A stretch of 64,000 bases of DNA. Origin: Chryseotalea sanaruensis. Lineage in GTDB: Bacteria; Bacteroidota; Bacteroidia; Cytophagales; Cyclobacteriaceae. The position numbers were made by a program, and so were the translations under genes. Position 1 is the first letter of the stretch; each line of letters starts with the position of its first letter. The notes under the pieces were generated by a model. That model had not been told where the DNA came from, did not search any database, and worked only from the letters and a program-made list of their open reading frames with translations. Of this stretch, positions 1-64,000 are shown one piece after another. The DNA is taken from assembly GCF_003990915.1 (NCBI RefSeq), contig NZ_BHXQ01000003.1, positions 1 through 64,000 on the forward strand. The letters run 5' to 3'.

Positions 1-18
1 GCGGACAGGTGGCTGGAG

Positions 19-96
19 CAGTCGAGTCAAGGCCGAATGATTCCTTAAAAAATCAAACACAAAATCATTCGCTCTGTACCAGCCTTGACTCGGCTG
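19..96. repeat. Nested inverted repeat
   Basis: Outer arms 19-33 (CAGTCGAGTCAAGGC) and 82-96 pair at 14 of 15 positions, and inner arms 35-42 (GAATGATT) and 63-70 pair perfectly, giving a branched or bulged hairpin of about 78 nt. No T-tract follows, so it does not look like a simple terminator. Both strands are open in at least one frame here, so a coding edge cannot be excluded. No function is assigned; it lies between the window edge and the CRISPR array. Confidence 0.5.
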
Positions 97-212
97 ATCC
101 AGACACATACTTTTGCTTAGAAGATGAGCAGGAAAACCGACAAGCAATACACATTTTAAACAACAATTCTGTCCAACTTATAGGGGGTTAGTACACAATC
201 AGGTACAGGTTC

Positions 213-445
213 GTTGTCAAAGATCGTTTGTTGAAAGCAAATCACAACAAGTGCCGAAAGGTATGGCGCAATGCATACGTTGTTAAAGATCGTTTGTTGA
301 AAGCAAATCACAACTGGAGCGCCTGTGGATATGAGAGCAGTGAAGTTGTCAAAGATCGTTTGTTGAAAGCAAATCACAACTTCTGGGTTCGAGTCTCAGG
401 TCAGATACTGTTGTCAAAGATCGTTTATTCAAAGCAAATCACAAC
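213..445 (-). CRISPR. CRISPR array, 4 repeats, 3 spacers, probable type II-C
   Basis: Four 36-nt direct repeats lie at 213-248, 279-314, 345-380 and 410-445, separated by spacers of 30, 30 and 29 nt (249-278, 315-344, 381-409). Repeat 2 differs from the consensus at one base (284) and repeat 4 at two (427, 430). On the minus strand the repeat opens GTTGTGATTTGCTTTCAA and carries ATCTTTGA in its second half, as in repeats known from Cas9 (II-C) loci of Bacteroidota, so the crRNA strand is inferred to be minus. No cas genes are visible; they would have to lie left of position 1. The subtype is an inference from the repeat and the neighbouring anti-repeat. Confidence 0.93.
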
Positions 446-516
446 GAATGTCAGCTCGCACCAATGCTGACCAAAAATATCATATAACGACCTCATTTTA
501 AATAAACTCACTGTTA

Positions 517-600
517 AAAGAAAAAAACAGAGGTTGAAGAACCTGAAAGAGATAGAAAACAAAAGTTAGACGAAGAATAATTTGCTTCCAAACGAGGCTT
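517..600 (-). ncRNA. Candidate tracrRNA
   Basis: On the minus strand, 595-577 is complementary to the first two thirds of the CRISPR repeat read on its inferred crRNA strand. Repeat positions 4-16 pair without interruption, repeat positions 17-19 (AAC) bulge out, and positions 20-25 pair again, for 19 pairs including three G-U. A bulged repeat:anti-repeat duplex is the hallmark of Cas9 tracrRNAs. About 35 nt further on is a small hairpin (AGGTT, loop CTTC, AACCT, at 544-531) followed by seven T (527-521), a plausible weak terminator. The 5' end is a guess because no promoter was recognised between here and the tRNA terminator. The region shows no coding alternative. Confidence 0.55.
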
Positions 601-620
601 TAAAAACCCCATCTGTAACC

Positions 621-657
621 AACAAAAAAGCCTTCAACTTTAAAAGTTGAAGGCTTT
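621..657 (-). terminator. Intrinsic terminator of tRNA-Leu
   Basis: Arms 627-641 and 643-657 (AAAGCCTTCAACTTT and its complement) form a long hairpin that is followed on the minus strand by a T6 run. It starts 10 nt after the tRNA 3' end. The arms are symmetrical, so some termination from the left is possible too. Confidence 0.85.
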
Positions 658-666
658 AATCTAAAG

Positions 667-748
667 TACCTCAGGCCGGAATCGAACCGGCACACCTTAC
701 GGTACACGATTTTGAGTCGTGCGCGTCTACCAGTTCCGCCACTAAGGC
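667..748 (-). tRNA. tRNA-Leu (anticodon CAA)
   Basis: On the minus strand the 82-nt sequence folds as a class II tRNA. Acceptor GCCTTAG pairs with CTGAGGT (one G-U), the D-arm holds CTGGTAGA, the anticodon stem CACGA/TCGTG encloses loop CTCAAAA with anticodon CAA, there is a long variable arm, and the T-arm is GCCGG-TTCGATT-CCGGC. It decodes UUG. The 3' CCA is not encoded and must be added after transcription. It has its own promoter and terminator. Confidence 0.97.
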
Positions 749-789
749 ATTTTTAAGCATTTAAGGCACTGGTTTTCCTTAACGGGATG

Positions 790-820
790 CAAATATCTAC
801 AAAGTTTACTTCTTGGCAAA
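790..820 (-). promoter_or_regulatory. Promoter of tRNA-Leu
   Basis: On the minus strand TTTG (820-817), a 19-nt spacer and GATATTTG (797-790) match the Bacteroidota primary sigma consensus TTTG-N19-TAnnTTTG with one mismatch. Transcription would begin about 785, roughly 35 nt before the mature tRNA. Confidence 0.6.
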
Positions 821-835
821 AACAAAAATCAGAAT

Positions 836-3800
836 TTATACAATTCCCATCTCCTCTTCCAGCCCTTCTTTTATACTTAGCCAAAGTCTGTTAAAATCTT
901 CAATATTCCCAGAAATGCCTTCAAAACCCCGCTCTTCAATGTTATTTTTTAATTCAACGATCAAGCTCGAAAATTCACCGTCTCCCAAAATAAATACTGT
1001 TGTACGAACTTTGTGCACTGCTTTAGTATAAACTTCAGCATTTCTGGTTTGCAAGGCCGACTCTAGTGCTAATTTAAGCTCGTCAAGATTTTTTAACATC
1101 AATGAAACAAATTCTCTTTTAAAATCAGGATCTCCTTCAGTATACAGATCAAAATCAACACCTAAATTTCTTTTGGTTCTTGCCGAGCCGTTGTTTCCAT
1201 GAACCTGTTTTTCGGTATGATCTAAGTAGTGAAAGATTTTGGTCTGTAAATCATCAGGGTCAAAAGGCTTAGTAATGTAATCATTCATACCCGCCTCAGT
1301 AACTTGATCTCTGACTTCCGACATGGCTGAAGCTGTGAGGGCGATGATGGGTATTTTTTTAAAATAGCTGTCTGTATCCATGGCTCGAATAATTTTTGTT
1401 GCTTCAAAACCATCCATTTGTGGCATCTGGATATCCATCAGTACCAGTTGATAGGACTTGTTCTGAATCATTTGCACAGCCTCAAGACCATTGCTGGCTA
1501 TATCAATTTCTATTCCCCATTTCTTTAAAAAGTTACTCGCCACAATCTGATTAACGCGATTATCTTCAGCCAACAAAACTCTGCCACTTACTTTTTCAGG
1601 TTGTTGATTTAATTGATGTTGAGTCGTATTTACCTTTTCCGCGTTTCCTTCGGGTACGGTGAGTAAAAACGAAAAAGCAGATCCATAACCAAGCTTACTA
1701 TCTACTTTAATGCTGCTGTTCATAATATCCAGCAAACGTTTGGTAATGGAAAGCCCTAAACCTGTGCCCCCAAATTTTCTGGTAGTGTCTTCACTGGCTT
1801 GTGTAAAACTTTCAAAGATCTGATTTACGTTTTCAGCCGGTATACCAATGCCTGTGTCCTTCACCGTTACTTGCAAAAGTTCCTGGCTGCCATTCGTGCC
1901 CTGATACGATACCCTGATTTCTACATAACCCTTCTCGGTAAACTTAATCGCGTTACCCAAAAGATTGGTTATAACCTGACTGATGCGAACGGGATCACCA
2001 ACGATAATTCTGGGCACACTTGTGTCGAAGGCAAAAAATAATTGGATGCCTTTTTCGCTTGCGCGATTCTTCAGCATGTTAACAATATTCTGAATCAATT
2101 GGTGCAGATCAAAATCAATCTGCTCCATTACAATTTTACCCGCTTCTATTTTACTAAAATCAAGAATGTCGTTGATGATGGTCAGTAAGTTATCACCTGA
2201 AAATTTAAGTAATTTCAAACTCTCTTTTTGATCAGGTCTTGGTTCTTCTTGAAGTAATAAATTAGTAAGCCCAATGATGGCATTCATCGGGGTACGTATC
2301 TCATGGCTCATCATTGATAAGAATTGAGATTTGGCTTTGGTTGCCTCTTCTGCCTCTTCCTTAGCCTTCTTCAAAGCTTCTTCTGCCAGTTTACGTTTTG
2401 AAATGTCTCTTACTGATGATTGAAAACCAGACAAAATTCCGTTAGCAAAAACAGGTTTAATTATATTCTCTCCCCATACTATTTGCCCTTGTTTGGTCAA
2501 TATCCTGAACTGGACCGGAGGCAATTCACTGAGTTGATTGAGTTGGCTTATTAATTCATTGCCATCGAAACCGGCTGCATCTTCAGGATGCATAAAATCG
2601 TGCGCTTTCTTTCCTATCACTTCTTCTGGCTCATAACCGTGCAGATTCTTAATAGAAGCTGTTACAAAAGTAAATGTACTGTCAAGCGAATGCAGACTAA
2701 TTACATCGCTGGAGTTTTCTGAAATTAATCTATAGTGTTTTTCGCTTTCTTCAATTCGTTCCTGCGCAAGTTTAATATCAGTAACATCATTGATGGTACC
2801 AATATATCCTATCACTTGATTATCAGCATCCTTTAAAGGCGTAGCTTTACCTCTCACCCAGCGCACACTACGGGTAGGAGTTAACAGACGGAAAAGTTCA
2901 GAAAACTCTGTTGATTGATCTACTGCCATTTGCCACGCTGTAAAAACCGGATCCCGATCTTCTTCATATACAGCGCCAGCCCATCCGCTTCCCATAGCCA
3001 GGCTTAGTTCCATCTCTGCAATCTCTGCCCAGCGCTGATTCATGTATACAGCATTTCCATTTTTATCAGTTTGAAAAATACCAATAGGTGCTTTCTCCGC
3101 TAAGGTTCTGAAACGCTCTTCACTCACCCGCAGGTTTCGTTCCGTTAAAACGCGCTGGGTTACATCTCTGGCCACCGAACTGACCTTCCATACACGGTCA
3201 GAATTTTCTTTAAAAAACATTCTCACATTCTGACCTATCCAAACGATTTCACCTTGCCTTGAAACAATTGGTAACTCCAGATAAGAATTCTCTTGTCGGC
3301 TCCTGCTTTGCTTTCTGTAAAAATCTACTACACTTGTTTTTTGATCTGCCAGAATAAGATCCCAATAATAGGTATTGGAAAGTTCTAATTTAGAGTAACC
3401 GGTTATTCCTTCCATTACCAGGTTAACAAAGGTGAATCTACCTTCGGCATCCAATTCAAAAATCATATCTGAGGCCCCTTCTACTAAACCCCTGTATTGC
3501 TGTTCTCTTGCTTCTAAATGCTCCTGAATCACAGTCATCTGCTCCATATTACTACGCAACTCTTCTTCGGTTGCTTGTAGTTCTTTATTAGAGACGGCCA
3601 GCTCCATGTTTAAGTCATTCAACATCCGGTTGTTGGCTGTGATGCGTTTAATCATGGGTAAGAAAATAAAAATCAGCTCTCCAATCATCAGCAGCATAGC
3701 AAAGGAGGCTAACACAATCTCAACTTTTTTTATGTAGTTTAGCTTCTCTTCTGCCTCTCGCTGGTAGGTAGCTACTGTTGCCTCCATTGTCAATAAGAAA

Positions 3801-4279
3801 GGGAGTTCATGCTGTTCAAGCACATCAACACTTGCAGCCATAGTAAGGGAGTCGGTATTTGCAATTATATTCCTGCAGGCCTGTACTATTTTTTGAAGAT
3901 GAACTTCATTAGCTTTCAATAAAGAATCGATAGTTGCTGAATGGCTTTCACTAACATTCAACAATTCATCGCCTTGCATTAATGCCACCTGGACTTGTTC
4001 AAAGCGATTAACCAAACTAATCAATGAGTCTACTTTGTAATTGTCTTCTTCACCGTACTGATTTAAATAATAAACAAGTTTGGAGATTCGCTGACTTAAC
4101 ATACGTTGTCGTCCCGCCAGGTTGATTAGCTTAGCATCATCGTTTTGCATGCTTAGATCGTACTGAATAACTACCTGACTACCCACAATGGTAAGTAACA
4201 AAGTGCCGATAAAAAGTGCGTATTGAAGCCTCAGGCTATTCAAATTAAGCTTTGGCAGAGTCGATATAAGTTTTTTCAC
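836..4279 (-). CDS. Hybrid sensor histidine kinase (PilJ-like sensor, 3 PAS, HisKA, HATPase, REC, HPt)
   Basis: 1147 residues forming a complete phosphorelay on one chain. Two membrane segments (about 20-38 and 187-208) flank a periplasmic region that begins with the type IV pili/NarX-like N-terminal motif LAGRQRMLSQRISKL (54-68). A short coiled coil leads into three PAS domains (about 262-380, 388-505, 515-635), then a HisKA domain with phospho-acceptor H659 in SHEIRTP, an HATPase with DTGIG and GGTGLGL motifs (about 765-880), a receiver with D949 and a C-terminal HPt domain with H1089. It diverges from the response regulator at 4390 with about 110 bp between, which suggests that it controls that operon, possibly through HPt-to-regulator transfer. 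The ligand is not predictable; related sensor domains bind nitrate or small ligands. Confidence 0.93.
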   Translation of the reverse strand: MKKLISTLPKLNLNSLRLQYALFIGTLLLTIVGSQVVIQYDLSMQNDDAKLINLAGRQRMLSQRISKLVYYLNQYGEEDNYKVDSLISLVNRFEQVQVALMQGDELLNVSESHSATIDSLLKANEVHLQKIVQACRNIIANTDSLTMAASVDVLEQHELPFLLTMEATVATYQREAEEKLNYIKKVEIVLASFAMLLMIGELIFIFLPMIKRITANNRMLNDLNMELAVSNKELQATEEELRSNMEQMTVIQEHLEAREQQYRGLVEGASDMIFELDAEGRFTFVNLVMEGITGYSKLELSNTYYWDLILADQKTSVVDFYRKQSRSRQENSYLELPIVSRQGEIVWIGQNVRMFFKENSDRVWKVSSVARDVTQRVLTERNLRVSEERFRTLAEKAPIGIFQTDKNGNAVYMNQRWAEIAEMELSLAMGSGWAGAVYEEDRDPVFTAWQMAVDQSTEFSELFRLLTPTRSVRWVRGKATPLKDADNQVIGYIGTINDVTDIKLAQERIEESEKHYRLISENSSDVISLHSLDSTFTFVTASIKNLHGYEPEEVIGKKAHDFMHPEDAAGFDGNELISQLNQLSELPPVQFRILTKQGQIVWGENIIKPVFANGILSGFQSSVRDISKRKLAEEALKKAKEEAEEATKAKSQFLSMMSHEIRTPMNAIIGLTNLLLQEEPRPDQKESLKLLKFSGDNLLTIINDILDFSKIEAGKIVMEQIDFDLHQLIQNIVNMLKNRASEKGIQLFFAFDTSVPRIIVGDPVRISQVITNLLGNAIKFTEKGYVEIRVSYQGTNGSQELLQVTVKDTGIGIPAENVNQIFESFTQASEDTTRKFGGTGLGLSITKRLLDIMNSSIKVDSKLGYGSAFSFLLTVPEGNAEKVNTTQHQLNQQPEKVSGRVLLAEDNRVNQIVASNFLKKWGIEIDIASNGLEAVQMIQNKSYQLVLMDIQMPQMDGFEATKIIRAMDTDSYFKKIPIIALTASAMSEVRDQVTEAGMNDYITKPFDPDDLQTKIFHYLDHTEKQVHGNNGSARTKRNLGVDFDLYTEGDPDFKREFVSLMLKNLDELKLALESALQTRNAEVYTKAVHKVRTTVFILGDGEFSSLIVELKNNIEERGFEGISGNIEDFNRLWLSIKEGLEEEMGIV

Positions 4280-4389
4280 ACTTGGGTTCGAAAATTATTG
4301 GACAAAAATGAATTCTAAATATATTAAGAATTAAAAATATTGCATATTATATAAATTTTGTAAGTCGATTTTAACGAGCACTTAAAACA

Positions 4390-4755
4390 ATGAAAATACT
4401 GATTTGCGATGATGATGAAGCCGTTGTAAGCATGATCCGCTTTAAATTAACCCGTGAAAAGCTTGGAGAGGTTTCTGTTGTCAATAATGGACGTGACGCA
4501 AAGGCCATATTGAATGATATGCATTTTGATCTGGTCATTACAGATATTCACATGCCCTATTGCTCAGGTATAGAAATAACGCAATACATTCGGGAAACGC
4601 TAAAGCGAAGTACCCCAATTATCATTTTATCAGCGGAAGGATTAGAAGATACTGTGCTACAAGCCTTTCAAATGGGTGCTACTGATTTTATATCCAAACC
4701 TTTCAGCCTGGCAGAGCTTGCCATAAGGGTAAAACGAATTCTGAGCAGTCAATGA
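4390..4755 (+). CDS. Single-domain response regulator
   Basis: 121 residues, a lone receiver domain with no output domain. The acidic pocket is D7-D9, the phospho-acceptor is D52 (VITDIHMP), and the conserved Ser/Lys positions are S81 and K103 (ISKPF). It opens a four-gene operon and its last codons overlap the next start (ATGA at 4752). Proteins of this type act by protein-protein contact, so a plausible role is switching the adjacent glycosyltransferase complex on or off after phosphorylation by the divergent hybrid kinase. That partner is inferred from position only. Confidence 0.9.
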   Translation: MKILICDDDEAVVSMIRFKLTREKLGEVSVVNNGRDAKAILNDMHFDLVITDIHMPYCSGIEITQYIRETLKRSTPIIILSAEGLEDTVLQAFQMGATDFISKPFSLAELAIRVKRILSSQ

Positions 4756-5867
4756 AGTACTTTACTTTGACTTATCTGATACAGGCTTTTTCGGAAGAAG
4801 TCAATATACTTCTTTCCATTTCCGTAATCTTACTTCTGTTAAGCATTGCTTTAGTTCTTTTTATTTTAATTAGTCGGCTTGTAAAATCCTATCACCTTAA
4901 AAAAGAAGAAAAGTTTAAGCAGCTATTCCGGGAGATTATCTACGGAATAAGTGTTCAGGAGAAAAACCGGTCGGATCAGGAATCTGATTTAGCTTTAACT
5001 GAATTAAATAAAAACATTCACTCAGTTTTTGGTCAACAAGTGCTGATTGATGAATTAATTCACGTACGAAAGAATGTAGTAGGCACTTCGGCAGATAATA
5101 TTTACGCTGTCTACTTAAATCTTGAACTGCACAAGAACAGTTTAAAGAAACTAAAAAGTATATCGTGGGTAACTAAAGCCCGTGGCATTAGAGAGTTAGC
5201 AGAAATGGATTATTCCAATGCTATCCTCCAAATTGAGCAACTGCTTTCGGCTCCTCAACAGACAATTCGGGAAGAGAGCATTCTGGCACTTATTCGTTTA
5301 TCAAAGAATAACTCTTTCAATTTTATTAATGATTACAAAGGTGAAATTACACCCTGGATAGAAATAAACATTCATAAACATTTACTTACACTCGATGCAC
5401 GAAAACTTCCGAATTTTAGTCTTTGGTTTAATCATTCGAATCGGAGTGTGCGTTCTTTTAGTATAAAAATGACACGTCTATTCAGGCAAATTGAATCAGT
5501 TCCGGATCTGCTATTACTATTATCAGAAGCTGACAAAGACATTGCCTTACTAGCTGCGGATGCTATCTGCGACATGGCAGGGCAAGAATATGCTACTCCG
5601 CTCGCGGAAATATTGAGCAACACCTGGGATTATGATCAAATAAGCATCAGGCTGATGAATACCATGGCCTCCATTGGAGATCCTGATATACACAGTAAAT
5701 TCCTGACACCATTTTTATCGCATCCTGATTATGAAGTGAGGCTTGCTACAGTGCGGGCGTTGGAACAATTGAATGGCACTGAACAACATATACAAGTGCT
5801 CGAAAAAGATAAACAAGTAGCAATACAACAAATGATTGCCCATGTAAATAATACTTTTCTTAACTAA
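4752..5867 (+). CDS. Membrane-anchored HEAT-repeat protein
   Basis: 371 residues. One strong transmembrane helix (about 15-44) is followed by a cytoplasmic domain of helical repeats; units such as SWVTKARGIRELAEM and HPDYEVRLATVRALEQL have the HEAT pattern. HEAT repeats are scaffolds for protein contacts. It starts inside the response regulator's stop codon and ends 7 nt before the glycosyltransferase, so it is probably an adaptor between the receiver and the polysaccharide synthase. This four-gene order is one I associate with Bacteroidota, but no function has been assigned to this protein that I can cite. Confidence 0.8.
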   Translation: MKYFTLTYLIQAFSEEVNILLSISVILLLLSIALVLFILISRLVKSYHLKKEEKFKQLFREIIYGISVQEKNRSDQESDLALTELNKNIHSVFGQQVLIDELIHVRKNVVGTSADNIYAVYLNLELHKNSLKKLKSISWVTKARGIRELAEMDYSNAILQIEQLLSAPQQTIREESILALIRLSKNNSFNFINDYKGEITPWIEINIHKHLLTLDARKLPNFSLWFNHSNRSVRSFSIKMTRLFRQIESVPDLLLLLSEADKDIALLAADAICDMAGQEYATPLAEILSNTWDYDQISIRLMNTMASIGDPDIHSKFLTPFLSHPDYEVRLATVRALEQLNGTEQHIQVLEKDKQVAIQQMIAHVNNTFLN

Positions 5868-5874
5868 TCGTCTC

Positions 5875-7320
5875 ATGATGTTTTCATTCTGGGAAATATT
5901 TTTCTTTACAATTAACACTCTTATTCTGGCATATGGCATTTCCATAACACTGGCGTATTTAATACTTGCTGCATTATCGCAGTATGAATTGCGCAAATAC
6001 ATTCAGAGAAACCATTTTACTGATTTCAGAAATATACTTTCTTCTCCCCTGACTCCTGGTATTTCTCTTATTGCTCCCGCGTATAATGAAGGCCTGACCA
6101 TTATTGATAATGTTAAATCACTTATGTCGATCATGTACAACAATTATGAAATCATAATTATTAATGATGGCAGTAAGGATGATACGCTGAATAAAATGAT
6201 TGAAGCTTTTAACCTCGTAATCGTTCCTTTTGATTTGCAATATACCATCGCTACCAAACCAGTAAGGGGTATTTACAAATCGCAGAACCGTGCCTTTAAA
6301 AAACTTACTGTTGTTGATAAAGAAAATGGTGGAAAAGCAGATGCATTAAATGTCGGACTTAATGTTTCAAAAAAAGATTTAGTCGCTTGTATCGATGTGG
6401 ACTGCATCATAGAACCGGATGCACTTTTAAAAATGGTAAAACCATTTCTGGAATCCACTAAACCAGTTATTGCAAGCGGTGGTGTAGTAAGAATTGCCAA
6501 CTCTTGTATTGTTGAAGATGGTAGGCTAGTGGAAGTGAAATTGCCACAGATACAAATAGCCAGATTTCAGGTGCTTGAATATATACGTGCTTTTTTATTA
6601 GGACGTATGGCGTGGAGCAAACTCAATGGTCTTCTGCTTATTTCAGGAGCCTTCGGATTATTCAAACGTGATATTGCCGTAAAATGTGGGGGCTACAACC
6701 ATAATACAGTGGGAGAAGATATGGAGTTAGTGGTGAGAATGCGTGTGTATATGCACAAACATAATTTTCCTTACAAAGTGACCTATATTCCAGATCCGCT
6801 TTGCTGGACAGAAGCGCCTGCCTCCTACCAGATACTGGGAAGACAAAGAAACAGATGGGCGCGTGGCACTTTCGAAGTACTTAAGTTGCATCGCTATTTA
6901 TTCTTCAATCCAAAGTATGGTTTGATGGGTCTGGTTAGTTATCCGTTTTGGTTCTTTTTTGAATGGCTAGCACCCTTTGTGGAGTTTTCAGGTTTGCTTT
7001 ATTTTTTAACGCTTGCATGTATTGGAAAAATAAACTGGATCTTCTTCTTCGCCATTACATTGGCTGTTTATGCATTTGCTTTCTTCATCTCCATGTTCTC
7101 GCTTTTCTCGGAAGAAACTTCTTATTACAAGTACACTCAAAAAAGAGACATTATTAAAATGATTGGCACTGCATTAATTGAGCCCTTATGGTTTCATCCG
7201 CGTGTAGTGTGGTGGGGATTGAAAGGAAATTTCGATCTGATAAAAGGCAAAAAAAGCTGGGGAGAAATGTCACGCCAGGGTTTTGTCCAGTACAAAAAGA
7301 AAAATGAGCTTGTCAGATAA
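5875..7320 (+). CDS. Processive family-2 glycosyltransferase, inner membrane
   Basis: 481 residues in the architecture of polysaccharide synthases such as PgaC/IcaA: an N-terminal membrane segment (about 6-33), a cytoplasmic GT-A domain, and C-terminal membrane helices (about 345-430). The nucleotide-sugar site shows D98 (NDGSKDD), the DxD at D174/D176 (IDVDC), the catalytic acidic pair at E281-D282 (VGEDMEL) and the processivity motif QRNRW (324-328). The sugar cannot be told from the sequence. There is no PilZ domain, so control by cyclic-di-GMP is not evident; control by the upstream receiver/HEAT pair is more likely. The start is the first of two adjacent ATG codons. Confidence 0.9.
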   Translation: MMFSFWEIFFFTINTLILAYGISITLAYLILAALSQYELRKYIQRNHFTDFRNILSSPLTPGISLIAPAYNEGLTIIDNVKSLMSIMYNNYEIIIINDGSKDDTLNKMIEAFNLVIVPFDLQYTIATKPVRGIYKSQNRAFKKLTVVDKENGGKADALNVGLNVSKKDLVACIDVDCIIEPDALLKMVKPFLESTKPVIASGGVVRIANSCIVEDGRLVEVKLPQIQIARFQVLEYIRAFLLGRMAWSKLNGLLLISGAFGLFKRDIAVKCGGYNHNTVGEDMELVVRMRVYMHKHNFPYKVTYIPDPLCWTEAPASYQILGRQRNRWARGTFEVLKLHRYLFFNPKYGLMGLVSYPFWFFFEWLAPFVEFSGLLYFLTLACIGKINWIFFFAITLAVYAFAFFISMFSLFSEETSYYKYTQKRDIIKMIGTALIEPLWFHPRVVWWGLKGNFDLIKGKKSWGEMSRQGFVQYKKKNELVR

Positions 7321-7340
7321 ACACATGACGAAAGATTGAT

Positions 7341-8639
7341 ATGAGGACGAAAAATCAAATTAGTCAAATCATCAGGGCTCTGGTATTGTTGGTCATGTTG
7401 TTTGCATCAGTATTGTTACATGCTCAAAAAAATGAAATTGACTGGCGCACACTTAATGCAGATGATATTTTTCAACAAGCCAGGGCAAAGGCCTTCAACC
7501 AGCAGCGGGAAGAAGCACGGGAGATGCTTCAGTTTATTCTAAGGAATAATCCAGACTACTTTGACGTCAGGATATTGTATGCGCGAACTCTTTCCTGGGA
7601 TAATCGTTTTACCGAGGCACGGGAAGAACTGCAATTGGTTTTAAGTAAGTCTCCAAAAAACGAGGATGCCTTTATGGCATTAACCGATGTTGAAATCTGG
7701 AGCAGTAATTTTCAAACAGCACTCAACATATGTAATCAGGCTTTAAACTTATTTCCTGTTAATAACGACCTGCTTTTAAAAAAAGCATTTTCATTAAACA
7801 AGTTAGCACGAGATGAAGAAGCCCTTGTCATTCTGAATGACCTGCTCGCCATAAATCCCGGAAACAATGAAGCTGCCGCATTGCGTAAGGCAATACAATC
7901 AGACAAACTGAAATTCACCGGTGGGGTTAACTATGGTATTGACTGGTTTAGTCGCTATTTTGATCCAGCCCAAAATTTATCGCTTCAGCTATCCAGAACC
8001 GCGCATTGGGGAAGTGCATTGGCTCGATTGAATTATTCCAGACGCTTTAACCAATCGGGCATTCAACCCGAAGTAGAGGTCTATCCGAGAATTTACAATG
8101 GTGTATATGCCTATTTAAATTATGGATATTCCAATAGCAATCTCTATCCGCAACATAGAAGTGGTGCTGAGCTATTTTTTAGGGTTCCAAAAAGTCTGGA
8201 GTTTTCCGGAGGCCTTCGCAATCTCTATTTTAATACTGATAATATCAGAACTATACTTACAACTTCAGCCTCCTGGTATTTTAAAAGTAACTTAATCACA
8301 CTGCGGTCTTATATTATGCCTGAAAAAGAAATTGGCACTTCGTATAGTCTTGCATTAACCTTTAGAAAATACTTTAAAGATAATAACACTTATGTAAGCC
8401 TGAATGCAGGCGCTGGCTATTCTCCCGATGAGCGTAGAATTCAGAATTCCTCCGGACTTAGTGATGATCAATTATTTAAACTGAAAACACAACGCCTGGG
8501 TATAGTGTTCCAAAAATCTCTAATCAACAACTGGATAATCGGTGGAAATCTTGAAATTATCAATCAGGAATTAATTTTTGATCTCGATCAGTATGTGCTT
8601 ATTACCAGTACGGGTCTGATGATCCGCAAGCAATTTTAA
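7341..8639 (+). CDS. TPR plus YaiO-family outer-membrane beta-barrel protein
   Basis: 432 residues: a signal peptide ending at about residue 29 (LLHAQ), a periplasmic tetratricopeptide region (about 33-190, with repeats around ARTLSWDNRFTEAREEL and ALVILNDLLAINPGN), and a C-terminal barrel of about 240 residues ending in a charged strand with terminal Phe (IRKQF). TPR plus barrel is the layout of the outer-membrane export pores of synthase-dependent exopolysaccharide systems (PgaA, BcsC, AlgK/AlgE). Placed last in an operon with a GT2 synthase, it is probably the export channel. YaiO itself has no firmly established function, so this is inference. Confidence 0.85.
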   Translation: MRTKNQISQIIRALVLLVMLFASVLLHAQKNEIDWRTLNADDIFQQARAKAFNQQREEAREMLQFILRNNPDYFDVRILYARTLSWDNRFTEAREELQLVLSKSPKNEDAFMALTDVEIWSSNFQTALNICNQALNLFPVNNDLLLKKAFSLNKLARDEEALVILNDLLAINPGNNEAAALRKAIQSDKLKFTGGVNYGIDWFSRYFDPAQNLSLQLSRTAHWGSALARLNYSRRFNQSGIQPEVEVYPRIYNGVYAYLNYGYSNSNLYPQHRSGAELFFRVPKSLEFSGGLRNLYFNTDNIRTILTTSASWYFKSNLITLRSYIMPEKEIGTSYSLALTFRKYFKDNNTYVSLNAGAGYSPDERRIQNSSGLSDDQLFKLKTQRLGIVFQKSLINNWIIGGNLEIINQELIFDLDQYVLITSTGLMIRKQF

Positions 8640-8754
8640 AGAAACCCTCTGTCAGGGCCATAAATTAGGAGACACAAATATGCCGACTACAAAATTTAAG
8701 GACCTCCACCGTCAAAATCGTATGAAAAGTCCTTAAAAATACGCTCTTTCGAAT

Positions 8755-9273
8755 GTGTTGCGCTTACTTTCCATTGGACTGATCACCTTACTGCTCTACC
8801 AAAGTGCCGGTTTTATCGTCACTTTTGAGCTAGGCGTTAGTGCCATACGCAAAGAGGTGAAAGAAAAACTAATCCAGAAAGGCGAAGGAAGCATTGTCAG
8901 GCTGGCTTTTCATAAATCTTCTCGCATTGCTTTTAAAGATGAAGGGAAGGAAATCTACCACCAAAGCAACATGTACGACATACTGCGCCAGGAGATAAAA
9001 GGAGATTCTTTAATCTTTACCTGCTTCCACGACATTGCAGAGTCTAAATTGGTTGCCGACTTCGAACAGGAAGTAAAAGCCATCACGGATCAGGAACAAT
9101 CTAAAAACAAAAACAATAAGTCAGTTCATAAAAAATACGAATACATACAAAGTATTGTTAGCACCGCCACTGTTTCATCGGTGTTTCATCTAGCAGAACA
9201 TCACACCTTATTTGAAGGCCAACTCTCAAATACATATCTTCTGATTCTCTATCCACCACCCGAAGTTTCATAG
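8755..9273 (+). CDS. Hypothetical exported protein upstream of a TonB receptor
   Basis: 172 residues, start GTG at 8755 (or TTG at 8758); no in-frame ATG lies nearby upstream. A hydrophobic N-terminal helix (about 4-20) suggests a signal peptide or anchor. The rest is charged, with a Lys/Asn-rich stretch near 115-125, a histidine pair in LAEHHT and a Pro-rich end. I do not recognise a family. Its position ahead of the TonB receptor and PepSY-type gene suggests a part in metal or heme uptake, but nothing in the sequence proves it. Confidence 0.65.
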   Translation: MLRLLSIGLITLLLYQSAGFIVTFELGVSAIRKEVKEKLIQKGEGSIVRLAFHKSSRIAFKDEGKEIYHQSNMYDILRQEIKGDSLIFTCFHDIAESKLVADFEQEVKAITDQEQSKNKNNKSVHKKYEYIQSIVSTATVSSVFHLAEHHTLFEGQLSNTYLLILYPPPEVS

Positions 9274-9378
9274 ATGCTGTGAGCAAAATCGTTGAACACT
9301 GATTTAAAAAAATCTGTGTAAGATTTTTACATGCTCACAATACTCGATTGTTTTTGAACTTCTGGTTTACAAAAACAG

Positions 9379-9461
9379 TGTCGTTTAGGTAAGCCCTTAG
9401 TCATCCTCTCCTTTGGAGAGGGTTTGAGGTGAGGCCAATAAAAAGACTTAACTAAACGACA
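9379..9461. repeat. Dispersed palindromic element, copy A
   Basis: Terminal inverted repeats TGTCGTTTAGGTAAG (9379-9393) and CTTAACTAAACGACA (9447-9461) enclose a small inner hairpin CCTCTCC-TT-TGGAGAGG and the segment GAGGTGAGGCC. It is closely similar to 12027-12115 and, in decayed form, to 38062-38150. It looks like a short non-coding mobile unit (MITE- or REP-like). Confidence 0.85.
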
Positions 9462-9556
9462 TTGGTTTCGAATACAATCAGCGCTGTTTAAAAATATCTG
9501 GATAATTATTTCCTGTACTTTGGTTAGCCGAGGTGCATCACTCATTTCCATTTTCT

Positions 9557-11956
9557 ATGAAGAAATTATTACTATGGCTATTGCTGGCTGGTTCTATTCC
9601 TGCCGCAGCACAAACAATACTTATTAAAGATGAAGCAACACAACGCCCTATTGTTGGTGCTGTAATTTTTGATGATGCCAAACAGAAACAAATCGTTAGT
9701 AACGAGCGTGGTGAAGCAACGCTAGACGAATTAATAGCTGCTGAATTTATCAACATACAAATGCTTGGCTAAAAGACTCAGCGCATTTCAATGACTGTAC
9801 TTAAAGCAAATAATTACATGCTTACCCTGGCAGAAGATCCGCTTGCCCTGGAAGAGATTGTCGTTTCGGGAACACGCTGGAGTCAGGGTTCAGCAAATCT
9901 TCCTTCAAGGATTTCAAGTATTAGTAATCGGGACATGGCTTTACAAAACCCACAAACAGCTGCTGACTTATTGGGCGCGTCTGGAGATGTATTTATTCAG
10001 AAAAGTCAGCAAGGTGGCGGAAGTCCAATGATCAGGGGCTTTTCTACAAACCGTCTATTGTATGCTGTGGATGGTATTCGCATGAACACAGCTATATTCA
10101 GAAGCGGCAATTTGCAAAATGTTATCAGCCTGGATCCTTTTGCTACAGAACAAACCGAAGTGTTGTTTGGTCCCGGTTCTGTCATCTATGGCAGCGATGC
10201 TATTGGTGGTGTAATGAGTTTCCAGACACTAACACCACAGCTTGCCAGCAACGGGAGAACTTTTACTTCCGGCAAAGCAGTGGCACGCTACGCTTCTGCT
10301 AATAAGGAGAACACTTTTCATTTCGATGTCAATGCCGGTTGGAAAAAGTGGGCACTTGTAACAAGTTTTAGTTCGAATGATTTTGGTGATTTGAAAATGG
10401 GAAAACACGGACCAGCCGAATATCTGAGACCATTTTATGTTAATCGTCAGGATAGTGTAGATGTTATTGTCACCAATGACGATCCCTTAATTCAACGTCC
10501 ATCAGGTTATTCGCAAATCAACGTAATGCAGAAAGTGCGTTTTGTACCCAGCAAAGCCTGGGACATACAACTGGGTTTGCACTACTCTACCACATCAGAA
10601 TATTCGCGCTACGACAGACATGTTCGCTACCGCAACGGATTGCCCCGCTATGGAGAATGGTCTTACGGGCCACAAATGTGGAACATGACAAACCTGTCTG
10701 TTACGCATAAGCAAGCGAATGCACTTTACAACCAATTGGCTATACGTCTTGCACATCAGGGTTTTGAAGAAAGTAGAATCAGTCGTGACATTAACAGACC
10801 AAGTCGCGAAACTCGAATTGAAGCGGTGCAGGCTTATTCAGCTAACTTTGATTTTGTTAAGGCGTTGCAAATCGGCACTTTGTTTTACGGACTTGAATTT
10901 GTTTCGGACGATGTTACCTCAACAGGCATTAATGAAAACATCGCAACAGGTGTGCGTGGTGCTGGCCCTGCACGCTATCCGCAAGCAACCTGGGCTTCGT
11001 ATGCTGCTTATGCAAACTATCAGCATACCTTATCAGAGAAAACCACATTGCAAGTTGGTGCACGTTACAATCAGTTTATGCTGGATGCAACATTCGACAC
11101 TTCCTTTTATCCATTCCCGTTTACAACTGCCGAAGTTAATAAAGGTGCCCTTACCGGAAGTACTGGATTAGTTAGTAAAATCTCAAATCATTTTATCCTA
11201 AGTGTAAATGGTTCTACCGGTTTTAGATCACCTAATGTTGACGACCTCGGAAAGGTTTTTGATTCTGCCGATGGTGCTGTAACCATTCCTAATCCGGATT
11301 TAGAATCGGAATATGCTTATAACGGAGAAATCAGTTTGGTAAAAGTATTTGGAACGAGAGTAAAAACTGATTTAACAGCTTATTATACCATGCTTGAAAA
11401 TGCCATGGTAAGGCGCGATTTTTTGTTGAACGGTGAAGACAGTATTGTATATGATGGAGAACTGAGTAAAGTTGAGGCCATCCAGAATGCAGCAGTTGCT
11501 ACTGTGTTTGGTTTGCAAGCCAATATAGAGATCAAGCTTTCAGAAGAATTTATGTTGTCGTCAAAATTTAATTATCAGAAAGGTGAAGAAGAATTAGATG
11601 ATGGTACAACAAGTCCGTCAAGACATGCAGCTCCTTGGTTTGGTCTTACTCGCCTCACCTACAACACTAAGCATGTAACGATGCAGTTCTATGCACAATA
11701 CAGTGGTGAGCGAAAATTCAGCGATCTTCCGCAGGAAGAACAAGGTAAGCCTGAAATTTATGCGAAGGATGAAAATGGTGACCCTTATTCACCCGGTTGG
11801 TATACACTTAACTTCAAAGCAAATTACCAGGCGAATGATAAGATTATCATTGGAGCAGGATTGGAAAATATTACGGATAAACGATATCGTCCGTATAGCT
11901 CAGGTATTGTAGCACCCGGAAGAAATATGGTAATATCACTTACAGTAAAATTTTAA
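9557..11956 (+). pseudogene. TonB-dependent outer-membrane receptor (heme/siderophore type) with in-frame stop
   Basis: The reading frame runs from ATG 9557 (signal peptide MKKLLLWLLLAGSIPAAAQ) through a CarboxypepD_reg-like domain, a plug domain (MIRGFSTNRLLYAVDGIRMN; FGPGSVIYGSDAIGG) and a 22-strand-type barrel ending in Phe (SLTVKF). It is interrupted by TAA at 9770-9772, in the context MLG-stop-KTQRIS, where homologues normally have a Tyr (TAT/TAC). Both halves are in the same frame, so a single base change explains it. The larger part can be read from ATG 9791 as 721 residues but would then lack a signal peptide. The plug sequence resembles hemoglobin/heme receptors. Possible explanations are a recent pseudogene, a sequencing error or readthrough. 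Confidence 0.8.
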
Positions 11957-12026
11957 TTTCTTTGCATCAATAAATACAATTACTCATACAAATGGTTGTT
12001 TTCTGTAACATTAAAATTAAAAAACC

Positions 12027-12115
12027 AATGTCGTCTAGTTAAGCTTCCATATTCATCCTCTCCTCTGGAGAGGATTGGAGGTGAGGCCATAAAAAGGGTT
12101 TAACTAAACGACATT
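12027..12115. repeat. Dispersed palindromic element, copy B
   Basis: 89 bp starting AATGTCGTCTAGTTAAGC and ending TTTAACTAAACGACATT, with the same inner hairpin (CCTCTCC-TC-TGGAGAGG) and GAGGTGAGGCC segment as copy A. It sits between the TonB receptor and the PepSY-type gene. Confidence 0.85.
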
Positions 12116-12156
12116 AAAGTTTAAAAATAGGAAGCAACCATTTTAATAAATTACAC

Positions 12157-12714
12157 ATGTCATTGCTGGAAAACATAGTAAAGCGCACACGTCAGTATCG
12201 AAAGCTTCATCGTTACATTGGTTCGGTGTTGGTCATCTTCTTTTTTACCATAGCAGCAACTGGTGTGTTGCTGGGTTGGAAAAAACATAGTGGTGGTTAC
12301 ATCTTACCCAATACTGAAAAAGGTAGTTCTGCTAACCTGATAGATTGGAAATCGCTTGATACGCTTGCTTCAGCAGCACAGCTGGCACTCTACAGGCAAG
12401 ATTCTTCGTTAAATACTACTATAGATCGCATGGATGTACGGGCAGATAAAGGAACGGTAAAAGTCTCGTTCAAAGGTAATTTTTATGAAGTACAAATAGA
12501 TGGCGCAACGGCAAGGGTATTGGCTATTAACCTGCGCAAGTCAGACATTATCGAGCAAATTCACGATGGCTCTCTATTAGATGTAGCTTTTAATAGCAAT
12601 GGCGGCTGGTTTAAACTGGGTTATACAAGTATATTAGGATTAGGATTGTTAATCCTCAGTGTGTCAGGCTTCTGGCTCTGGTACAATCCAAAACGAATAA
12701 GGAAAATGAAATAA
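12157..12714 (+). CDS. PepSY-associated transmembrane protein
   Basis: 185 residues with a membrane helix at about 22-41 (preceded by the family motif LHRYIGS) and another at about 158-176, enclosing a periplasmic domain. This is the short form of the PepSY-TM family, found beside TonB-dependent iron or heme receptors and thought to act in iron reduction or siderophore processing at the inner membrane. Its position directly after the receptor supports that role. It is followed after 29 nt by the SlyD-like gene, so the two may be cotranscribed. Confidence 0.8.
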   Translation: MSLLENIVKRTRQYRKLHRYIGSVLVIFFFTIAATGVLLGWKKHSGGYILPNTEKGSSANLIDWKSLDTLASAAQLALYRQDSSLNTTIDRMDVRADKGTVKVSFKGNFYEVQIDGATARVLAINLRKSDIIEQIHDGSLLDVAFNSNGGWFKLGYTSILGLGLLILSVSGFWLWYNPKRIRKMK

Positions 12715-12743
12715 TTCTTAAATTGCATCCTTAAACAGATATC

Positions 12744-13214
12744 ATGCAGATAACAAAAAACACAGTAGCCGCTATTCATTACACATTAACGGATAACAGT
12801 GGCAAAATCCTTGACAGCAGCAGTGGACGTGAGCCGCTATACTACATTCAGGGTATTGGGAACCTGATTTTAGGTATGGAAGAAGGCCTTGAGGGTAAAA
12901 AGAAAGGAGACAAACTCCAGATTAGAGTATCGCCTGAAAAAGGATATGGTATAAAAGATCCTGCCATGGTACAACAAGTGCCTTTAAAAGCATTTGGTGG
13001 TGAAGCGGTTTCTCCAGGTATGAAATTTCAAACCAATCAAGGTCAGGTTGTAACAGTAACCGCAGTTGATACAGAATCTGTAACTGTTGATGCAAATCAC
13101 GAACTGGCTGGCGTAGAACTTAACTTTGATGTAGAAGTAATGGAAGTGCGTAACGCCACAGCAGAAGAAATTTCTCACGGGCATGTACACGGTCCGGGTG
13201 GTCATCATCATTAA
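12744..13214 (+). CDS. slyD: SlyD-like FKBP-type peptidyl-prolyl isomerase
   Basis: 156 residues. An N-terminal FKBP half (VAAIHYTLTDNSGKILD), the inserted IF chaperone domain (about 70-125) and return to FKBP follow the SlyD layout. The C terminus is rich in histidine (HGHVHGPGGHHH), which in SlyD binds nickel and other metals. It would be a cytoplasmic folding helper and possibly a metal chaperone. It sits at the end of the iron-uptake cluster and converges on the ABC permease gene across a large AT-rich palindrome. Confidence 0.88.
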   Translation: MQITKNTVAAIHYTLTDNSGKILDSSSGREPLYYIQGIGNLILGMEEGLEGKKKGDKLQIRVSPEKGYGIKDPAMVQQVPLKAFGGEAVSPGMKFQTNQGQVVTVTAVDTESVTVDANHELAGVELNFDVEVMEVRNATAEEISHGHVHGPGGHHH

Positions 13215-13215
13215 T

Positions 13216-13268
13216 ATTCCAAAATTTCAAATTCCAAATTTTAAATTTGGAATTTGAAATTTTGGAAT
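13216..13268. terminator. AT-rich 53-nt palindrome, probable bidirectional terminator
   Basis: From 13216 to 13268 the sequence is a nearly perfect palindrome (ATTCCAAAATTTCAAATTCC and its mirror around AAATTTTAAATTT). It lies exactly between two convergent genes, starting two bases after the slyD stop codon and ending at the stop of the permease gene. It would end transcripts from both sides. Confidence 0.75.
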
Positions 13269-15629
13269 TTATTCGTAACGCAATGAGTTTGCTGGATTAG
13301 CTAAAGCCACTTTAAGTGAATGATATCCGACAGTTCCCAAAGCAACGACTAAGCTTGCAAATGCTGCTAAGAAAACGGTAAGCAAATCTACATCAATATG
13401 GTAAGCATAGCTTTGCAACCATGTATGCATCAACCTCCAACCCACCGGACAGCCAATTAATGCTGCAATAATTACAAGTCGCGCAAAGTCTTTCGCCATT
13501 AGGCCTACCAAAACTGGGCTGGTTGCACCAAGCACTCTTCTTACACCCAACTCCTTTGTTCTTTGCTCTGCTGCATAGGCAGATAAACCAAATAATCCCA
13601 GGCATGAAATAATAATGGAGAGGATGGCGAAGTAGTTGAATAATCTACCTGTCCGTTCTTCAGATTTATATAAATTATCCCAATCAGCATCCATTACATT
13701 GTAATTGAATGGATAAGCAGAAGCATATTGTTTATTAATGCTTTCTAGAGCGCTGATGGCGGCTTGTGCTTCACCACTTTTATGTCTGATGAAAACAATG
13801 GAGAACCAATCAGGTTCGAACATGATAAACAGAGGCTCTACCTTCGAATGAATAGACTGGAAATGAAAATCTTTAACTACACCAATGATTTTTCCTTTCC
13901 GTTCTCCCCATAGTGTGAGTGATTGTTCAGCAGCCACATTAAAACCCATCGCTTTTTTTGCGGCTTCATTAATAATGAAATTGGAAGTGTCAGTGGGAAA
14001 TTCCTTACTAAAACCGCGACCCTCCACTATATCCATTTGCATGGTAGTCACAAAATCTTCGTCTGCAGAAAAATTCGAAAATAAAATTTGTTCATCAGGT
14101 GCCTTGCCCTCCCACACCAGGTTGGAAGTTGAATTTCCAAAGTCAATTGGATTGGCACTGGAGAAGGAAACATGTTCTATTGCAGCATTATCTTTCAATT
14201 GCTGATAAATTGCCTCCTTATGCTTGGCGACATCGCCTTGAAAACGCATATACATAACGTTGCCACGGTTAAAGCCAATATCTTTTTGTTGCACAAAATT
14301 CAATTGCTTATAAACCACAATGGTACTGATGATGAGTATAATGGAAAGTGAAAACTGTAATACTACCAACACCTTTCTGAATTGTGCTGCCCCGGTGCCG
14401 CTTTTCATTTGTCCCTTTAACACCTTGCTCGGTTGGAAAGATGAAACATAAAATGCAGGATAACTACCTGACAACAATCCGGTAAATAAAATTATAGCAA
14501 TGAAAATAGAGAGGGAGGGAATATCTACCAACGATAATTGTAATTGCTTATCGGCAATCTGATTAAAAATAGGTAGCATTAAAAAACTGATGGCAATAGC
14601 TAACATTGATGAAAAAGCCACCATGAGCATTGACTCTCCCAAAAATTGTGCGGTTAATTGCCCACGGACTGCCCCAACTGTTTTTCTGAGCCCTACTTCT
14701 TTTGCCCGTTTAGCAGACTGAGCCGTAGTGAGGTTCATAAAATTAATACTGGCAATGACCAATACCAAAATAGCCACGATCAAAAATATCCGTACATATT
14801 CTATCCTCCCGCCTGTTAAAACACCGTTCTCAAACTTGCCATAGAGATAGGCATCCTGAAATATTTGTAACATGAACGTAACATTACTGCCTTCTACTTG
14901 AGCATTAAGTTCCTGTGTCATCTTTCCGGCTAGTGCGGCAACGTTCGCATCCTTTCTTAGCAATAAATTGGTTCTTATATTATTGTTTCCCCATTGGCCA
15001 AGCCAGTTTTCGTTTTTCTTATAGTAGTAATCGAAGGATATGAGATAATCAAATTTAATAGAAGAGGTTGAAGGTATGTCATCCAATACAGCACTAACGG
15101 TGAAGCTATCTTCATTGTCCATCACCAGCACCTTACCAATCGGATTTTCATCTCCAAAAAATCTTTCGGCCATGCCCTTACTTACAACTATCGAGTACAT
15201 GCTTTTAAGTGCAGTGGCTGTATCGCCTTGCGAAAGTTTAAAGGAAAACATCTGCAGAAAGTCGGCATCAACGAATCTGCCTTCCTGATAAAACGATTTT
15301 TCCTTCACCACAAACAGGCGATTCTCTGGCCAGGTAACGCGTGAAGCCAGTTCAATTTCAGGAAATTTCTCTTTGATAACCGGAGCCATCGGGCCGGGTG
15401 TTGAAGAAAAGACAAAAACACTTCCGTTGGTATACGATTGCTTCTCCAACACACGATACAACCTATCGTTGTGTTCATGAAATGCATCTACGCTCATCTC
15501 ATCATTTACCCAAAGTAAAATGATAAGGCTACAAGACATACCAAAGGCAAGACCTACTATGTTAATGGAGGAAAAAGCCTTATTTCGGAATAAGGTTCGA
15601 AGGGTAATCAGCAAGTAATTTTTTAGCAT
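13269..15629 (-). CDS. FtsX/MacB-family ABC transporter permease (duplicated type)
   Basis: 786 residues with an N-terminal membrane helix (about 20-40), a periplasmic MacB-like domain (about 50-240), three membrane helices (about 280-380), a second periplasmic domain (about 440-660) and three more helices to the end. The second half repeats the FtsX signature, with ELGVRRVLGA near 695 and KEVGLRKTVGA near 310. This double-FtsX architecture is frequent in Bacteroidota and is linked to export of peptides, lipoproteins or lipids. No ATPase gene is adjacent, so it must borrow one. The next permease gene lies 116 nt upstream on the same strand. Confidence 0.88.
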   Translation of the reverse strand: MLKNYLLITLRTLFRNKAFSSINIVGLAFGMSCSLIILLWVNDEMSVDAFHEHNDRLYRVLEKQSYTNGSVFVFSSTPGPMAPVIKEKFPEIELASRVTWPENRLFVVKEKSFYQEGRFVDADFLQMFSFKLSQGDTATALKSMYSIVVSKGMAERFFGDENPIGKVLVMDNEDSFTVSAVLDDIPSTSSIKFDYLISFDYYYKKNENWLGQWGNNNIRTNLLLRKDANVAALAGKMTQELNAQVEGSNVTFMLQIFQDAYLYGKFENGVLTGGRIEYVRIFLIVAILVLVIASINFMNLTTAQSAKRAKEVGLRKTVGAVRGQLTAQFLGESMLMVAFSSMLAIAISFLMLPIFNQIADKQLQLSLVDIPSLSIFIAIILFTGLLSGSYPAFYVSSFQPSKVLKGQMKSGTGAAQFRKVLVVLQFSLSIILIISTIVVYKQLNFVQQKDIGFNRGNVMYMRFQGDVAKHKEAIYQQLKDNAAIEHVSFSSANPIDFGNSTSNLVWEGKAPDEQILFSNFSADEDFVTTMQMDIVEGRGFSKEFPTDTSNFIINEAAKKAMGFNVAAEQSLTLWGERKGKIIGVVKDFHFQSIHSKVEPLFIMFEPDWFSIVFIRHKSGEAQAAISALESINKQYASAYPFNYNVMDADWDNLYKSEERTGRLFNYFAILSIIISCLGLFGLSAYAAEQRTKELGVRRVLGATSPVLVGLMAKDFARLVIIAALIGCPVGWRLMHTWLQSYAYHIDVDLLTVFLAAFASLVVALGTVGYHSLKVALANPANSLRYE

Positions 15630-15745
15630 GATTTTACTATTTGCAACAAAGACAACCCACTATCAAAAAGGTTGCTTACAAATAATACTGCCTTACCCGA
15701 TTTTGGTTACAAAGTCAGGTAAGGCATTTTACATGTTTTTAAAAA

Positions 15746-16978
15746 TTATTCGAAACGAAGCGATTCAATCGGGTCAAGCTTGGAAGCTTTGTGCGCTGGG
15801 TAATAACCAGACAATAACCCGACACCTACGCAAATAAGCATGCCCATAAACATCCACAACCAAGGCACAACAAATTTATCAATACCAATAAGGCTTGAGA
15901 TGCCATTACCAATTAATATACCCAGTATAATACCGGCAATACCACCCAGTAAACAAACTACAATGGCTTCAATCACAAACTGCTGACGAATGCGAAGTGG
16001 TGTTGCACCGAGTGCTTTACGCACACCTACTTCTCTGGTTCTTTCTGTTACAGATACCAGCATAATATTCATCAAAGCAATGGATGCACCCAACAAAGTA
16101 ATAAAACCTACACCAAAGCCACCAATGCGAAGCGCAGATGTTATACTCTCTAATTCTTCTGCTAAAGATTCGCTACGTTCAAGATCAAAAGAGTTAGGCT
16201 TACCTATCTCATCGCGTCTGATAGAACGCATAATGCCTGTTGCTTCACCCATGGCATAATCCATTTTGGTTGGATCGCTAATGCCTACAGAAATCTCATA
16301 CCACAATTGCCTTCCTTTACCCATTTGATTTGCTTTGATCAATGGCACAGTAACCATATTGTCGTAATTATCATCTGAGATATCACCTTTCTCTTTCATC
16401 ACGCCTATTACGCGGAGTTTAGTACCTAAGAAGCTTATTTCTTTGCCAATTGGATCTTGATTTTCAAACAGCGTCTTAGCTACCTTAAATCCGATAACGG
16501 TTACCTGCGAGCCATATTCCATTTCTATTCTGGAGAAGTTTCTTCCTTTTTCAATATCTGCACCTTTTAATGCAAAGAACTCTTCATTAACACCCTTAAC
16601 CTGTACATTGGGGTTGGTCTTTTTTGACAAATACTTTACTTCAGCAATACCTGTTACATCAGCTGCAAGACAGATAGTGGCTTCTGAGCGGAAGTCGCTG
16701 GCAAAACGTACTGTTTGACTGAATGTTAACTGCGGATAACGTTTCTCAGAGATACCCTGAGCACTACTGCCTCGGTTCCGTTTAGAGGTAATATCGAAAG
16801 TATTAACGCCCAGGGAGGATAGACTTGAGTTAACTGAATATTCTATACCGTCAATTGCGGTAAGAATTCCAACCAAAGATGTAATGCCTATGGCAACAAT
16901 CAATGAGGTTAAAACCGATCTAAGCATATTAGCCTTTATGGATCGGAGGCCTTCTTTTATGTTCTCAAGTAGATTCAT
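15746..16978 (-). CDS. MacB-like ABC transporter permease
   Basis: 410 residues from the ATG at 16978; an upstream in-frame ATG at 16996 adds six unlikely residues. One N-terminal helix (about 20-42), a MacB periplasmic core domain, then three helices in an FtsX domain carrying the typical TREVGVRKALGATP motif. The family works with a LolD/MacB-type ATPase in mechanotransmission across the envelope. The ATPase is not encoded nearby. The neighbour downstream is a second, longer FtsX-type permease, so the two may serve one machine. Confidence 0.88.
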   Translation of the reverse strand: MNLLENIKEGLRSIKANMLRSVLTSLIVAIGITSLVGILTAIDGIEYSVNSSLSSLGVNTFDITSKRNRGSSAQGISEKRYPQLTFSQTVRFASDFRSEATICLAADVTGIAEVKYLSKKTNPNVQVKGVNEEFFALKGADIEKGRNFSRIEMEYGSQVTVIGFKVAKTLFENQDPIGKEISFLGTKLRVIGVMKEKGDISDDNYDNMVTVPLIKANQMGKGRQLWYEISVGISDPTKMDYAMGEATGIMRSIRRDEIGKPNSFDLERSESLAEELESITSALRIGGFGVGFITLLGASIALMNIMLVSVTERTREVGVRKALGATPLRIRQQFVIEAIVVCLLGGIAGIILGILIGNGISSLIGIDKFVVPWLWMFMGMLICVGVGLLSGYYPAHKASKLDPIESLRFE

Positions 16979-17102
16979 GTCGATACTATATAACAATACG
17001 TTGAAAAAGAGGCGATAATGTTACAGTCAAGCTGAACTATTTTATCGTTTTCATGTAAATATAACTAGCGGTTACTTTTAGTTTTAGACGTAAATTTAAG
17101 GC

Positions 17103-18362
17103 ATGCGTTACGGAGTCATTATAACTTTTCTGCTCATTTGTAGCACTTTGGTAAGGGCAAATCAGATCTTAATCCCCATGGATGAGACCCAAACCAATCA
17201 TTTAAAAGCCTATGGCATAGCCTATTGGATATTAAGAAGCGAAACAGAGGTTGATTGGTTGTTGAATTACCGTGGTGGTAGCTTTATGTGCGACTATGTT
17301 CCGGCTATCCAAAATGAATTGATGATTCGGGGGGTTAGCTATCAGGTAATATCAGATGCGCAGGCGAACCAGATTTTAGCCGAAATAGCCAGTCCAGCAC
17401 TGAATTATGACGTGATGAAACTTGAAAAGTTCCCAAAAATTGCTGTGTATTCGCCCAAAACAGCCCAACCATGGGATGATGCTGTAACGTTGGTACTTAC
17501 CTATGCAGAAATTCCATACGATCTCATCTATGATGACGAAGTGTTGGCTGGTAATCTGCCAAAATATGATTGGCTCCACTTGCACCATGAAGATTTTACA
17601 GGACAATATGGAAAATTCTATGGCACCTTCAGTAACGCCCCTTGGTATGTTGAGCAACAGCGTGAAGCAGAGGAAATGGCACAAAAACATGGCTTTCATA
17701 AAGTATCTCAGTTAAAATTAGCAGTTGCTAAGAGAATACAGGAGTTTGTTGCCGGGGGCGGTTTTATGTTCGCAATGTGTTCTGCAACTGACAGTTTCGA
17801 TATTGCATTAGCCGCTGAAGGTATTGATATTTGCGAACGACCATTTGATGGTGATCCGGCTGATCCGCAAGCACAAAACAAACTTAACTTCTCTTCATCT
17901 TTTGCTTTTACTGATTTCAGATTGGTAAGAGACATTTATGAGTATGAATTCTCTGATATTGATAACAAACCCAGTGAAAGAGGCCTTAGGCAAGACAATG
18001 ATTACTTTACGCTTTTCGAATTTTCTGCCAAGTGGGATCCCATACCAACTATGCTTACGCAAAATCATACAAAAATCATCAATGGTTTTTATGGTCAAAC
18101 AACTGGCTTTAAAAAGAGAGTTGTAAAATCAGAAGCTTTGGTAATGGGAGAAAACAAAGCCATTGGAGAAATTAAATATTTGCACGGAACAGTAGGTAAA
18201 GGCTTTTGGACATACTATGGAGGTCATGATCCGGAAGATTATCAGCATCAGGTGGGTGAAGAACATACTGACCTTAATCAACATCCTAATTCACCCGGGT
18301 ACAGACTTATCTTAAACAACATTCTTTTCCCGGCTGCTAAGAAGAAAAAACAAAAAACCTGA
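17103..18362 (+). CDS. Exported class-I amidotransferase-like protein (homologues labelled asparagine synthetase B)
   Basis: 419 residues with a signal peptide (about 1-19, cleaved before NQILIPMDE). From memory, homologues across Bacteroidota share the opening ILIPMDETQ-NHLKAYG and are often named asparagine synthetase B, but none of the Ntn-amidotransferase or ATP-pyrophosphatase motifs of that enzyme is present. The middle (GGGFMFAMCSATDSFDIAL) looks like the nucleophile elbow of a class-I glutamine amidotransferase-like or ThuA-like fold. Function is unknown; periplasmic or secreted. The last residues are Lys-rich. A short lipoprotein gene follows 27 nt later. Confidence 0.78.
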   Translation: MRYGVIITFLLICSTLVRANQILIPMDETQTNHLKAYGIAYWILRSETEVDWLLNYRGGSFMCDYVPAIQNELMIRGVSYQVISDAQANQILAEIASPALNYDVMKLEKFPKIAVYSPKTAQPWDDAVTLVLTYAEIPYDLIYDDEVLAGNLPKYDWLHLHHEDFTGQYGKFYGTFSNAPWYVEQQREAEEMAQKHGFHKVSQLKLAVAKRIQEFVAGGGFMFAMCSATDSFDIALAAEGIDICERPFDGDPADPQAQNKLNFSSSFAFTDFRLVRDIYEYEFSDIDNKPSERGLRQDNDYFTLFEFSAKWDPIPTMLTQNHTKIINGFYGQTTGFKKRVVKSEALVMGENKAIGEIKYLHGTVGKGFWTYYGGHDPEDYQHQVGEEHTDLNQHPNSPGYRLILNNILFPAAKKKKQKT

Positions 18363-18389
18363 TTAAATTATAACCTTAATGTCTATTTC

Positions 18390-18776
18390 ATGCGTGCATT
18401 ATTATTTTGTTTAATATTATGTAGTATTTCTTGTGCTAAAAAGACACTTAACGTTGAACAAAACTCAACAGCAAATTCAAGTTTGGCTCAATTGGCTGAG
18501 GACATATTAGGTAAAGAAAACACAGAGGTTGCAAACGACTCCAAAACTTTTACTCTTGTATATCAAAATAAAAACGAGACGACACAAACAGTAAAATATG
18601 TTGTGCTCGACAATCTAAGTAAAACAGTAATCTCAAAAGGTTCTTTCAAAGCAGGATATATAAAGTGGAAGACTGAAAATTCATTAGAGATACTGGATAT
18701 CCCTGGCATTATTCCAAAAGATAAAACACAAGCTGACTATATTAAAATAATTAATCTTCCTGTAAACAAAAAATAA
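18390..18776 (+). CDS. Small putative lipoprotein
   Basis: 128 residues with a short hydrophobic N terminus ending in CSISC, a relaxed lipobox with the lipidated Cys at about residue 15. The mature part (about 110 residues) is Lys/Thr-rich and probably a beta-rich periplasmic or surface domain. I recognise no family. It sits between the amidotransferase-like gene and the large secreted protein, 8 nt before the latter, so it is likely in the same transcript. Confidence 0.65.
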   Translation: MRALLFCLILCSISCAKKTLNVEQNSTANSSLAQLAEDILGKENTEVANDSKTFTLVYQNKNETTQTVKYVVLDNLSKTVISKGSFKAGYIKWKTENSLEILDIPGIIPKDKTQADYIKIINLPVNKK

Positions 18777-18784
18777 CCCCAAAC

Positions 18785-21700
18785 GTGAAAAAAATTCTAC
18801 TCCTAACATTTTTTTATGCTTGCAGCATAGTTGTGCTCATACAAGTTGATAAACTAAATACACCAACGGTTTCAACCACAAGAGCATTCTCTTCTTCAAA
18901 AAATGAAAAAGTAAATGGCCCTGCTGAATTTGCGAAGTTTCATCGCAGTATTCGTACAGCGGACGGAGAGGCTAAACCCTCCTACTCTGCAGGTTATAAA
19001 ATGAAGGAATTTACAAGAGCGAAACTAAAAGCAAAAAGCGCTAGAACTAAATCAGATAATGGTGTAACCGCTTGGACAGAACGAGGACCTTCTAACGTTC
19101 CTGGCCGCACCCGTGGCCTCATCGTGGATCCGGATGATGCTTCTAAAAACACATGGTTTGCCGGCTCTGCAGGTGGTGGTGTATGGAAAACAACGAATGG
19201 TGGCACAAACTGGGTATTGATAACACCAGACCTGCCGAATCTTGCAACAACGGTTTTGGCAATGGCCACCTCAAATACCAATACAATTTACATGGGAACA
19301 GGCGAGGGTTTTTTCAACCTTGACGCCATCAGCGGTAATGGGATTTTTAAATCAACAGACAAAGGCGTAAGCTGGACTATATTAAACTCAACAATTTCTT
19401 TTGGTGACATCAACAGACTAGTTATTAGTCCAACAAATGAGAATGAGGTAGTGGCAGGAACAAGTACCGGAATCTACAGAACAAGTGACGGTGGTGTTAA
19501 CTGGACAAACTCACTAGATGAACTTAACATACAAGATATTAAAGTAAACCCGGCTAATTTTGATATCCAATATGCTGCACAAAACAGTATAGGAGTTTGG
19601 AAGTCTGTTGATGCAGGTCAATCCTGGACTTTGTCTAATAATGGTATGGGTTCTTTAGGTAGAATTGAACTAGCTGTATCTCCAATTAACCCAAGCCGGA
19701 TTTTTGCTTCTGCGGAAATTTCATTTGGAGAGGGTTCCAAGCTATTGATGTCACAGGATTCTGGTGAGACATGGGATCAGGTTAATGTTTCCTTCAATAA
19801 TGCAGAAGTTGACTTTTTAGGTGGACAGGGTTGGTATGATAACACCATAGTGTGTGATCCTTTCAATGCTAATGTTATTTACTTTGGCGGGGTTGGTATT
19901 TTTCGACTAACACTTACTGAAGGTTCCAGCGACATCAACTTCTATGATACGGAGAACATAGGTTCGGAAGAAATTCTTGACCTGGTTAACTTCAGCGCAA
20001 ATTTTAGTAATGGTACTTTAGATGTAACTGATGGCGCTAACATAAGTGTTGAAATCCGGTTTGGTGCCGGAAAAAGTCAAAAGGCACATAGATTCTTAGT
20101 ACCAGAAGGCGCAACCTCTGGTGTTACTGATGAAAATTATACTTATCAGAATTATGTTGATGTTCCTTTTGAAGTTTGGGATATAACCAACAACCGCCAA
20201 CTTATGATTTCATTTCGCGATCAAGGAAGAGACGGTATGTTCAATCTTATTCCGTCTAATACAACCGCCACTGTTGCTACAGATCATAGCCGTGAATACA
20301 TATTTATAAGTGACGTAACTTACAATGGCACTACACCAAACGCTTCAATGGCGGTGGCAGGTGGTCATGTCTTTAATCAATTTTATAATATTTGGCCGGT
20401 TTTAGCCGAGGGTGAATCATGGAACCCCGGATCACTTCCAGAGGCGACTTTCAAAATAAATTTTGAAACCAAACAGCTTTTCAATGCTAACACTATTACC
20501 TCTGCCGATGTCTATGGTCAATATGATAGCAAAAATAGATTTGTCAATTTCGGAGAAGATCTTCATCCCGACCAACATAATCTGGTTGTAATTACCACTT
20601 CTGCCTCCACCTTCAAATTGTTAAATGCAAATGATGGTGGTGTGTTTATTTCCAATAGTGCAGTTTCTCCTGGAACCTCTGAAGGTGACTGGACTATGGT
20701 TGGCAATACATATAATACAAGTCAATTTTATGGAGCTGCCAAACGACCTGGGGTTAATGAATACTTTGGTGGTATGCAAGACAATGGAACATGGAAATCA
20801 CCTCCAGGTGCAAATTCTACTGCCAGTACTCAGTATTTCTTTAATATTGGAGGCGATGGCTTTGAAGTGCTTTGGAATAACAGAGATGACAACCTGCTAA
20901 TTGGTGGATCGCAATTTAATGGCTTTAGAAGATCAAGTAATGGTGGGTCTACTTGGGTAGCTGCTAATACTGGATTATCTGGAGAAGCTCCTTTCATTTC
21001 AAAATTGGCAAACTCACCAAATTTACCCGACAGGATTTTTGCTATGAGTGATGCAGGCATTTTTGTTTCAAATAATTTTGGTCAAAACTGGTCATTAACC
21101 CCAATTATTCAAAAATGGGGTGTAGCTTCTTTCATGGATGTGGAAGTTTCTCGTGCTAACGCAAACATAGTTTGGGCAGGTTTAGGAATGAATGCCAATT
21201 TTAATCTCCATGTATCTACAGACGGTGGTGCTTCATTCTCTTTAACGAACAACTACACGGAAGTTAGTATGGGTGGCATAACCAAATTGGCTTCTCACCC
21301 GAGTGAAGAAAATACAGCTTATGCACTTTTCTCTCTCGCTGGAAAGCCAAAAATTTTAAAAACCGTTGATCTTGGACAGACTTGGTCAGATATTTCCGGC
21401 TTTGGCACTAATAATACGAGTAGTACAGGATTTCCTGATGTAGCTGTTTATTGTCTATATGTAAGACCTGATAATACAGATATTATCTGGGCAGGAACTG
21501 AAATTGGAATTGTAGAAAGTCTTAATGGAGGCCTAAGCTGGAATTTCATTGATGATTTTCCAAATGTATCTGTATGGGATATGAAGGGTGTAGATGATCA
21601 AGTTGTAATTGCTACTCATGGAAGAGGAATATGGACCGCAACAGTTAATGCACCTCAGATTAATTTCCCGACACTGCCACAATTTGTTAACATGGGCACA

Positions 21701-22711
21701 AGCCCAAATGGCAAGCTGGGAGTTAAAATAAGTAGCGAGCAACCATTTCAATCCTTAGATATATTTGTCGATAATGTTAAGGTTGGTTCAATAGAGGATC
21801 TAACCGCTGGGGAAACAATTATAGAGATTTCCGGATTATCTTTTGGCAATAAGCGCGTTTCGGGTGTAGCATATAAGGATGGCTCTCCTTTCTTTACAGA
21901 AAGTTTAAATGGTGAACATGTTCAATTAAAGCCGTTGGTGACGCAACATACTAACTACTTTGATGATGCTACCGAGTTTAGATTAAAAGAATTTCAACGC
22001 AAAACATTTAACAACCAAGTATCAGGCACCAGAAATACCCTGCACAGCTCACATCCATACATGACCAATGCAAACAGTATTGCAGCTCTACTTGTACCAA
22101 TTACTATCGCATCTTCAAACGCTAGCCTTAAATACAGAGATGTTGCAATTGTAGAACCAAACGATCAAGTAACTATTGAAGCTACTATTAATGGGGTTGA
22201 CTGGATTAGTATTATTACGCCATACAATGCCTCGGCTAACACTTCATGGACAAATAGCCTAAATACTGGCGCTGATGGCACGTATAGCCAAATGATGGCA
22301 CACGAAATTAACCTTTTAGATTTCTTTAATGCTGGCGATAAGGTTCTTTTCAGATTTAAACTAAGCTCAAATGCAACTATTCAGACATGGGGTTGGGCAA
22401 TCGACTATATAGCTATTCAAGAAGAACCAACAGCTACAATTGAGTCTACTGATATTTCTTTTGCCTCCGCATTTCCTAATCCAGCAAATTCAATAACTAC
22501 ACTACAGTACACGCTTAAGAAAAATAGCGATCTTACTATTCAACTAATTAACGTATTAGGTGTCCCTGTTAATGTGATTCAGAAAAAAGCAGTGCCCGCA
22601 GGAAACTATAGTGAAACGTTTGATCTCTCAATCTTGCCTACTGGCAGCTACTTTTTCGTTATCAAAAAAGAAGGTGATGATGAAACGGTGAGACTTGTAA
22701 AAAATATGTAG
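18785..22711 (+). CDS. Large secreted BNR/VPS10-like beta-propeller protein with T9SS sorting domain
   Basis: 1308 residues, GTG start, hydrophobic signal segment (about 3-21). Two propeller blocks contain many Asp-box/BNR motifs of the S-x-D-x-G-x-x-W type (TTNGGTNW, STDKGVSW, TSDGGVNW, SQDSGETW, SSNGGSTW, TVDLGQTW, SLNGGLSW), as in sortilin/VPS10-like and glycosidase-like propellers. After a linker domain, the last 75-80 residues form a type A C-terminal sorting domain (FPNPANSITTLQYTL... GSYFFVIKK), the signal for export and surface attachment by the type IX secretion system. The substrate or ligand is unknown. It is followed by a clear terminator. Confidence 0.9.
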   Translation: MKKILLLTFFYACSIVVLIQVDKLNTPTVSTTRAFSSSKNEKVNGPAEFAKFHRSIRTADGEAKPSYSAGYKMKEFTRAKLKAKSARTKSDNGVTAWTERGPSNVPGRTRGLIVDPDDASKNTWFAGSAGGGVWKTTNGGTNWVLITPDLPNLATTVLAMATSNTNTIYMGTGEGFFNLDAISGNGIFKSTDKGVSWTILNSTISFGDINRLVISPTNENEVVAGTSTGIYRTSDGGVNWTNSLDELNIQDIKVNPANFDIQYAAQNSIGVWKSVDAGQSWTLSNNGMGSLGRIELAVSPINPSRIFASAEISFGEGSKLLMSQDSGETWDQVNVSFNNAEVDFLGGQGWYDNTIVCDPFNANVIYFGGVGIFRLTLTEGSSDINFYDTENIGSEEILDLVNFSANFSNGTLDVTDGANISVEIRFGAGKSQKAHRFLVPEGATSGVTDENYTYQNYVDVPFEVWDITNNRQLMISFRDQGRDGMFNLIPSNTTATVATDHSREYIFISDVTYNGTTPNASMAVAGGHVFNQFYNIWPVLAEGESWNPGSLPEATFKINFETKQLFNANTITSADVYGQYDSKNRFVNFGEDLHPDQHNLVVITTSASTFKLLNANDGGVFISNSAVSPGTSEGDWTMVGNTYNTSQFYGAAKRPGVNEYFGGMQDNGTWKSPPGANSTASTQYFFNIGGDGFEVLWNNRDDNLLIGGSQFNGFRRSSNGGSTWVAANTGLSGEAPFISKLANSPNLPDRIFAMSDAGIFVSNNFGQNWSLTPIIQKWGVASFMDVEVSRANANIVWAGLGMNANFNLHVSTDGGASFSLTNNYTEVSMGGITKLASHPSEENTAYALFSLAGKPKILKTVDLGQTWSDISGFGTNNTSSTGFPDVAVYCLYVRPDNTDIIWAGTEIGIVESLNGGLSWNFIDDFPNVSVWDMKGVDDQVVIATHGRGIWTATVNAPQINFPTLPQFVNMGTSPNGKLGVKISSEQPFQSLDIFVDNVKVGSIEDLTAGETIIEISGLSFGNKRVSGVAYKDGSPFFTESLNGEHVQLKPLVTQHTNYFDDATEFRLKEFQRKTFNNQVSGTRNTLHSSHPYMTNANSIAALLVPITIASSNASLKYRDVAIVEPNDQVTIEATINGVDWISIITPYNASANTSWTNSLNTGADGTYSQMMAHEINLLDFFNAGDKVLFRFKLSSNATIQTWGWAIDYIAIQEEPTATIESTDISFASAFPNPANSITTLQYTLKKNSDLTIQLINVLGVPVNVIQKKAVPAGNYSETFDLSILPTGSYFFVIKKEGDDETVRLVKNM

Positions 22712-22753
22712 GATGTAACGAATCAAATCCTCAATCCCAGTAAGTAAAAAGAT

Positions 22754-22795
22754 ATGAGCCTGACCCTATAAATAAAGTCAGGCTCATTTTATTTT
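22754..22795 (+). terminator. Intrinsic terminator of the T9SS cargo gene
   Basis: An 11-bp stem (ATGAGCCTGAC 22754-22764 with GTCAGGCTCAT 22777-22787) is followed by TTTATTTT. It lies 43 nt after the stop codon of the large secreted protein. Confidence 0.85.
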
Positions 22796-22827
22796 AACGA
22801 ATGTTAAGAAAAGGTTTTTTTTAAAGC

Positions 22828-23235
22828 TTATTCAAGTTTAACTTCAATCGATGGATTTAAATTCTTCAAAGCTTCAGTAAATGCTGATTTGTCGGATGGT
22901 GAAATAATCACACTATCGAATTTATTATAACGAATTTCAATTCTATCAAAAGATGTTGCGGGCGAACTCAGGAAACTATTTGATTTCATTACCTTACTTA
23001 TACTACTTATTTCAATTTTTATGTTAACCAAAAAACCACTCCTGATACTAAGTTGACCTCCATCAATGATGTAATAGGTTGTTAAGAAAAGATGAAACAA
23101 AAAGATAGAGGTGATTGCAACAATTGAAAAACCTAACCAGGTATCTTGCCAAATCATCAAAAGCATTAGAGCTGTCATTGGTAAGGCTACCAGAATCAAA
23201 ACGAGAGAACTTATTTTAGATTTATAAATCTTCAT
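22828..23235 (-). CDS. Membrane protein with bacterial PH-like domain
   Basis: 135 residues from ATG 23235; an in-frame start at 23262 would add nine residues and seems less natural. Two membrane helices (about 9-28 and 33-50) are followed by a compact cytoplasmic domain (YYIIDGGQLSIRSGF ... VIISPSDKSAFTEAL) with the pattern of bacterial PH-like domains of the YokE/bPH_4 type. Such small proteins have no assigned biochemical role. It stands alone between the terminator of the T9SS cargo and a REP-like element. Confidence 0.7.
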   Translation of the reverse strand: MKIYKSKISSLVLILVALPMTALMLLMIWQDTWLGFSIVAITSIFLFHLFLTTYYIIDGGQLSIRSGFLVNIKIEISSISKVMKSNSFLSSPATSFDRIEIRYNKFDSVIISPSDKSAFTEALKNLNPSIEVKLE

Positions 23236-23335
23236 AACAATTAGATTTTTTACTAAGAACAACTTATAAAGTTAATCTGCTAATCCGTTTAGATACCCCT
23301 AGTTTCAAAAACATTAGATATTTGAAGATAACCAT

Positions 23336-23382
23336 CCGTCAGACCGCTGAAGCGGAAGCAAACTGCGGTCAGACAGATTTTA
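23336..23382 (-). repeat. REP-like hairpin element, copy 1
   Basis: On the minus strand the element reads TAAAATCTGTCTGACCGCAG followed by TTTGCTTCCGCTTCAGCGG and TCTGACGG. It folds into a hairpin from the paired CTGACCGC and GCGGTCTGAC arms. A decayed relative lies at 42954-43006, so it belongs to a dispersed family. Confidence 0.7.
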
Positions 23383-23430
23383 GGTAAAAACCCGAATTAG
23401 AAGAAAAGTTAAAAAGGTTTTGCGAAAAAA

Positions 23431-25332
23431 CTAATCAAAAAACATCCAGTCAAAACCAAAATCAAGTATATTAATCTGACCAGGATAAAAAGGTGTAGGG
23501 ATATACCCTGTTTTTGTAATTGCCTGAACAACATTATTATACTTAAAGAATATTCTGCCACGCTTCATTTTCCAGTTAAAGAACACATCAACCAATGGAA
23601 ACTCATTAGTCATAAAATGATCTTGTCGGTAAAACTGCTGAGTAGGTACATCATATCCATTTGCAAAATAGCCGGATTGCCAGTGAGCCTCCAATCCAAT
23701 CTGAAAATCGAAATTACCATGTACCCATATATCCTGAAATGCTAATTGTCCATGAAGAAATACTTTTGGCACTTGAATGGCCGATGTAGCTTCATTTGAT
23801 ACAATACTGTAAACTCCCCTGCTAGATAAAGATAATTTCTTCCAAAAAAGAAATCCCAATCGAAGCTCAGGGGAACTAACAAACTGATTAACGGATAACT
23901 GCTCAGGCAACACTTTTTGATTACTGCGTTGCCTATCAGACCTAAAGAACACATAATTATCAATTGAGCTTACTGTACCCCCAACTGAAAGTGTAAACGA
24001 TTTCTTTCTTAAATGTGCCAGCGTTTGAATCTGCGTTGCTTCTGTGTTGTTGAAGTCATTTATCCAACCATCATGTGTGCCCACATAAAGCTGTTGTACA
24101 AAACCAGGTTTGTAGGTATACCTGCTTATACTTGCATCTAACCACGGTGAAGCAATAGCTGCCTTTGCTTTATAGTTGGTACTTAACAAATATTCTGCTT
24201 CTGCAGAAAGTCTGATCTTAGACGAAATATCAAATGCTGCTCGTGCACCAGCGTAATACTCAATTCCTTTTGTTTCCAGGTCAATATCATTTTCATCAAT
24301 CCACTTATAATCAATATTAAAATTACGAGCAGCCCAGTAGACATTCAAAAACAAAGGGCCACGCTTTGATTTTAATCCCAATTCATTTCTAAAAGTCCTG
24401 AAAACCGTTCTGTCCAATACTGCCGAGTTTGGCAAGAACTCGAAATCGTAATAATCATTTCCTCGTAAGTTATCTTTAAACTCAACATATTGGCGATACT
24501 TATCAGCTACATGATATATCTCTAGTCCTTTCCCTAGTCGGTACTGATGAAATAAATGTAGGTTAGTTCGTAAATCATAACTTTGTGGGCCTACTAAATT
24601 AGTGCCTGCAAACTCTTCAAAAAAATCTTCTAATACATAATCATCTTCCACCGCTACTCCTCCATTTTCGAGTTGAATATGGCTCATCCTTCTGAAGTTA
24701 AAGAAGGCAAAATAACTAGAATCTCTTGCATGGTATGTTGTGAAAAAATCATAGTAATGACTAACCACATTCCGATCACCTCTGGCTTGTCTTAAAATTT
24801 GTTTATCCATGAAAAGACCACGGTAATTAAAACCAAAATTCCAGTTAGGCCTAATGTTTCTAGTATAGTCTACGTCTGTAATTGATCTCCCCTCTCCACC
24901 AAGCACTAAATGCATATTTGAGAAAGGTGATTGCGTGTCGTAATATCGAACTCTTTCTGTATCCCAATATGGCGTAAAACTATTCCAACCTGAGCTTACC
25001 CCTATTTGCTCGGGCAGTTTATAAAATATTGGCGAAATCGCAGTGGCGATGTTCCCCAGATCATGATACTCATAGTTGAGCCGCTGTATAAAATTATATT
25101 GATGGAAGTCGTGTATTGCTGTATCAAGTGTCTGACTTTTAAAATCGCTAAAAAACACATTCTCCTCAAAATAGTAACGCGAAGTAGTAGGACCGTAAAT
25201 GGCTTTTGTAGAATCATCAACCACCCTTGACCTTGAGACAGTGGGTTCTTCCTCCTGCGCAAAAAGAGTTGTGGAAAGCAAAAGAGGTAGAATGAATACT
25301 GGCTTAAAAAAATTCACGCGCAAAGATAACAT
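23431..25332 (-). CDS. Putative outer-membrane porin (Bacteroidota putative porin family)
   Basis: 633 residues with a signal peptide (about 1-25, ending LFAQ), a polar linker, then a long alternating hydrophobic/polar barrel ending in an aromatic residue (FDWMFFD). The sequence and length match the family annotated as putative porin in this phylum (Porin_10), whose transport specificity is unknown. It begins 5 nt after the lpxK stop codon, so it is cotranscribed with a lipid A gene, which fits an envelope-assembly setting. Nothing in it looks broken. Confidence 0.85.
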   Translation of the reverse strand: MLSLRVNFFKPVFILPLLLSTTLFAQEEEPTVSRSRVVDDSTKAIYGPTTSRYYFEENVFFSDFKSQTLDTAIHDFHQYNFIQRLNYEYHDLGNIATAISPIFYKLPEQIGVSSGWNSFTPYWDTERVRYYDTQSPFSNMHLVLGGEGRSITDVDYTRNIRPNWNFGFNYRGLFMDKQILRQARGDRNVVSHYYDFFTTYHARDSSYFAFFNFRRMSHIQLENGGVAVEDDYVLEDFFEEFAGTNLVGPQSYDLRTNLHLFHQYRLGKGLEIYHVADKYRQYVEFKDNLRGNDYYDFEFLPNSAVLDRTVFRTFRNELGLKSKRGPLFLNVYWAARNFNIDYKWIDENDIDLETKGIEYYAGARAAFDISSKIRLSAEAEYLLSTNYKAKAAIASPWLDASISRYTYKPGFVQQLYVGTHDGWINDFNNTEATQIQTLAHLRKKSFTLSVGGTVSSIDNYVFFRSDRQRSNQKVLPEQLSVNQFVSSPELRLGFLFWKKLSLSSRGVYSIVSNEATSAIQVPKVFLHGQLAFQDIWVHGNFDFQIGLEAHWQSGYFANGYDVPTQQFYRQDHFMTNEFPLVDVFFNWKMKRGRIFFKYNNVVQAITKTGYIPTPFYPGQINILDFGFDWMFFD

Positions 25333-25337
25333 TTAGA

Positions 25338-26378
25338 TTAAACGAAGGATTCAGCATTTTTGACATAATCCAGCACTATTGAATCAAAGTCCGTTCCACC
25401 TTTTATAAAAACTATTTCAATAGGCAAGTAGAATAGGTTCTTCGATTCTTCCTCCCCTGCCAATGCCCTTAACTTAGCCCTGTCCTTTTCGGTGGTTAGT
25501 ATTACTGCATGCTGCTGCTCGGCCATCTCATTAATTTTTAGCCAGTCTTTATTAGTATATAAATGATGATCTGGAAAATCGAAATGATGTACCAACTCAT
25601 ATTGTTCACTCACATATTCCTTTAGTGGTGCTGCATTAGCAAGTCCCGACACCAGCAAAACCTTGGCAGATTTCCATGCTGTTATACCATCAAAAGCAAT
25701 TGCTTCCCCATACCGAATGGTGGTAAAGAATACAGGGCGATCCTCGTAATAACGAATGGCATGCTCCATCTTTATCATTTCCTCCTCGTCCATATGAGGA
25801 GGGCACTTGGTAACAATTACCATATCAGCGCGCTCAATACCAGCTCTTGATTCCCTCAATTTTCCGGCTGGCATTACAAAATCCTGGTAAAATGGATTTC
25901 CATACTCAGTAAGCACCATACTCAACCCTGCTTTTACTGTCCTATGTTGAAAGGCATCATCCATAATAACAACCTTGAGATCAGGGAACTGATCTACCAG
26001 AAAAGGAATAGCATAAGCCCGTTCTTCGCATACAGAAACCACTGCATGTTGGTGGTACTTATCAAATAATTGATAGGGTTCATCACCAATAGTTTCTGCC
26101 GTATCTGAATGATTGGCGAGGCGCATACCTTTGGTTTTTCTACCATACCCCCGACTTAATGTGCCCATGGCAAAGCCATTAGCTTCAAACAACCGTATGA
26201 GGTGCTCCACCATTGGTGTTTTACCTGTACCCCCTACCGCCAGGTTGCCAACACTTATTAGTGGTATTTCAAATGACGCAGAAGGTTTTAATTTTAGATC
26301 ATATAAAAGATTGCGAAACCTTGTTATGGCATCGTATAAAACAGCAAAAGGGAAAAGAAATAACCTTACCAGAAACAT
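25338..26378 (-). CDS. lpxK: Tetraacyldisaccharide 4'-kinase
   Basis: 346 residues from ATG 26378. It phosphorylates the 4' position of the lipid A precursor at the inner membrane. Visible are the N-terminal membrane-associated helix (FLVRLFLFPFAVLYDAITR), the Walker A loop in SVGNLAVGGTGKTP, the Walker B-like VVIMDDAFQH and the C-terminal TTEKDRAKL. An ATG six codons upstream (26396) is also in frame, but a promoter whose -10-like box ends at 26398 would start transcripts about 26392, inside that longer form, so the shorter start is preferred. The porin follows in the same operon. Confidence 0.93.
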   Translation of the reverse strand: MFLVRLFLFPFAVLYDAITRFRNLLYDLKLKPSASFEIPLISVGNLAVGGTGKTPMVEHLIRLFEANGFAMGTLSRGYGRKTKGMRLANHSDTAETIGDEPYQLFDKYHQHAVVSVCEERAYAIPFLVDQFPDLKVVIMDDAFQHRTVKAGLSMVLTEYGNPFYQDFVMPAGKLRESRAGIERADMVIVTKCPPHMDEEEMIKMEHAIRYYEDRPVFFTTIRYGEAIAFDGITAWKSAKVLLVSGLANAAPLKEYVSEQYELVHHFDFPDHHLYTNKDWLKINEMAEQQHAVILTTEKDRAKLRALAGEEESKNLFYLPIEIVFIKGGTDFDSIVLDYVKNAESFV

Positions 26379-26397
26379 GTAGCTTTGTTGAATCATG

Positions 26398-26427
26398 CAA
26401 AAGTACAGTTAAACCTCGAGCACACAA
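26398..26427 (-). promoter_or_regulatory. Promoter of lpxK
   Basis: On the minus strand TTG (26427-26425), a 19-nt spacer and TACTTTTG (26405-26398) match the Bacteroidota consensus fully. The expected start of transcription (about 26392) lies downstream of the ATG at 26396, which favours ATG 26378 as the lpxK start. Confidence 0.65.
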
Positions 26428-26450
26428 TTGATTAAAGCCAAACAGCTCAA

Positions 26451-27548
26451 ATGAAGATAAAGGAAGTCATCAACTATTTGGAAAGCATTGCCCCCCGAGC
26501 CTATCAGGAGCCTTATGATAATTCGGGATTGTTAACCGGAAACGCAGACAACGAATTAAGCAATGCATTAATAACACTTGACTGCACCGAAGAGGTGGTT
26601 CAAGAAGCAATTGACAAAAAATGCAATTTGATTATTGCCCATCACCCCATTGTCTTTAAAGGTTTAAAAAAACTGACAGGGAGCAATTATGTGGAGAGAA
26701 CCATTATTTCAGCCATAAAGAATGACATAGCCATTTATGCTATTCATACTAATCTTGATAATGTTAACCGTGGTGTAAACAAGAAAATTGCCGAAAAACT
26801 GGGCCTTCAAAATGTCCGTATTCTGCTTCCAAAACAGGATAGTTTGTCAAAATTGGTCACATTTATTCCCCAAACTCATGCAAACGAAGTGCTCTCTGCC
26901 CTCCACGATGCCGGAGCAGGGCAAATCGGGAATTATAAAAATTGCAGTTTTATTGTAGAAGGGACAGGTAGTTTTCAACCTAACGAAATGGCCAATCCGA
27001 ATATTGGTGAGGCTGGCAAACAGGAAAAAGTTGATGAAATTAGGGCAGAAGTGATTTTCCCGAATCATTTAGAGAAAAACATATTAAAAGCGCTCAAACA
27101 AAGCCATCCCTATGAAGAAGTAGCTTATTATATAAGCAGCTTACACAATGAAAATCAGGAAGTTGGCTCTGGAATGATCGGAGAATTACCTGAATCGCTG
27201 GAACCAAAAGCTTTTTTAGCTCATTTGAAGAAAAGTATGGCTTTAAAGGTAATTCGACACACCCCACTCGTTAATAGAAATGTGAAGAAAATAGCCCTTT
27301 GCGGAGGTTCTGGAAGCTTTTTGCTGAAAAATGCCATTCAAGCTGGAGCTGATTTCTATGTATCGGCCGACTTTAAATACCATGAATTTTTTGATGCTGA
27401 AAATCGTTTAACCATTGCAGATATAGGGCATTATGAGAGCGAGGTTTACACTAAAGATTTGATAGGTGAGCTTTTAACCAAAAAATTTCCTACTTTTGCA
27501 GTCAATTTTTCCGGAACTATCACGAATCCAATAAGTTACTACCTCTGA
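26451..27548 (+). CDS. Nif3-like dinuclear metal-center protein
   Basis: 365 residues, the long version of the family with a central PII-like insert (about 125-240) between two halves of the Nif3 fold. Metal-binding motifs include IIAHHPIVFKGLKKL and YAIHTNLDN near the N terminus and IADIGHYESE near the C terminus. These proteins form toroidal hexamers with two metal ions per subunit; relatives are implicated in GTP cyclohydrolase-like or repair roles without a settled function. The stop codon overlaps the next gene's ATG (TGATG), so this gene and the following coiled-coil protein are translationally coupled, a pairing I know from this phylum. Confidence 0.92.
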   Translation: MKIKEVINYLESIAPRAYQEPYDNSGLLTGNADNELSNALITLDCTEEVVQEAIDKKCNLIIAHHPIVFKGLKKLTGSNYVERTIISAIKNDIAIYAIHTNLDNVNRGVNKKIAEKLGLQNVRILLPKQDSLSKLVTFIPQTHANEVLSALHDAGAGQIGNYKNCSFIVEGTGSFQPNEMANPNIGEAGKQEKVDEIRAEVIFPNHLEKNILKALKQSHPYEEVAYYISSLHNENQEVGSGMIGELPESLEPKAFLAHLKKSMALKVIRHTPLVNRNVKKIALCGGSGSFLLKNAIQAGADFYVSADFKYHEFFDAENRLTIADIGHYESEVYTKDLIGELLTKKFPTFAVNFSGTITNPISYYL

Positions 27549-28360
27549 TGGAAACACAAACCGTAGCACAGAAACTCGAAGCACTTGTAAAACTCCAAAC
27601 AATCGACAGTAAAATAGATGAACTGAAAAAGTTAAGAGGCGACCTGCCAGACGAAGTACAGGATTTGGAGGATGAAATTGAAGGATACAGAACACGTTTA
27701 AGCCGCTACCAAACAGAACAAAAGGACTTAGACGAAAACATTAAAAAGAACAAAGAAGCCATTAAAGAAGCTGAAAAGCTGATTAAAAAATACCAAGAGC
27801 AGCAAAAGAACGTTCGCAACAACCGCGAATTTGATGCCATCACAAAAGAGGTTGAATTACAAGAGCTTGAAATCCAGATCTCTGAGAAGAAAATCAAGCA
27901 GTCGAAAGACGAAATTACCCGCAAAAAAGACGAACTCGATAAAATAGAAGCTCAGGTAAACGAGCGTGCCGAGCACCTCAACATAAAGAAAAAAGAGCTG
28001 GATGGCATTTTAGCTGAAAGTCAGGAAGAAGAAGTCAGACTACTTGCTGAACGTGAAAAAGCCACTAAAAAAATTGAGGATAAGAATTTATTAAAATACT
28101 ACGAGCGTCTTCGCGGAAGTCTTACCAATGGCTTGGCTGTTGTACGTGTAGTGCGTGGTGCAGCCGAAGGTTGTAACATCGTTATCCCTCCTCAAAAAAT
28201 TGCTGAAATCCGCGAAAAGAAGAAGATTGTTATTGATGAACACTCTGGTCGTATCTTAGCCGATGTAGATATTGATACATTGGATGAAAGCGACAAGCCT
28301 AAATCAGCGAAACCTGCAGTTACCGTTGTACCAACGCGCAGAAGAAAAACAGCTGAATAA
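27548..28360 (+). CDS. Coiled-coil protein of the C4-type zinc-ribbon (DUF164) family with a degenerate ribbon
   Basis: 270 residues. Residues about 25-180 are a long, highly charged antiparallel coiled coil. The C-terminal ribbon is recognisable by IPPQKIAEIREKKKIVI and HSGRILAD, but the usual zinc ligands are mostly gone: the first CxxC position reads AAEGC and the second, normally CEHC, reads DEHS. One Cys remains. The fold may persist without zinc. It is coupled to the upstream Nif3-like gene; the pair probably works together, but the role is unknown. Confidence 0.88.
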   Translation: METQTVAQKLEALVKLQTIDSKIDELKKLRGDLPDEVQDLEDEIEGYRTRLSRYQTEQKDLDENIKKNKEAIKEAEKLIKKYQEQQKNVRNNREFDAITKEVELQELEIQISEKKIKQSKDEITRKKDELDKIEAQVNERAEHLNIKKKELDGILAESQEEEVRLLAEREKATKKIEDKNLLKYYERLRGSLTNGLAVVRVVRGAAEGCNIVIPPQKIAEIREKKKIVIDEHSGRILADVDIDTLDESDKPKSAKPAVTVVPTRRRKTAE

Positions 28361-28364
28361 GTTA

Positions 28365-29858
28365 ATGCTATTCATCAAGCGAAGCAAAGCAATCGCTTTT
28401 CAATCAATATTAAAAAAGGCAAGTCTCATGGCTTGCCTTTTTTGCTTTTACTCAAATGTTGCAGCTCAGGATATTCTATCCATTCCTCAAAGTAAAGCGC
28501 ATGATCTGGCGCTTAATATGCAATGGACCGAAGCCAGAAGTCTTGTTAAAGACAATAATGCTTATTCAATTTATATCACTAGCCTTTGCAACACCCTCGA
28601 ATTATTAATTAATGAAGACAAGCGTTTAGTAGAACCTTACGAACTAATCTTCGATAAACAACTGGCTTATTTAGACAGTCAGCCTGTTAGTGCTGAAGTG
28701 TTGTTTGCTCAAGCAGAACTACACCTGCAATTGGCTTTCGTATACCTCAAGTTTGAACGAGAATTTGATGGCGCTTTTAAATTGCGAAAAGCATATCAAC
28801 TGGCAGCACGTGGCCGAAAAAAATATCCGAATTTTTTGCCAATGCTTAAAAGTCATGGCCTATTACAAATATTACTAGGTGCTGTACCTGAGAAATACAA
28901 TTGGGTATTGCGCATGATGAATATGGAGGGCTCAACCCAAACCGGATTAGCAGAACTTCAACTACTAAGTAATTCCAACACCTTTACAAATACCGAAGCC
29001 AGTATTTTTCTTGCGCTCATTCACGGTTATGTAAGACAAGAACCTATGATCGCCAAAACCTACATCACACAACTCATTGATGAAAATTCTTCCAAAGACA
29101 TTATCAGTTTTGTTGGGGCTACACTTGCACTAAAAAATAACAATGCCGAGGAGAGTCTTGCATTACTCAAGACCCTTACACCTGATGATCTCCCTGCTAT
29201 TGATTACCTGACGGGTGAGGCCTTGTTGTATAAGGGTGATTATGAAACTGCCATAAAATCGTTTCAACAATACATTAAACATTTTAAAGGAAACAGTTTT
29301 TTAAAAGATGCGCAGTTTAAAACAGGCATCTGTTATCAATTGCAAAATAACCAGACTAAAGCCATAGAACATTATGATTTAGCACGCGCTATATCACACG
29401 AAAATACAGAGGCAGATAAATATGCAAACCGAGTGCTTAACTCAACGGATGGCATCAATTCAAAATTGACCAAAATTAGATTCCTAACGGATGGAGGATA
29501 TTATGATGAGGCCAGGCAAGCAGCCCAACAAATTAGCCCGTCAGACATACCAAGCATAAAGGAGCAAGTAGAGTATTACTACCGACAAGGGCGACTCGCA
29601 CATCTTTCAGGTAAGGCAAATGCAGCACGACTATTTTATGAACAAGTAATTGATATGAGTGGGGATCCAGATACCTCTGAATGGTACTTTGCGCCAAATG
29701 CCTGTTTACAACTTGGTTATTTAAAGAAGCAGACTGATGATACATCAGCCGCCAAACGTTACTTCACACAAGCCATCGCTTATAAAAAGCATGAATACAA
29801 AAACAGTATTGATGCTAAAGCAAAAGCTGCCTTAAGTCAACTTAAAACACTTAAATGA
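28365..29858 (+). CDS. Exported tetratricopeptide-repeat protein
   Basis: 497 residues from ATG 28365, or 476 from ATG 28428. A hydrophobic signal segment (MACLFCFYSNVAAQ) precedes at least six TPR units, for example around LAFVYLKFEREFDGAFKLRKA, AIKSFQQYIKHFKGNSF and AIEHYDLARAIS. It is likely a periplasmic scaffold. Upstream in-frame codons back to 28272 overlap the zinc-ribbon gene and are not considered. A terminator-like hairpin (28412-28443) lies within the signal-peptide codons. The 3' end overlaps the convergent phosphatase gene by 22 bp. Confidence 0.82.
   Translation: MLFIKRSKAIAFQSILKKASLMACLFCFYSNVAAQDILSIPQSKAHDLALNMQWTEARSLVKDNNAYSIYITSLCNTLELLINEDKRLVEPYELIFDKQLAYLDSQPVSAEVLFAQAELHLQLAFVYLKFEREFDGAFKLRKAYQLAARGRKKYPNFLPMLKSHGLLQILLGAVPEKYNWVLRMMNMEGSTQTGLAELQLLSNSNTFTNTEASIFLALIHGYVRQEPMIAKTYITQLIDENSSKDIISFVGATLALKNNNAEESLALLKTLTPDDLPAIDYLTGEALLYKGDYETAIKSFQQYIKHFKGNSFLKDAQFKTGICYQLQNNQTKAIEHYDLARAISHENTEADKYANRVLNSTDGINSKLTKIRFLTDGGYYDEARQAAQQISPSDIPSIKEQVEYYYRQGRLAHLSGKANAARLFYEQVIDMSGDPDTSEWYFAPNACLQLGYLKKQTDDTSAAKRYFTQAIAYKKHEYKNSIDAKAKAALSQLKTLK
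28412..28443 (+). terminator. Terminator-like hairpin inside the TPR gene's 5' end
   Basis: AAAAAAGGCAAG (28412-28423) and CTTGCCTTTTTT (28432-28443) form a perfect 12-bp stem with an 8-nt loop and a T6 tail. The loop contains the ATG at 28428. It lies about 50 nt after the zinc-ribbon stop codon and could end or attenuate that transcript before the TPR gene. Confidence 0.65.
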
Positions 29859-30460
29859 TCTGTATTATTGTATTGCACTACCGAAAACATACTGCCTGTA
29901 TAGTGCACTTGATATAAACACAAATTCTGATGTTCGAACATATCCATCCCTTTCAAAGGATAGTTTAACAACAAACAGAGTAGAATACGTATAGCCCTGC
30001 CATGCATGCAAATAAGCACTGTTTTTTCATCAGGCTTACTCATGATGTAATCCATGGCGCTTTTAAGTCTAGCTAAAACCTCATCCGGGCTCTCTCCTTT
30101 CTCAATCCGAAGAGAAGTATTCCCTAGTTGCCATTGCTTCAGCATATAGTGATAATACTCGTCCTCCTCAGGTGTTATAGGCTGGCCTTCTTTATTACCC
30201 CAGCTTATCTCATTTAAACCTGCCAGTTGTTCGTATACAATGCCTTTGTCTAAAAACTGTTGCACTGATTGCACAGTTCTTTGTAAGGCCGAGGTGTAGA
30301 TTTTATCAAAAGGGACAGTCTCGTAGGCCTTAAAAAAAGCAGCCGCCTGAGCACGGCCCAAATCGTTGAGGGAGCTGTCCACACCACTCCCCTGCACAAT
30401 GCCGCGCAGGTTAAAATCGGTTTGACCGTGACGTACGATATAGATTTTTTTGGGCTCCAA
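29837..30460 (-). CDS. Histidine phosphatase (phosphoglycerate mutase-like) family protein
   Basis: 207 residues. The catalytic RHG motif is at residues 10-12 (IYIVRHGQTDFN), and the second conserved His occurs in LICMHGRAIRI. The fold covers broad-specificity phosphatases, CobC/alpha-ribazole phosphatases and cofactor-dependent mutases; no residue decides between them. It converges with the TPR gene (22-bp overlap) and diverges from the menaquinone gene cluster. Confidence 0.9.
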   Translation of the reverse strand: MEPKKIYIVRHGQTDFNLRGIVQGSGVDSSLNDLGRAQAAAFFKAYETVPFDKIYTSALQRTVQSVQQFLDKGIVYEQLAGLNEISWGNKEGQPITPEEDEYYHYMLKQWQLGNTSLRIEKGESPDEVLARLKSAMDYIMSKPDEKTVLICMHGRAIRILLCLLLNYPLKGMDMFEHQNLCLYQVHYTGSMFSVVQYNNTDHLSVLS

Positions 30461-30578
30461 TTTTGGCTAATTTGCCCAGCCATTTAAAATAGGTATGGCT
30501 TAGCGGGCGCAAGTATAAGAAGATATCCGGTATTTTCTGGGTTTTTGGATGACTGACCGCCAAACAAAACAGACACAA

Positions 30579-31004
30579 ATGAGCATTTTTAAAGAAGGCA
30601 TCACGGTACATGCACTTAACAACCTGTCTCCCAATACAATGGTGGAACACTTGGGCATTGAGTTTACAGCTATTGGTACTGATTTTATTGAAGCAAAAAT
30701 GCCTGTAGACCATAGAACCCATCAGCCCCTTGGCTTGTTACATGGAGGTGCATCTGTTGTATTGGCCGAAACGCTGGGAAGTGTGGCAGCAACCTGCTGT
30801 GTTGATATGAGCAAACAATATTGTGTTGGACTGGAGATTAATGCAAACCATATTAAAAGTGCCAGAACCGGTTTTGTTACTGGTGTGGCAAAACCCATAC
30901 ACATCGGTGGAAGAACTCAGGTTTGGGAAATAAAAATCCATAACGAAAAAGCTGAGTTGGTGTGCATTAGTCGTATTACCATGGCGGTAATGGATAAGAA
31001 ATAG
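30579..31004 (+). CDS. Hotdog-fold thioesterase, probable DHNA-CoA thioesterase
   Basis: 141 residues from ATG 30579; an in-frame ATG at 30549 would add ten polar residues that are not part of the fold. The PaaI-type motif HQPLGLLHGGASVVLAE contains the catalytic region. Family members hydrolyse acyl-CoA esters. Being the first gene of a cluster that continues with menF, menD and menB, it is probably the thioesterase that releases 1,4-dihydroxy-2-naphthoate from its CoA ester (MenI role). This is inferred from context. Confidence 0.85.
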   Translation: MSIFKEGITVHALNNLSPNTMVEHLGIEFTAIGTDFIEAKMPVDHRTHQPLGLLHGGASVVLAETLGSVAATCCVDMSKQYCVGLEINANHIKSARTGFVTGVAKPIHIGGRTQVWEIKIHNEKAELVCISRITMAVMDKK

Positions 31005-31032
31005 AAAAGAAAATAGAATTGGGATCGTGTCG

Positions 31033-32241
31033 ATGAAATCCACAGAATCTGCAAATACACAAAAATTAAACGATAAAAAGGCGTGTTGGCAACTACTGCT
31101 CAATCATGCTTTTACCAATGGCGATGCCGTTGCATTATGGCGCTTACCCAACCAGGAAATACAACAACTCATTATTTCAAAAACTGAAAAGCAGCTTAAA
31201 GAAGATGCTGTTTTAGAAGATTTGAGTGAGGGATTTATGCTGGCACCATTTATGGCAGAGCATCGTACTTTTCTGTCTGCCGATTATTATTTTCGTTTCT
31301 CAGCGCAAACTTTAGAAGAGCCTGAATCTGCTACAGAAACTAATGCCCATGCCTGGTTGAAACAATTGAAGCCGATTGATACACCACCGGCATTTTACGA
31401 AAAAGGTAGTGCCGTAAAAGTAACTTCTATTAAAGGCAATTATATTAATCTGGTGAATGAAGCGATTCAACTCATTAAAGCCGGATCAGCCGAAAAAATT
31501 GTCCCCTCCCGAACCAAAACCATTGAGGCTTCAATAAACTTGTTAGAAGCTTTTGATACACTTTGCCAGCGCTACCCTACAGCCATGGTATCGCTGATTA
31601 GTACACCCAATCATGGAACCTGGTTGGGTGCAACCCCAGAACTATTGGTATCCCTTGAAAATCAACATATATTTAAAACGGTAGCATTAGCGGGCACAAA
31701 AGCATGGACACCCGGAACAGATAGCAAGAATGTGGCTTGGACACAAAAAGAAATTGAAGAGCAGGCATTAGTAGAACGTTACATCATCAGTTGTTTTAAA
31801 AAAATAAGGCTTCGTGATTACGAAGAATATGGTCCTAAAACCATTATTGCAGGTAATCTAATGCACTTGAAAAGTGATTTTAAAGTAGACATGAAGGAGA
31901 CCAATTTTGCACAATTGGGCACAGTTATGCTTAACCTCCTCCACCCTACTTCAGCCGTTTGTGGTATGCCAAAAGACTTATCGCTTGACTTTCTTTTAAA
32001 AAATGAAGGTTACAGCCGCGAATTGTATAGTGGCTACCTAGGGCCTGTAAACATCCAGCAAAACACAGAATTATTTGTTAACCTCCGTTGTCTGCAATGG
32101 AAAAAATCTTCTGCTCAATTATATGCGGGAGCTGGAGTAACTATAGATTCCGTTCCTGAAAGAGAGTGGGAAGAAACTGAGATGAAAATGAATACGCTTT
32201 TAAGTGTAATTTTTGAAAACTATACGATATCAACACGCTAA
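31033..32241 (+). CDS. menF: Isochorismate synthase
   Basis: 402 residues from ATG 31033 (a GTG at 31027 is also possible). A chorismate-utilising enzyme, it isomerises chorismate to isochorismate at the entry to menaquinone synthesis. Recognisable parts are EKIVPSRTKTIE, GTWLGATPELLVS, the LAGTKAW segment, HLKSDF, HPTSAVCGMPK and the C-terminal YSGYLGPVN and GAGVTIDSVPEREWEETEMK. menD starts 2 nt after its stop, and context settles the choice over salicylate or anthranilate relatives. Confidence 0.93.
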   Translation: MKSTESANTQKLNDKKACWQLLLNHAFTNGDAVALWRLPNQEIQQLIISKTEKQLKEDAVLEDLSEGFMLAPFMAEHRTFLSADYYFRFSAQTLEEPESATETNAHAWLKQLKPIDTPPAFYEKGSAVKVTSIKGNYINLVNEAIQLIKAGSAEKIVPSRTKTIEASINLLEAFDTLCQRYPTAMVSLISTPNHGTWLGATPELLVSLENQHIFKTVALAGTKAWTPGTDSKNVAWTQKEIEEQALVERYIISCFKKIRLRDYEEYGPKTIIAGNLMHLKSDFKVDMKETNFAQLGTVMLNLLHPTSAVCGMPKDLSLDFLLKNEGYSRELYSGYLGPVNIQQNTELFVNLRCLQWKKSSAQLYAGAGVTIDSVPEREWEETEMKMNTLLSVIFENYTISTR

Positions 32242-32243
32242 TT

Positions 32244-33968
32244 GTGCAGCCCATTTATAACATAGCAGAGATTTGTGCTCAAAAAAGAGTTAAGCATGTG
32301 GTACTATGCCCTGGCTCTCGTTGCGCGCCACTTACACTTGCTTTTAGCCGACAAGGAAGTTTCAGCATAAAAGTGTTAAGTGATGAACGAAGCGCAGCCT
32401 TTGTTGCATTGGGCATGGCGCAGCAAAGTAAACAAACTGTTGTGCTCATCTGCACATCAGGATCTGCTCTTTATAATTTTGCACCAGCAGTCGCGGAAGC
32501 TTTCTTTTCAGGAATTCCATTACTCATACTTTCTGGTGACAGGCCAACAGAGTGGATTGGACAACAAGATGGCCAGACTATTTTTCAGCAAGATATTTTT
32601 GGTAAACATGTAAAGCGATTCATTCAATTACCACAGGAATATGCGCACCCGGATAATATCTGGACGATTAACAGATCGGTGAATGAAGCTTTGAACCTGG
32701 CTAACAATGAACAGCCGGGACCCGTACACATTAACGTACCTCTTCGTGAGCCTTTATACCCAGTCAATAATCAACCAGTACATTTTGTAAAAGATGTTCG
32801 TATAATCAATAACACACCGAAGGAGTTTCTGCTAAGTGATGAAAGTAAAGCCTTACTCATAAAGCATTGGAAACAATACAATAAAGTGCTGATTGTGGCA
32901 GGACAGCAGCCTGCAAATCGCGCCTTAACGCAATTACTTCAGTTCAATATTGAAAAGCACAACCTGCCTGTATTAGCAGATATCATTTCCAATCAACATA
33001 AATTAATACAAGCCATCAAACATGCCGATGCCTTTTTAGGTCAGGCACCCGATAGTTTAAAAGAGTCGCTTCACCCTGAATTGCTGATTACTTTTGGCGC
33101 TGGTATTATTGCCAAACAGGTAAAACTGTTTTTAAGAAAACATAAAGCCATTGTGCATTGGCATATCGGTACTGAAGAACAACAAGCAGATACTTATCAA
33201 TCGTTAACACACACTGCCTCTGTTTCACCAGAAAGTTTCTTTAATTTCCTGAGTACACTCGATAAAAAAGAAAGCTTCGACAAACAAAAAAAAGAAAACT
33301 ATCAGCAAGTCTGGCAGTTGGAAGAGCAAAAAGCACAAGCACTGATTTCAGGATTTTTCCCTGCCGAAATGCTGGGTGAATTTGAAATGGTAAATGAAAT
33401 CATCAAACAACTACCAAACGACACAAACCTCCACCTTGCCAACAGCATGAGTGTACGCTATGCCAATTATGTTGGTTTAACAGAAAAACATAGTAGCACT
33501 GAAATATTTGCTAACCGAGGCACCAGTGGTATTGATGGTTGCACTAGTACGGTGGTTGGTCATTGCTTGGCTAATCCTGAAAAATTACAGGTGTTAATTA
33601 CTGGTGACATCGCTTTCTTCTACGATAGAAATGCTTTTTGGCATAGCTACGCATTACCCAATCTTCGCATTGTGCTGCTTAACAACCATGGTGGCGTTAT
33701 TTTTAAATTGATTGATGGCCCTGCTGACTTAAAAGAAGTTGATGAATACTTTGTAGCTAAGCAAAAACTGAGTGCTAAATATTTGTGCGCTGAGTATGGA
33801 ATTGATCATTTGGTCATTGATTCAAGAAAGAAAGTAAACAATCAGATAAAAAACTTTTTTGAGAATGATGGAACACCAAAAATTCTTGAAATAGAAACGG
33901 ACACTAATCTGAACAAAACTATATTTGAAAGCTTTAAGAAAAAACTAAAAGAACGCTATGAATCTTAA
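32244..33968 (+). CDS. menD: SEPHCHC synthase (ThDP-dependent)
   Basis: 574 residues, GTG start 2 nt after menF. It joins 2-oxoglutarate and isochorismate. The N-terminal ThDP pyrimidine domain shows [15 protein letters not shown] and [15 protein letters not shown] with its glutamate-region; the C-terminal ThDP-binding domain has the [14 protein letters not shown] segment and NNHGGVIF. Length is normal for the family. The gene ends inside the next (11-bp overlap with menB), so translation is coupled. Confidence 0.95.
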
Positions 33969-34782
33969 ATATCCCTGGCAACCCATCAAAGAATACAAAG
34001 AAATTCTTTTCCATAAGTATGATGGCATTGCCCGCATCAGCATTAACAGACCACAAGTACACAATGCTTTTACTCCACTCACTGTACAAGAAATGATTGA
34101 CGCCATGAATATCTGTCGTGAAGACATGGATATTCGAGTGATTATTTTAACTGGAGAAGGCGGAAAAGCTTTTTGCAGTGGTGGCGATCAAAGTGTGCGT
34201 GGTCATGGTGGTTATGTGGGGCAAGATGCAACACCTCGTCTTAATGTTCTTGATCTTCAAAAAATGATCCGATCAATTCCGAAACCTGTAGTAGCTGCAG
34301 TTGCCGGTTGGGCTATTGGTGGCGGTCACGTGTTGCATGTAGTTTGCGATCTTTCTATCGCTGCAGAAAATGCAAGATTTGGACAAACGGGTCCAAAAGT
34401 AGGCAGTTTCGATGGTGGTTTTGGTGCTTCTTACCTCGCGCGTGTGGTCGGCCAAAAGAAAGCCAGAGAAATCTGGTATCTATGCGATCAATATGATGCA
34501 CAGGAAGCGTTAGACATGGGACTTGTTAATAAGGTAGTTCCATTAGAAATGCTTGAGGAAACTTATGTGGCCTGGGCGAAGAAAATGATAGCCAAAAGCC
34601 CGATTGCCTTGCGCATGCTTAAGTCTTCGTTCAATGCAGAATTAGACGGTCAGGCCGGTATACAGGAACTTGCCGGAAATGCGACACTACTTTACTATTT
34701 ATCTGAGGAAGCGAAGGAAGGTAAAAATGCCTTCCTGGAAAAACGCGACCCAGATTGGTCAAAGTATCCTAAGTTCCCATAA
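33958..34782 (+). CDS. menB: 1,4-dihydroxy-2-naphthoyl-CoA synthase
   Basis: 274 residues of the crotonase fold. It closes the naphthoate ring from o-succinylbenzoyl-CoA. Diagnostic stretches are [55 protein letters not shown] and the MenB-typical [19 protein letters not shown]. The start overlaps menD. A strong terminator follows, so thioesterase, menF, menD and menB form one transcript and menE another. Confidence 0.96.
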
Positions 34783-34799
34783 GGGATTTAATCCCCATT

Positions 34800-34858
34800 A
34801 ACCGCCATATTCAGAAAAGTTGCAGTGTAGACTTCTGAATATGGCGGTTTTTCTTTTT
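34800..34858 (+). terminator. Intrinsic terminator after menB
   Basis: A 17-bp stem (34800-34816 with 34833-34849, AACCGCCATATTCAGAA) with a 16-nt loop is followed by TTTTCTTTTTT. This is among the strongest terminators in the window. Confidence 0.93.
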
Positions 34859-34928
34859 TAGGAGCTTTACTTTATAGTTTAAAAAACTGAAATTAGGGCT
34901 CGTTCGTATAAGGCGAATAAAATATACC

Positions 34929-35306
34929 ATGCAAATTGAACAAAGAGAAATTTACCGCGCCATCGCTGAAATGGCTTACGTGATTGCTAAAGCTGATAAA
35001 GGCTTAAGCGCTGAAGAGCGCATGACCTTCAATAAAATTGTAGAAGAAGAACTCGATTTCAATTCATGGGTGGCTCAAAGTCGTTTTGAGTTATTGGATG
35101 AAGTAACACAGCCCAGTATCGATATTGCTTATAATGAAGCATTACACGATTTAAAAAAATACAGAGATCATCTCACCCCAGAATTAAAAGCAACGGCTAT
35201 TCGCGTTATGCAAAAAGTTGCAGAATCATGCAGTGGTTATAGTGAAAAAGAAAAACTCATTATAGACCGCTTTAAAAGTGATTTAAAAAATTTGACACTT
35301 ATCTGA
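34929..35306 (+). CDS. TerB-like helical protein
   Basis: 125 residues, all alpha-helical, with the acidic KADKGLSAEERMTFNKIVEEE segment and YSEKEKLIIDRF near the C terminus, as in the TerB/TerB-like family (tellurite-resistance-associated, metal- or partner-binding domains). There are no neighbouring ter genes, so a tellurite role is unsupported. It ends 4 nt before menE and is probably cotranscribed with it; whether that link is functional is unknown. Confidence 0.7.
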   Translation: MQIEQREIYRAIAEMAYVIAKADKGLSAEERMTFNKIVEEELDFNSWVAQSRFELLDEVTQPSIDIAYNEALHDLKKYRDHLTPELKATAIRVMQKVAESCSGYSEKEKLIIDRFKSDLKNLTLI

Positions 35307-35310
35307 GTAG

Positions 35311-36411
35311 ATGCACTATACACATACGCATCTTTCGTTAAACAATAAATCTGTTGCCCTTTCATCTATCCAACAAGGAAGCGTTACATCAGAGAGTGAT
35401 TTTGAAAAAGCGAGCCTTGATTTTATACATCGCTGGCTAAATAATCAACAAACTTTTATTCTACAAACCAGTGGTTCAACCGGAACTCCTAAAAAAATAG
35501 AAGTTACACGCGAACAACTTATTGCCTCAGCTTCGGCAACTATTAAAGCATTAGAATTAAAAGAACATGATCAAGTTTTAATCTGTTTATCAACCCAATA
35601 CATTGCCGGTATCATGATGCTAGTGCGTTGTCTGGTTGGCAATCTCAACATTACAGCAATAGAACCTACCGCCAATCCATTAAATTTACTACCGCCTGAC
35701 GCTGAATTTGATTTCGCTGCATTGGTTCCCTATCAGGCCGAAACCATGTTTACCGAAATGGATTTAAGCTCGTTTAAAAGAATCAAAAAAATAATTATAG
35801 GAGGTGCTCCTGTGTCTTTGAAGCTTACTGAAATATTAAGCAAAGCAGAAAGTGACATCTATCAAACCTATGGTATGACGGAAACCCTCTCCCATATTGC
35901 ATTACAAAAAATTTCAGGTGTTGATGCGACTCATGCATTTAAAGCTTTGCCAGGTGTAACGCTAAAACTGGACGCAAGAAATTGCCTCGTTATTCAAGCA
36001 GATTATCTTCCTGAAGCTGTTGTAGCTAATGATGTTGTCGAAATGATTGGTAACAATACATTCCGTTGGCTAGGAAGAGCAGACAATGTGATTAACTCAG
36101 GAGGCATTAAACTTTACCCTGAAAAATTAGAGAAGATAGTAGAGCATACTTTCTCTTCTCTATCCATAAACAACCGCTTTTTTGTTTGCGGCACACAAGA
36201 TGCAAAACTTGGTACAGCGGTGAGTTTGATTATTGAAAGTGCCAATAAAGTTGATGAGATCGCTCTGCTTCAGCAATTACGTAATCATTTGCAAAGCCAC
36301 GAATTACCTAAAGTAATCCTTTATACAAAAACCTTTGAAATGACCCCAACTAATAAAATAAATCGAGTGGCTACATTGAGGAAATATGGCATGATTACAA
36401 ATTTACAGTAG
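35311..36411 (+). CDS. menE: o-Succinylbenzoate-CoA ligase
   Basis: 366 residues of the ANL (acyl-adenylate forming) family, shorter than the enterobacterial enzyme at about 450. The P-loop-like TSGSTGTPKKIEV, the YGMTETLSHIAL motif, the hinge/ribose segment RWLGRADNVINSGGIKLYPEKLE and the C-terminal lysine segment PTNKINRVATL are all present, so it looks functional. It activates o-succinylbenzoate for the MenB step. Neighbouring menF/D/B make the assignment firm even though a terminator separates the two groups. Confidence 0.93.
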   Translation: MHYTHTHLSLNNKSVALSSIQQGSVTSESDFEKASLDFIHRWLNNQQTFILQTSGSTGTPKKIEVTREQLIASASATIKALELKEHDQVLICLSTQYIAGIMMLVRCLVGNLNITAIEPTANPLNLLPPDAEFDFAALVPYQAETMFTEMDLSSFKRIKKIIIGGAPVSLKLTEILSKAESDIYQTYGMTETLSHIALQKISGVDATHAFKALPGVTLKLDARNCLVIQADYLPEAVVANDVVEMIGNNTFRWLGRADNVINSGGIKLYPEKLEKIVEHTFSSLSINNRFFVCGTQDAKLGTAVSLIIESANKVDEIALLQQLRNHLQSHELPKVILYTKTFEMTPTNKINRVATLRKYGMITNLQ

Positions 36412-36548
36412 GCAAACGTGGCAGCGAGCAATAAGCCGATGAAAATACTGGTCTGCTTTAATTGCGATTCCTCATTTTTCTCTTGCAAAGTGCCCATTGT
36501 TAATTACGGAAATAATATAATAAAACTAAATTGTCATGAAATTGGGTC

Positions 36549-36579
36549 TTTGAGGTATGGTCAAAGCCTTCTATTTTTG
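36549..36579 (+). promoter_or_regulatory. Promoter of yebC-type gene
   Basis: TTTG (36549-36552), a spacer of exactly 19 nt and TATTTTTG (36572-36579) match the Bacteroidota consensus at every defined base. The start codon lies 19 nt after the -7 box, so the leader is very short. Confidence 0.75.
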
Positions 36580-36598
36580 TCAATCTTAATCGATTCTT

Positions 36599-37306
36599 AT
36601 GGGACGTGTATTTGAAAAACGTAAGCACAAGATTTTTGCTCGAAACGCTAAAATGTCTAAAGCCTTTACCAAAATAGGTAAGGAAATAAACATTGCTGTA
36701 AAAGCCGGAGGCGGTAATCCTGATACCAATTCAAAGCTTCGCACGATTATACAAAATGCAAAGGGCTTAAATATGCCTAAGGACAAGGTGGATGCTGCCA
36801 TTAAACGTGCCACATCAAAAGAAGATAAGGACTATCAGGAAGTGATCTATGAAGGATACGGACCACATGGTGTACCTATTCTGGTAGAATGTGCTACCGA
36901 TAACCCTACCCGTACTGTTGCAAATGTGCGCCTTGTTTTTTCTAAAAAGAATGGCAGTATGGGCAATTCAGGTTCAGTTGCTTTTATGTTCGAACGTAAG
37001 GGCGTCTTCAAGTTCGCGCCCAATGTTTTAAACCTTGAAGAATTAGAACTGGATTTAATCGATGCGGGTGCTGAAGATATTGAACAAAATGAAGAGGAAA
37101 CCGTAATACATACCAAGTTTACTGACTTTGGTTTAATGGTTAAATTCCTGGAAGATAAAAAAATAGAAGCGATCAGCGCTGAACTACATTACCTGCCCAC
37201 TACCACTAAAGAACTAAGTGAGGCGGAGCAGGATGAAGTATTAATACTTATTGATGCTTTAGAAGATGACGATGATGTACAAAATGTATATCACAACCTT
37301 GCGTGA
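36599..37306 (+). CDS. YebC/PmpR family protein
   Basis: 235 residues. The opening GRVFEKRKHKIFARNAKMSK, the segment AGGGNPDTNSKLRTIIQNAK and the central YEGYGPHGVPILVE are hallmarks of the family. Members have been described as DNA-binding regulators and more recently as ribosome-associated factors relieving stalls at proline-rich motifs. Length is usual. Its stop overlaps the ATG of the following barrel gene. Confidence 0.95.
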   Translation: MGRVFEKRKHKIFARNAKMSKAFTKIGKEINIAVKAGGGNPDTNSKLRTIIQNAKGLNMPKDKVDAAIKRATSKEDKDYQEVIYEGYGPHGVPILVECATDNPTRTVANVRLVFSKKNGSMGNSGSVAFMFERKGVFKFAPNVLNLEELELDLIDAGAEDIEQNEEETVIHTKFTDFGLMVKFLEDKKIEAISAELHYLPTTTKELSEAEQDEVLILIDALEDDDDVQNVYHNLA

Positions 37307-38058
37307 TGAAAAATATTATAACTATCTGTGCGGCTTTACTCATAATGAATATGAGTTTATTTGCGCAACAGGTAGACCCTGATAATTATAAGCTTGAAGA
37401 ACCGATCAATAACATTTCAGGTTACTTCTACCTGGGGCTGGAAACTGGTATACCGGGCGGACAGCTTAAACAAAATCTTAAAAGTGATTTCGGAGAAGTT
37501 ACGTTTGGTTTCTCTTCAGGTCTGGGATTAAATCCTTTCGGAAAAAAACGAGAATCTCCTCTGCTATTCGGCATTGATTTTTCGATCCACACTTTTGGCA
37601 GGGATAAAACAACTGATCCTGTCACTGATATTCGTTATAAAACATCTTATAACAAATTTTTTGTAGGTCCCGTGGCTCGCATTTATTTTCCAGTAAGGGG
37701 TAAGTTGGCCATTTTTGCCGAAGGTATGGCAGGAGCCCATGTGATGAATAGTAGAATTAAAATTGACCAGACTATTTTTGACAATAATGAAGAGGAGATT
37801 TTAATTGATAGCGAAAATGATGGGAGTCTGGGCTATGGTTTTGGAGTAGGTTTGCATACCAGAAAACAAGACAGCAGTGATGCTGAATTTCCGCAAGCCC
37901 ATGCCTCATTTTTTATGAGACTAAGTTACTTATCTGGTGATCGTTCCCGACATATAGAAAGGGGTTCGGTTAGTGTTATTGATGATGTGCTTACATACCG
38001 AACAGCTTACACGGACACCGGATTAATTCAATTAACATTAGGAGTTATACTCTACTAA
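37306..38058 (+). CDS. Outer-membrane beta-barrel protein
   Basis: 250 residues from ATG 37306, which overlaps the TGA of the YebC-type gene. A signal peptide (about 1-20, ending SLFAQ) precedes a barrel of alternating strands (YFYLGLETGIPGG, FGFSSGLGLNPFG, GYGFGVGLHTR) and it ends in a strand with terminal Tyr. I recognise no specific family. A role in the outer membrane is likely; a dispersed palindromic element lies just after the stop codon. Confidence 0.72.
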   Translation: MKNIITICAALLIMNMSLFAQQVDPDNYKLEEPINNISGYFYLGLETGIPGGQLKQNLKSDFGEVTFGFSSGLGLNPFGKKRESPLLFGIDFSIHTFGRDKTTDPVTDIRYKTSYNKFFVGPVARIYFPVRGKLAIFAEGMAGAHVMNSRIKIDQTIFDNNEEEILIDSENDGSLGYGFGVGLHTRKQDSSDAEFPQAHASFFMRLSYLSGDRSRHIERGSVSVIDDVLTYRTAYTDTGLIQLTLGVILY

Positions 38059-38061
38059 TCC

Positions 38062-38150
38062 AATGTTGTTTAGTTAAGCATCCTTATTTATTTCCTCTAT
38101 TGGAGAGGAACGAAAGTGAGGCCCTAAAAAGGGCTTATATAAAGGCCATT
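38062..38150. repeat. Dispersed palindromic element, copy C (decayed)
   Basis: 89 bp beginning AATGTTGTTTAGTTAAGC with the inner sequence CCTCTATTGGAGAGG, AGTGAGGCC and CTAAAAAGGGCTT at the positions seen in copies A and B. The right terminal repeat has diverged (ATATAAAGGCCATT). Confidence 0.75.
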
Positions 38151-38263
38151 GCTCTACTAATCGCTAAAATCCGTTAATAATCGAAATCAGTCGTATTCTA
38201 CCTTAACCAACTGTAATTAATTGCTATTTTGCAGGGTATAAAAAACCGCTACCCTCTTTGCCA

Positions 38264-39133
38264 GTGAACCCTCTGTTGGATCGCCCGCATTTATTAATTC
38301 TCTTTCTGATGTTCGCATCAACGGCTAGTTATGCCCAAAAAGAGATAACCTATTCTGTGGGGGCTTTCGGTGGAATCACCTCCACATTCACTTTTGATGA
38401 TGGTATCAGTATTGACCCACGATACCAAGCCAAATATGGAGCTAATTTTGTCCCTGGAGGCATACACCTAGGCGTAGATTACATGGGCTTTGGCTTCATG
38501 GTTGATCCACAGGTAACGCAAATCGGCCAGACATTTAATGTACTCAACACACAACGTGGGCAAGTGGGCGAGCGAAGTGTAAATATTACATACTTCCAAC
38601 TTCCGTTTTCCTATAAGAAGCATATTATCGATTTATCGTTTTTTAAGGTAAGCTTTGTGGCAGGCATCAGTTATGCGCAATTATTAAATGCTAATGAAAC
38701 CATCACTCATAGTGCAAGCAAGCTAAAGTTCCCTGCGGCAGTTTACTCAATCTTACCTGACGCTTATCAAGTAGAATATGATGGTGTGGTAAGCCCGCAA
38801 GTAAGTAATCTTGAAACGTTAAAAAAATCGGACTTTAAAATGGTACAAGTAATAGGATCTTTGGGTATCAGATCTGACTGGGATATCACAGATCATGCAC
38901 GGCTTTCTTTTGACTTTCGTGCTAACATGGGTGCTTTTGATCCCCGATCTGCTGATTACCTGGATAGAGCAAATAATAACCAAAGGATATATGAAATCGG
39001 AGGTGATAGAAGGGACTTATTCTTCTCATTAACACTTGGGTATGCGCGATATCTTTTCATAGAAAAAAAGCCTAAACCAAAAAAGATAAAACATTTTGTT
39101 TCGTACGGGCCTAAACGCAAAAAGCCGAAATGA
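38264..39133 (+). CDS. PorT-like outer-membrane barrel protein
   Basis: 289 residues from GTG 38264; TTG 38258 is an alternative and no suitable ATG exists. A signal peptide ends near SYAQ. The body shows PorT/OmpW-like barrel features (GFMVDPQVTQIGQTF, YFQLPFSYKKHI, LGIRSDWDI) and the end is strongly basic (KKPKPKKIKHF and following). PorT-like proteins include assembly factors of type IX secretion, but this short family is broad and no T9SS gene is adjacent. It overlaps the next gene by 4 bp. Confidence 0.72.
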   Translation: MNPLLDRPHLLILFLMFASTASYAQKEITYSVGAFGGITSTFTFDDGISIDPRYQAKYGANFVPGGIHLGVDYMGFGFMVDPQVTQIGQTFNVLNTQRGQVGERSVNITYFQLPFSYKKHIIDLSFFKVSFVAGISYAQLLNANETITHSASKLKFPAAVYSILPDAYQVEYDGVVSPQVSNLETLKKSDFKMVQVIGSLGIRSDWDITDHARLSFDFRANMGAFDPRSADYLDRANNNQRIYEIGGDRRDLFFSLTLGYARYLFIEKKPKPKKIKHFVSYGPKRKKPK

Positions 39134-39798
39134 TGAAACCTGTTTGTGTTGTTAGCGGAGCAGCTGGTAATCTAGGCTTAGCCCTTGTGAAAACGCTACA
39201 AAGACATTTTTTTGTTGAGGCCATTGTACGGACAGAGCAATCTTCCAGTGAAAAGCTTCACTACAACCAACTTGATCTTACGGATGAAGACGCTGCGCAA
39301 AAGTTTGTAATGAATTGTGTGCAAAAGCATAAAAAAATTCAGGCTGCAGCACTTGTTGCTGGTGGTTTTGAGATGGGTGATTTGTCTGATTCAAATTATA
39401 CAGCCATTGAAAAAATGCTTTCCTTAAATTTTAAAACTGCCTATACACTTATTCGACCTGTTTATCAGCACATGCAAACCAGCGGTGGTGGTAACATTAT
39501 AGTAATCGGCTCTAAAACTGCGCATCAATTGGAAACGGGCGGCTTTGCAGTAGCTTATACGCTTTCTAAAGCTATGCTAATCAATCTGGCTCAAATCCTG
39601 AATGCTAACCGTAAGGAAAGCAAAGTAACTATTCATGTTATTGTTCCAGGAACTATCGATACACCAGATAATCGTCAGTCAATGCCTAATGCTGATGTTA
39701 GTAAATGGGTTACCCCTGAAACATTGGCTGATAAAATTGTTGAGTTATCCGCATCTCCATTTAATTTGGAAGCGCAAACACTTCATACTTTTTACTAG
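39130..39798 (+). CDS. Short-chain dehydrogenase/reductase
   Basis: 222 residues with a Rossmann nucleotide-binding loop GAAGNLG (10-16), the active-site serine region VIGSKTAHQ and the YTLSK pair (catalytic Tyr/Lys). The form resembles quinoid dihydropteridine reductase-like short SDRs. The substrate is unknown. It is translationally coupled to the preceding barrel gene and converges within 2 nt on another SDR gene. Confidence 0.85.
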   Translation: MMKPVCVVSGAAGNLGLALVKTLQRHFFVEAIVRTEQSSSEKLHYNQLDLTDEDAAQKFVMNCVQKHKKIQAAALVAGGFEMGDLSDSNYTAIEKMLSLNFKTAYTLIRPVYQHMQTSGGGNIIVIGSKTAHQLETGGFAVAYTLSKAMLINLAQILNANRKESKVTIHVIVPGTIDTPDNRQSMPNADVSKWVTPETLADKIVELSASPFNLEAQTLHTFY

Positions 39799-39800
39799 TA

Positions 39801-40508
39801 TTAGATGTCTCCTAACTGTGGCCGAATTAAGATTTCCTCCACCACACTTCTTTTTGAAATGGCATTGCAGGCGTATACAGTAGCTGCAACATCTTCTGCA
39901 CTCATAAACCTGTCCTCAGGTAAATCCACACCATCCCAACTGGCCGTTTTGGTGGCCCCTGGTAATACAGCAGTTACACGAATATCAAAAGGTTTTAATT
40001 CTTCACGTAAACATTTAGATAAACCTAGCATGGCAAATTTTGTGATCGCATAACTACCACCATTTGCATAAGCCTTAATGCTGGCTATGGAGCAAATGTT
40101 AAAAATATGCCCGGCTTTAGCTTCAAGCATGGGTTGAATGAGCCCTCTGGTTAAATAATAAGCACTGTACAAATTTGCATCAATCATACTCTCCAGTGTT
40201 CCGTCAGGTTCGGTTGCAATGTCACCAGGCGCAAAAAAGCCTGCGTTATTCACCAACACTTCAATAGGTCTGTTTAGGGATTTTATAAAGGCTGCGAAAT
40301 CGTTTACCTGTTGTTTAACAGCCATATCTGCCTGAAAAATATACAGTTTGGCTCCAATAAATTTATTTTCCACCTCCTCTTTCATTGTAGTGAGGTCAGC
40401 CTGTTTACGCGCACAAATAACTGCATCAAAACCATGCTTAAGAAATTCTTCTACAATTGCCCGGCCTATACCTTTAGTGGCCCCGCTTACAACAATGAGT
40501 TTATTCAT
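39801..40508 (-). CDS. SDR-family oxidoreductase (FabG-like)
   Basis: 235 residues with the NAD(P) loop GATKGIGRA, NNAG motif (VLVNNAGFF), active-site Ser region FNICSIAS and YAITK. This is the classical SDR pattern. The sequence lies near 3-oxoacyl-ACP reductases and sepiapterin reductase-like enzymes, and the true substrate cannot be chosen. It is transcribed toward the other SDR; the two are not close copies of each other. Confidence 0.87.
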   Translation of the reverse strand: MNKLIVVSGATKGIGRAIVEEFLKHGFDAVICARKQADLTTMKEEVENKFIGAKLYIFQADMAVKQQVNDFAAFIKSLNRPIEVLVNNAGFFAPGDIATEPDGTLESMIDANLYSAYYLTRGLIQPMLEAKAGHIFNICSIASIKAYANGGSYAITKFAMLGLSKCLREELKPFDIRVTAVLPGATKTASWDGVDLPEDRFMSAEDVAATVYACNAISKRSVVEEILIRPQLGDI

Positions 40509-40565
40509 AAAATGCTGAGTAAGATAATTTTTCTACCTTAGCAAGATAGTTATACCCCCTTTGTT

Positions 40566-41306
40566 ATGAAGTTTTTTTATGAGGTAGGCCGTTATTTTAT
40601 CTTCTTGCGGTCTCTTTTTATTAACAGAGAGTCGTTTAAAACCTATTATCACCTTGTGTTAGAGGAGTGTCTTTCCATCGGTGTAGGTTCACTTTTTCTA
40701 GTGGTACTGGTCTCTACCTTTATTGGGGCGGTGTCAACTGTACAAACTGCTTATAACCTGGTAAGTCCGCTTATTCCACGTTATGTTATTGCTCAGGTAG
40801 TTAGGGAAATGACTGTATTGGAATTGGCACCAACTATTATGGCGATTATATATGCCGGAAAAGTTGGCTCAAGTATGGCAGGTGGCTTAGGTACCATGCG
40901 CATTACAGAGCAGATTGATGCGGTTGAAGTGATGGGGATAAATTCTATCTCCTACCTTGTTCTTCCGAAAATCATTGCCTCTGTACTCATGTATCCACTG
41001 CTGGTGGTTATTGCAGGTTTTTGCTCATTATTTGGAGGCTACCTGATTGGCGCTGCTACAGGGATTATCACCCCACCAGAATACATTTTTGGTATTCGAT
41101 TCGTGTTTAATGAGTTTACAATCACTTTTGCACTTATCAAGTCCGTTGCTTTTGCCTTTCTTATTTCTTCTATATCATCTTTCAAAGGGTTTTATACACA
41201 AGGCGGTGCATTAGAGGTAGGTATTGCTACCACAGGCGCTGTAACCAATAGTGTTATCGCTGTGCTCATTGCCGATTATTTACTCGCTCAATTATTACTG
41301 GCATGA
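40566..41306 (+). CDS. mlaE: MlaE-family lipid transport permease
   Basis: 246 residues with five to six membrane segments and the MlaE signature (GLGTMRITEQIDAVEVMGIN near the middle, PRYVIAQVVREMTVLELAPTI before it). This is the inner-membrane permease of the MCE lipid transport complex, which moves phospholipids between membranes. Its stop overlaps the ATPase start by 4 bp. The substrate-binding MCE protein MlaD is not found in the window. Confidence 0.92.
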   Translation: MKFFYEVGRYFIFLRSLFINRESFKTYYHLVLEECLSIGVGSLFLVVLVSTFIGAVSTVQTAYNLVSPLIPRYVIAQVVREMTVLELAPTIMAIIYAGKVGSSMAGGLGTMRITEQIDAVEVMGINSISYLVLPKIIASVLMYPLLVVIAGFCSLFGGYLIGAATGIITPPEYIFGIRFVFNEFTITFALIKSVAFAFLISSISSFKGFYTQGGALEVGIATTGAVTNSVIAVLIADYLLAQLLLA

Positions 41307-42055
41307 TTAAGATTAAAGATATTTCTAAATCATTTGATGATAAAGTGGTCTTGGAATCCATTAGTGGTGAATTTCAAAAAGGAAAGTGTAACCTCATCAT
41401 TGGTTCCAGCGGTACAGGCAAAAGTGTATTGTTAAAATGCATCGTTGGTTTAATCGCAGTTGATGGAGGTAAAGTATTTTACGATATGCGTAATTTCTCA
41501 GATGCCGACCATGATATGAAAGCCGAGATCAGAAGAGAAATTGGTATGCTTTTTCAAGGTGGTGCACTTTTCGACTCAAAAACAGTTGAGAAAAATGTGA
41601 TGTTCCCACTAGACATTTTAACAAAAATGAAACCTGATGAAAAAATTGATAGGGTTAATTTTTGTCTGAAGCGCGTGGGGTTAGAAAATGTTGGTAAAAA
41701 AATGCCTTCGGAAATCAGCGGTGGTATGAAAAAGCGCGTGGGTATTGCGCGTGCAATTGTAAACAACCCTGCCTACCTATTTTGCGATGAACCTAACTCT
41801 GGTCTTGATCCACAAACCTCTATCCTGATTGACGAACTTATTCAGGATATCACTTATGAATTAAATACAACGACAATAGTGGTTACCCACGATATGAACT
41901 CAGTAATGGGTATGGGCGATAATATTATGTATCTGTACAAAGGACATAAATTATGGGAAGGCAGTAAAGATGATGTTACACATTCAGGTGTAAGAGAACT
42001 GGATGATTTTGTTTTTGCTAATAAAGTGATGAGTGCTCTAAGGGATAAACTTTAA
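41303..42055 (+). CDS. mlaF: MlaF-family lipid transport ATPase
   Basis: 250 residues, a single ABC nucleotide-binding domain. Walker A is GSSGTGKS, the signature is ISGGMKKRVGIARAI, Walker B is LFCDEPNSGLD with the MlaF-type variation, and the switch His is in VVTHDMNS. It drives the MlaE permease with which it overlaps. The nitrilase gene begins 13 nt later and may ride on the same transcript. Confidence 0.93.
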   Translation: MIKIKDISKSFDDKVVLESISGEFQKGKCNLIIGSSGTGKSVLLKCIVGLIAVDGGKVFYDMRNFSDADHDMKAEIRREIGMLFQGGALFDSKTVEKNVMFPLDILTKMKPDEKIDRVNFCLKRVGLENVGKKMPSEISGGMKKRVGIARAIVNNPAYLFCDEPNSGLDPQTSILIDELIQDITYELNTTTIVVTHDMNSVMGMGDNIMYLYKGHKLWEGSKDDVTHSGVRELDDFVFANKVMSALRDKL

Positions 42056-42068
42056 GACAACTCGCTTT

Positions 42069-42791
42069 ATGAGAATAGGCTTAGCTCAAATTCAATCGTT
42101 AAGCGGAAATCTCCAGTACAATTTCGATCGTCATATTAAAGCAGCAGAAAAGGCTCTAGAGAATCGCGCTACCCTTGTAGTCTTTCCTGAACTGTCTTTG
42201 ACGAACTACGAAACAACTCTTACAAAAGAATCAACTACACCATGTGATGAATTAATCAATTCATTTCAAACATTCTGTAACAATCAACAGTTTAGTATGG
42301 CGGTAGGCAGACCCATTCAATCAAAAGATGGTATCGGAATCGGGCTTACATTAATACAACCAGATAAATCACCTTCTATCTATTGCAAACGCTATCTGCC
42401 TGCTGATGAGGAACCTTACTTTACACAAGGCAAAGAAGAAGTAGTTTGGTTGTTAGACAATGAGTGTATAGCGCCAGCGATTTGTTATGAATCTACACTT
42501 GCTGTTCATGCACTTAAAGCTCAAAAAATGCAACCTAGCATTTACTTAGCCAGTGTTGCAAAATCAGCAACAAGCCTAGATAAAGCGCAAGCGCATTATG
42601 CTAACATAAGTAGAGAACATAATTGGTGGACGCTACTCGTCAACATGATCGGACCTGCAGATAATTTTGTTGGAGCAGGTGGCAGTGCTGTTTGGGATGC
42701 TTATGGAAACAAAGTCGCTTGTCTTGATAATTCAGAAGCCGTTCTATGGATCGATACAATAACCGCGGAAATTGGCATTCATTCCCTATAA
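42069..42791 (+). CDS. Carbon-nitrogen hydrolase (nitrilase superfamily)
   Basis: 240 residues with the catalytic triad visible: Glu in VVFPELSLTNYE, Lys in YCKRYLPADEEP and Cys in PAICYEST. The family hydrolyses amides or nitriles; this short, single-domain form is not assigned to a substrate. It follows mlaF closely but has no obvious link to lipid transport. Downstream is a 511-bp AT-rich gap before the peptide cassette. Confidence 0.87.
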   Translation: MRIGLAQIQSLSGNLQYNFDRHIKAAEKALENRATLVVFPELSLTNYETTLTKESTTPCDELINSFQTFCNNQQFSMAVGRPIQSKDGIGIGLTLIQPDKSPSIYCKRYLPADEEPYFTQGKEEVVWLLDNECIAPAICYESTLAVHALKAQKMQPSIYLASVAKSATSLDKAQAHYANISREHNWWTLLVNMIGPADNFVGAGGSAVWDAYGNKVACLDNSEAVLWIDTITAEIGIHSL

Positions 42792-43302
42792 CCAAGCCAT
42801 CAAATACATTCTTTAAAAAAAAGAACTAGCAAATCTAAAGGCTACTTCGTTACTGTGTTCAATTAACCAATCACAAGTACTATTTTACTTCTTAAATATT
42901 GGACAGAGATATCAAATCCCTTAACTAACAAATTGCTAATCTAACTATTTCCCTAAAATTTATCTGACCGTTATTTGCTCCGCTGAAGAGCACTGCGAGT
43001 GATAGCCTTAATAGTTAAACATTTGTTACTTCAAACTTAATAACATCCAAACGAATTAGCAGTTTAATAAAAAGAGTATTCATTAAAATATTTTCAAATA
43101 ATATTAATCATTAAAATAATTTGAGCTTTTAAAAACATTAATCGAACTAATGAAAACTAAAATCATTTCGCTTACAAAATATTTCCTGTCTAAGATTATA
43201 TTTTTTTACATAACATTTTTTAATTCTCACAAAATGTAATAATGTTGATTAAGGTTTTCAGAGAAACTGGAAAATAAACAACTAACCAAAACCAATTTAC
43301 TT
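42792..43302. other. AT-rich intergenic region upstream of the peptide cassette
   Basis: 511 bp without a convincing gene. It contains a decayed REP-like element (42954-43006) and a 29-codon ORF (43150-43239, hydrophobic, MKTKIISLTKYF...) judged too weak to call. I found no TTTG-N19-TAnnTTTG promoter; the promoter of the cassette should nevertheless lie in the last 200 bp. Confidence 0.6.
42954..43006 (+). repeat. REP-like element, copy 2 (decayed)
   Basis: TAAAATTTATCTGACCG, then TTATTTGCTCCGCT, aligns with the minus strand of 23336-23382 over 32 positions at about 26 identities. The second half has diverged, so the hairpin is weakened. Confidence 0.6.
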
Positions 43303-43491
43303 ATGAAAACATTAATTTTTTCTCAGATGGCAAAACTTGAGGGTGGTGTAGAACGCCCCGAGTATTGTGCAACACTTGGTATGATCATTTGCAACAATCC
43401 TGTAACCGATGCAATGGCAAATGCATGGAACTCTAACTGCGGTGACTATGGATATTCGCTCCCTTGCGAACAAATTGCAGGCGCTGAATAA
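43303..43491 (+). CDS. Double-glycine-leader peptide precursor with four core cysteines
   Basis: 62 residues. Leader MKTLIFSQMAKLEGG (1-15) ends in a GG site of the type cut by C39 peptidases, with the usual hydrophobic positions before it. The 47-residue core, beginning VERPEYC, has cysteines at core positions 7, 15, 31 and 40, is rich in Asn, Gly, Ala and aromatic residues, nearly neutral to acidic, and has no basic patch. It reads as a small disulfide-stabilised secreted peptide (bacteriocin or signal). The TAA overlaps the ATG of the next gene (TAATG), coupling translation. It is followed by redoxin and C39-exporter genes, which is the main support. I know of no characterised relative. 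Confidence 0.85.
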   Translation: MKTLIFSQMAKLEGGVERPEYCATLGMIICNNPVTDAMANAWNSNCGDYGYSLPCEQIAGAE

Positions 43492-44825
43492 TGTTATCAT
43501 GCAATTTTAAATTACTAGGAAGGCAGGTTAGTATTTTTATCCTGCTTTCCTTATTATCATCTACGGTTTTCGCACAAGCCTACACATCAAAAACAAGCTA
43601 TACAATTTTAGGTATAGTAAAGTCTTCATCTGATAGCACAGGTATAAGCACTGCTCATATATTTATACCGAATAAAGTGATTGGTACAGTTACAAATTCA
43701 GCTGGGGAATTCGAATTGAAAATTCCTTCAGATATCTCACCAGTTGAATTGAGTTTTTCTGCTATAGGTTATAAACTGAATACAATACTTGTTAACACAG
43801 ATACGATCATTACTATTTTTCTGGATGAGTCTATTTATCAGCTTAATGAAATTATTATAACTGGCAATAAATTTGATTCTGCTTCATATATTTTTGATAC
43901 CGCAATAGATCGTATAAAATTCAACTATCCACGCAAGCCACATCTTATGGAGGGATTTTATAGAGAAATTTCCATGAAGGATACAATTGTTGGAAGACTT
44001 ATTGAAGCAGCAGTATTAGTGCAAGAGAGCGGTTACACTAAAGAATTCTTTAAAGGAAAAGCGCTTGAAGAGACTAAAAACCGCATCAAAGTAGTTGAAC
44101 TGCGGAAAAGCGATGATTTTATGGAATATGATTTAATGGGGAAAATATATAAACTATTACTCGGTGAGAAAAATGAGTTATACATGACATTAAGAAAAAA
44201 TTATGTTAGGGCCTTTGATACAAATGTAGAGCAATACATGCTTTCATATGAAAACCTTAAAAAATATGATATGCATTACATAGGACAAGGTTTTTGGGGT
44301 AATGAAATTGTCTACATACTATCACTAAGCATACCTCAGGTTTTTAGAGTAGAGAAAATACGTTTTTATATAAACAAAACAGATTTTGCATTTGTAAAAA
44401 TAGAAAAAACAGGTGTTCCAGGTAAGAATTGGGAAGGAAGCGGAGTGAATTTAATTGAAGGCAAATATTTTGATAAAGCCGAAGTTACGTACAGGAAAAT
44501 AACAAATAGATATTTTCCAACTTTTATTCAAAGCATACAATCAGCTTATGGAGCCAGCTCAACAGCAACCTTAGAGGATAAAGAAGTAAAACAGTTTACT
44601 AACTCGGTTCTATTACTCATAAATATTTATGAAGATGATTTTTCCAAAATAAAATGGAAAGAAGTTGAGAGCCAGAATGAAGATCTTTATACTAAAGACA
44701 CGCCTTACAATGAGAGCTTCTGGAATAACTTTAATACCGTAAAAAATAATCCTTTAAAAAGAGTACCCAATGAATTAGAAAAAGAGAAAAGCTTAGAGGA
44801 TCAGTTTAAGAGAAAAAAGAATTAA
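43491..44825 (+). CDS. Exported CarboxypepD_reg-domain protein of the peptide cassette
   Basis: 444 residues with a signal peptide (about 10-29, ending TVFAQ), then a CarboxypepD_reg-like beta-sandwich (about 35-125: ILGIVKSSSDSTGIS, GTVTNSAGEFELKIP, SFSAIGYK), as in N termini of TonB receptors, then a domain of about 300 residues without a barrel or plug. The last 40 residues are highly charged. It would be periplasmic or outer-membrane associated. Its start overlaps the stop of the peptide precursor, so it is a committed member of the cassette; possible roles are receptor, chaperone or outer-membrane passage for the peptide. No known family assigned beyond the N-terminal domain. Confidence 0.8.
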   Translation: MLSCNFKLLGRQVSIFILLSLLSSTVFAQAYTSKTSYTILGIVKSSSDSTGISTAHIFIPNKVIGTVTNSAGEFELKIPSDISPVELSFSAIGYKLNTILVNTDTIITIFLDESIYQLNEIIITGNKFDSASYIFDTAIDRIKFNYPRKPHLMEGFYREISMKDTIVGRLIEAAVLVQESGYTKEFFKGKALEETKNRIKVVELRKSDDFMEYDLMGKIYKLLLGEKNELYMTLRKNYVRAFDTNVEQYMLSYENLKKYDMHYIGQGFWGNEIVYILSLSIPQVFRVEKIRFYINKTDFAFVKIEKTGVPGKNWEGSGVNLIEGKYFDKAEVTYRKITNRYFPTFIQSIQSAYGASSTATLEDKEVKQFTNSVLLLINIYEDDFSKIKWKEVESQNEDLYTKDTPYNESFWNNFNTVKNNPLKRVPNELEKEKSLEDQFKRKKN

Positions 44826-45433
44826 TGATGCCAAACTGGAAAATTACGCTGCCCTTGTTTCTGCTTTTATTATTTATAACTAGATATTATGATTTCTTCT
44901 ACTTATACCTACCAGTAAGATCTTTTACTTTGGGTGGAGACTATGAGCCGACAATGTACAGCTTTGTTATCTATAATTATTTATTAAAGCTACTCTTCTA
45001 TATATTTAAGTTTTTAATAATTGCTATAATTTTAAGCGGTGGAATATTCTTAGAAGGAAACACCAATAAAACGCAAATAGCATCACTAAAAGAATTGATT
45101 TCACTGGCAATCTTAGGTGAGTTTGTTTTTTTTATAGAATATCTTACTAAGTTTATTTATCTAACATTCATTTATACTGAATATAGATTGATCGACTATG
45201 AGAACTTCTACCTTTTCTCGTTATACAAACTTTTTGATATTGAAAGCACATCAAACTTAGCCTTTCTATTTCAAACACTAAACATATTTGAATGTGGCTA
45301 CATTATTGTACTCATTTATGGTATGTATATACTCCAATTTACTAACATTAAAAAGTCTGCTCTTGTGGTTTTATATTCATACGGAAGTATGCTAGTGATT
45401 TGGATACTTGTCATGACTTATTTTAAACTGTAG
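44825..45433 (+). CDS. Unrecognised polytopic membrane protein of the peptide cassette
   Basis: 202 residues, starts on the stop codon of the previous gene (TAATG). Five to six hydrophobic helices are visible (about 8-22, 48-72, 88-116, 140-160, 165-180, 183-200) with many Phe/Tyr/Leu and hardly any charged loops. There are no catalytic motifs and no similarity I can name. Within a bacteriocin-type cassette, small polytopic proteins of this kind are often immunity factors, but a role in maturation or export is equally possible. Confidence 0.72.
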   Translation: MMPNWKITLPLFLLLLFITRYYDFFYLYLPVRSFTLGGDYEPTMYSFVIYNYLLKLLFYIFKFLIIAIILSGGIFLEGNTNKTQIASLKELISLAILGEFVFFIEYLTKFIYLTFIYTEYRLIDYENFYLFSLYKLFDIESTSNLAFLFQTLNIFECGYIIVLIYGMYILQFTNIKKSALVVLYSYGSMLVIWILVMTYFKL

Positions 45434-45434
45434 C

Positions 45435-45935
45435 ATGAGGAAGCTAATATTGATCTTAGTCATCTCGGTAATCGCAATATTATCTTTGTTAATCTCCTTA
45501 AAACAAAATAAAGTTAAGCAGCTGAAAACAATAATACCCGAATTTACGCTGACTACGTTAATTGGAGACACCATAATATTCAATAAAAGTAATTTTCCAA
45601 CAAAGCTTATTTTGAATTTCTACAGCTATGACTGCACACTCTGTATGGCAGAAATAAGCGATATTATCTCTTTTAGTCGCGAAAATAGTATCCCAATATT
45701 GTTTATTAGTGCCGATTCACTTGGAACAATAATCTCATTTACTGAAGAATTAAAATCGCAAGGGATTAGTGATGAAGATAAAATTTCATTTGCAAGAGTA
45801 TCACTTCAGGATGTTTATGGGGTATTTGGGAGTCTGGCAGTCCCACAAAGCGTTCTCTTTGAAGAAGGTCTTAAAATTAAAATGGTTAAAAAAGGCATCC
45901 TATCACGTAATGATCTTCTCAAATCATTTGAATAA
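45435..45935 (+). CDS. Membrane-anchored thioredoxin-like protein (CTLC) of the peptide cassette
   Basis: 166 residues: N-terminal anchor helix (about 4-22), then a periplasmic redoxin domain. The active site is C67-T-L-C70 in FYSYDCTLCMAE, and the cis-proline loop is AVPQS. The family is TlpA/AhpC-TSA-like. CxxC plus cis-Pro indicates oxidoreductase function, so it may form or correct the two possible disulfides of the four-cysteine peptide. It starts one base after the previous stop, and the exporter begins inside its last 26 bases. Confidence 0.85.
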   Translation: MRKLILILVISVIAILSLLISLKQNKVKQLKTIIPEFTLTTLIGDTIIFNKSNFPTKLILNFYSYDCTLCMAEISDIISFSRENSIPILFISADSLGTIISFTEELKSQGISDEDKISFARVSLQDVYGVFGSLAVPQSVLFEEGLKIKMVKKGILSRNDLLKSFE

Positions 45936-48102
45936 TCTCCACCGTAAGACATTCAAGCGTCAACAAGGTAAAGCCGATTGTGGAATAGCTTGTCTTGCAT
46001 CAGTTATAAGTTATTACCATGGAAATCAATCTTTGGAAAGGTTACGCGAATTAAGTGGAACCTCTAAACAAGGTACTACCCTACTCGGTCTTTACCAGGC
46101 AGCAACTCAACTAGGCTTTAAGGCAGAAGGATATGAAGCTGAAAGTGTAGAAAAACTTAATGAAATTGACAAACCTGTTATCCTACATGTACTGATCAAC
46201 AATAATCTTCATCACTATTTTGTCTTCTATGGTTTTGACAAAAAAGGAAGAGCAATTATTGGTGATCCCGCAATTGGTATTGTTTACTACTCAAAAAATG
46301 ATCTAAACACGGTGTGGAAAAGTAAGGCCTTGTTAAAACTTACACCAACTGTTTCTTTCGAAAAATCTATCACTAAGCATCAAGTTAAAAAAGAATGGAT
46401 CTACACTCTTTTAAGAGAAGATATAAGGATGTTGCTTGTTTCTTTGTCTATTGGGTTAATTCTTTCTACGCTCAGTCTAACAATGGTCATTTTTTCACAA
46501 AGGTTAATAGACAATATTCTACCGTCAAAAAATAAAGAAAATCTGGTACTAGGTATAGTTATTGTCGCACTCCTTTTATTTTTCCGCAACCTCCTTGCAT
46601 ATTTCAGAGGAAAACTTTTACTCCAACAAAGCATAAACTTTAATAATCGAATTGTTAATACCTTCTTTAGTAAACTTTTAAGGCTCCCAAAATCTTTCTT
46701 CGATACAAGAAAAATAGGGGAATTGATAGCGAGACTAAATGACACAAGGCGTATTCAATCGACAATTAGTTCAATTACTGGAAACGTAATTATTGACCTT
46801 TTAATCGTCATTATTCTTTTTCTGTCAGTTTTCTTTTACTCTATAAATATTGGGCTTCTACTTTTAGGAAGTCTGCCTTTCTACGTAGTCCTAGTTATAT
46901 CTTTCAATAAAAGAATTGTTTCCTCACAAAAATCTGTCATGCACCAATATGCTGAAACAGAAAGTAATTATGTAGATACTATTCTAGGAATATCCTCCAT
47001 TAAATCAAATAACAGAGAACACTTCTTTGAGGTAAAAAGTCAAAGGATTTATACACTATATCAAGAAAAAGTTTTGAGTCTTGGGAAGCTAAACCTGAGA
47101 TTTGGCCTATTCTCTGAGTTTATAAGTGTTGGTATCACATTTTTAGTTTTATTATGGTCAGCACACATGGCTTTCTCAGAAATCATCAAAATTGGGGAAA
47201 TGATGGCAATACTTTCAATTTCAAGTAGTATTATTCCTGCCATCAATCGGCTTGTTATTGCTAACACTCAAATTCAAGAGGCATTAATAGCGTTCGACAG
47301 AATGTATGAATTCGCATCAATAAAACCAGAGTATTCTTCTCATATCTCCAAGTTTGACAGCGCAGAAAAAGAAGCTAACCTTACAATTACCAATTTGTCA
47401 TATAGATTTGCCGGGCGAGACCAGTTATTAAAGAATATTTCATTGCAAATAAATACAGGTAAGATAACTGTTTTAATGGGTGAGAGTGGAAGTGGTAAAA
47501 GTACCTTGCTACAAATTATTCAAAAATTCTATAAACCAGAATCAGGAACAATTCTTTTTAACAACCAACTTTTTCAAGAAGTGTCTTTTAATTACTGGCG
47601 TAGTCTTATTGGTGTGGTACCTCAAAATATAAAAATTTTTAATGGTGATTTGTTGTATAACATCACATTAAGTGATAATCCAGATGACCATAAGTCGGCA
47701 TTATTGGTTTGTCATGAAACTAAGCTTGATGTATATTTCAATTTGTTTCCTCAGGGCTATCAAACAATTCTTGGAGAAGAGGGTGTGAACATTTCAGGGG
47801 GCCAAAGTCAGATTTTGGCGTTAGCAAGAGCTTTATTTAGAAAACCAAAATTGTTAATTCTCGATGAAGCTACATCGGCAATGGATCGGAAAACTGAAAA
47901 TAACATACTTCAATTAATATTATCGCTGAAATGCAACTTAGCTATACTTCTGGTAACACATCGGATTAAAATTGCGCAGATAGCTGATCAGATTTACATA
48001 CTTGAAAAAGGAGAAATATCAATTCAAGGAACTTTTGATGAACTAATCAAGACGGACTATTTCTTAAATGAAATACCTATCGTTAATAGCTTATTCAATT
48101 AA
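45910..48102 (+). CDS. Peptidase-containing ABC exporter (C39 peptidase plus MDR-type transporter)
   Basis: 730 residues from ATG 45910. Residues about 14-150 are a C39 cysteine peptidase: C24 in QQGKADCGIACL, His at 101/102 (NLHHYFVF) and D119 in IIGDPAIG. A six-helix transmembrane domain (about 165-450) and an ABC ATPase follow (Walker A GESGSGKST, signature ISGGQSQ, Walker B LLILDEATSA). This PCAT type cuts GG leaders while exporting the core, matching the 62-residue precursor four genes upstream. No HlyD-type adaptor gene is adjacent, so the outer-membrane step is open. Confidence 0.95.
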   Translation: MIFSNHLNNLHRKTFKRQQGKADCGIACLASVISYYHGNQSLERLRELSGTSKQGTTLLGLYQAATQLGFKAEGYEAESVEKLNEIDKPVILHVLINNNLHHYFVFYGFDKKGRAIIGDPAIGIVYYSKNDLNTVWKSKALLKLTPTVSFEKSITKHQVKKEWIYTLLREDIRMLLVSLSIGLILSTLSLTMVIFSQRLIDNILPSKNKENLVLGIVIVALLLFFRNLLAYFRGKLLLQQSINFNNRIVNTFFSKLLRLPKSFFDTRKIGELIARLNDTRRIQSTISSITGNVIIDLLIVIILFLSVFFYSINIGLLLLGSLPFYVVLVISFNKRIVSSQKSVMHQYAETESNYVDTILGISSIKSNNREHFFEVKSQRIYTLYQEKVLSLGKLNLRFGLFSEFISVGITFLVLLWSAHMAFSEIIKIGEMMAILSISSSIIPAINRLVIANTQIQEALIAFDRMYEFASIKPEYSSHISKFDSAEKEANLTITNLSYRFAGRDQLLKNISLQINTGKITVLMGESGSGKSTLLQIIQKFYKPESGTILFNNQLFQEVSFNYWRSLIGVVPQNIKIFNGDLLYNITLSDNPDDHKSALLVCHETKLDVYFNLFPQGYQTILGEEGVNISGGQSQILALARALFRKPKLLILDEATSAMDRKTENNILQLILSLKCNLAILLVTHRIKIAQIADQIYILEKGEISIQGTFDELIKTDYFLNEIPIVNSLFN

Positions 48103-48124
48103 TCTTTTACGCTATAGTAAAGCC

Positions 48125-48150
48125 ATAAAAAAAGGGAGTTTACACTCCCT
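48125..48150 (-). terminator. Intrinsic terminator of the sdh operon
   Basis: AGGGAGT (48133-48139) and ACTCCCT (48144-48150) with a TTAC loop are followed on the minus strand by a T7 run. It lies 27 nt past the sdhB stop codon, between convergent transcripts. Confidence 0.88.
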
Positions 48151-48176
48151 CAATAAATCATAAAAAACAAGAAAGT

Positions 48177-48944
48177 TTAATCTCCACCCTTCACAGCCAC
48201 TTCATAAGAAGTTGTAATAGCTGAGAAGTACTCGCGGTTCATGCGTGCAATATTAGTAATGCTAATGCCCTTAGGACATTCGGCTTCGCAAGCACCTGTG
48301 TTGGTACAAGCACCAAAGCCTTCTGCATCCATCTGGGCAACCATTTTCTCTACACGCTCTTTGCGCTCAGGTTTACCCTGCGGTAAAAGTGCGAATTGAG
48401 AAACCTTAGCACTGACAAACAACATCGCTGATGCATTTTTACAAGCCGCTACACAAGCGCCACAACCAATACAGGTTGCTGCATCAAATGCTTCATCAGC
48501 AATCTTTTTAGGAATCGGAATTTCATTTGCATCTGGTACACCACCAGTGTTAACAGAAACATAACCACCTGATTGCTGAATACGATCAAATGCACTGCGA
48601 TCAACTACTAAATCTTTTACTACAGGAAATGCTTTTGCTCTCCATGGTTCAATAGTGATGGTCTCACCATCCTTAAAGCTACGCATGTGCAACTGACAGG
48701 TAGTAGTTTGCAACGGACCGTGTGGGTGACCGTTGATGTATAAACTACACATACCACAAATACCTTCACGGCAATCATGATCGAATGCAATTGACTCCTC
48801 CCCTTTTCTGATCAGGTCGTTGTTTAGTACATCCAACATCTCTAAAAAGGACATGTCAGGCGAAACGTGTTCAGCCACATAGGTTTTAAAAGCACCTTTG
48901 CTGTTGCTGTCTTTTTGTCTCCAAATCTTTAACGTAATCTTCAT
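48177..48944 (-). CDS. sdhB: Succinate dehydrogenase/fumarate reductase iron-sulfur subunit
   Basis: 255 residues. The 2Fe-2S site is [15 protein letters not shown] (with one more Cys in TTTCQLH), and the 4Fe-4S and 3Fe-4S clusters are in [15 protein letters not shown] and [12 protein letters not shown]. It passes electrons from the flavoprotein to the membrane cytochrome. It is the last gene of the sdhCAB operon, 2 nt from sdhA. Menaquinone made by the men genes of this window is the natural partner. Confidence 0.96.
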
Positions 48945-48946
48945 AA

Positions 48947-50869
48947 TTATTTATAGCTACGCTGTGTCAACTTAACATTTTCAAAAATCAATTCTTCTTT
49001 GTGCAATTGCTCAGGTTGGTCTTCACCCTTAAACTCCCATGCAGACACATAAGCGTACTCATCATCTTTACGCTTAGCTTCACCATCAGGAGTAGCTGAT
49101 TCTTCACGGAAGTGGCCCCCGCAAGATTCTTCACGGTTATAGGCATCGTCTACCATCAATTCACCAAGTTCAATCAAGTCTGCAACACGCAGTGCTTTTT
49201 CTAATTCTTGATTTAATTCTGTTGCTCCGCCTAGCACTGCTACATCAGACCAGAACTCTTTTTTCAAGGCCTGTATCTTAGTCTTGGCTGTTTTCAAACC
49301 TTCGGCATTACGCGACATACCGCAATATTCCCACATAGTAAGACCTAACTCACGGTGGAATTGATCTACTGTTTTCTTGCCCTTGATAGAAAGTAGTTTA
49401 TTAATGCGACTGTTCACCGTATCAACAGCTTCTTTAAACTCAGGGCGATCAGTATTTACTTTTTCATAAGGCAAACCTGACAAATAATCACCAAGCGTAT
49501 ATGGAATAACAAAATAACCATCAGCAAGACCTTGCATGAGCGCACTAGCACCTAAGCGGTTTGCACCGTGGTCAGAGAAGTTTGCTTCACCTAAGGCATA
49601 CAGACCAGGAATTGTCGTCATTAAATTATAATCTACCCACAAGCCACCCATTGTGTAGTGAACGGCAGGATAAATCATCATCGGCCCTTTGTACGGATTA
49701 TCACCTGTAATCTGTGCATACATATCAAACAAGTTACCATACTTGGCACGGATAGCAGCTTCTCCATCGCGTTTAATTGCATCAGAGAAATCCAGGAATA
49801 CGGCTAAACTAGTAGCGCCCACACCGCGTCCTTCATCGCAAACAGTCTTTGCATTTCTGGATGCTACATCGCGTGGCACAAGGTTACCAAATGATGGATA
49901 CTTTCTTTCTAAGAAGTAATCTCTTTCAGATTCAGGAATGGACATAGCTTCCGTGGCTTTCAAACCAGGCTTGGCTACTTTAGGTACCCACACACGTCCA
50001 TCATTACGAAGCGACTCACTCATCAGCGTAAGCTTAGACTGGTGATCGCCTGAAACCGGAATACAAGTAGGGTGAATTTGTGTAAAGCATGGATTGCCAA
50101 ACAATGCACCTTTTTTGTGCGCTCTCCATGATGCGGTTACATTAGATCCCTTCGCATTTGTAGACAAGTAGAAAACATTACCGTATCCACCAGTACAAAG
50201 CAGTACAGCATGTGCACTATGTGTTTCTATTTTACCTGTTACCAAATCTCTGGTAACAATACCTCTGGCTTTACCGTCTACCAAAACAACATCAAGCATT
50301 TCTGTACGGTTGTACATTTTTACTTTTCCGTTTGCAATCTGGCGGTTAAGGGCACTGTAAGCACCAAGTAGTAATTGTTGTCCGGTCTGGCCGCGTGCGT
50401 AGAATGTTCTTGAAACCTGCGCACCACCAAAAGAACGGTTAGCAAGCAAGCCACCATATTCGCGCGCGAAAGGAACACCTTGCGCAACACACTGATCAAT
50501 AATGCTTACGCTTACTTCGGCCAAGCGATACACATTGCCTTCACGGGCACGGTAATCTCCACCTTTTATAGTATCGTAGAATAAACGGTAAACGCTGTCA
50601 CCGTCATTCTGGTAATTCTTTGCTGCATTAATACCACCCTGCGCGGCAATACTGTGCGCTCTTCGCGGGCTGTCCTGAAAACAAAAAGCTTTTACGTTAT
50701 AGCCCAGTTCACCAAGAGAAGCAGCTGCTGAAGCACCTGCTAAACCAGTACCGACTACTATTACGTCATACTTACGCTTATTGGCTGGGTTAACCAACTT
50801 CACATTAAACTTATGCTTTGTCCATTTTTCGGCCAATGGGCCTTCAGGAATTTTTGAGTCTAACTTCAT
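48947..50869 (-). CDS. sdhA: Succinate dehydrogenase/fumarate reductase flavoprotein subunit
   Basis: 640 residues. FAD-binding loop [15 protein letters not shown], the covalent-FAD histidine in [11 protein letters not shown], and active-site segments [26 protein letters not shown] and [13 protein letters not shown] are present. Length is that of the epsilon-proteobacterial/Bacteroidota type B enzyme. It catalyses succinate/fumarate interconversion on the cytoplasmic face. Start ATG lies 35 nt after sdhC. Confidence 0.97.
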
Positions 50870-50904
50870 ATATTTTAATCAGAGGTAGATGCTTAATAAA
50901 ACCA

Positions 50905-51582
50905 CTAAAAGAAGAACATGTTTAGCGGAATCCAGGCAAAAAGTGCGGGAACCACTACAGCGAAAGTTCTACCAACAAAAACAATAATGGGATTGTACTT
51001 CTGATGGTTGAGTCCGAGCGTTTGGAAAGCACTTGCGAAACCATGCCATAAGTGAAAACCTACGGCAAGCATACAGAAAACATAAAGGCCAACATACCAA
51101 CCTTTCGCAAACCACAATGCTACAACAGAATAGATGTCGCGGTATTCAACGCCATCGTAAATAGCTTTAGGCATTTCAGTAAAATGCATAGCGGCCCAAA
51201 AATCCTTCAAGTGAATAACCAGAAAAACCAATACCAAGGTTCCTAAAACCCCCATGTTGCGCGATGCCCAGGGAGAATTGTTACCACTGGTTACTGCATA
51301 ACGTTCTGATCCTCTTGAATTTCTGTTTTTGATACTCAGAAAAAGAGAGACTGTAATATGAAGTAAGATGAAAAAGAAGTTACCCTTAGATACAATTTGA
51401 ATAAGTGGGTTCTTACTCATAAACTCCGCGTACAAATTAAAAGACTTCCCGCCATCATCGTTCAATAACTGAAGGTTGCCAATGAGGTGAACCAATAAAA
51501 AAAGGATGAGGAAAAGGCCCGTAAGAGCCATCAGCAACTTGCGACCAAGGGTGCTGGTGAAGAGTGTTGTAAACCAATTCAT
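50905..51582 (-). CDS. sdhC: Succinate dehydrogenase cytochrome b subunit
   Basis: 225 residues from ATG 51582 (MNWFTTLFTSTLGRKLLMAL). Five membrane helices with histidines in LVHLIGNLQ, LHITVSLF, VIHLKDFW and GFHLWHGFA can bind the two b hemes, as in type B enzymes. A longer in-frame start at 51618 is excluded by the promoter, whose -7 box covers 51616-51623. It anchors SdhAB and exchanges electrons with menaquinone. Confidence 0.93.
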   Translation of the reverse strand: MNWFTTLFTSTLGRKLLMALTGLFLILFLLVHLIGNLQLLNDDGGKSFNLYAEFMSKNPLIQIVSKGNFFFILLHITVSLFLSIKNRNSRGSERYAVTSGNNSPWASRNMGVLGTLVLVFLVIHLKDFWAAMHFTEMPKAIYDGVEYRDIYSVVALWFAKGWYVGLYVFCMLAVGFHLWHGFASAFQTLGLNHQKYNPIIVFVGRTFAVVVPALFAWIPLNMFFF

Positions 51583-51615
51583 AGAATAATCAGGAGAATT
51601 ATTTAGGTACGGAGC

Positions 51616-51647
51616 CAAAAATAGTTCTCAGTGGTTTAGCAAACAAA
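51616..51647 (-). promoter_or_regulatory. Promoter of sdhCAB
   Basis: On the minus strand TTTG (51647-51644), a 20-nt spacer and TATTTTTG (51623-51616) match the Bacteroidota consensus. Transcription would begin about 51610, 28 nt before ATG 51582, which decides the sdhC start. Confidence 0.7.
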
Positions 51648-51793
51648 AGACAAGATACTTTAAAAGGATTCTAAATAAGGTATTTCAACCGATTGAAGGG
51701 TATTGTTAAGGATGGGTACTTGTACTAAGCCTTCTCCGACTGCTAAGCCATTTGAATAAGATGATCGTTAATGCCAGTATCATAAAACCAGTT

Positions 51794-51898
51794 TTAGCAG
51801 AAGCCGCAGAATTCAAACAGCCAGATAATTAAGAGCAGAATCGTGACCGTGATAAACAAGAACCATTCTTTACGGATAAACTTTAGGAGGGATTTCAT
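51794..51898 (-). CDS. Small single-span membrane protein
   Basis: 34 residues: a basic, amphipathic N terminus (MKSLLKFIRKEWF) followed by a hydrophobic helix (LFITVTILLLIIWLFEF) and a Cys-containing end (CGFC). The basic-then-hydrophobic pattern with the K-E-W-F motif is that of real small membrane proteins rather than random translation, and I recall similar short products in other Bacteroidota. It lies alone in the 544-bp sdhC-dnaE gap. No promoter was recognised. Function unknown. Confidence 0.55.
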   Translation of the reverse strand: MKSLLKFIRKEWFLFITVTILLLIIWLFEFCGFC

Positions 51899-52126
51899 GA
51901 TTTTAATTTCGGTACATATACCAAGATGGAGACCAAAATATAACTTATTGATTATCTGATCTTTAAATTGTAGAGGAAATTCTACAATTCCAAAATCTGA
52001 ACTATACCATCCATTTTTTCCACTTCTGGGAAAGAAAATATTCCTAATACAGATGCAAATCAGAGCTTTTCGTAGGCTTTAAGTTTAAAGGCTTGCGTAT
52101 TTTTACACCACAACCACCACTGTTCT

Positions 52127-55100
52127 ATGTATTTGATTTTTGATACGGAAACCACCGGGCTTCCGCGCAATAAGACTGCCCCTATTACTGATTTTGACAA
52201 CTGGCCGAGACTAGTACAATTAGCCTGGCAGCTACATGATCATACCGGTAAGTTGATTTCGCGCAACAACCTGATTGTAAAACCGGTTGGTTTTGATATC
52301 CCTTTCAATGCAGAGCAGATTCATGGCATTTCCACAAAGCGTGCATTAGAGGAAGGTGAAGACTTACATGAAGTGCTCACGCTCTTTCTTCAAGACTTAA
52401 ACAAAACAGCAGTACTGGTAGGTCACAACATTGAATTCGATATCAGTATTATTGGAGCGGAACTTTTGCGTACCGAAAACAGTGCTGATAAATTTCTTTC
52501 TCTATCCAGAACAGACACTGCGGAAGCCGGCATAGACTTTTGCAAATTACCCGGTGGCCCGGGTGGGCGCTTTAAAATGCCCAAGCTGGTGGAGCTCCAC
52601 CAAAAATTATTTGGAAAAGATTTTGGTGATGCTCACGATGCAGCTTATGATGTAGCCGCAACTGGTCGCTGCTTTTTTGGATTGATAAAAGTAAAAGCGG
52701 TAAAACCTTTTGATGGTGCATCGTCAGAAAACATTACTTACGAAGAGCCAAATTTAGAGGCCGCCAACTTTGCTAAAAAAGAGCAAAAACAAAGCGGTTC
52801 AAAATCTAACGAAGATCATGCAGAGCGTCTAAAGGATAAGCCCTTTGTACACCTACACCTCCATTCACAATATTCTGTTCTGCAGGCTACTGCTGATATT
52901 AAGCGCATCATCAACAAAGCCAAAGAAGAAGGTATGCCAGCTGTGGCACTTACTGATTTGGGAAATATGTATGGTGCATTCAAGTTTGTGCGCGAAGCAC
53001 TTGATCACGGTATAAAACCAATAGTAGGTTGTGAGTTTTTTGTAGCAGAAGAAAGAAAAAAATTAAAGTTCACTAAAGATAATCCTGACAAGCGCTTTAA
53101 TCAGATTTTATTAGCCAAGAACAAAGATGGCTACCACAATCTGGCGAAGCTAAGTTCACTGGGTTTTATTGAAGGTCTTTATGGCATTCACGCACGCATT
53201 GATAAAGAACTGATTGCAGAATATCGTGAAGGGTTGATTGCTACAACAGGAGGACTTACTTCTGAAATCCCTTACCTGATTCTTAATGTTGGCACCAAAC
53301 AAGCTGAAGAAACTTTTGTATGGTGGAAACAACTTTTTGGAGAAGACTTTTACATACAATTAAACAGACATGGTTTAAAACAAGAAGACCACGTTAACGA
53401 AGTACTTCTTGATTTTGCAAAAAGACATGGTGTAAAATATTTTGCTTCTAATGAAGTGTATTATCTAACCAAGGAAGAAGCAGATGCACAGGACATCCTG
53501 ATTTGTATTAAAGAACAGGAATTGAAATCTACTCCTATCGGTTATGGAAGAGGTAATCGATACGGTTTGCCTAATCAGGAATATTATTTCAAATCGCAGG
53601 ATGAGATGAAGCAACTCTTTAGTGATCTGCCTGAAGCGATTGAAACGCTGAGCGAGATCATCGATAAAGTTGAAAGTTATAAACTACAGCGCAATGTTTT
53701 ACTCCCTAAGTTTGATATTCCTGCAGATTTTGATTCGGAAGATGCATACCTACGCCACCTCACGTATGTGGGTGCTCAAAAAAAATATGGCGAGTTAACG
53801 CAAGCCATTACTGACCGGTTAGATTTTGAATTAGAGACTATCAAGAAAACCGGATACCCAGGTTACTTCCTTATTGTTCAGGACTTTACCAACAAGGCAA
53901 AAGAGTTAGGTGTTTCCGTTGGGCCTGGTCGTGGTTCGGCAGCTGGTTCAGCCGTTGCCTATTCTATCGGTATTACCAATGTTGATCCCATCAAATACGA
54001 TTTGCTTTTCGAGCGTTTTTTAAATCCAGATCGTGTTTCACTACCCGATATTGATATTGACTTTGACGATGAAGGTCGTCAGAAAGTTTTGGATTATGTA
54101 ATCCAGAAGTACGGCAAAAATCAAGTAGCGCAAATTATTACTTACGGTACAGAAGCTGCCAAGTCATCTATTCGCGATTGTGCCCGTGTAATGGAACTTT
54201 CACTGACAGAAGCCAACGTCCTTGCCAAGCTTGTACCAGAACGCCCAGGCACTACGTTAGAGAAAGCTTTTGCTGAAGTGCCTGAGTTAAAAGAAGTGCT
54301 CAATGGTAATGACCTGCGATCAAGAGTATTGCACCAGGCAAAACGGGTAGAAGGGTCAGTGCGCAACACTGGAACACATGCCTGCGGTGTTATCATCACG
54401 CCTGATGATTTGACCAAGTTTGTGCCTGTATCAACGGCCAAGGATTCTGACATGCTGGTTACGCAGTTTGATAACAGTGTGGTAGAAAGTGCCGGCATGT
54501 TAAAGATGGACTTCCTGGGACTGACAACTTTGTCTGTCATCAACAGTGCCATAAAAAACATTAAAAAAAGCAAAGGCATCGAAATAGTCGTAGATGATAT
54601 TCCACTCGATGATGTAAATACTTATCAGCTTTTTCAACGAGGCGATACCACCGGTACCTTCCAGTTTGAAAGTGTGGGTATGCAAAAGTATTTGCGCCAA
54701 CTTAAGCCTGATAAATTTGAAGATTTAATTGCCATGAACGCCCTTTACCGTCCGGGGCCAATGGAATACATTCCCCAATTCATTAACCGCAAGCATGGTC
54801 GCGAGCCGATCAAGTACGACTTGCCTGAAATGGAAGGAAACCTGGCTGAAACCTATGGTATCACCGTTTATCAAGAGCAGGTGATGTTACTTTCGCAGAA
54901 GCTGGCTGACTTTAGCAAAGGCGATGCTGACGTACTGCGTAAAGCCATGGGTAAAAAGCAGAAAGACGTGCTCGATAAAATGAAGAGCAAGTTTATCGAA
55001 GGCTGCAGAAAAAATAATCACCCTGAAGAGGTCTGCGAAAAAATCTGGAAAGACTGGGAAGCCTTTGCACAATATGCCTTTAACAAATCGCACTCTACCT

Positions 55101-56311
55101 GCTATTCACTCGTTGCATATCACACTGCTTACTTAAAGGCTAACTATCCGGCCGAATATATGGCAGCAGTACTCACCCACTCACAAAACAATTTGGAGAA
55201 TGTTACTTTCTTCATTGAAGATTGTAAGAGTTCTGGTTTAAAAGTATTAGGGCCGCATGTAAACGAATCAGGCGTATTCTTTGAAGTAAACAAAGCTGGA
55301 GAAATCCGTTTTGGTTTGGGTGCTATTAAAGGTGCAGGCGATTCTGCAGTACGCGCTATTATTGAAGAGCGTGAGTTACACGGACCCTACGAAGATATTT
55401 TTGACATCACTAAACGCCTGTCTTCAAAAAGTGTAACTAAAAAAACTTATGAATGCCTGGCACAATCCGGTGCTTTCGATTGCTTTGAAGGAATACACCG
55501 CAGACAATATATTTTCTCTAAAGATGGTGACAGTAGTCTCATTGAAAAAGCAATGCGCTATGCTTCTAAAACGCAGCAAGAAGAACTCAGTTCACAGGTA
55601 AGCTTGTTTGGTGGTACCGCCACAGTGGCAATGCCAAAACCAAGGGTTGATAATGTAGAACCCTTCAGTGAAATAGAAAAGTTAAACCTGGAGAAAGAAG
55701 TTGTCGGTATTTATATTTCAGGCCATCCCTTAGATAATTTCAGGTTCGAACTTGAATCCTTCAGTAACCTTAAGTGCCAGCAACTGAACGATATTGAACC
55801 ACTATTAGGTAAAGAAGTAAAAGTAGGTGGTATTATTTCAGCAGTTGAACACAGAACTACAAAAACCGGCAGACCTTTTGGTAAGTTTACCTTAGAAGAT
55901 TACAGTGGTAATTATACTTTCACCCTTTTCAGTGAAGATTATCTGAAGTTTAAAAACTTCATGAATACGGGTTGGTTTGTATTGGTTGAAGGCTCCGTGA
56001 TTAAAAACAGCTGGGGTCAGCAAAATGTAGAAATGAAAATTCGAGCAATCGAATTACTAAATGAGATCGGTATTAAACGCTGTAAGGGTGTTCAAGCCAA
56101 ACTGAATGCACATGAAATTAACGCAGAACTAATCAAAGGTATAGAAACACTCTGTACAACCTTTAGTGGTAATACACCATTCTATTTAAAAATTAGAGAC
56201 GAGCAGGAAAACATAAGTCTTGAATTGCTATCACGAAAGTTCCGTATCAATCCGGTTAACGACATGGTGAAGGAAATGAAGAAGCTGGTTGAGGTTGAGG
56301 TGGTTTATTAA
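52127..56311 (+). CDS. dnaE: DNA polymerase III alpha subunit with N-terminal 3'-5' exonuclease
   Basis: 1394 residues. Residues 1-185 are a DnaQ-type DEDDh proofreading domain (D6 and E8 in FDTETTG, D in HNIEFDISI, and H/D in DAHDAAYDVA). A Lys-rich linker (about 205-230) leads into the PHP domain (HLHLHSQYSVLQATADIKR), the C-family polymerase core (GPGRGSAAGSAVAYS and catalytic PDIDIDFDDEGR), the helix-hairpin-helix region and an OB fold (VKVGGIISAVEHRTTKTGRPF). Polymerase and proofreading on one chain would not need a separate epsilon subunit. No frameshift is seen. Confidence 0.96.
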   Translation: MYLIFDTETTGLPRNKTAPITDFDNWPRLVQLAWQLHDHTGKLISRNNLIVKPVGFDIPFNAEQIHGISTKRALEEGEDLHEVLTLFLQDLNKTAVLVGHNIEFDISIIGAELLRTENSADKFLSLSRTDTAEAGIDFCKLPGGPGGRFKMPKLVELHQKLFGKDFGDAHDAAYDVAATGRCFFGLIKVKAVKPFDGASSENITYEEPNLEAANFAKKEQKQSGSKSNEDHAERLKDKPFVHLHLHSQYSVLQATADIKRIINKAKEEGMPAVALTDLGNMYGAFKFVREALDHGIKPIVGCEFFVAEERKKLKFTKDNPDKRFNQILLAKNKDGYHNLAKLSSLGFIEGLYGIHARIDKELIAEYREGLIATTGGLTSEIPYLILNVGTKQAEETFVWWKQLFGEDFYIQLNRHGLKQEDHVNEVLLDFAKRHGVKYFASNEVYYLTKEEADAQDILICIKEQELKSTPIGYGRGNRYGLPNQEYYFKSQDEMKQLFSDLPEAIETLSEIIDKVESYKLQRNVLLPKFDIPADFDSEDAYLRHLTYVGAQKKYGELTQAITDRLDFELETIKKTGYPGYFLIVQDFTNKAKELGVSVGPGRGSAAGSAVAYSIGITNVDPIKYDLLFERFLNPDRVSLPDIDIDFDDEGRQKVLDYVIQKYGKNQVAQIITYGTEAAKSSIRDCARVMELSLTEANVLAKLVPERPGTTLEKAFAEVPELKEVLNGNDLRSRVLHQAKRVEGSVRNTGTHACGVIITPDDLTKFVPVSTAKDSDMLVTQFDNSVVESAGMLKMDFLGLTTLSVINSAIKNIKKSKGIEIVVDDIPLDDVNTYQLFQRGDTTGTFQFESVGMQKYLRQLKPDKFEDLIAMNALYRPGPMEYIPQFINRKHGREPIKYDLPEMEGNLAETYGITVYQEQVMLLSQKLADFSKGDADVLRKAMGKKQKDVLDKMKSKFIEGCRKNNHPEEVCEKIWKDWEAFAQYAFNKSHSTCYSLVAYHTAYLKANYPAEYMAAVLTHSQNNLENVTFFIEDCKSSGLKVLGPHVNESGVFFEVNKAGEIRFGLGAIKGAGDSAVRAIIEERELHGPYEDIFDITKRLSSKSVTKKTYECLAQSGAFDCFEGIHRRQYIFSKDGDSSLIEKAMRYASKTQQEELSSQVSLFGGTATVAMPKPRVDNVEPFSEIEKLNLEKEVVGIYISGHPLDNFRFELESFSNLKCQQLNDIEPLLGKEVKVGGIISAVEHRTTKTGRPFGKFTLEDYSGNYTFTLFSEDYLKFKNFMNTGWFVLVEGSVIKNSWGQQNVEMKIRAIELLNEIGIKRCKGVQAKLNAHEINAELIKGIETLCTTFSGNTPFYLKIRDEQENISLELLSRKFRINPVNDMVKEMKKLVEVEVVY

Positions 56312-56424
56312 GGATTTGTGCTGATGAAACCGATTTTGCTTTGTATAAAAAAGCGTAAGCAATTTGAGTAGGTTTAAATTGGTAAGCAGACAAAAAAATG
56401 ATCGGAATTTGTTAAATTTAAATT

Positions 56425-56658
56425 ATGAAAACAAGGACATATATTGACTTGGGGTTTGACCAGATTTTGGACTTAGTGAGACAATTGCCAAAAAAAGAGA
56501 AATTACGTCTTTCAAAAGAACTTGAGAGGGACATTATTAATGCTAAACTCACGACATTACTGAAGGCATTCAAAACAGATAATCTGGATCAAGATACAAT
56601 TGATAATGAAGTAGAGATTGTAAGATCTGAGCTATATGCCAAAGCAAAAGCCAAGTAA
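56425..56658 (+). CDS. Antitoxin-like protein of a PIN toxin-antitoxin pair
   Basis: 77 residues, charged and helical, with the start KTRTYIDLGFDQILDLVRQLP and a C terminus rich in Lys/Ala. The segment resembles short antitoxins placed ahead of PIN-domain toxins. It overlaps the toxin gene by 23 bp, typical of coupled antitoxin-toxin genes. I recognise no defined DNA-binding fold, so the antitoxin role rests on the context. Confidence 0.78.
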   Translation: MKTRTYIDLGFDQILDLVRQLPKKEKLRLSKELERDIINAKLTTLLKAFKTDNLDQDTIDNEVEIVRSELYAKAKAK

Positions 56659-57055
56659 AGTAATTATTGATACCAACCTTTGGATCAGTTTTTTAATTGG
56701 CAAAGAACTTCAGAATCTTAAAGACTTAATTGTTACTGAGAAAATACAGCTCATAAGCACGGAACAGCTAATAAGTGAACTAAGAATCGTTGTAAATCGA
56801 CCTAAGCTTCAAAAATATTTTGATAAGGAAAAAGTAACGGAATTAATCTCCTTACTAAACATCGTTTCAGAGAAAGTAAAGATCAAAAAAATTGAAAGCA
56901 TCTGTCGAGATCCTAAAGATGACTTTCTATTAGCCTTATCCAAGCAGAGTAAAGCAAATTATCTGGTCACTGGAGACAAAGACTTATTAGAAATAAAAAT
57001 CTATGGTCGGACTGAAATCATCACAGTAAAGAAGTTTATAGTTAAGATTAACTAA
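56636..57055 (+). CDS. PIN-domain toxin (putative RNase)
   Basis: 139 residues of the PIN family often labelled putative toxin component. Acidic metal-binding residues are in VIIDTNLWISF (D near 11), the central SELRIVV (E), CRDPKDDFLLALS (D) and TGDKDLL (D), matching the four-acid PIN active site. It would cleave RNA when free of its antitoxin. The locus stands alone between dnaE and trxA and has AT-rich codons like the peptide cassette. Confidence 0.87.
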   Translation: MPKQKPSKVIIDTNLWISFLIGKELQNLKDLIVTEKIQLISTEQLISELRIVVNRPKLQKYFDKEKVTELISLLNIVSEKVKIKKIESICRDPKDDFLLALSKQSKANYLVTGDKDLLEIKIYGRTEIITVKKFIVKIN

Positions 57056-57239
57056 TCCAAGGAGCTCGTAGATTTGATCCCTAACCGATTTTTCTCCCCA
57101 AACCACTGATATCCAATAGCCTGAATCTGAACTGGCCTGCTTTTGACTTAAAGCCTTACTTTCCTGTAGCGGTTTTGAACTATTCCCCTTACCTTCGCGT
57201 TCGGTTAGTAGATTATTAAAAACTATTACACATATAACA

Positions 57240-57563
57240 ATGGGAAAGGCAATTGAAATAAACGACTCAAACTTCGAACAGTTTGTAAACTCTGATAAGC
57301 CTGTTTTAGTAGATTTCTGGGCAGAATGGTGCGGTCCTTGCAAAATGATCGGCCCTGTGGTAGAAGAACTTGCCGGTGAATACGAAGGCAAAGCGATAGT
57401 CGGAAAACTTAATGTAGATGAAAACCCAACCATGACAGCCAAGTTTGGCGTACGTAGCATCCCTACCCTATTGGTTTTCAAAAATGGTCAGGTAGTAGAT
57501 AAGCAAGTTGGTGCTGTACCAAAATCGGTATTGGCGCAAAAGCTTACTGCGCAAATGGCTTAA
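57240..57563 (+). CDS. trxA: Thioredoxin
   Basis: 107 residues with the classical WCGPCK active site ([13 protein letters not shown]) and the cis-Pro loop RSIPTLLVF; cytoplasmic, no signal peptide. Length and motifs are those of housekeeping thioredoxin. A terminator follows 30 nt after the stop codon. Confidence 0.97.
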
Positions 57564-57593
57564 GCTAACCTAATTGATGATACTATAATACTC

Positions 57594-57628
57594 ATAGCCA
57601 GGGGCACAACCCTTGGCTATTGTTTTTT
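57594..57628 (+). terminator. Intrinsic terminator after trxA
   Basis: ATAGCCAGGG (57594-57603) pairs with CCCTTGGCTAT (57610-57620) with one bulged base, and a TGTTTTTT tail follows. Confidence 0.8.
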
Positions 57629-57649
57629 AGGCCTGTTCCGCTTTTACGC

Positions 57650-58624
57650 TTAATTGTTTCTCTCAATTGTAAACTGTACCAACTGAATCAAGGATCGTTT
57701 GTACGTTGAATCAGGCAAATCCTCTACCAAAGCAATGGCATCGGTATGAAAGCGATTCATGATAGTCTGGGCATATTCAATACCTCCAGAATTACGTACA
57801 AATTCAATTACCTCTTTAACCTTCTTAGGCTTGCTGCTTTCATTGCGTACAATGCTCATAATTCTTCTGCGCTCTAACCATGAAGTTTTACTAAGCGCAT
57901 GTATCAATGGCAACGTCATCTTCTTCTCCTTAATATCTATCCCCAAAGGCTTGCCTACCTCTTCTTCCCCATAATCAAAAAGATCATCTTTAATTTGGAA
58001 AGCCATACCAATTTTTTCACCAAACAAGCGCATGGTTTCCACCATTTCATCAGAGGCTCCGGAAGACCTGGCGCCAACAGAACAGCAAGAAGCGATCAGT
58101 GAAGCTGTCTTTTGTCGTATAATCTGAAAGTAAACTTCTTCGGTAATGTTTAGCTGTCGCGACTTCTCCATTTGCAGCAACTCACCTTCACTCATTTCCC
58201 GTACCGCATCCGTTACTATGCTCAGCAAACTAAAATCCTTATGTTCAACGGATAGAATTAAACCCCTGGAAAGCAGAAAGTCGCCAACTAATACTGCAAT
58301 CTTATTCTTCCAAAGTGCATTTACAGAAAAGAATCCCCTACGGTAATCGGCATTGTCAACAACATCATCATGCACAAGGGTGGCAGTGTGTAATAATTCA
58401 ATAAGTGATGCACCACGATAGGTGGCCTCAGTAATTGTACCTGTGGCTCCAGCTGTCAGGAAAACAAACATCGGGCGCATTTGTTTACCCTTGCGCTTCA
58501 CGATGTAATTCATGATTTTGTCAAGCAACAACACCTTCGTTTTCATAGAAGCCCTGAACTTCCGTTCAAACTCATCCATTTCGGAAGCGATCGGTGCCTT
58601 TATGTTTGAAAGTGATAGAGCCAT
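57650..58624 (-). CDS. Polyprenyl diphosphate synthase (all-trans)
   Basis: 324 residues. Both aspartate-rich motifs are present: HDDVVDNADYRRG (FARM, DDxxD) and FQIKDDLFDYG (SARM). The family makes the long isoprenoid chain for quinones (hepta- to octaprenyl), which suits menaquinone in this organism, though chain length cannot be judged from the residues alone with confidence. Sequence positions ahead of the first motif (LIELLHTATLVHD) lack bulky aromatic blockers at the usual spots, consistent with long-chain product. Confidence 0.92.
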   Translation of the reverse strand: MALSLSNIKAPIASEMDEFERKFRASMKTKVLLLDKIMNYIVKRKGKQMRPMFVFLTAGATGTITEATYRGASLIELLHTATLVHDDVVDNADYRRGFFSVNALWKNKIAVLVGDFLLSRGLILSVEHKDFSLLSIVTDAVREMSEGELLQMEKSRQLNITEEVYFQIIRQKTASLIASCCSVGARSSGASDEMVETMRLFGEKIGMAFQIKDDLFDYGEEEVGKPLGIDIKEKKMTLPLIHALSKTSWLERRRIMSIVRNESSKPKKVKEVIEFVRNSGGIEYAQTIMNRFHTDAIALVEDLPDSTYKRSLIQLVQFTIERNN

Positions 58625-58715
58625 GACCGCAATATTAAACCTAATTGTGCAATAGTTTTATCACTAAACAAGAAGATTTCTATACTTGATTAAGTTTTTA
58701 ACCTAAATTTAGCGC

Positions 58716-59570
58716 ATGATGAAATTTATAGACCTGGATAACCGCTGGGAACAACTTGTTCTAGCCCTGGTCGTACTGGTTTTCGCCTTCATCGTGTCGC
58801 TGATCATCAAGTTTAGCATCAATCGTTTTGTAAGAATTGCCTCATCAAAACTTAGGGTCGACCCCACTAAGTACAAATTTCTTAAAAATGCAGTCGATTT
58901 CCTGGTTTATCTTATTGCTACAATTATTATTTTTAAATCTATACCAGAATTAGATGCTTTTGGCAACGGGTTGCTGGCAAGTGCGGGTATAATTGCTGCA
59001 ATTGTAGGCTTCGCATCTCAATCAGCCTTTTCAAATATTGTAAGTGGTATTTTTCTGGTAATCTTCAGACCTTTTAGTGTTGGCGATAGAATAAAAGTAG
59101 GACAACTCTACACTGGAGATGTGGAAGACATAACCTTACGCCACACTGTTATCCGCGACTTCGAAAATAAACGCATCATATTCCCTAATACAGTTATCAG
59201 TAGTGAAGTCATCATAAATTCCACTACTTCAGATGAAAAGGTATGCATGTTTGTAGAGGTAGGTATCTCCTACTCATCACCTATAGATAAAGCGATGGAA
59301 ATTATGCGTAGCGAGGGAGAAAATCATCCTTATTTTATCGACAATAGATCTGAAGATGATATAGCTGCCAATGTTCCCTCAGTTACTGTTCGTGTTATAC
59401 AACTGGCCGACTCATCTGTTCAACTCCGCGCATCAGTCTGGGCCAAAGATCCATCAACAGGTTTTGCCATGAAGTGTGATCTATTGAAATCCATTAAAGA
59501 AAGATTTGAAAGCGAAGGAATTGAAATACCATTCCCGCATCGGGTAGTAATAATGAAAAATCAAGAATGA
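58716..59570 (+). CDS. MscS-family mechanosensitive channel
   Basis: 284 residues, starting at the first of two adjacent ATG codons. Three membrane helices occupy about 12-110; the pore helix (LLASAGIIAAIVGFASQSAF) and the following beta domain (FRPFSVGDRIKVGQLYTGDVE) are the family signature. It would protect against hypo-osmotic shock. Its stop overlaps the next gene's start (ATGA), so it is coupled to the CorA-type transporter. Confidence 0.93.
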   Translation: MMKFIDLDNRWEQLVLALVVLVFAFIVSLIIKFSINRFVRIASSKLRVDPTKYKFLKNAVDFLVYLIATIIIFKSIPELDAFGNGLLASAGIIAAIVGFASQSAFSNIVSGIFLVIFRPFSVGDRIKVGQLYTGDVEDITLRHTVIRDFENKRIIFPNTVISSEVIINSTTSDEKVCMFVEVGISYSSPIDKAMEIMRSEGENHPYFIDNRSEDDIAANVPSVTVRVIQLADSSVQLRASVWAKDPSTGFAMKCDLLKSIKERFESEGIEIPFPHRVVIMKNQE

Positions 59571-60589
59571 CCAATTCCAACCATAGCCCTACTGAATTAC
59601 CCCTTGGAGAAGGTCCGGTTATCCTTGAATTGATCCGTTATGACAGAGAAACATATGACCGATTCAATAACCTTGGTGCAAATGAAATAATTGAAAACCT
59701 CGATAGTAAAAAGGTTAATTGGGTAAATGTAGATGGCTTGCAAGACAAGAAGATACTTGACAAGTTGCAAGCTCATTTCTGCCTGCATACCCTACTTGTT
59801 GATGATATTACTAACGACCAGAGACCAAAAGCAGAGGAGTATGACGACTACCTTTTCTTTACTTTAAAAATGCTTTATCGCATTGAAGGGCGAACAATAG
59901 ATTACGAACAGATCAGTTTTGTATTAAGCACTAATTACCTTATCTCTTTTCAAGAAAAGGAGGGGGATTTATTTGATCATTTTAGAGAACGCATTAGACT
60001 TGATCAGGGGCGCGTTCGCAAGCAACAAGCGGATTATTTGTTGTACAGACTATTGGATACAATAGTTGATAATTATTATATCATCTTAGAAAAAATTGGG
60101 GAGCAGATAGAAGATATTGAAGAAGAAATAGATAAAGGATCTACACATCAAACTTTTAAACAAATACAAAAAATAAAAAAAGAGCTTATCTTTTTACGCA
60201 AGGCGGTTTATCCACTAAGGGATGCGGTAAGCAAACTTGTAAAAGGTGAAACAAGTTTTATTAAAGATGAAACACTTCGCTTTTACGCTGATATCTATGA
60301 TCATGTTGTGCATCTTATTGATTCGTTAGATACTTATAAAGATTTGACCTCAGCCCTTATGGATATACACATGAACACACAAAATAACCGCATGACAGAA
60401 GTTATGAAAGTGTTGGCTGTAATCTCCACTATCTTTATTCCACTTACTTTTATCGTGGGTGTTTATGGAATGAACTTCGACAATATGCCAGAACTGCACG
60501 CCCGATGGGGTTATCCCCTAACCTGGGTAGTGATGGTGTGTATAGGCGCGGGAATGCTGTTGTTCTTCAAAAAGAAAAAATGGTTTTAA
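59567..60589 (+). CDS. corA: CorA-family magnesium/divalent cation transporter
   Basis: 340 residues. A large cytoplasmic N-terminal domain with long helices is followed by two C-terminal membrane helices; the selectivity motif GMN occurs in VGVYGMNFDNMPE, and the C terminus is basic (FFKKKKWF). It forms pentameric Mg/Co/Ni channels. It is translated together with the MscS-type channel. Confidence 0.95.
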   Translation: MTNSNHSPTELPLGEGPVILELIRYDRETYDRFNNLGANEIIENLDSKKVNWVNVDGLQDKKILDKLQAHFCLHTLLVDDITNDQRPKAEEYDDYLFFTLKMLYRIEGRTIDYEQISFVLSTNYLISFQEKEGDLFDHFRERIRLDQGRVRKQQADYLLYRLLDTIVDNYYIILEKIGEQIEDIEEEIDKGSTHQTFKQIQKIKKELIFLRKAVYPLRDAVSKLVKGETSFIKDETLRFYADIYDHVVHLIDSLDTYKDLTSALMDIHMNTQNNRMTEVMKVLAVISTIFIPLTFIVGVYGMNFDNMPELHARWGYPLTWVVMVCIGAGMLLFFKKKKWF

Positions 60590-60646
60590 AACAAATAACT
60601 TTGCCTTAAAAAATTATTTTATATTTAGACTTGAAACCCTGTTGGA

Positions 60647-61606
60647 ATGTTTTGGACTATAGTATTACTATTCACTGGCTTTGCTGTTTTAATTAAAGGC
60701 GCGGATTTTCTGGTTAATGGTGCTTCTTCGTTAGCCAAAAAAATGAACATTTCTAACCTTGCCATTGGCCTCACCGTTGTGGCTTTTGGTACCTCTGCTC
60801 CTGAACTCATTGTAAGTTTACTTTCTGCTTATAATGGCGCTGCTGACGCTTCTTTCGGTAATGCTATTGGGAGCAATAATTTTAACTTGTTTTTCATTCT
60901 AGGCATTGCCGGCTTAATCTATCCTTTAGTAGTGCAGCGTAGCACAATCAAGTACGAAGTACCTCTATCCATTTTGGCAGCTGTTGTTCTGTTTGTTTTG
61001 GTTAACGATAGCATGATTTGGGGCAGTGAAAACGATATGCTCTCCAGAACTGATGCTCTAATATTATTGGGCTTCTTTGGATTGTTCATGTTCTATATTG
61101 TTAGAACAATGAAAAATAATACTGATCTAGATCAAACGAATGTAAAAATATATAAAAATTGGTTAGCGATTGTTATGTCAGTCGCTGGACTTGTAATGCT
61201 GGTAGGAGGTGGTAAACTCGTAGTTGATAATGCCATTCTGATTGCAAAAGATTTTGGCATGAGTAATAAATTAATCGGACTCACAATTTTAGCAGCTGGT
61301 ACTTCACTTCCTGAGTTAGTTACCTCATGCGTGGCAGCTTATAGAAAAAATACAGACATCGCTATTGGTAACGTAATCGGATCTAATATTTTTAATATCT
61401 TCTTTATCCTGGGCATTACAGGAACAGTGAGTCCTCTGCAATATACATCGGTTCTGAATTTTGATATAGCAGTGCTTATTGGTGGAACTATCCTGTTAAT
61501 GGTATTCATGTTTACCATTAACACCAGAAAGTTGGATCGATGGGAAGCATTGATATTATTTTTAGGCTACATCACCTATACTGCGTATTTGGTTGGCATG
61601 GATTAG
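60647..61606 (+). CDS. Calcium/sodium antiporter (CaCA, YrbG type)
   Basis: 319 residues with two inverted alpha-repeats: GTSAPELIVSLLSA with GNAIGSNNFNLFFILG, and GTSLPELVTSCVAA with GNVIGSNIFNIFFILG, each carrying the ion-binding Glu and Asn/Asp. About ten membrane helices. It exchanges Ca2+ for Na+ (or H+) at the inner membrane. It lies close after corA in a small ion-transport group. Confidence 0.93.
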   Translation: MFWTIVLLFTGFAVLIKGADFLVNGASSLAKKMNISNLAIGLTVVAFGTSAPELIVSLLSAYNGAADASFGNAIGSNNFNLFFILGIAGLIYPLVVQRSTIKYEVPLSILAAVVLFVLVNDSMIWGSENDMLSRTDALILLGFFGLFMFYIVRTMKNNTDLDQTNVKIYKNWLAIVMSVAGLVMLVGGGKLVVDNAILIAKDFGMSNKLIGLTILAAGTSLPELVTSCVAAYRKNTDIAIGNVIGSNIFNIFFILGITGTVSPLQYTSVLNFDIAVLIGGTILLMVFMFTINTRKLDRWEALILFLGYITYTAYLVGMD

Positions 61607-61619
61607 TTTACCTTCTATT

Positions 61620-63602
61620 CTATTTCCAAAAACGAAGTAGCATGACTTCAATTAACACAGACAGTATGGATAGTATAAGTGCATACTTCCATAAACTAAC
61701 ACCTTGATAATTTTCTTTTAGTACTTCGGCAATTTCACTTGAGGAACTTGAGTCGAGATCATATACATCTGCACTACTGCCAAAGAAATCAGTCAGTTCA
61801 TTTCTGGAAAGTGATTTCATAATTGATTCACTTTTGGTCATGTTAAAAGCAATGGTACTTAACGTATCATTTTGTATGGTGGCTTGATAGTGCCCCGGCT
61901 CCAAATCCAACCCCGCCAAATCAATCAACACTTGTTTATTAACATTACGCTGTGCCGGAGTTACTTCAGTCTCTCCCTTTAAAGTAATCAATTGATTATC
62001 GTTTAAAGAGTCTGCGCTTAGGCTTAGAAGATTCTGTGAAAGTAACTGATACAGTTGTTTATCACTTCGTCTGCTAAAAGCAGCAATGCGATACATGACC
62101 GGAACAACCAACGCATGATTTAAAAATGTGCCATGCGTACTCTGCATTGGCCCACCCATAACGTAAAGTCTGCCCTGTTGCTGAAAAAGTGAAAGATAGG
62201 GAAGATCATCTTGTTGCTTTAATATTGCCTGCCTATCATCACCCCAGGTAATACTATTTCTAACCAACGGCATAGCCATTTGCGAAGGTTGTTCTTGAAA
62301 CACATTATTAAAGAAAGGATTCTTACTATCCGGTTTTGTCAACTCCAGCAATTTTTCCTGTTTACTAACCATAATAGAAGGCAATAAACTTTGATAAGAA
62401 GCAACATCAGGATTAGCAGCAGGTATTAATAAAACAGTACCCCCGGCTTCCATAAAATCACTTAATACCGCTAGTAGAGATTGGTCTAACCTTTCTAATT
62501 CATTAAGCACAATTAAATCAGCTTGTGCTAGTTGCGAGTAGTCAATATTGCTGCCAACACGGTTTATTAAATCGAATAACTGGTTATTCGCATAAATTTT
62601 CTTAACAACAGATGAAGAATTTTGCTCAGTTATCTGTACAATTTTAATACGGTTAGCAAAATTGAGTGACAGGTAGAATTCATTATCAAAAGTAATGGGT
62701 GTGTCGCCAAAAGAAATAACTGCCTGATGAATTCCTGCCTGGTTATTATTTAAAACAAAACTCACTTCCTTTTCACTATTTGCCGGTATATCTGTAGTAG
62801 TCGTGCCAACTTGTAAACCATCTACAACCAACCGAACATTGAGTTGAGTTCTGTCTGCATCGCCATCATTAACTAAACGTAGGCTAAGTGTGTTTTGCTC
62901 TCCACCTATTGCAAAAGGGTTATCTAAAAAAGCTGTATCAATGTAAATATTACTTTTTGCTGTAATCTGAAATGGGACAAGGTGAAATCTTCTGCTACTA
63001 TCAGGTTGTAGTGTTTTGCCAAATGTAGACTGTTGAAAATCTGATAACCAGAAAATATCGCGTTCATTTCCAAGCCTGTTAAACCTGGATACTATTTCAT
63101 CTGCTGTTCTGATCTTGCTTCCTAACCGAAACTTGGCTAAGGCTTCTTGAACTTCGGCCTTTGTTTTCAATGTATTTGCAAAAGGCTCAAAATCGTTGGT
63201 TAATAAACGGTAACGAGTATCTGCAGGAAAAACATCAGTAATGGTTCGTGCAGCAATTAAGGCTGCATCAAAAGTCCGCGATGCACCATCTGTAGGAGAA
63301 GACATACTGAGCGAATTATCAATATATATAGCAATGTGATCGCCTGCCTGTAGCTGCTGTTTGGCGGGTAGTATCGGTTGGGCAAATACAACAACAAGGA
63401 AAAACAGGAACAGCAATCTGCTCGCCAAAACGAGCCAATGTTTAAGTCTTCTTTTAGCGGATGAGGTCTCTTGAACCTCGCGGATAAAGCGGGTGCTCGA
63501 AAAGTAGATTTTCTGTGTTCTTCTGAAATTAAAAAGATGAATAATCAGGGGAATTGCCAGGGCAAACAAAGCCCAGAGAAAACCTGGATATAAAAACGTC
63601 AT
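61620..63602 (-). CDS. BatA/von Willebrand factor A domain membrane protein
   Basis: 660 residues. The N terminus has the BatA module with two membrane helices (FLWALFALAIPLIIHLFNFRR and LVLASRLLFLFFLVVVF). A vWA-like domain follows with the MIDAS motif DNSLSMS in IAIYIDNSLSMS, then Ig-like and glutamine amidotransferase-like segments (LIVLNELERLDQSLL, GGTVLLIPAAN), and a final membrane helix. The long form is widespread in Bacteroidota, often with MoxR-type ATPases, and is related to the aerotolerance (Bat) proteins; its exact role is unknown. Confidence 0.88.
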   Translation of the reverse strand: MTFLYPGFLWALFALAIPLIIHLFNFRRTQKIYFSSTRFIREVQETSSAKRRLKHWLVLASRLLFLFFLVVVFAQPILPAKQQLQAGDHIAIYIDNSLSMSSPTDGASRTFDAALIAARTITDVFPADTRYRLLTNDFEPFANTLKTKAEVQEALAKFRLGSKIRTADEIVSRFNRLGNERDIFWLSDFQQSTFGKTLQPDSSRRFHLVPFQITAKSNIYIDTAFLDNPFAIGGEQNTLSLRLVNDGDADRTQLNVRLVVDGLQVGTTTTDIPANSEKEVSFVLNNNQAGIHQAVISFGDTPITFDNEFYLSLNFANRIKIVQITEQNSSSVVKKIYANNQLFDLINRVGSNIDYSQLAQADLIVLNELERLDQSLLAVLSDFMEAGGTVLLIPAANPDVASYQSLLPSIMVSKQEKLLELTKPDSKNPFFNNVFQEQPSQMAMPLVRNSITWGDDRQAILKQQDDLPYLSLFQQQGRLYVMGGPMQSTHGTFLNHALVVPVMYRIAAFSRRSDKQLYQLLSQNLLSLSADSLNDNQLITLKGETEVTPAQRNVNKQVLIDLAGLDLEPGHYQATIQNDTLSTIAFNMTKSESIMKSLSRNELTDFFGSSADVYDLDSSSSSEIAEVLKENYQGVSLWKYALILSILSVLIEVMLLRFWK

Positions 63603-63669
63603 TTGGTAAAAGTAATAGGCTTATCACTAAGTAAAAAACCGAAAATAAAGAAACCTACACTCTTTGCGT

Positions 63670-63700
63670 AAAAGGGTAGTTGCAACGGCACAACTACCCT
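63670..63700 (-). terminator. Probable terminator upstream of the BatA gene
   Basis: AGGGTAGTTG (63673-63682) and CAACTACCCT (63691-63700) form a perfect 10-bp stem with an 8-nt loop and are followed by TTTTA on the minus strand. It would end the single-strand-binding protein transcript about 150 nt past its stop codon, before the BatA gene. Confidence 0.7.
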
Positions 63701-63848
63701 ATTATTGGTTACTATTCTTTGTCAGCTTAAAAGGTTAAAAGCTATTTTACCAATGCGTCCCTCTTTCGGTGGCCTGTGCATACCCAAAGGCAAAAGGGTA
63801 AATTTACCGTTAATCTGTTACTCTGCATCATCCATCACCTAACACATA

Positions 63849-64000
63849 TCATTTCTTATCTCCCAACATCAACAAATCATTTACGACTATTTCTGTTATA
63901 TGTCTCTTCTCACCTTCTGGCGTTTCATAATCACGGTGCACAAGTTTTCCTTCTACACAAACCTCATTTCCCTTTTTAAGGTATTTCTCAGCAACGCCAG
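63849..64000 (-). CDS. ssb: Single-strand DNA-binding protein, 3' part only
   Basis: The last 49 codons and stop of an OB-fold protein are read from the window edge: GVAEKYLKKGNEVCVEG, KLVHRDYETPEGEKRHITE and VVNDLLMLGDKK, which match the end of bacterial SSB OB folds. The gene stops straight after the fold; the usual flexible tail and acidic tip (DDxPF) are absent. It is therefore a tail-less paralogue or a short form. The 5' part lies beyond position 64000. Confidence 0.85.
   Translation of the reverse strand, partial: GVAEKYLKKGNEVCVEGKLVHRDYETPEGEKRHITEIVVNDLLMLGDKK

Follow-up and report, generated by a model that had tools for sequence, protein, structure and literature searches.

A five-gene operon of Chryseotalea sanaruensis encodes, in a reading to which we give slightly better than an even chance, a bacteriocin-type disulfide peptide together with its cognate immunity protein. 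The operon lies in a 64,000-nt stretch of NZ_BHXQ01000003.1, the whole of which is referred to here as the window. The gene set itself is already known from the bacteroidetocins; what is new is a candidate immunity partner for a class of peptides reported without one. A broader interpretation, which we place a little below even, would see here the first immunity systems for class IIf-type peptides. On that view, secreted ligand-binding proteins of two unrelated kinds, CarboxypepD_reg-LolA and lipocalin, are each matched to the peptide core, exchanged with it as a block at the GG codons and spread as orphan resistance genes.

Locus organization

The features of the locus are as follows:

43303..43491, + strand: precursor peptide gene, 62 aa (sequence, homologue in L156, HMM of relatives)
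43303..43347, + strand: double-glycine leader, conserved in relatives, with a predicted C39 cut after Gly15
43491..44825, + strand: gene B, predicted secreted CarboxypepD_reg + LolA-like protein, 444 aa (PF13715, AlphaFold2 model, fold match)
44825..45433, + strand: TM gene, five-TM membrane protein, 202 aa, of a family seen in bacteroidetocin-order loci
45435..45935, + strand: thiol oxidoreductase gene (redoxin), 166 aa, membrane-anchored and thioredoxin-like, with a CTLC and a cis-Pro motif
45910..48102, + strand: C39-ABC exporter gene (PCAT), 730 aa (PF03412, PF00664, PF00005)
42069..48102, + strand: stretch missing from congener G140, which includes a nitrilase-like gene (42069-42791)

ORF coordinates and junction sequences place the five contiguous genes exactly where a preliminary description of this DNA had put them, with two TAATG junctions, a 1-nt gap and a 26-bp overlap, and they bear out its view of one operon in which a peptide gene is combined with oxidoreductase and C39 exporter genes, without a RiPP modification enzyme or an HlyD protein. 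The term "self-contained" used there is appropriate for the locus but not for the genome, because further C39 genes are present at C5:554507, C5:558279 and C2:272542; two of these three encode full-length exporters that are distantly related to that of the window. Upstream of the cassette, the Bacteroidota promoter pattern has only a weak partial match.

Precursor peptide and export genes

As had been described, the precursor consists of a 15-aa leader ending in GG (MKTLIFSQMAKLEGG) and a 47-aa core with four Cys. The leader has the usual hydrophobic positions, L(-12), M(-7) and L(-4). The Cys are at precursor positions 22, 30, 46 and 55; 22 and 46 are the pair (YC...C) that is general in the wider family, while the other two are limited to a smaller group. 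The precursor matches an HMM of its relatives (E=4.3e-22) and has no Pfam or NCBIfam match. The net charge of its core is -5, and computed values for YC cores range from 0 to -8. The calculated average mass of the core is about 5056.6 Da, from which two disulfides would take 4 H.

The TM protein has about five hydrophobic segments and no Pfam match. A function as a DsbB/VKOR-like oxidase was set aside, as its Cys are not conserved and Pfam offers no match. The redoxin has a single N-terminal TM segment, the motif C67-TL-C70 and a cis-Pro loop (AVP at 135), and matches the AhpC/TSA family of Pfam weakly. The exporter has the C39 catalytic residues and the ABC membrane and ATPase domains of a PCAT (PF03412, E=4.2e-30; PF00664; PF00005): catalytic Gln18 and Cys24 are invariant in the relatives checked, His102 and Asp119 are assigned by motif, and Walker A, SGGQ and Walker B are present.

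Recurrence in Cyclobacteriaceae

The preliminary description had proposed a search of relatives for the same five-gene order and had made its reading depend on the peptide gene being kept with the other four. The order recurs in several other Cyclobacteriaceae genera (L106, L108, L112, L113, L154, L156, L170 and L171), with the peptide gene conserved beside its neighbours; in L106 the redoxin/exporter region is broken, and L110 has the same order except for a redoxin, which was not detected there. Assignment to the Cyclobacteriaceae was made via alignment of the TM protein, with contigs shared with records of Marivirga, Mongoliitalea, Cognataquiflexum and Nitritalea. L156 is closest to the window, with identities of 76% for the precursor (at the same position and with the same four Cys), 52% for B, 59% for the TM protein, 54% for the redoxin and 59% for the exporter. 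Because the order recurs in other genera and L156 carries such a similar four-Cys precursor, the arrangement is not due to chance. A phylogeny of 37 exporters places the window in one group (support 100/98) with L156, L108, L171 and L170, which are all B-type cassettes. A peptide profile places the subfamily in 14 Cyclobacteriaceae genera (matches with E<1e-10).

Comparison with bacteroidetocins and class IIa bacteriocins

No described system with exactly this gene set was known to the authors of the preliminary description, but the bacteroidetocin (class IIf) set has been published (Coyne et al. 2019, PMC6671954). Bacteroidetocin loci encode a five-TM protein, a four-Cys GG peptide with a 15-aa leader, a thiol oxidoreductase and a C39-ABC exporter, and these four genes are sufficient for production of active toxin in E. 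coli (PMC6671954). Neither the TM protein nor the oxidoreductase confers immunity, and producers are reported to lack immunity and to be self-inhibiting (PMC6671954). The target is BamA (Matano et al. 2021, PMC8546649). An outer-membrane target and the reported lack of immunity raise the question of how bacteroidetocin producers survive.

The window shares with bacteroidetocins A-D a gene set of TM protein, GG peptide, oxidoreductase and C39-ABC exporter, the lack of modification enzymes and HlyD, and the phylum. The CarboxypepD_reg protein is the only departure in gene content, whereas the gene order is peptide-B-TM-redoxin-C39 in the window and TM-peptide-redoxin-C39 in bacteroidetocin loci. 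The bacteroidetocins A-D themselves were matched by their published description; the TM, redoxin and C39-ABC genes of the window are homologous to those of L193, which has the exact published order and a basic four-Cys peptide. This shared chassis, with the published order in L193, makes the window a bacteroidetocin-type system in how it would work. Its 15-aa leader ending in GG agrees with the 15-16 aa of class IIf leaders, and its 47-aa core with four Cys agrees with the 35-50 aa and at least two Cys of class IIf mature peptides. The core nevertheless has a different pattern and is acidic, whereas the class has basic cores (+6 and +2 for bacteroidetocins A and B, PMC6671954; +4 and +3 for the bacteroidetocin-like peptides of L193 and L191), and the locus has a fifth gene, encoding a secreted core-paired protein, whereas bacteroidetocins are reported without an immunity gene. 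Window-type cores are neutral to acidic, and so may have another target, or act in another way, than the bacteroidetocins.

With a TM profile built from the cassette loci, GG-peptide loci that have this chassis were found in Flavobacteriaceae, Sphingobacteriaceae, Cyclobacteriaceae and Balneolaceae. Many Flavobacteriaceae, Sphingobacteriaceae, Balneolaceae and other Bacteroidota carry cassettes (L174-L189, L194-L253) in which TM, redoxin and C39-ABC genes accompany Gly/Ala-rich GG peptides, mostly with two Cys and often several per locus; these cassettes have neither B nor a lipocalin partner.

Class IIa (pediocin-like) bacteriocins of Gram-positive bacteria are similar in being unmodified GG-leader peptides of comparable length, with disulfides, C39-ABC export and a partner immunity gene adjoining the peptide gene (see also PMC6671954). 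The window differs from them in having no YGNGVxC motif in its precursor, no HlyD-type accessory, a shorter leader, an acidic core, and a candidate immunity protein that is secreted and does not have the fold of the class IIa partner. A literature search on GG leaders, Bacteroidota and immunity precedents, with subscription journals mostly outside its scope, returned only Coyne et al., Matano et al. and a general class II survey; no description of a second gene as the partner of such peptides was found in it.

Pairing of the peptide core with a secreted partner

In the subfamily, the peptide gene is followed by B or by the gene for a second, unrelated secreted protein (about 140 aa, weak Lipocalin_4 match), the model of which (pLDDT 92.8) is a lipocalin/fatty-acid-binding barrel. 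One or the other is the next recognised gene for 29 of 31 peptide genes (in one case at a distance of 3 kb); of the two that remain, one precedes a tandem peptide gene that has B behind it, and the other, in the decayed L164, is followed by neither. None of these loci has both. The window's peptide type is followed by a B-type gene in 11 peptide genes, that of the window included, and in L157 successive peptide-lipocalin pairs stand in tandem. Among intact cassettes with enough flank, a B or lipocalin-like partner was found in 14/14 of the subtype and in 0/63 other TM/C39 cassettes (raw counts that ignore kinship). Outside this rule fall L071 and L240, in which a B relative lies downstream of the exporter, and L191, which has a different CarboxypepD_reg protein. 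The L191 locus (L191:6129-10147) encodes a TM protein, a basic four-Cys GG peptide (KFWGNDKTC...), this CarboxypepD_reg protein (313 aa) and a C39-ABC exporter split in two ORFs, and is possibly a second lineage with a secreted partner.

Two loci of the same genus, L113 (with B) and L157 (with the lipocalin), have exporters that are 88% identical and identical 15-aa leaders (L113:7890-7934, L157:5740-5784). Their DNA is homologous across the upstream flank and the leader as far as the last GG codon (L113:7933), and again from a point within the redoxin gene (L113:10288) onward. Between these points the core, accessory and TM genes differ, the TM proteins being 24% identical. With homology lost over this interval, core, accessory and TM genes appear to have been replaced as a block; by this comparison the partner pairs with the core, and not with the leader or the exporter. 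B need not be the sole core-specific partner, since the change took in the TM protein along with the accessory and the core.

B matches CarbopepD_reg_2 (PF13715, E=2.3e-11). In its AlphaFold2 model (pLDDT 77.7), a LolA/RseB-like half barrel comes after a carboxypeptidase-regulatory/SusC-NTE domain. Foldseek matches the model to LolA3 of P. gingivalis (E=2.6e-6), but with a TM-score of at most 0.45, and sequence identity to LolA structures is around 10%. The two halves are alike in predicted fold to SusC-type N-terminal (CarboxypepD_reg) domains and LolA/RseB-like periplasmic proteins but differ from them in their low TM-scores, and the literature found holds no description of the combination beside a bacteriocin gene. 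Alignment of B relatives gave no conserved stretch. A more general role for B is possible, as its family has many more distant chromosomal relatives.

Partner genes without a peptide

The lipocalin profile has many strong matches without a peptide nearby. Each of the 14 lone genes inspected (L284-L297) is single, has unrelated chromosomal genes on both sides and lacks a peptide, TM, redoxin or cassette exporter gene in its neighbourhood; nine of the 14 are in eight genomes without a peptide match. Lone copies are up to 86% identical to linked ones, and in a phylogeny the two interleave, with well-supported branches forcing at least 8 state changes. These lone lipocalin-like genes are possibly orphan immunity genes. 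B was found without a cassette in three genomes of one genus (L107, L109 and L111), at the site where their relative L071 has a cassette and B. Evidence from orphans is strong in the case of the lipocalin type and less ample for B. Persistence of lone copies would be unexpected for dedicated maturation or export factors; with the exclusive pairing with the core, the block replacement and the interleaving of lone and linked copies, it suggests that the partners behave as immunity genes.

Proposed function

We propose that the 62-aa precursor is recognised through its GG leader, that the exporter cleaves it behind Gly15 with its C39 domain and that the 47-aa core then passes through the ABC part to the periplasm. 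There the membrane-anchored CxxC redoxin and the five-TM protein would form the disulfides, C22-C46 being the general bond and C30-C55 an extra bond of the window's subtype. The released peptide would target related Bacteroidota, with the cell surface as its probable site of action. B is the best candidate for the cognate immunity protein: secreted by the Sec system, it would protect the producer in the periplasm or outer membrane, either by binding the matching core or by shielding the target of that core. Both B and the lipocalin partner have predicted folds that hold hydrophobic ligands, and they may bind the peptide.

These same folds are carrier folds. B or the lipocalin could instead serve in the periplasm as a chaperone or carrier, either delivering the newly exported core to the outer membrane or across it, or guiding the oxidation of the core. 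The accessory is matched to the core, and some carrier might be needed because the exporter has no HlyD or TolC in the locus. We regard this as unlikely, as active bacteroidetocin is made by four genes without such a protein (PMC6671954), the 63 other cassettes with the same chassis do without one, and lone copies persist in places that offer them neither a peptide nor an exporter. The peptide could also be a signal, or be secreted for some purpose other than killing, with B as a binding protein or part of its reception; this would be in keeping with the acidic cores and with peptide genes that are often intact where exporter genes have decayed. Such a role is improbable, since the cassettes have no recurrent gene for a sensor kinase, response regulator or other receptor, and turnover of toxin and immunity is a better fit to the block replacement and to the scatter of lone partners. 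Self-protection by the TM protein, alone or together with B, is more doubtful still: the TM protein did change with core and accessory in L113/L157, and two B-type cassettes carry, after B and ahead of the usual TM gene, a second, diverged one (L108:7902-8534, L170:5391-6065), but the TM protein of bacteroidetocin B is not protective and is required for toxin activity (PMC6671954), and the lone lipocalin copies have no TM gene.

If B is the immunity protein, a core that travels with its own secreted partner offers a direct test of how producers survive. The partner gene after a leader would also serve as a marker for finding new cores, and lone partner copies would predict which environmental Bacteroidota resist which peptide.

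Horizontal acquisition

The operon was acquired horizontally, as an island: it is missing from congener G140 at the junction of its flanks, its GC content is below that of the flanks and congeners lack it. In G140 (sdhB 96% identical) the genes that flank the island stand tail to tail, 75 bp apart. The GC content is 32.7% in the cassette and about 40% in the flanks, and the cassette was not found in any of the four congeners searched. The nitrilase-like gene (42069-42791) adjoins the cassette; its GC content resembles the flanks and not the cassette, and it has no match in four other congeners.

Chromosomal relatives of the TM protein

TM-like matches without a C39 gene (L258-L271 and contig C4 of the same genome) were rejected as cassettes and represent a separate chromosomal relative. 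In L074:9328-9960 (contig C4), L055 and L263, this relative adjoins genes for a secreted protein of 397-405 aa and a membrane protein of 984-991 aa.
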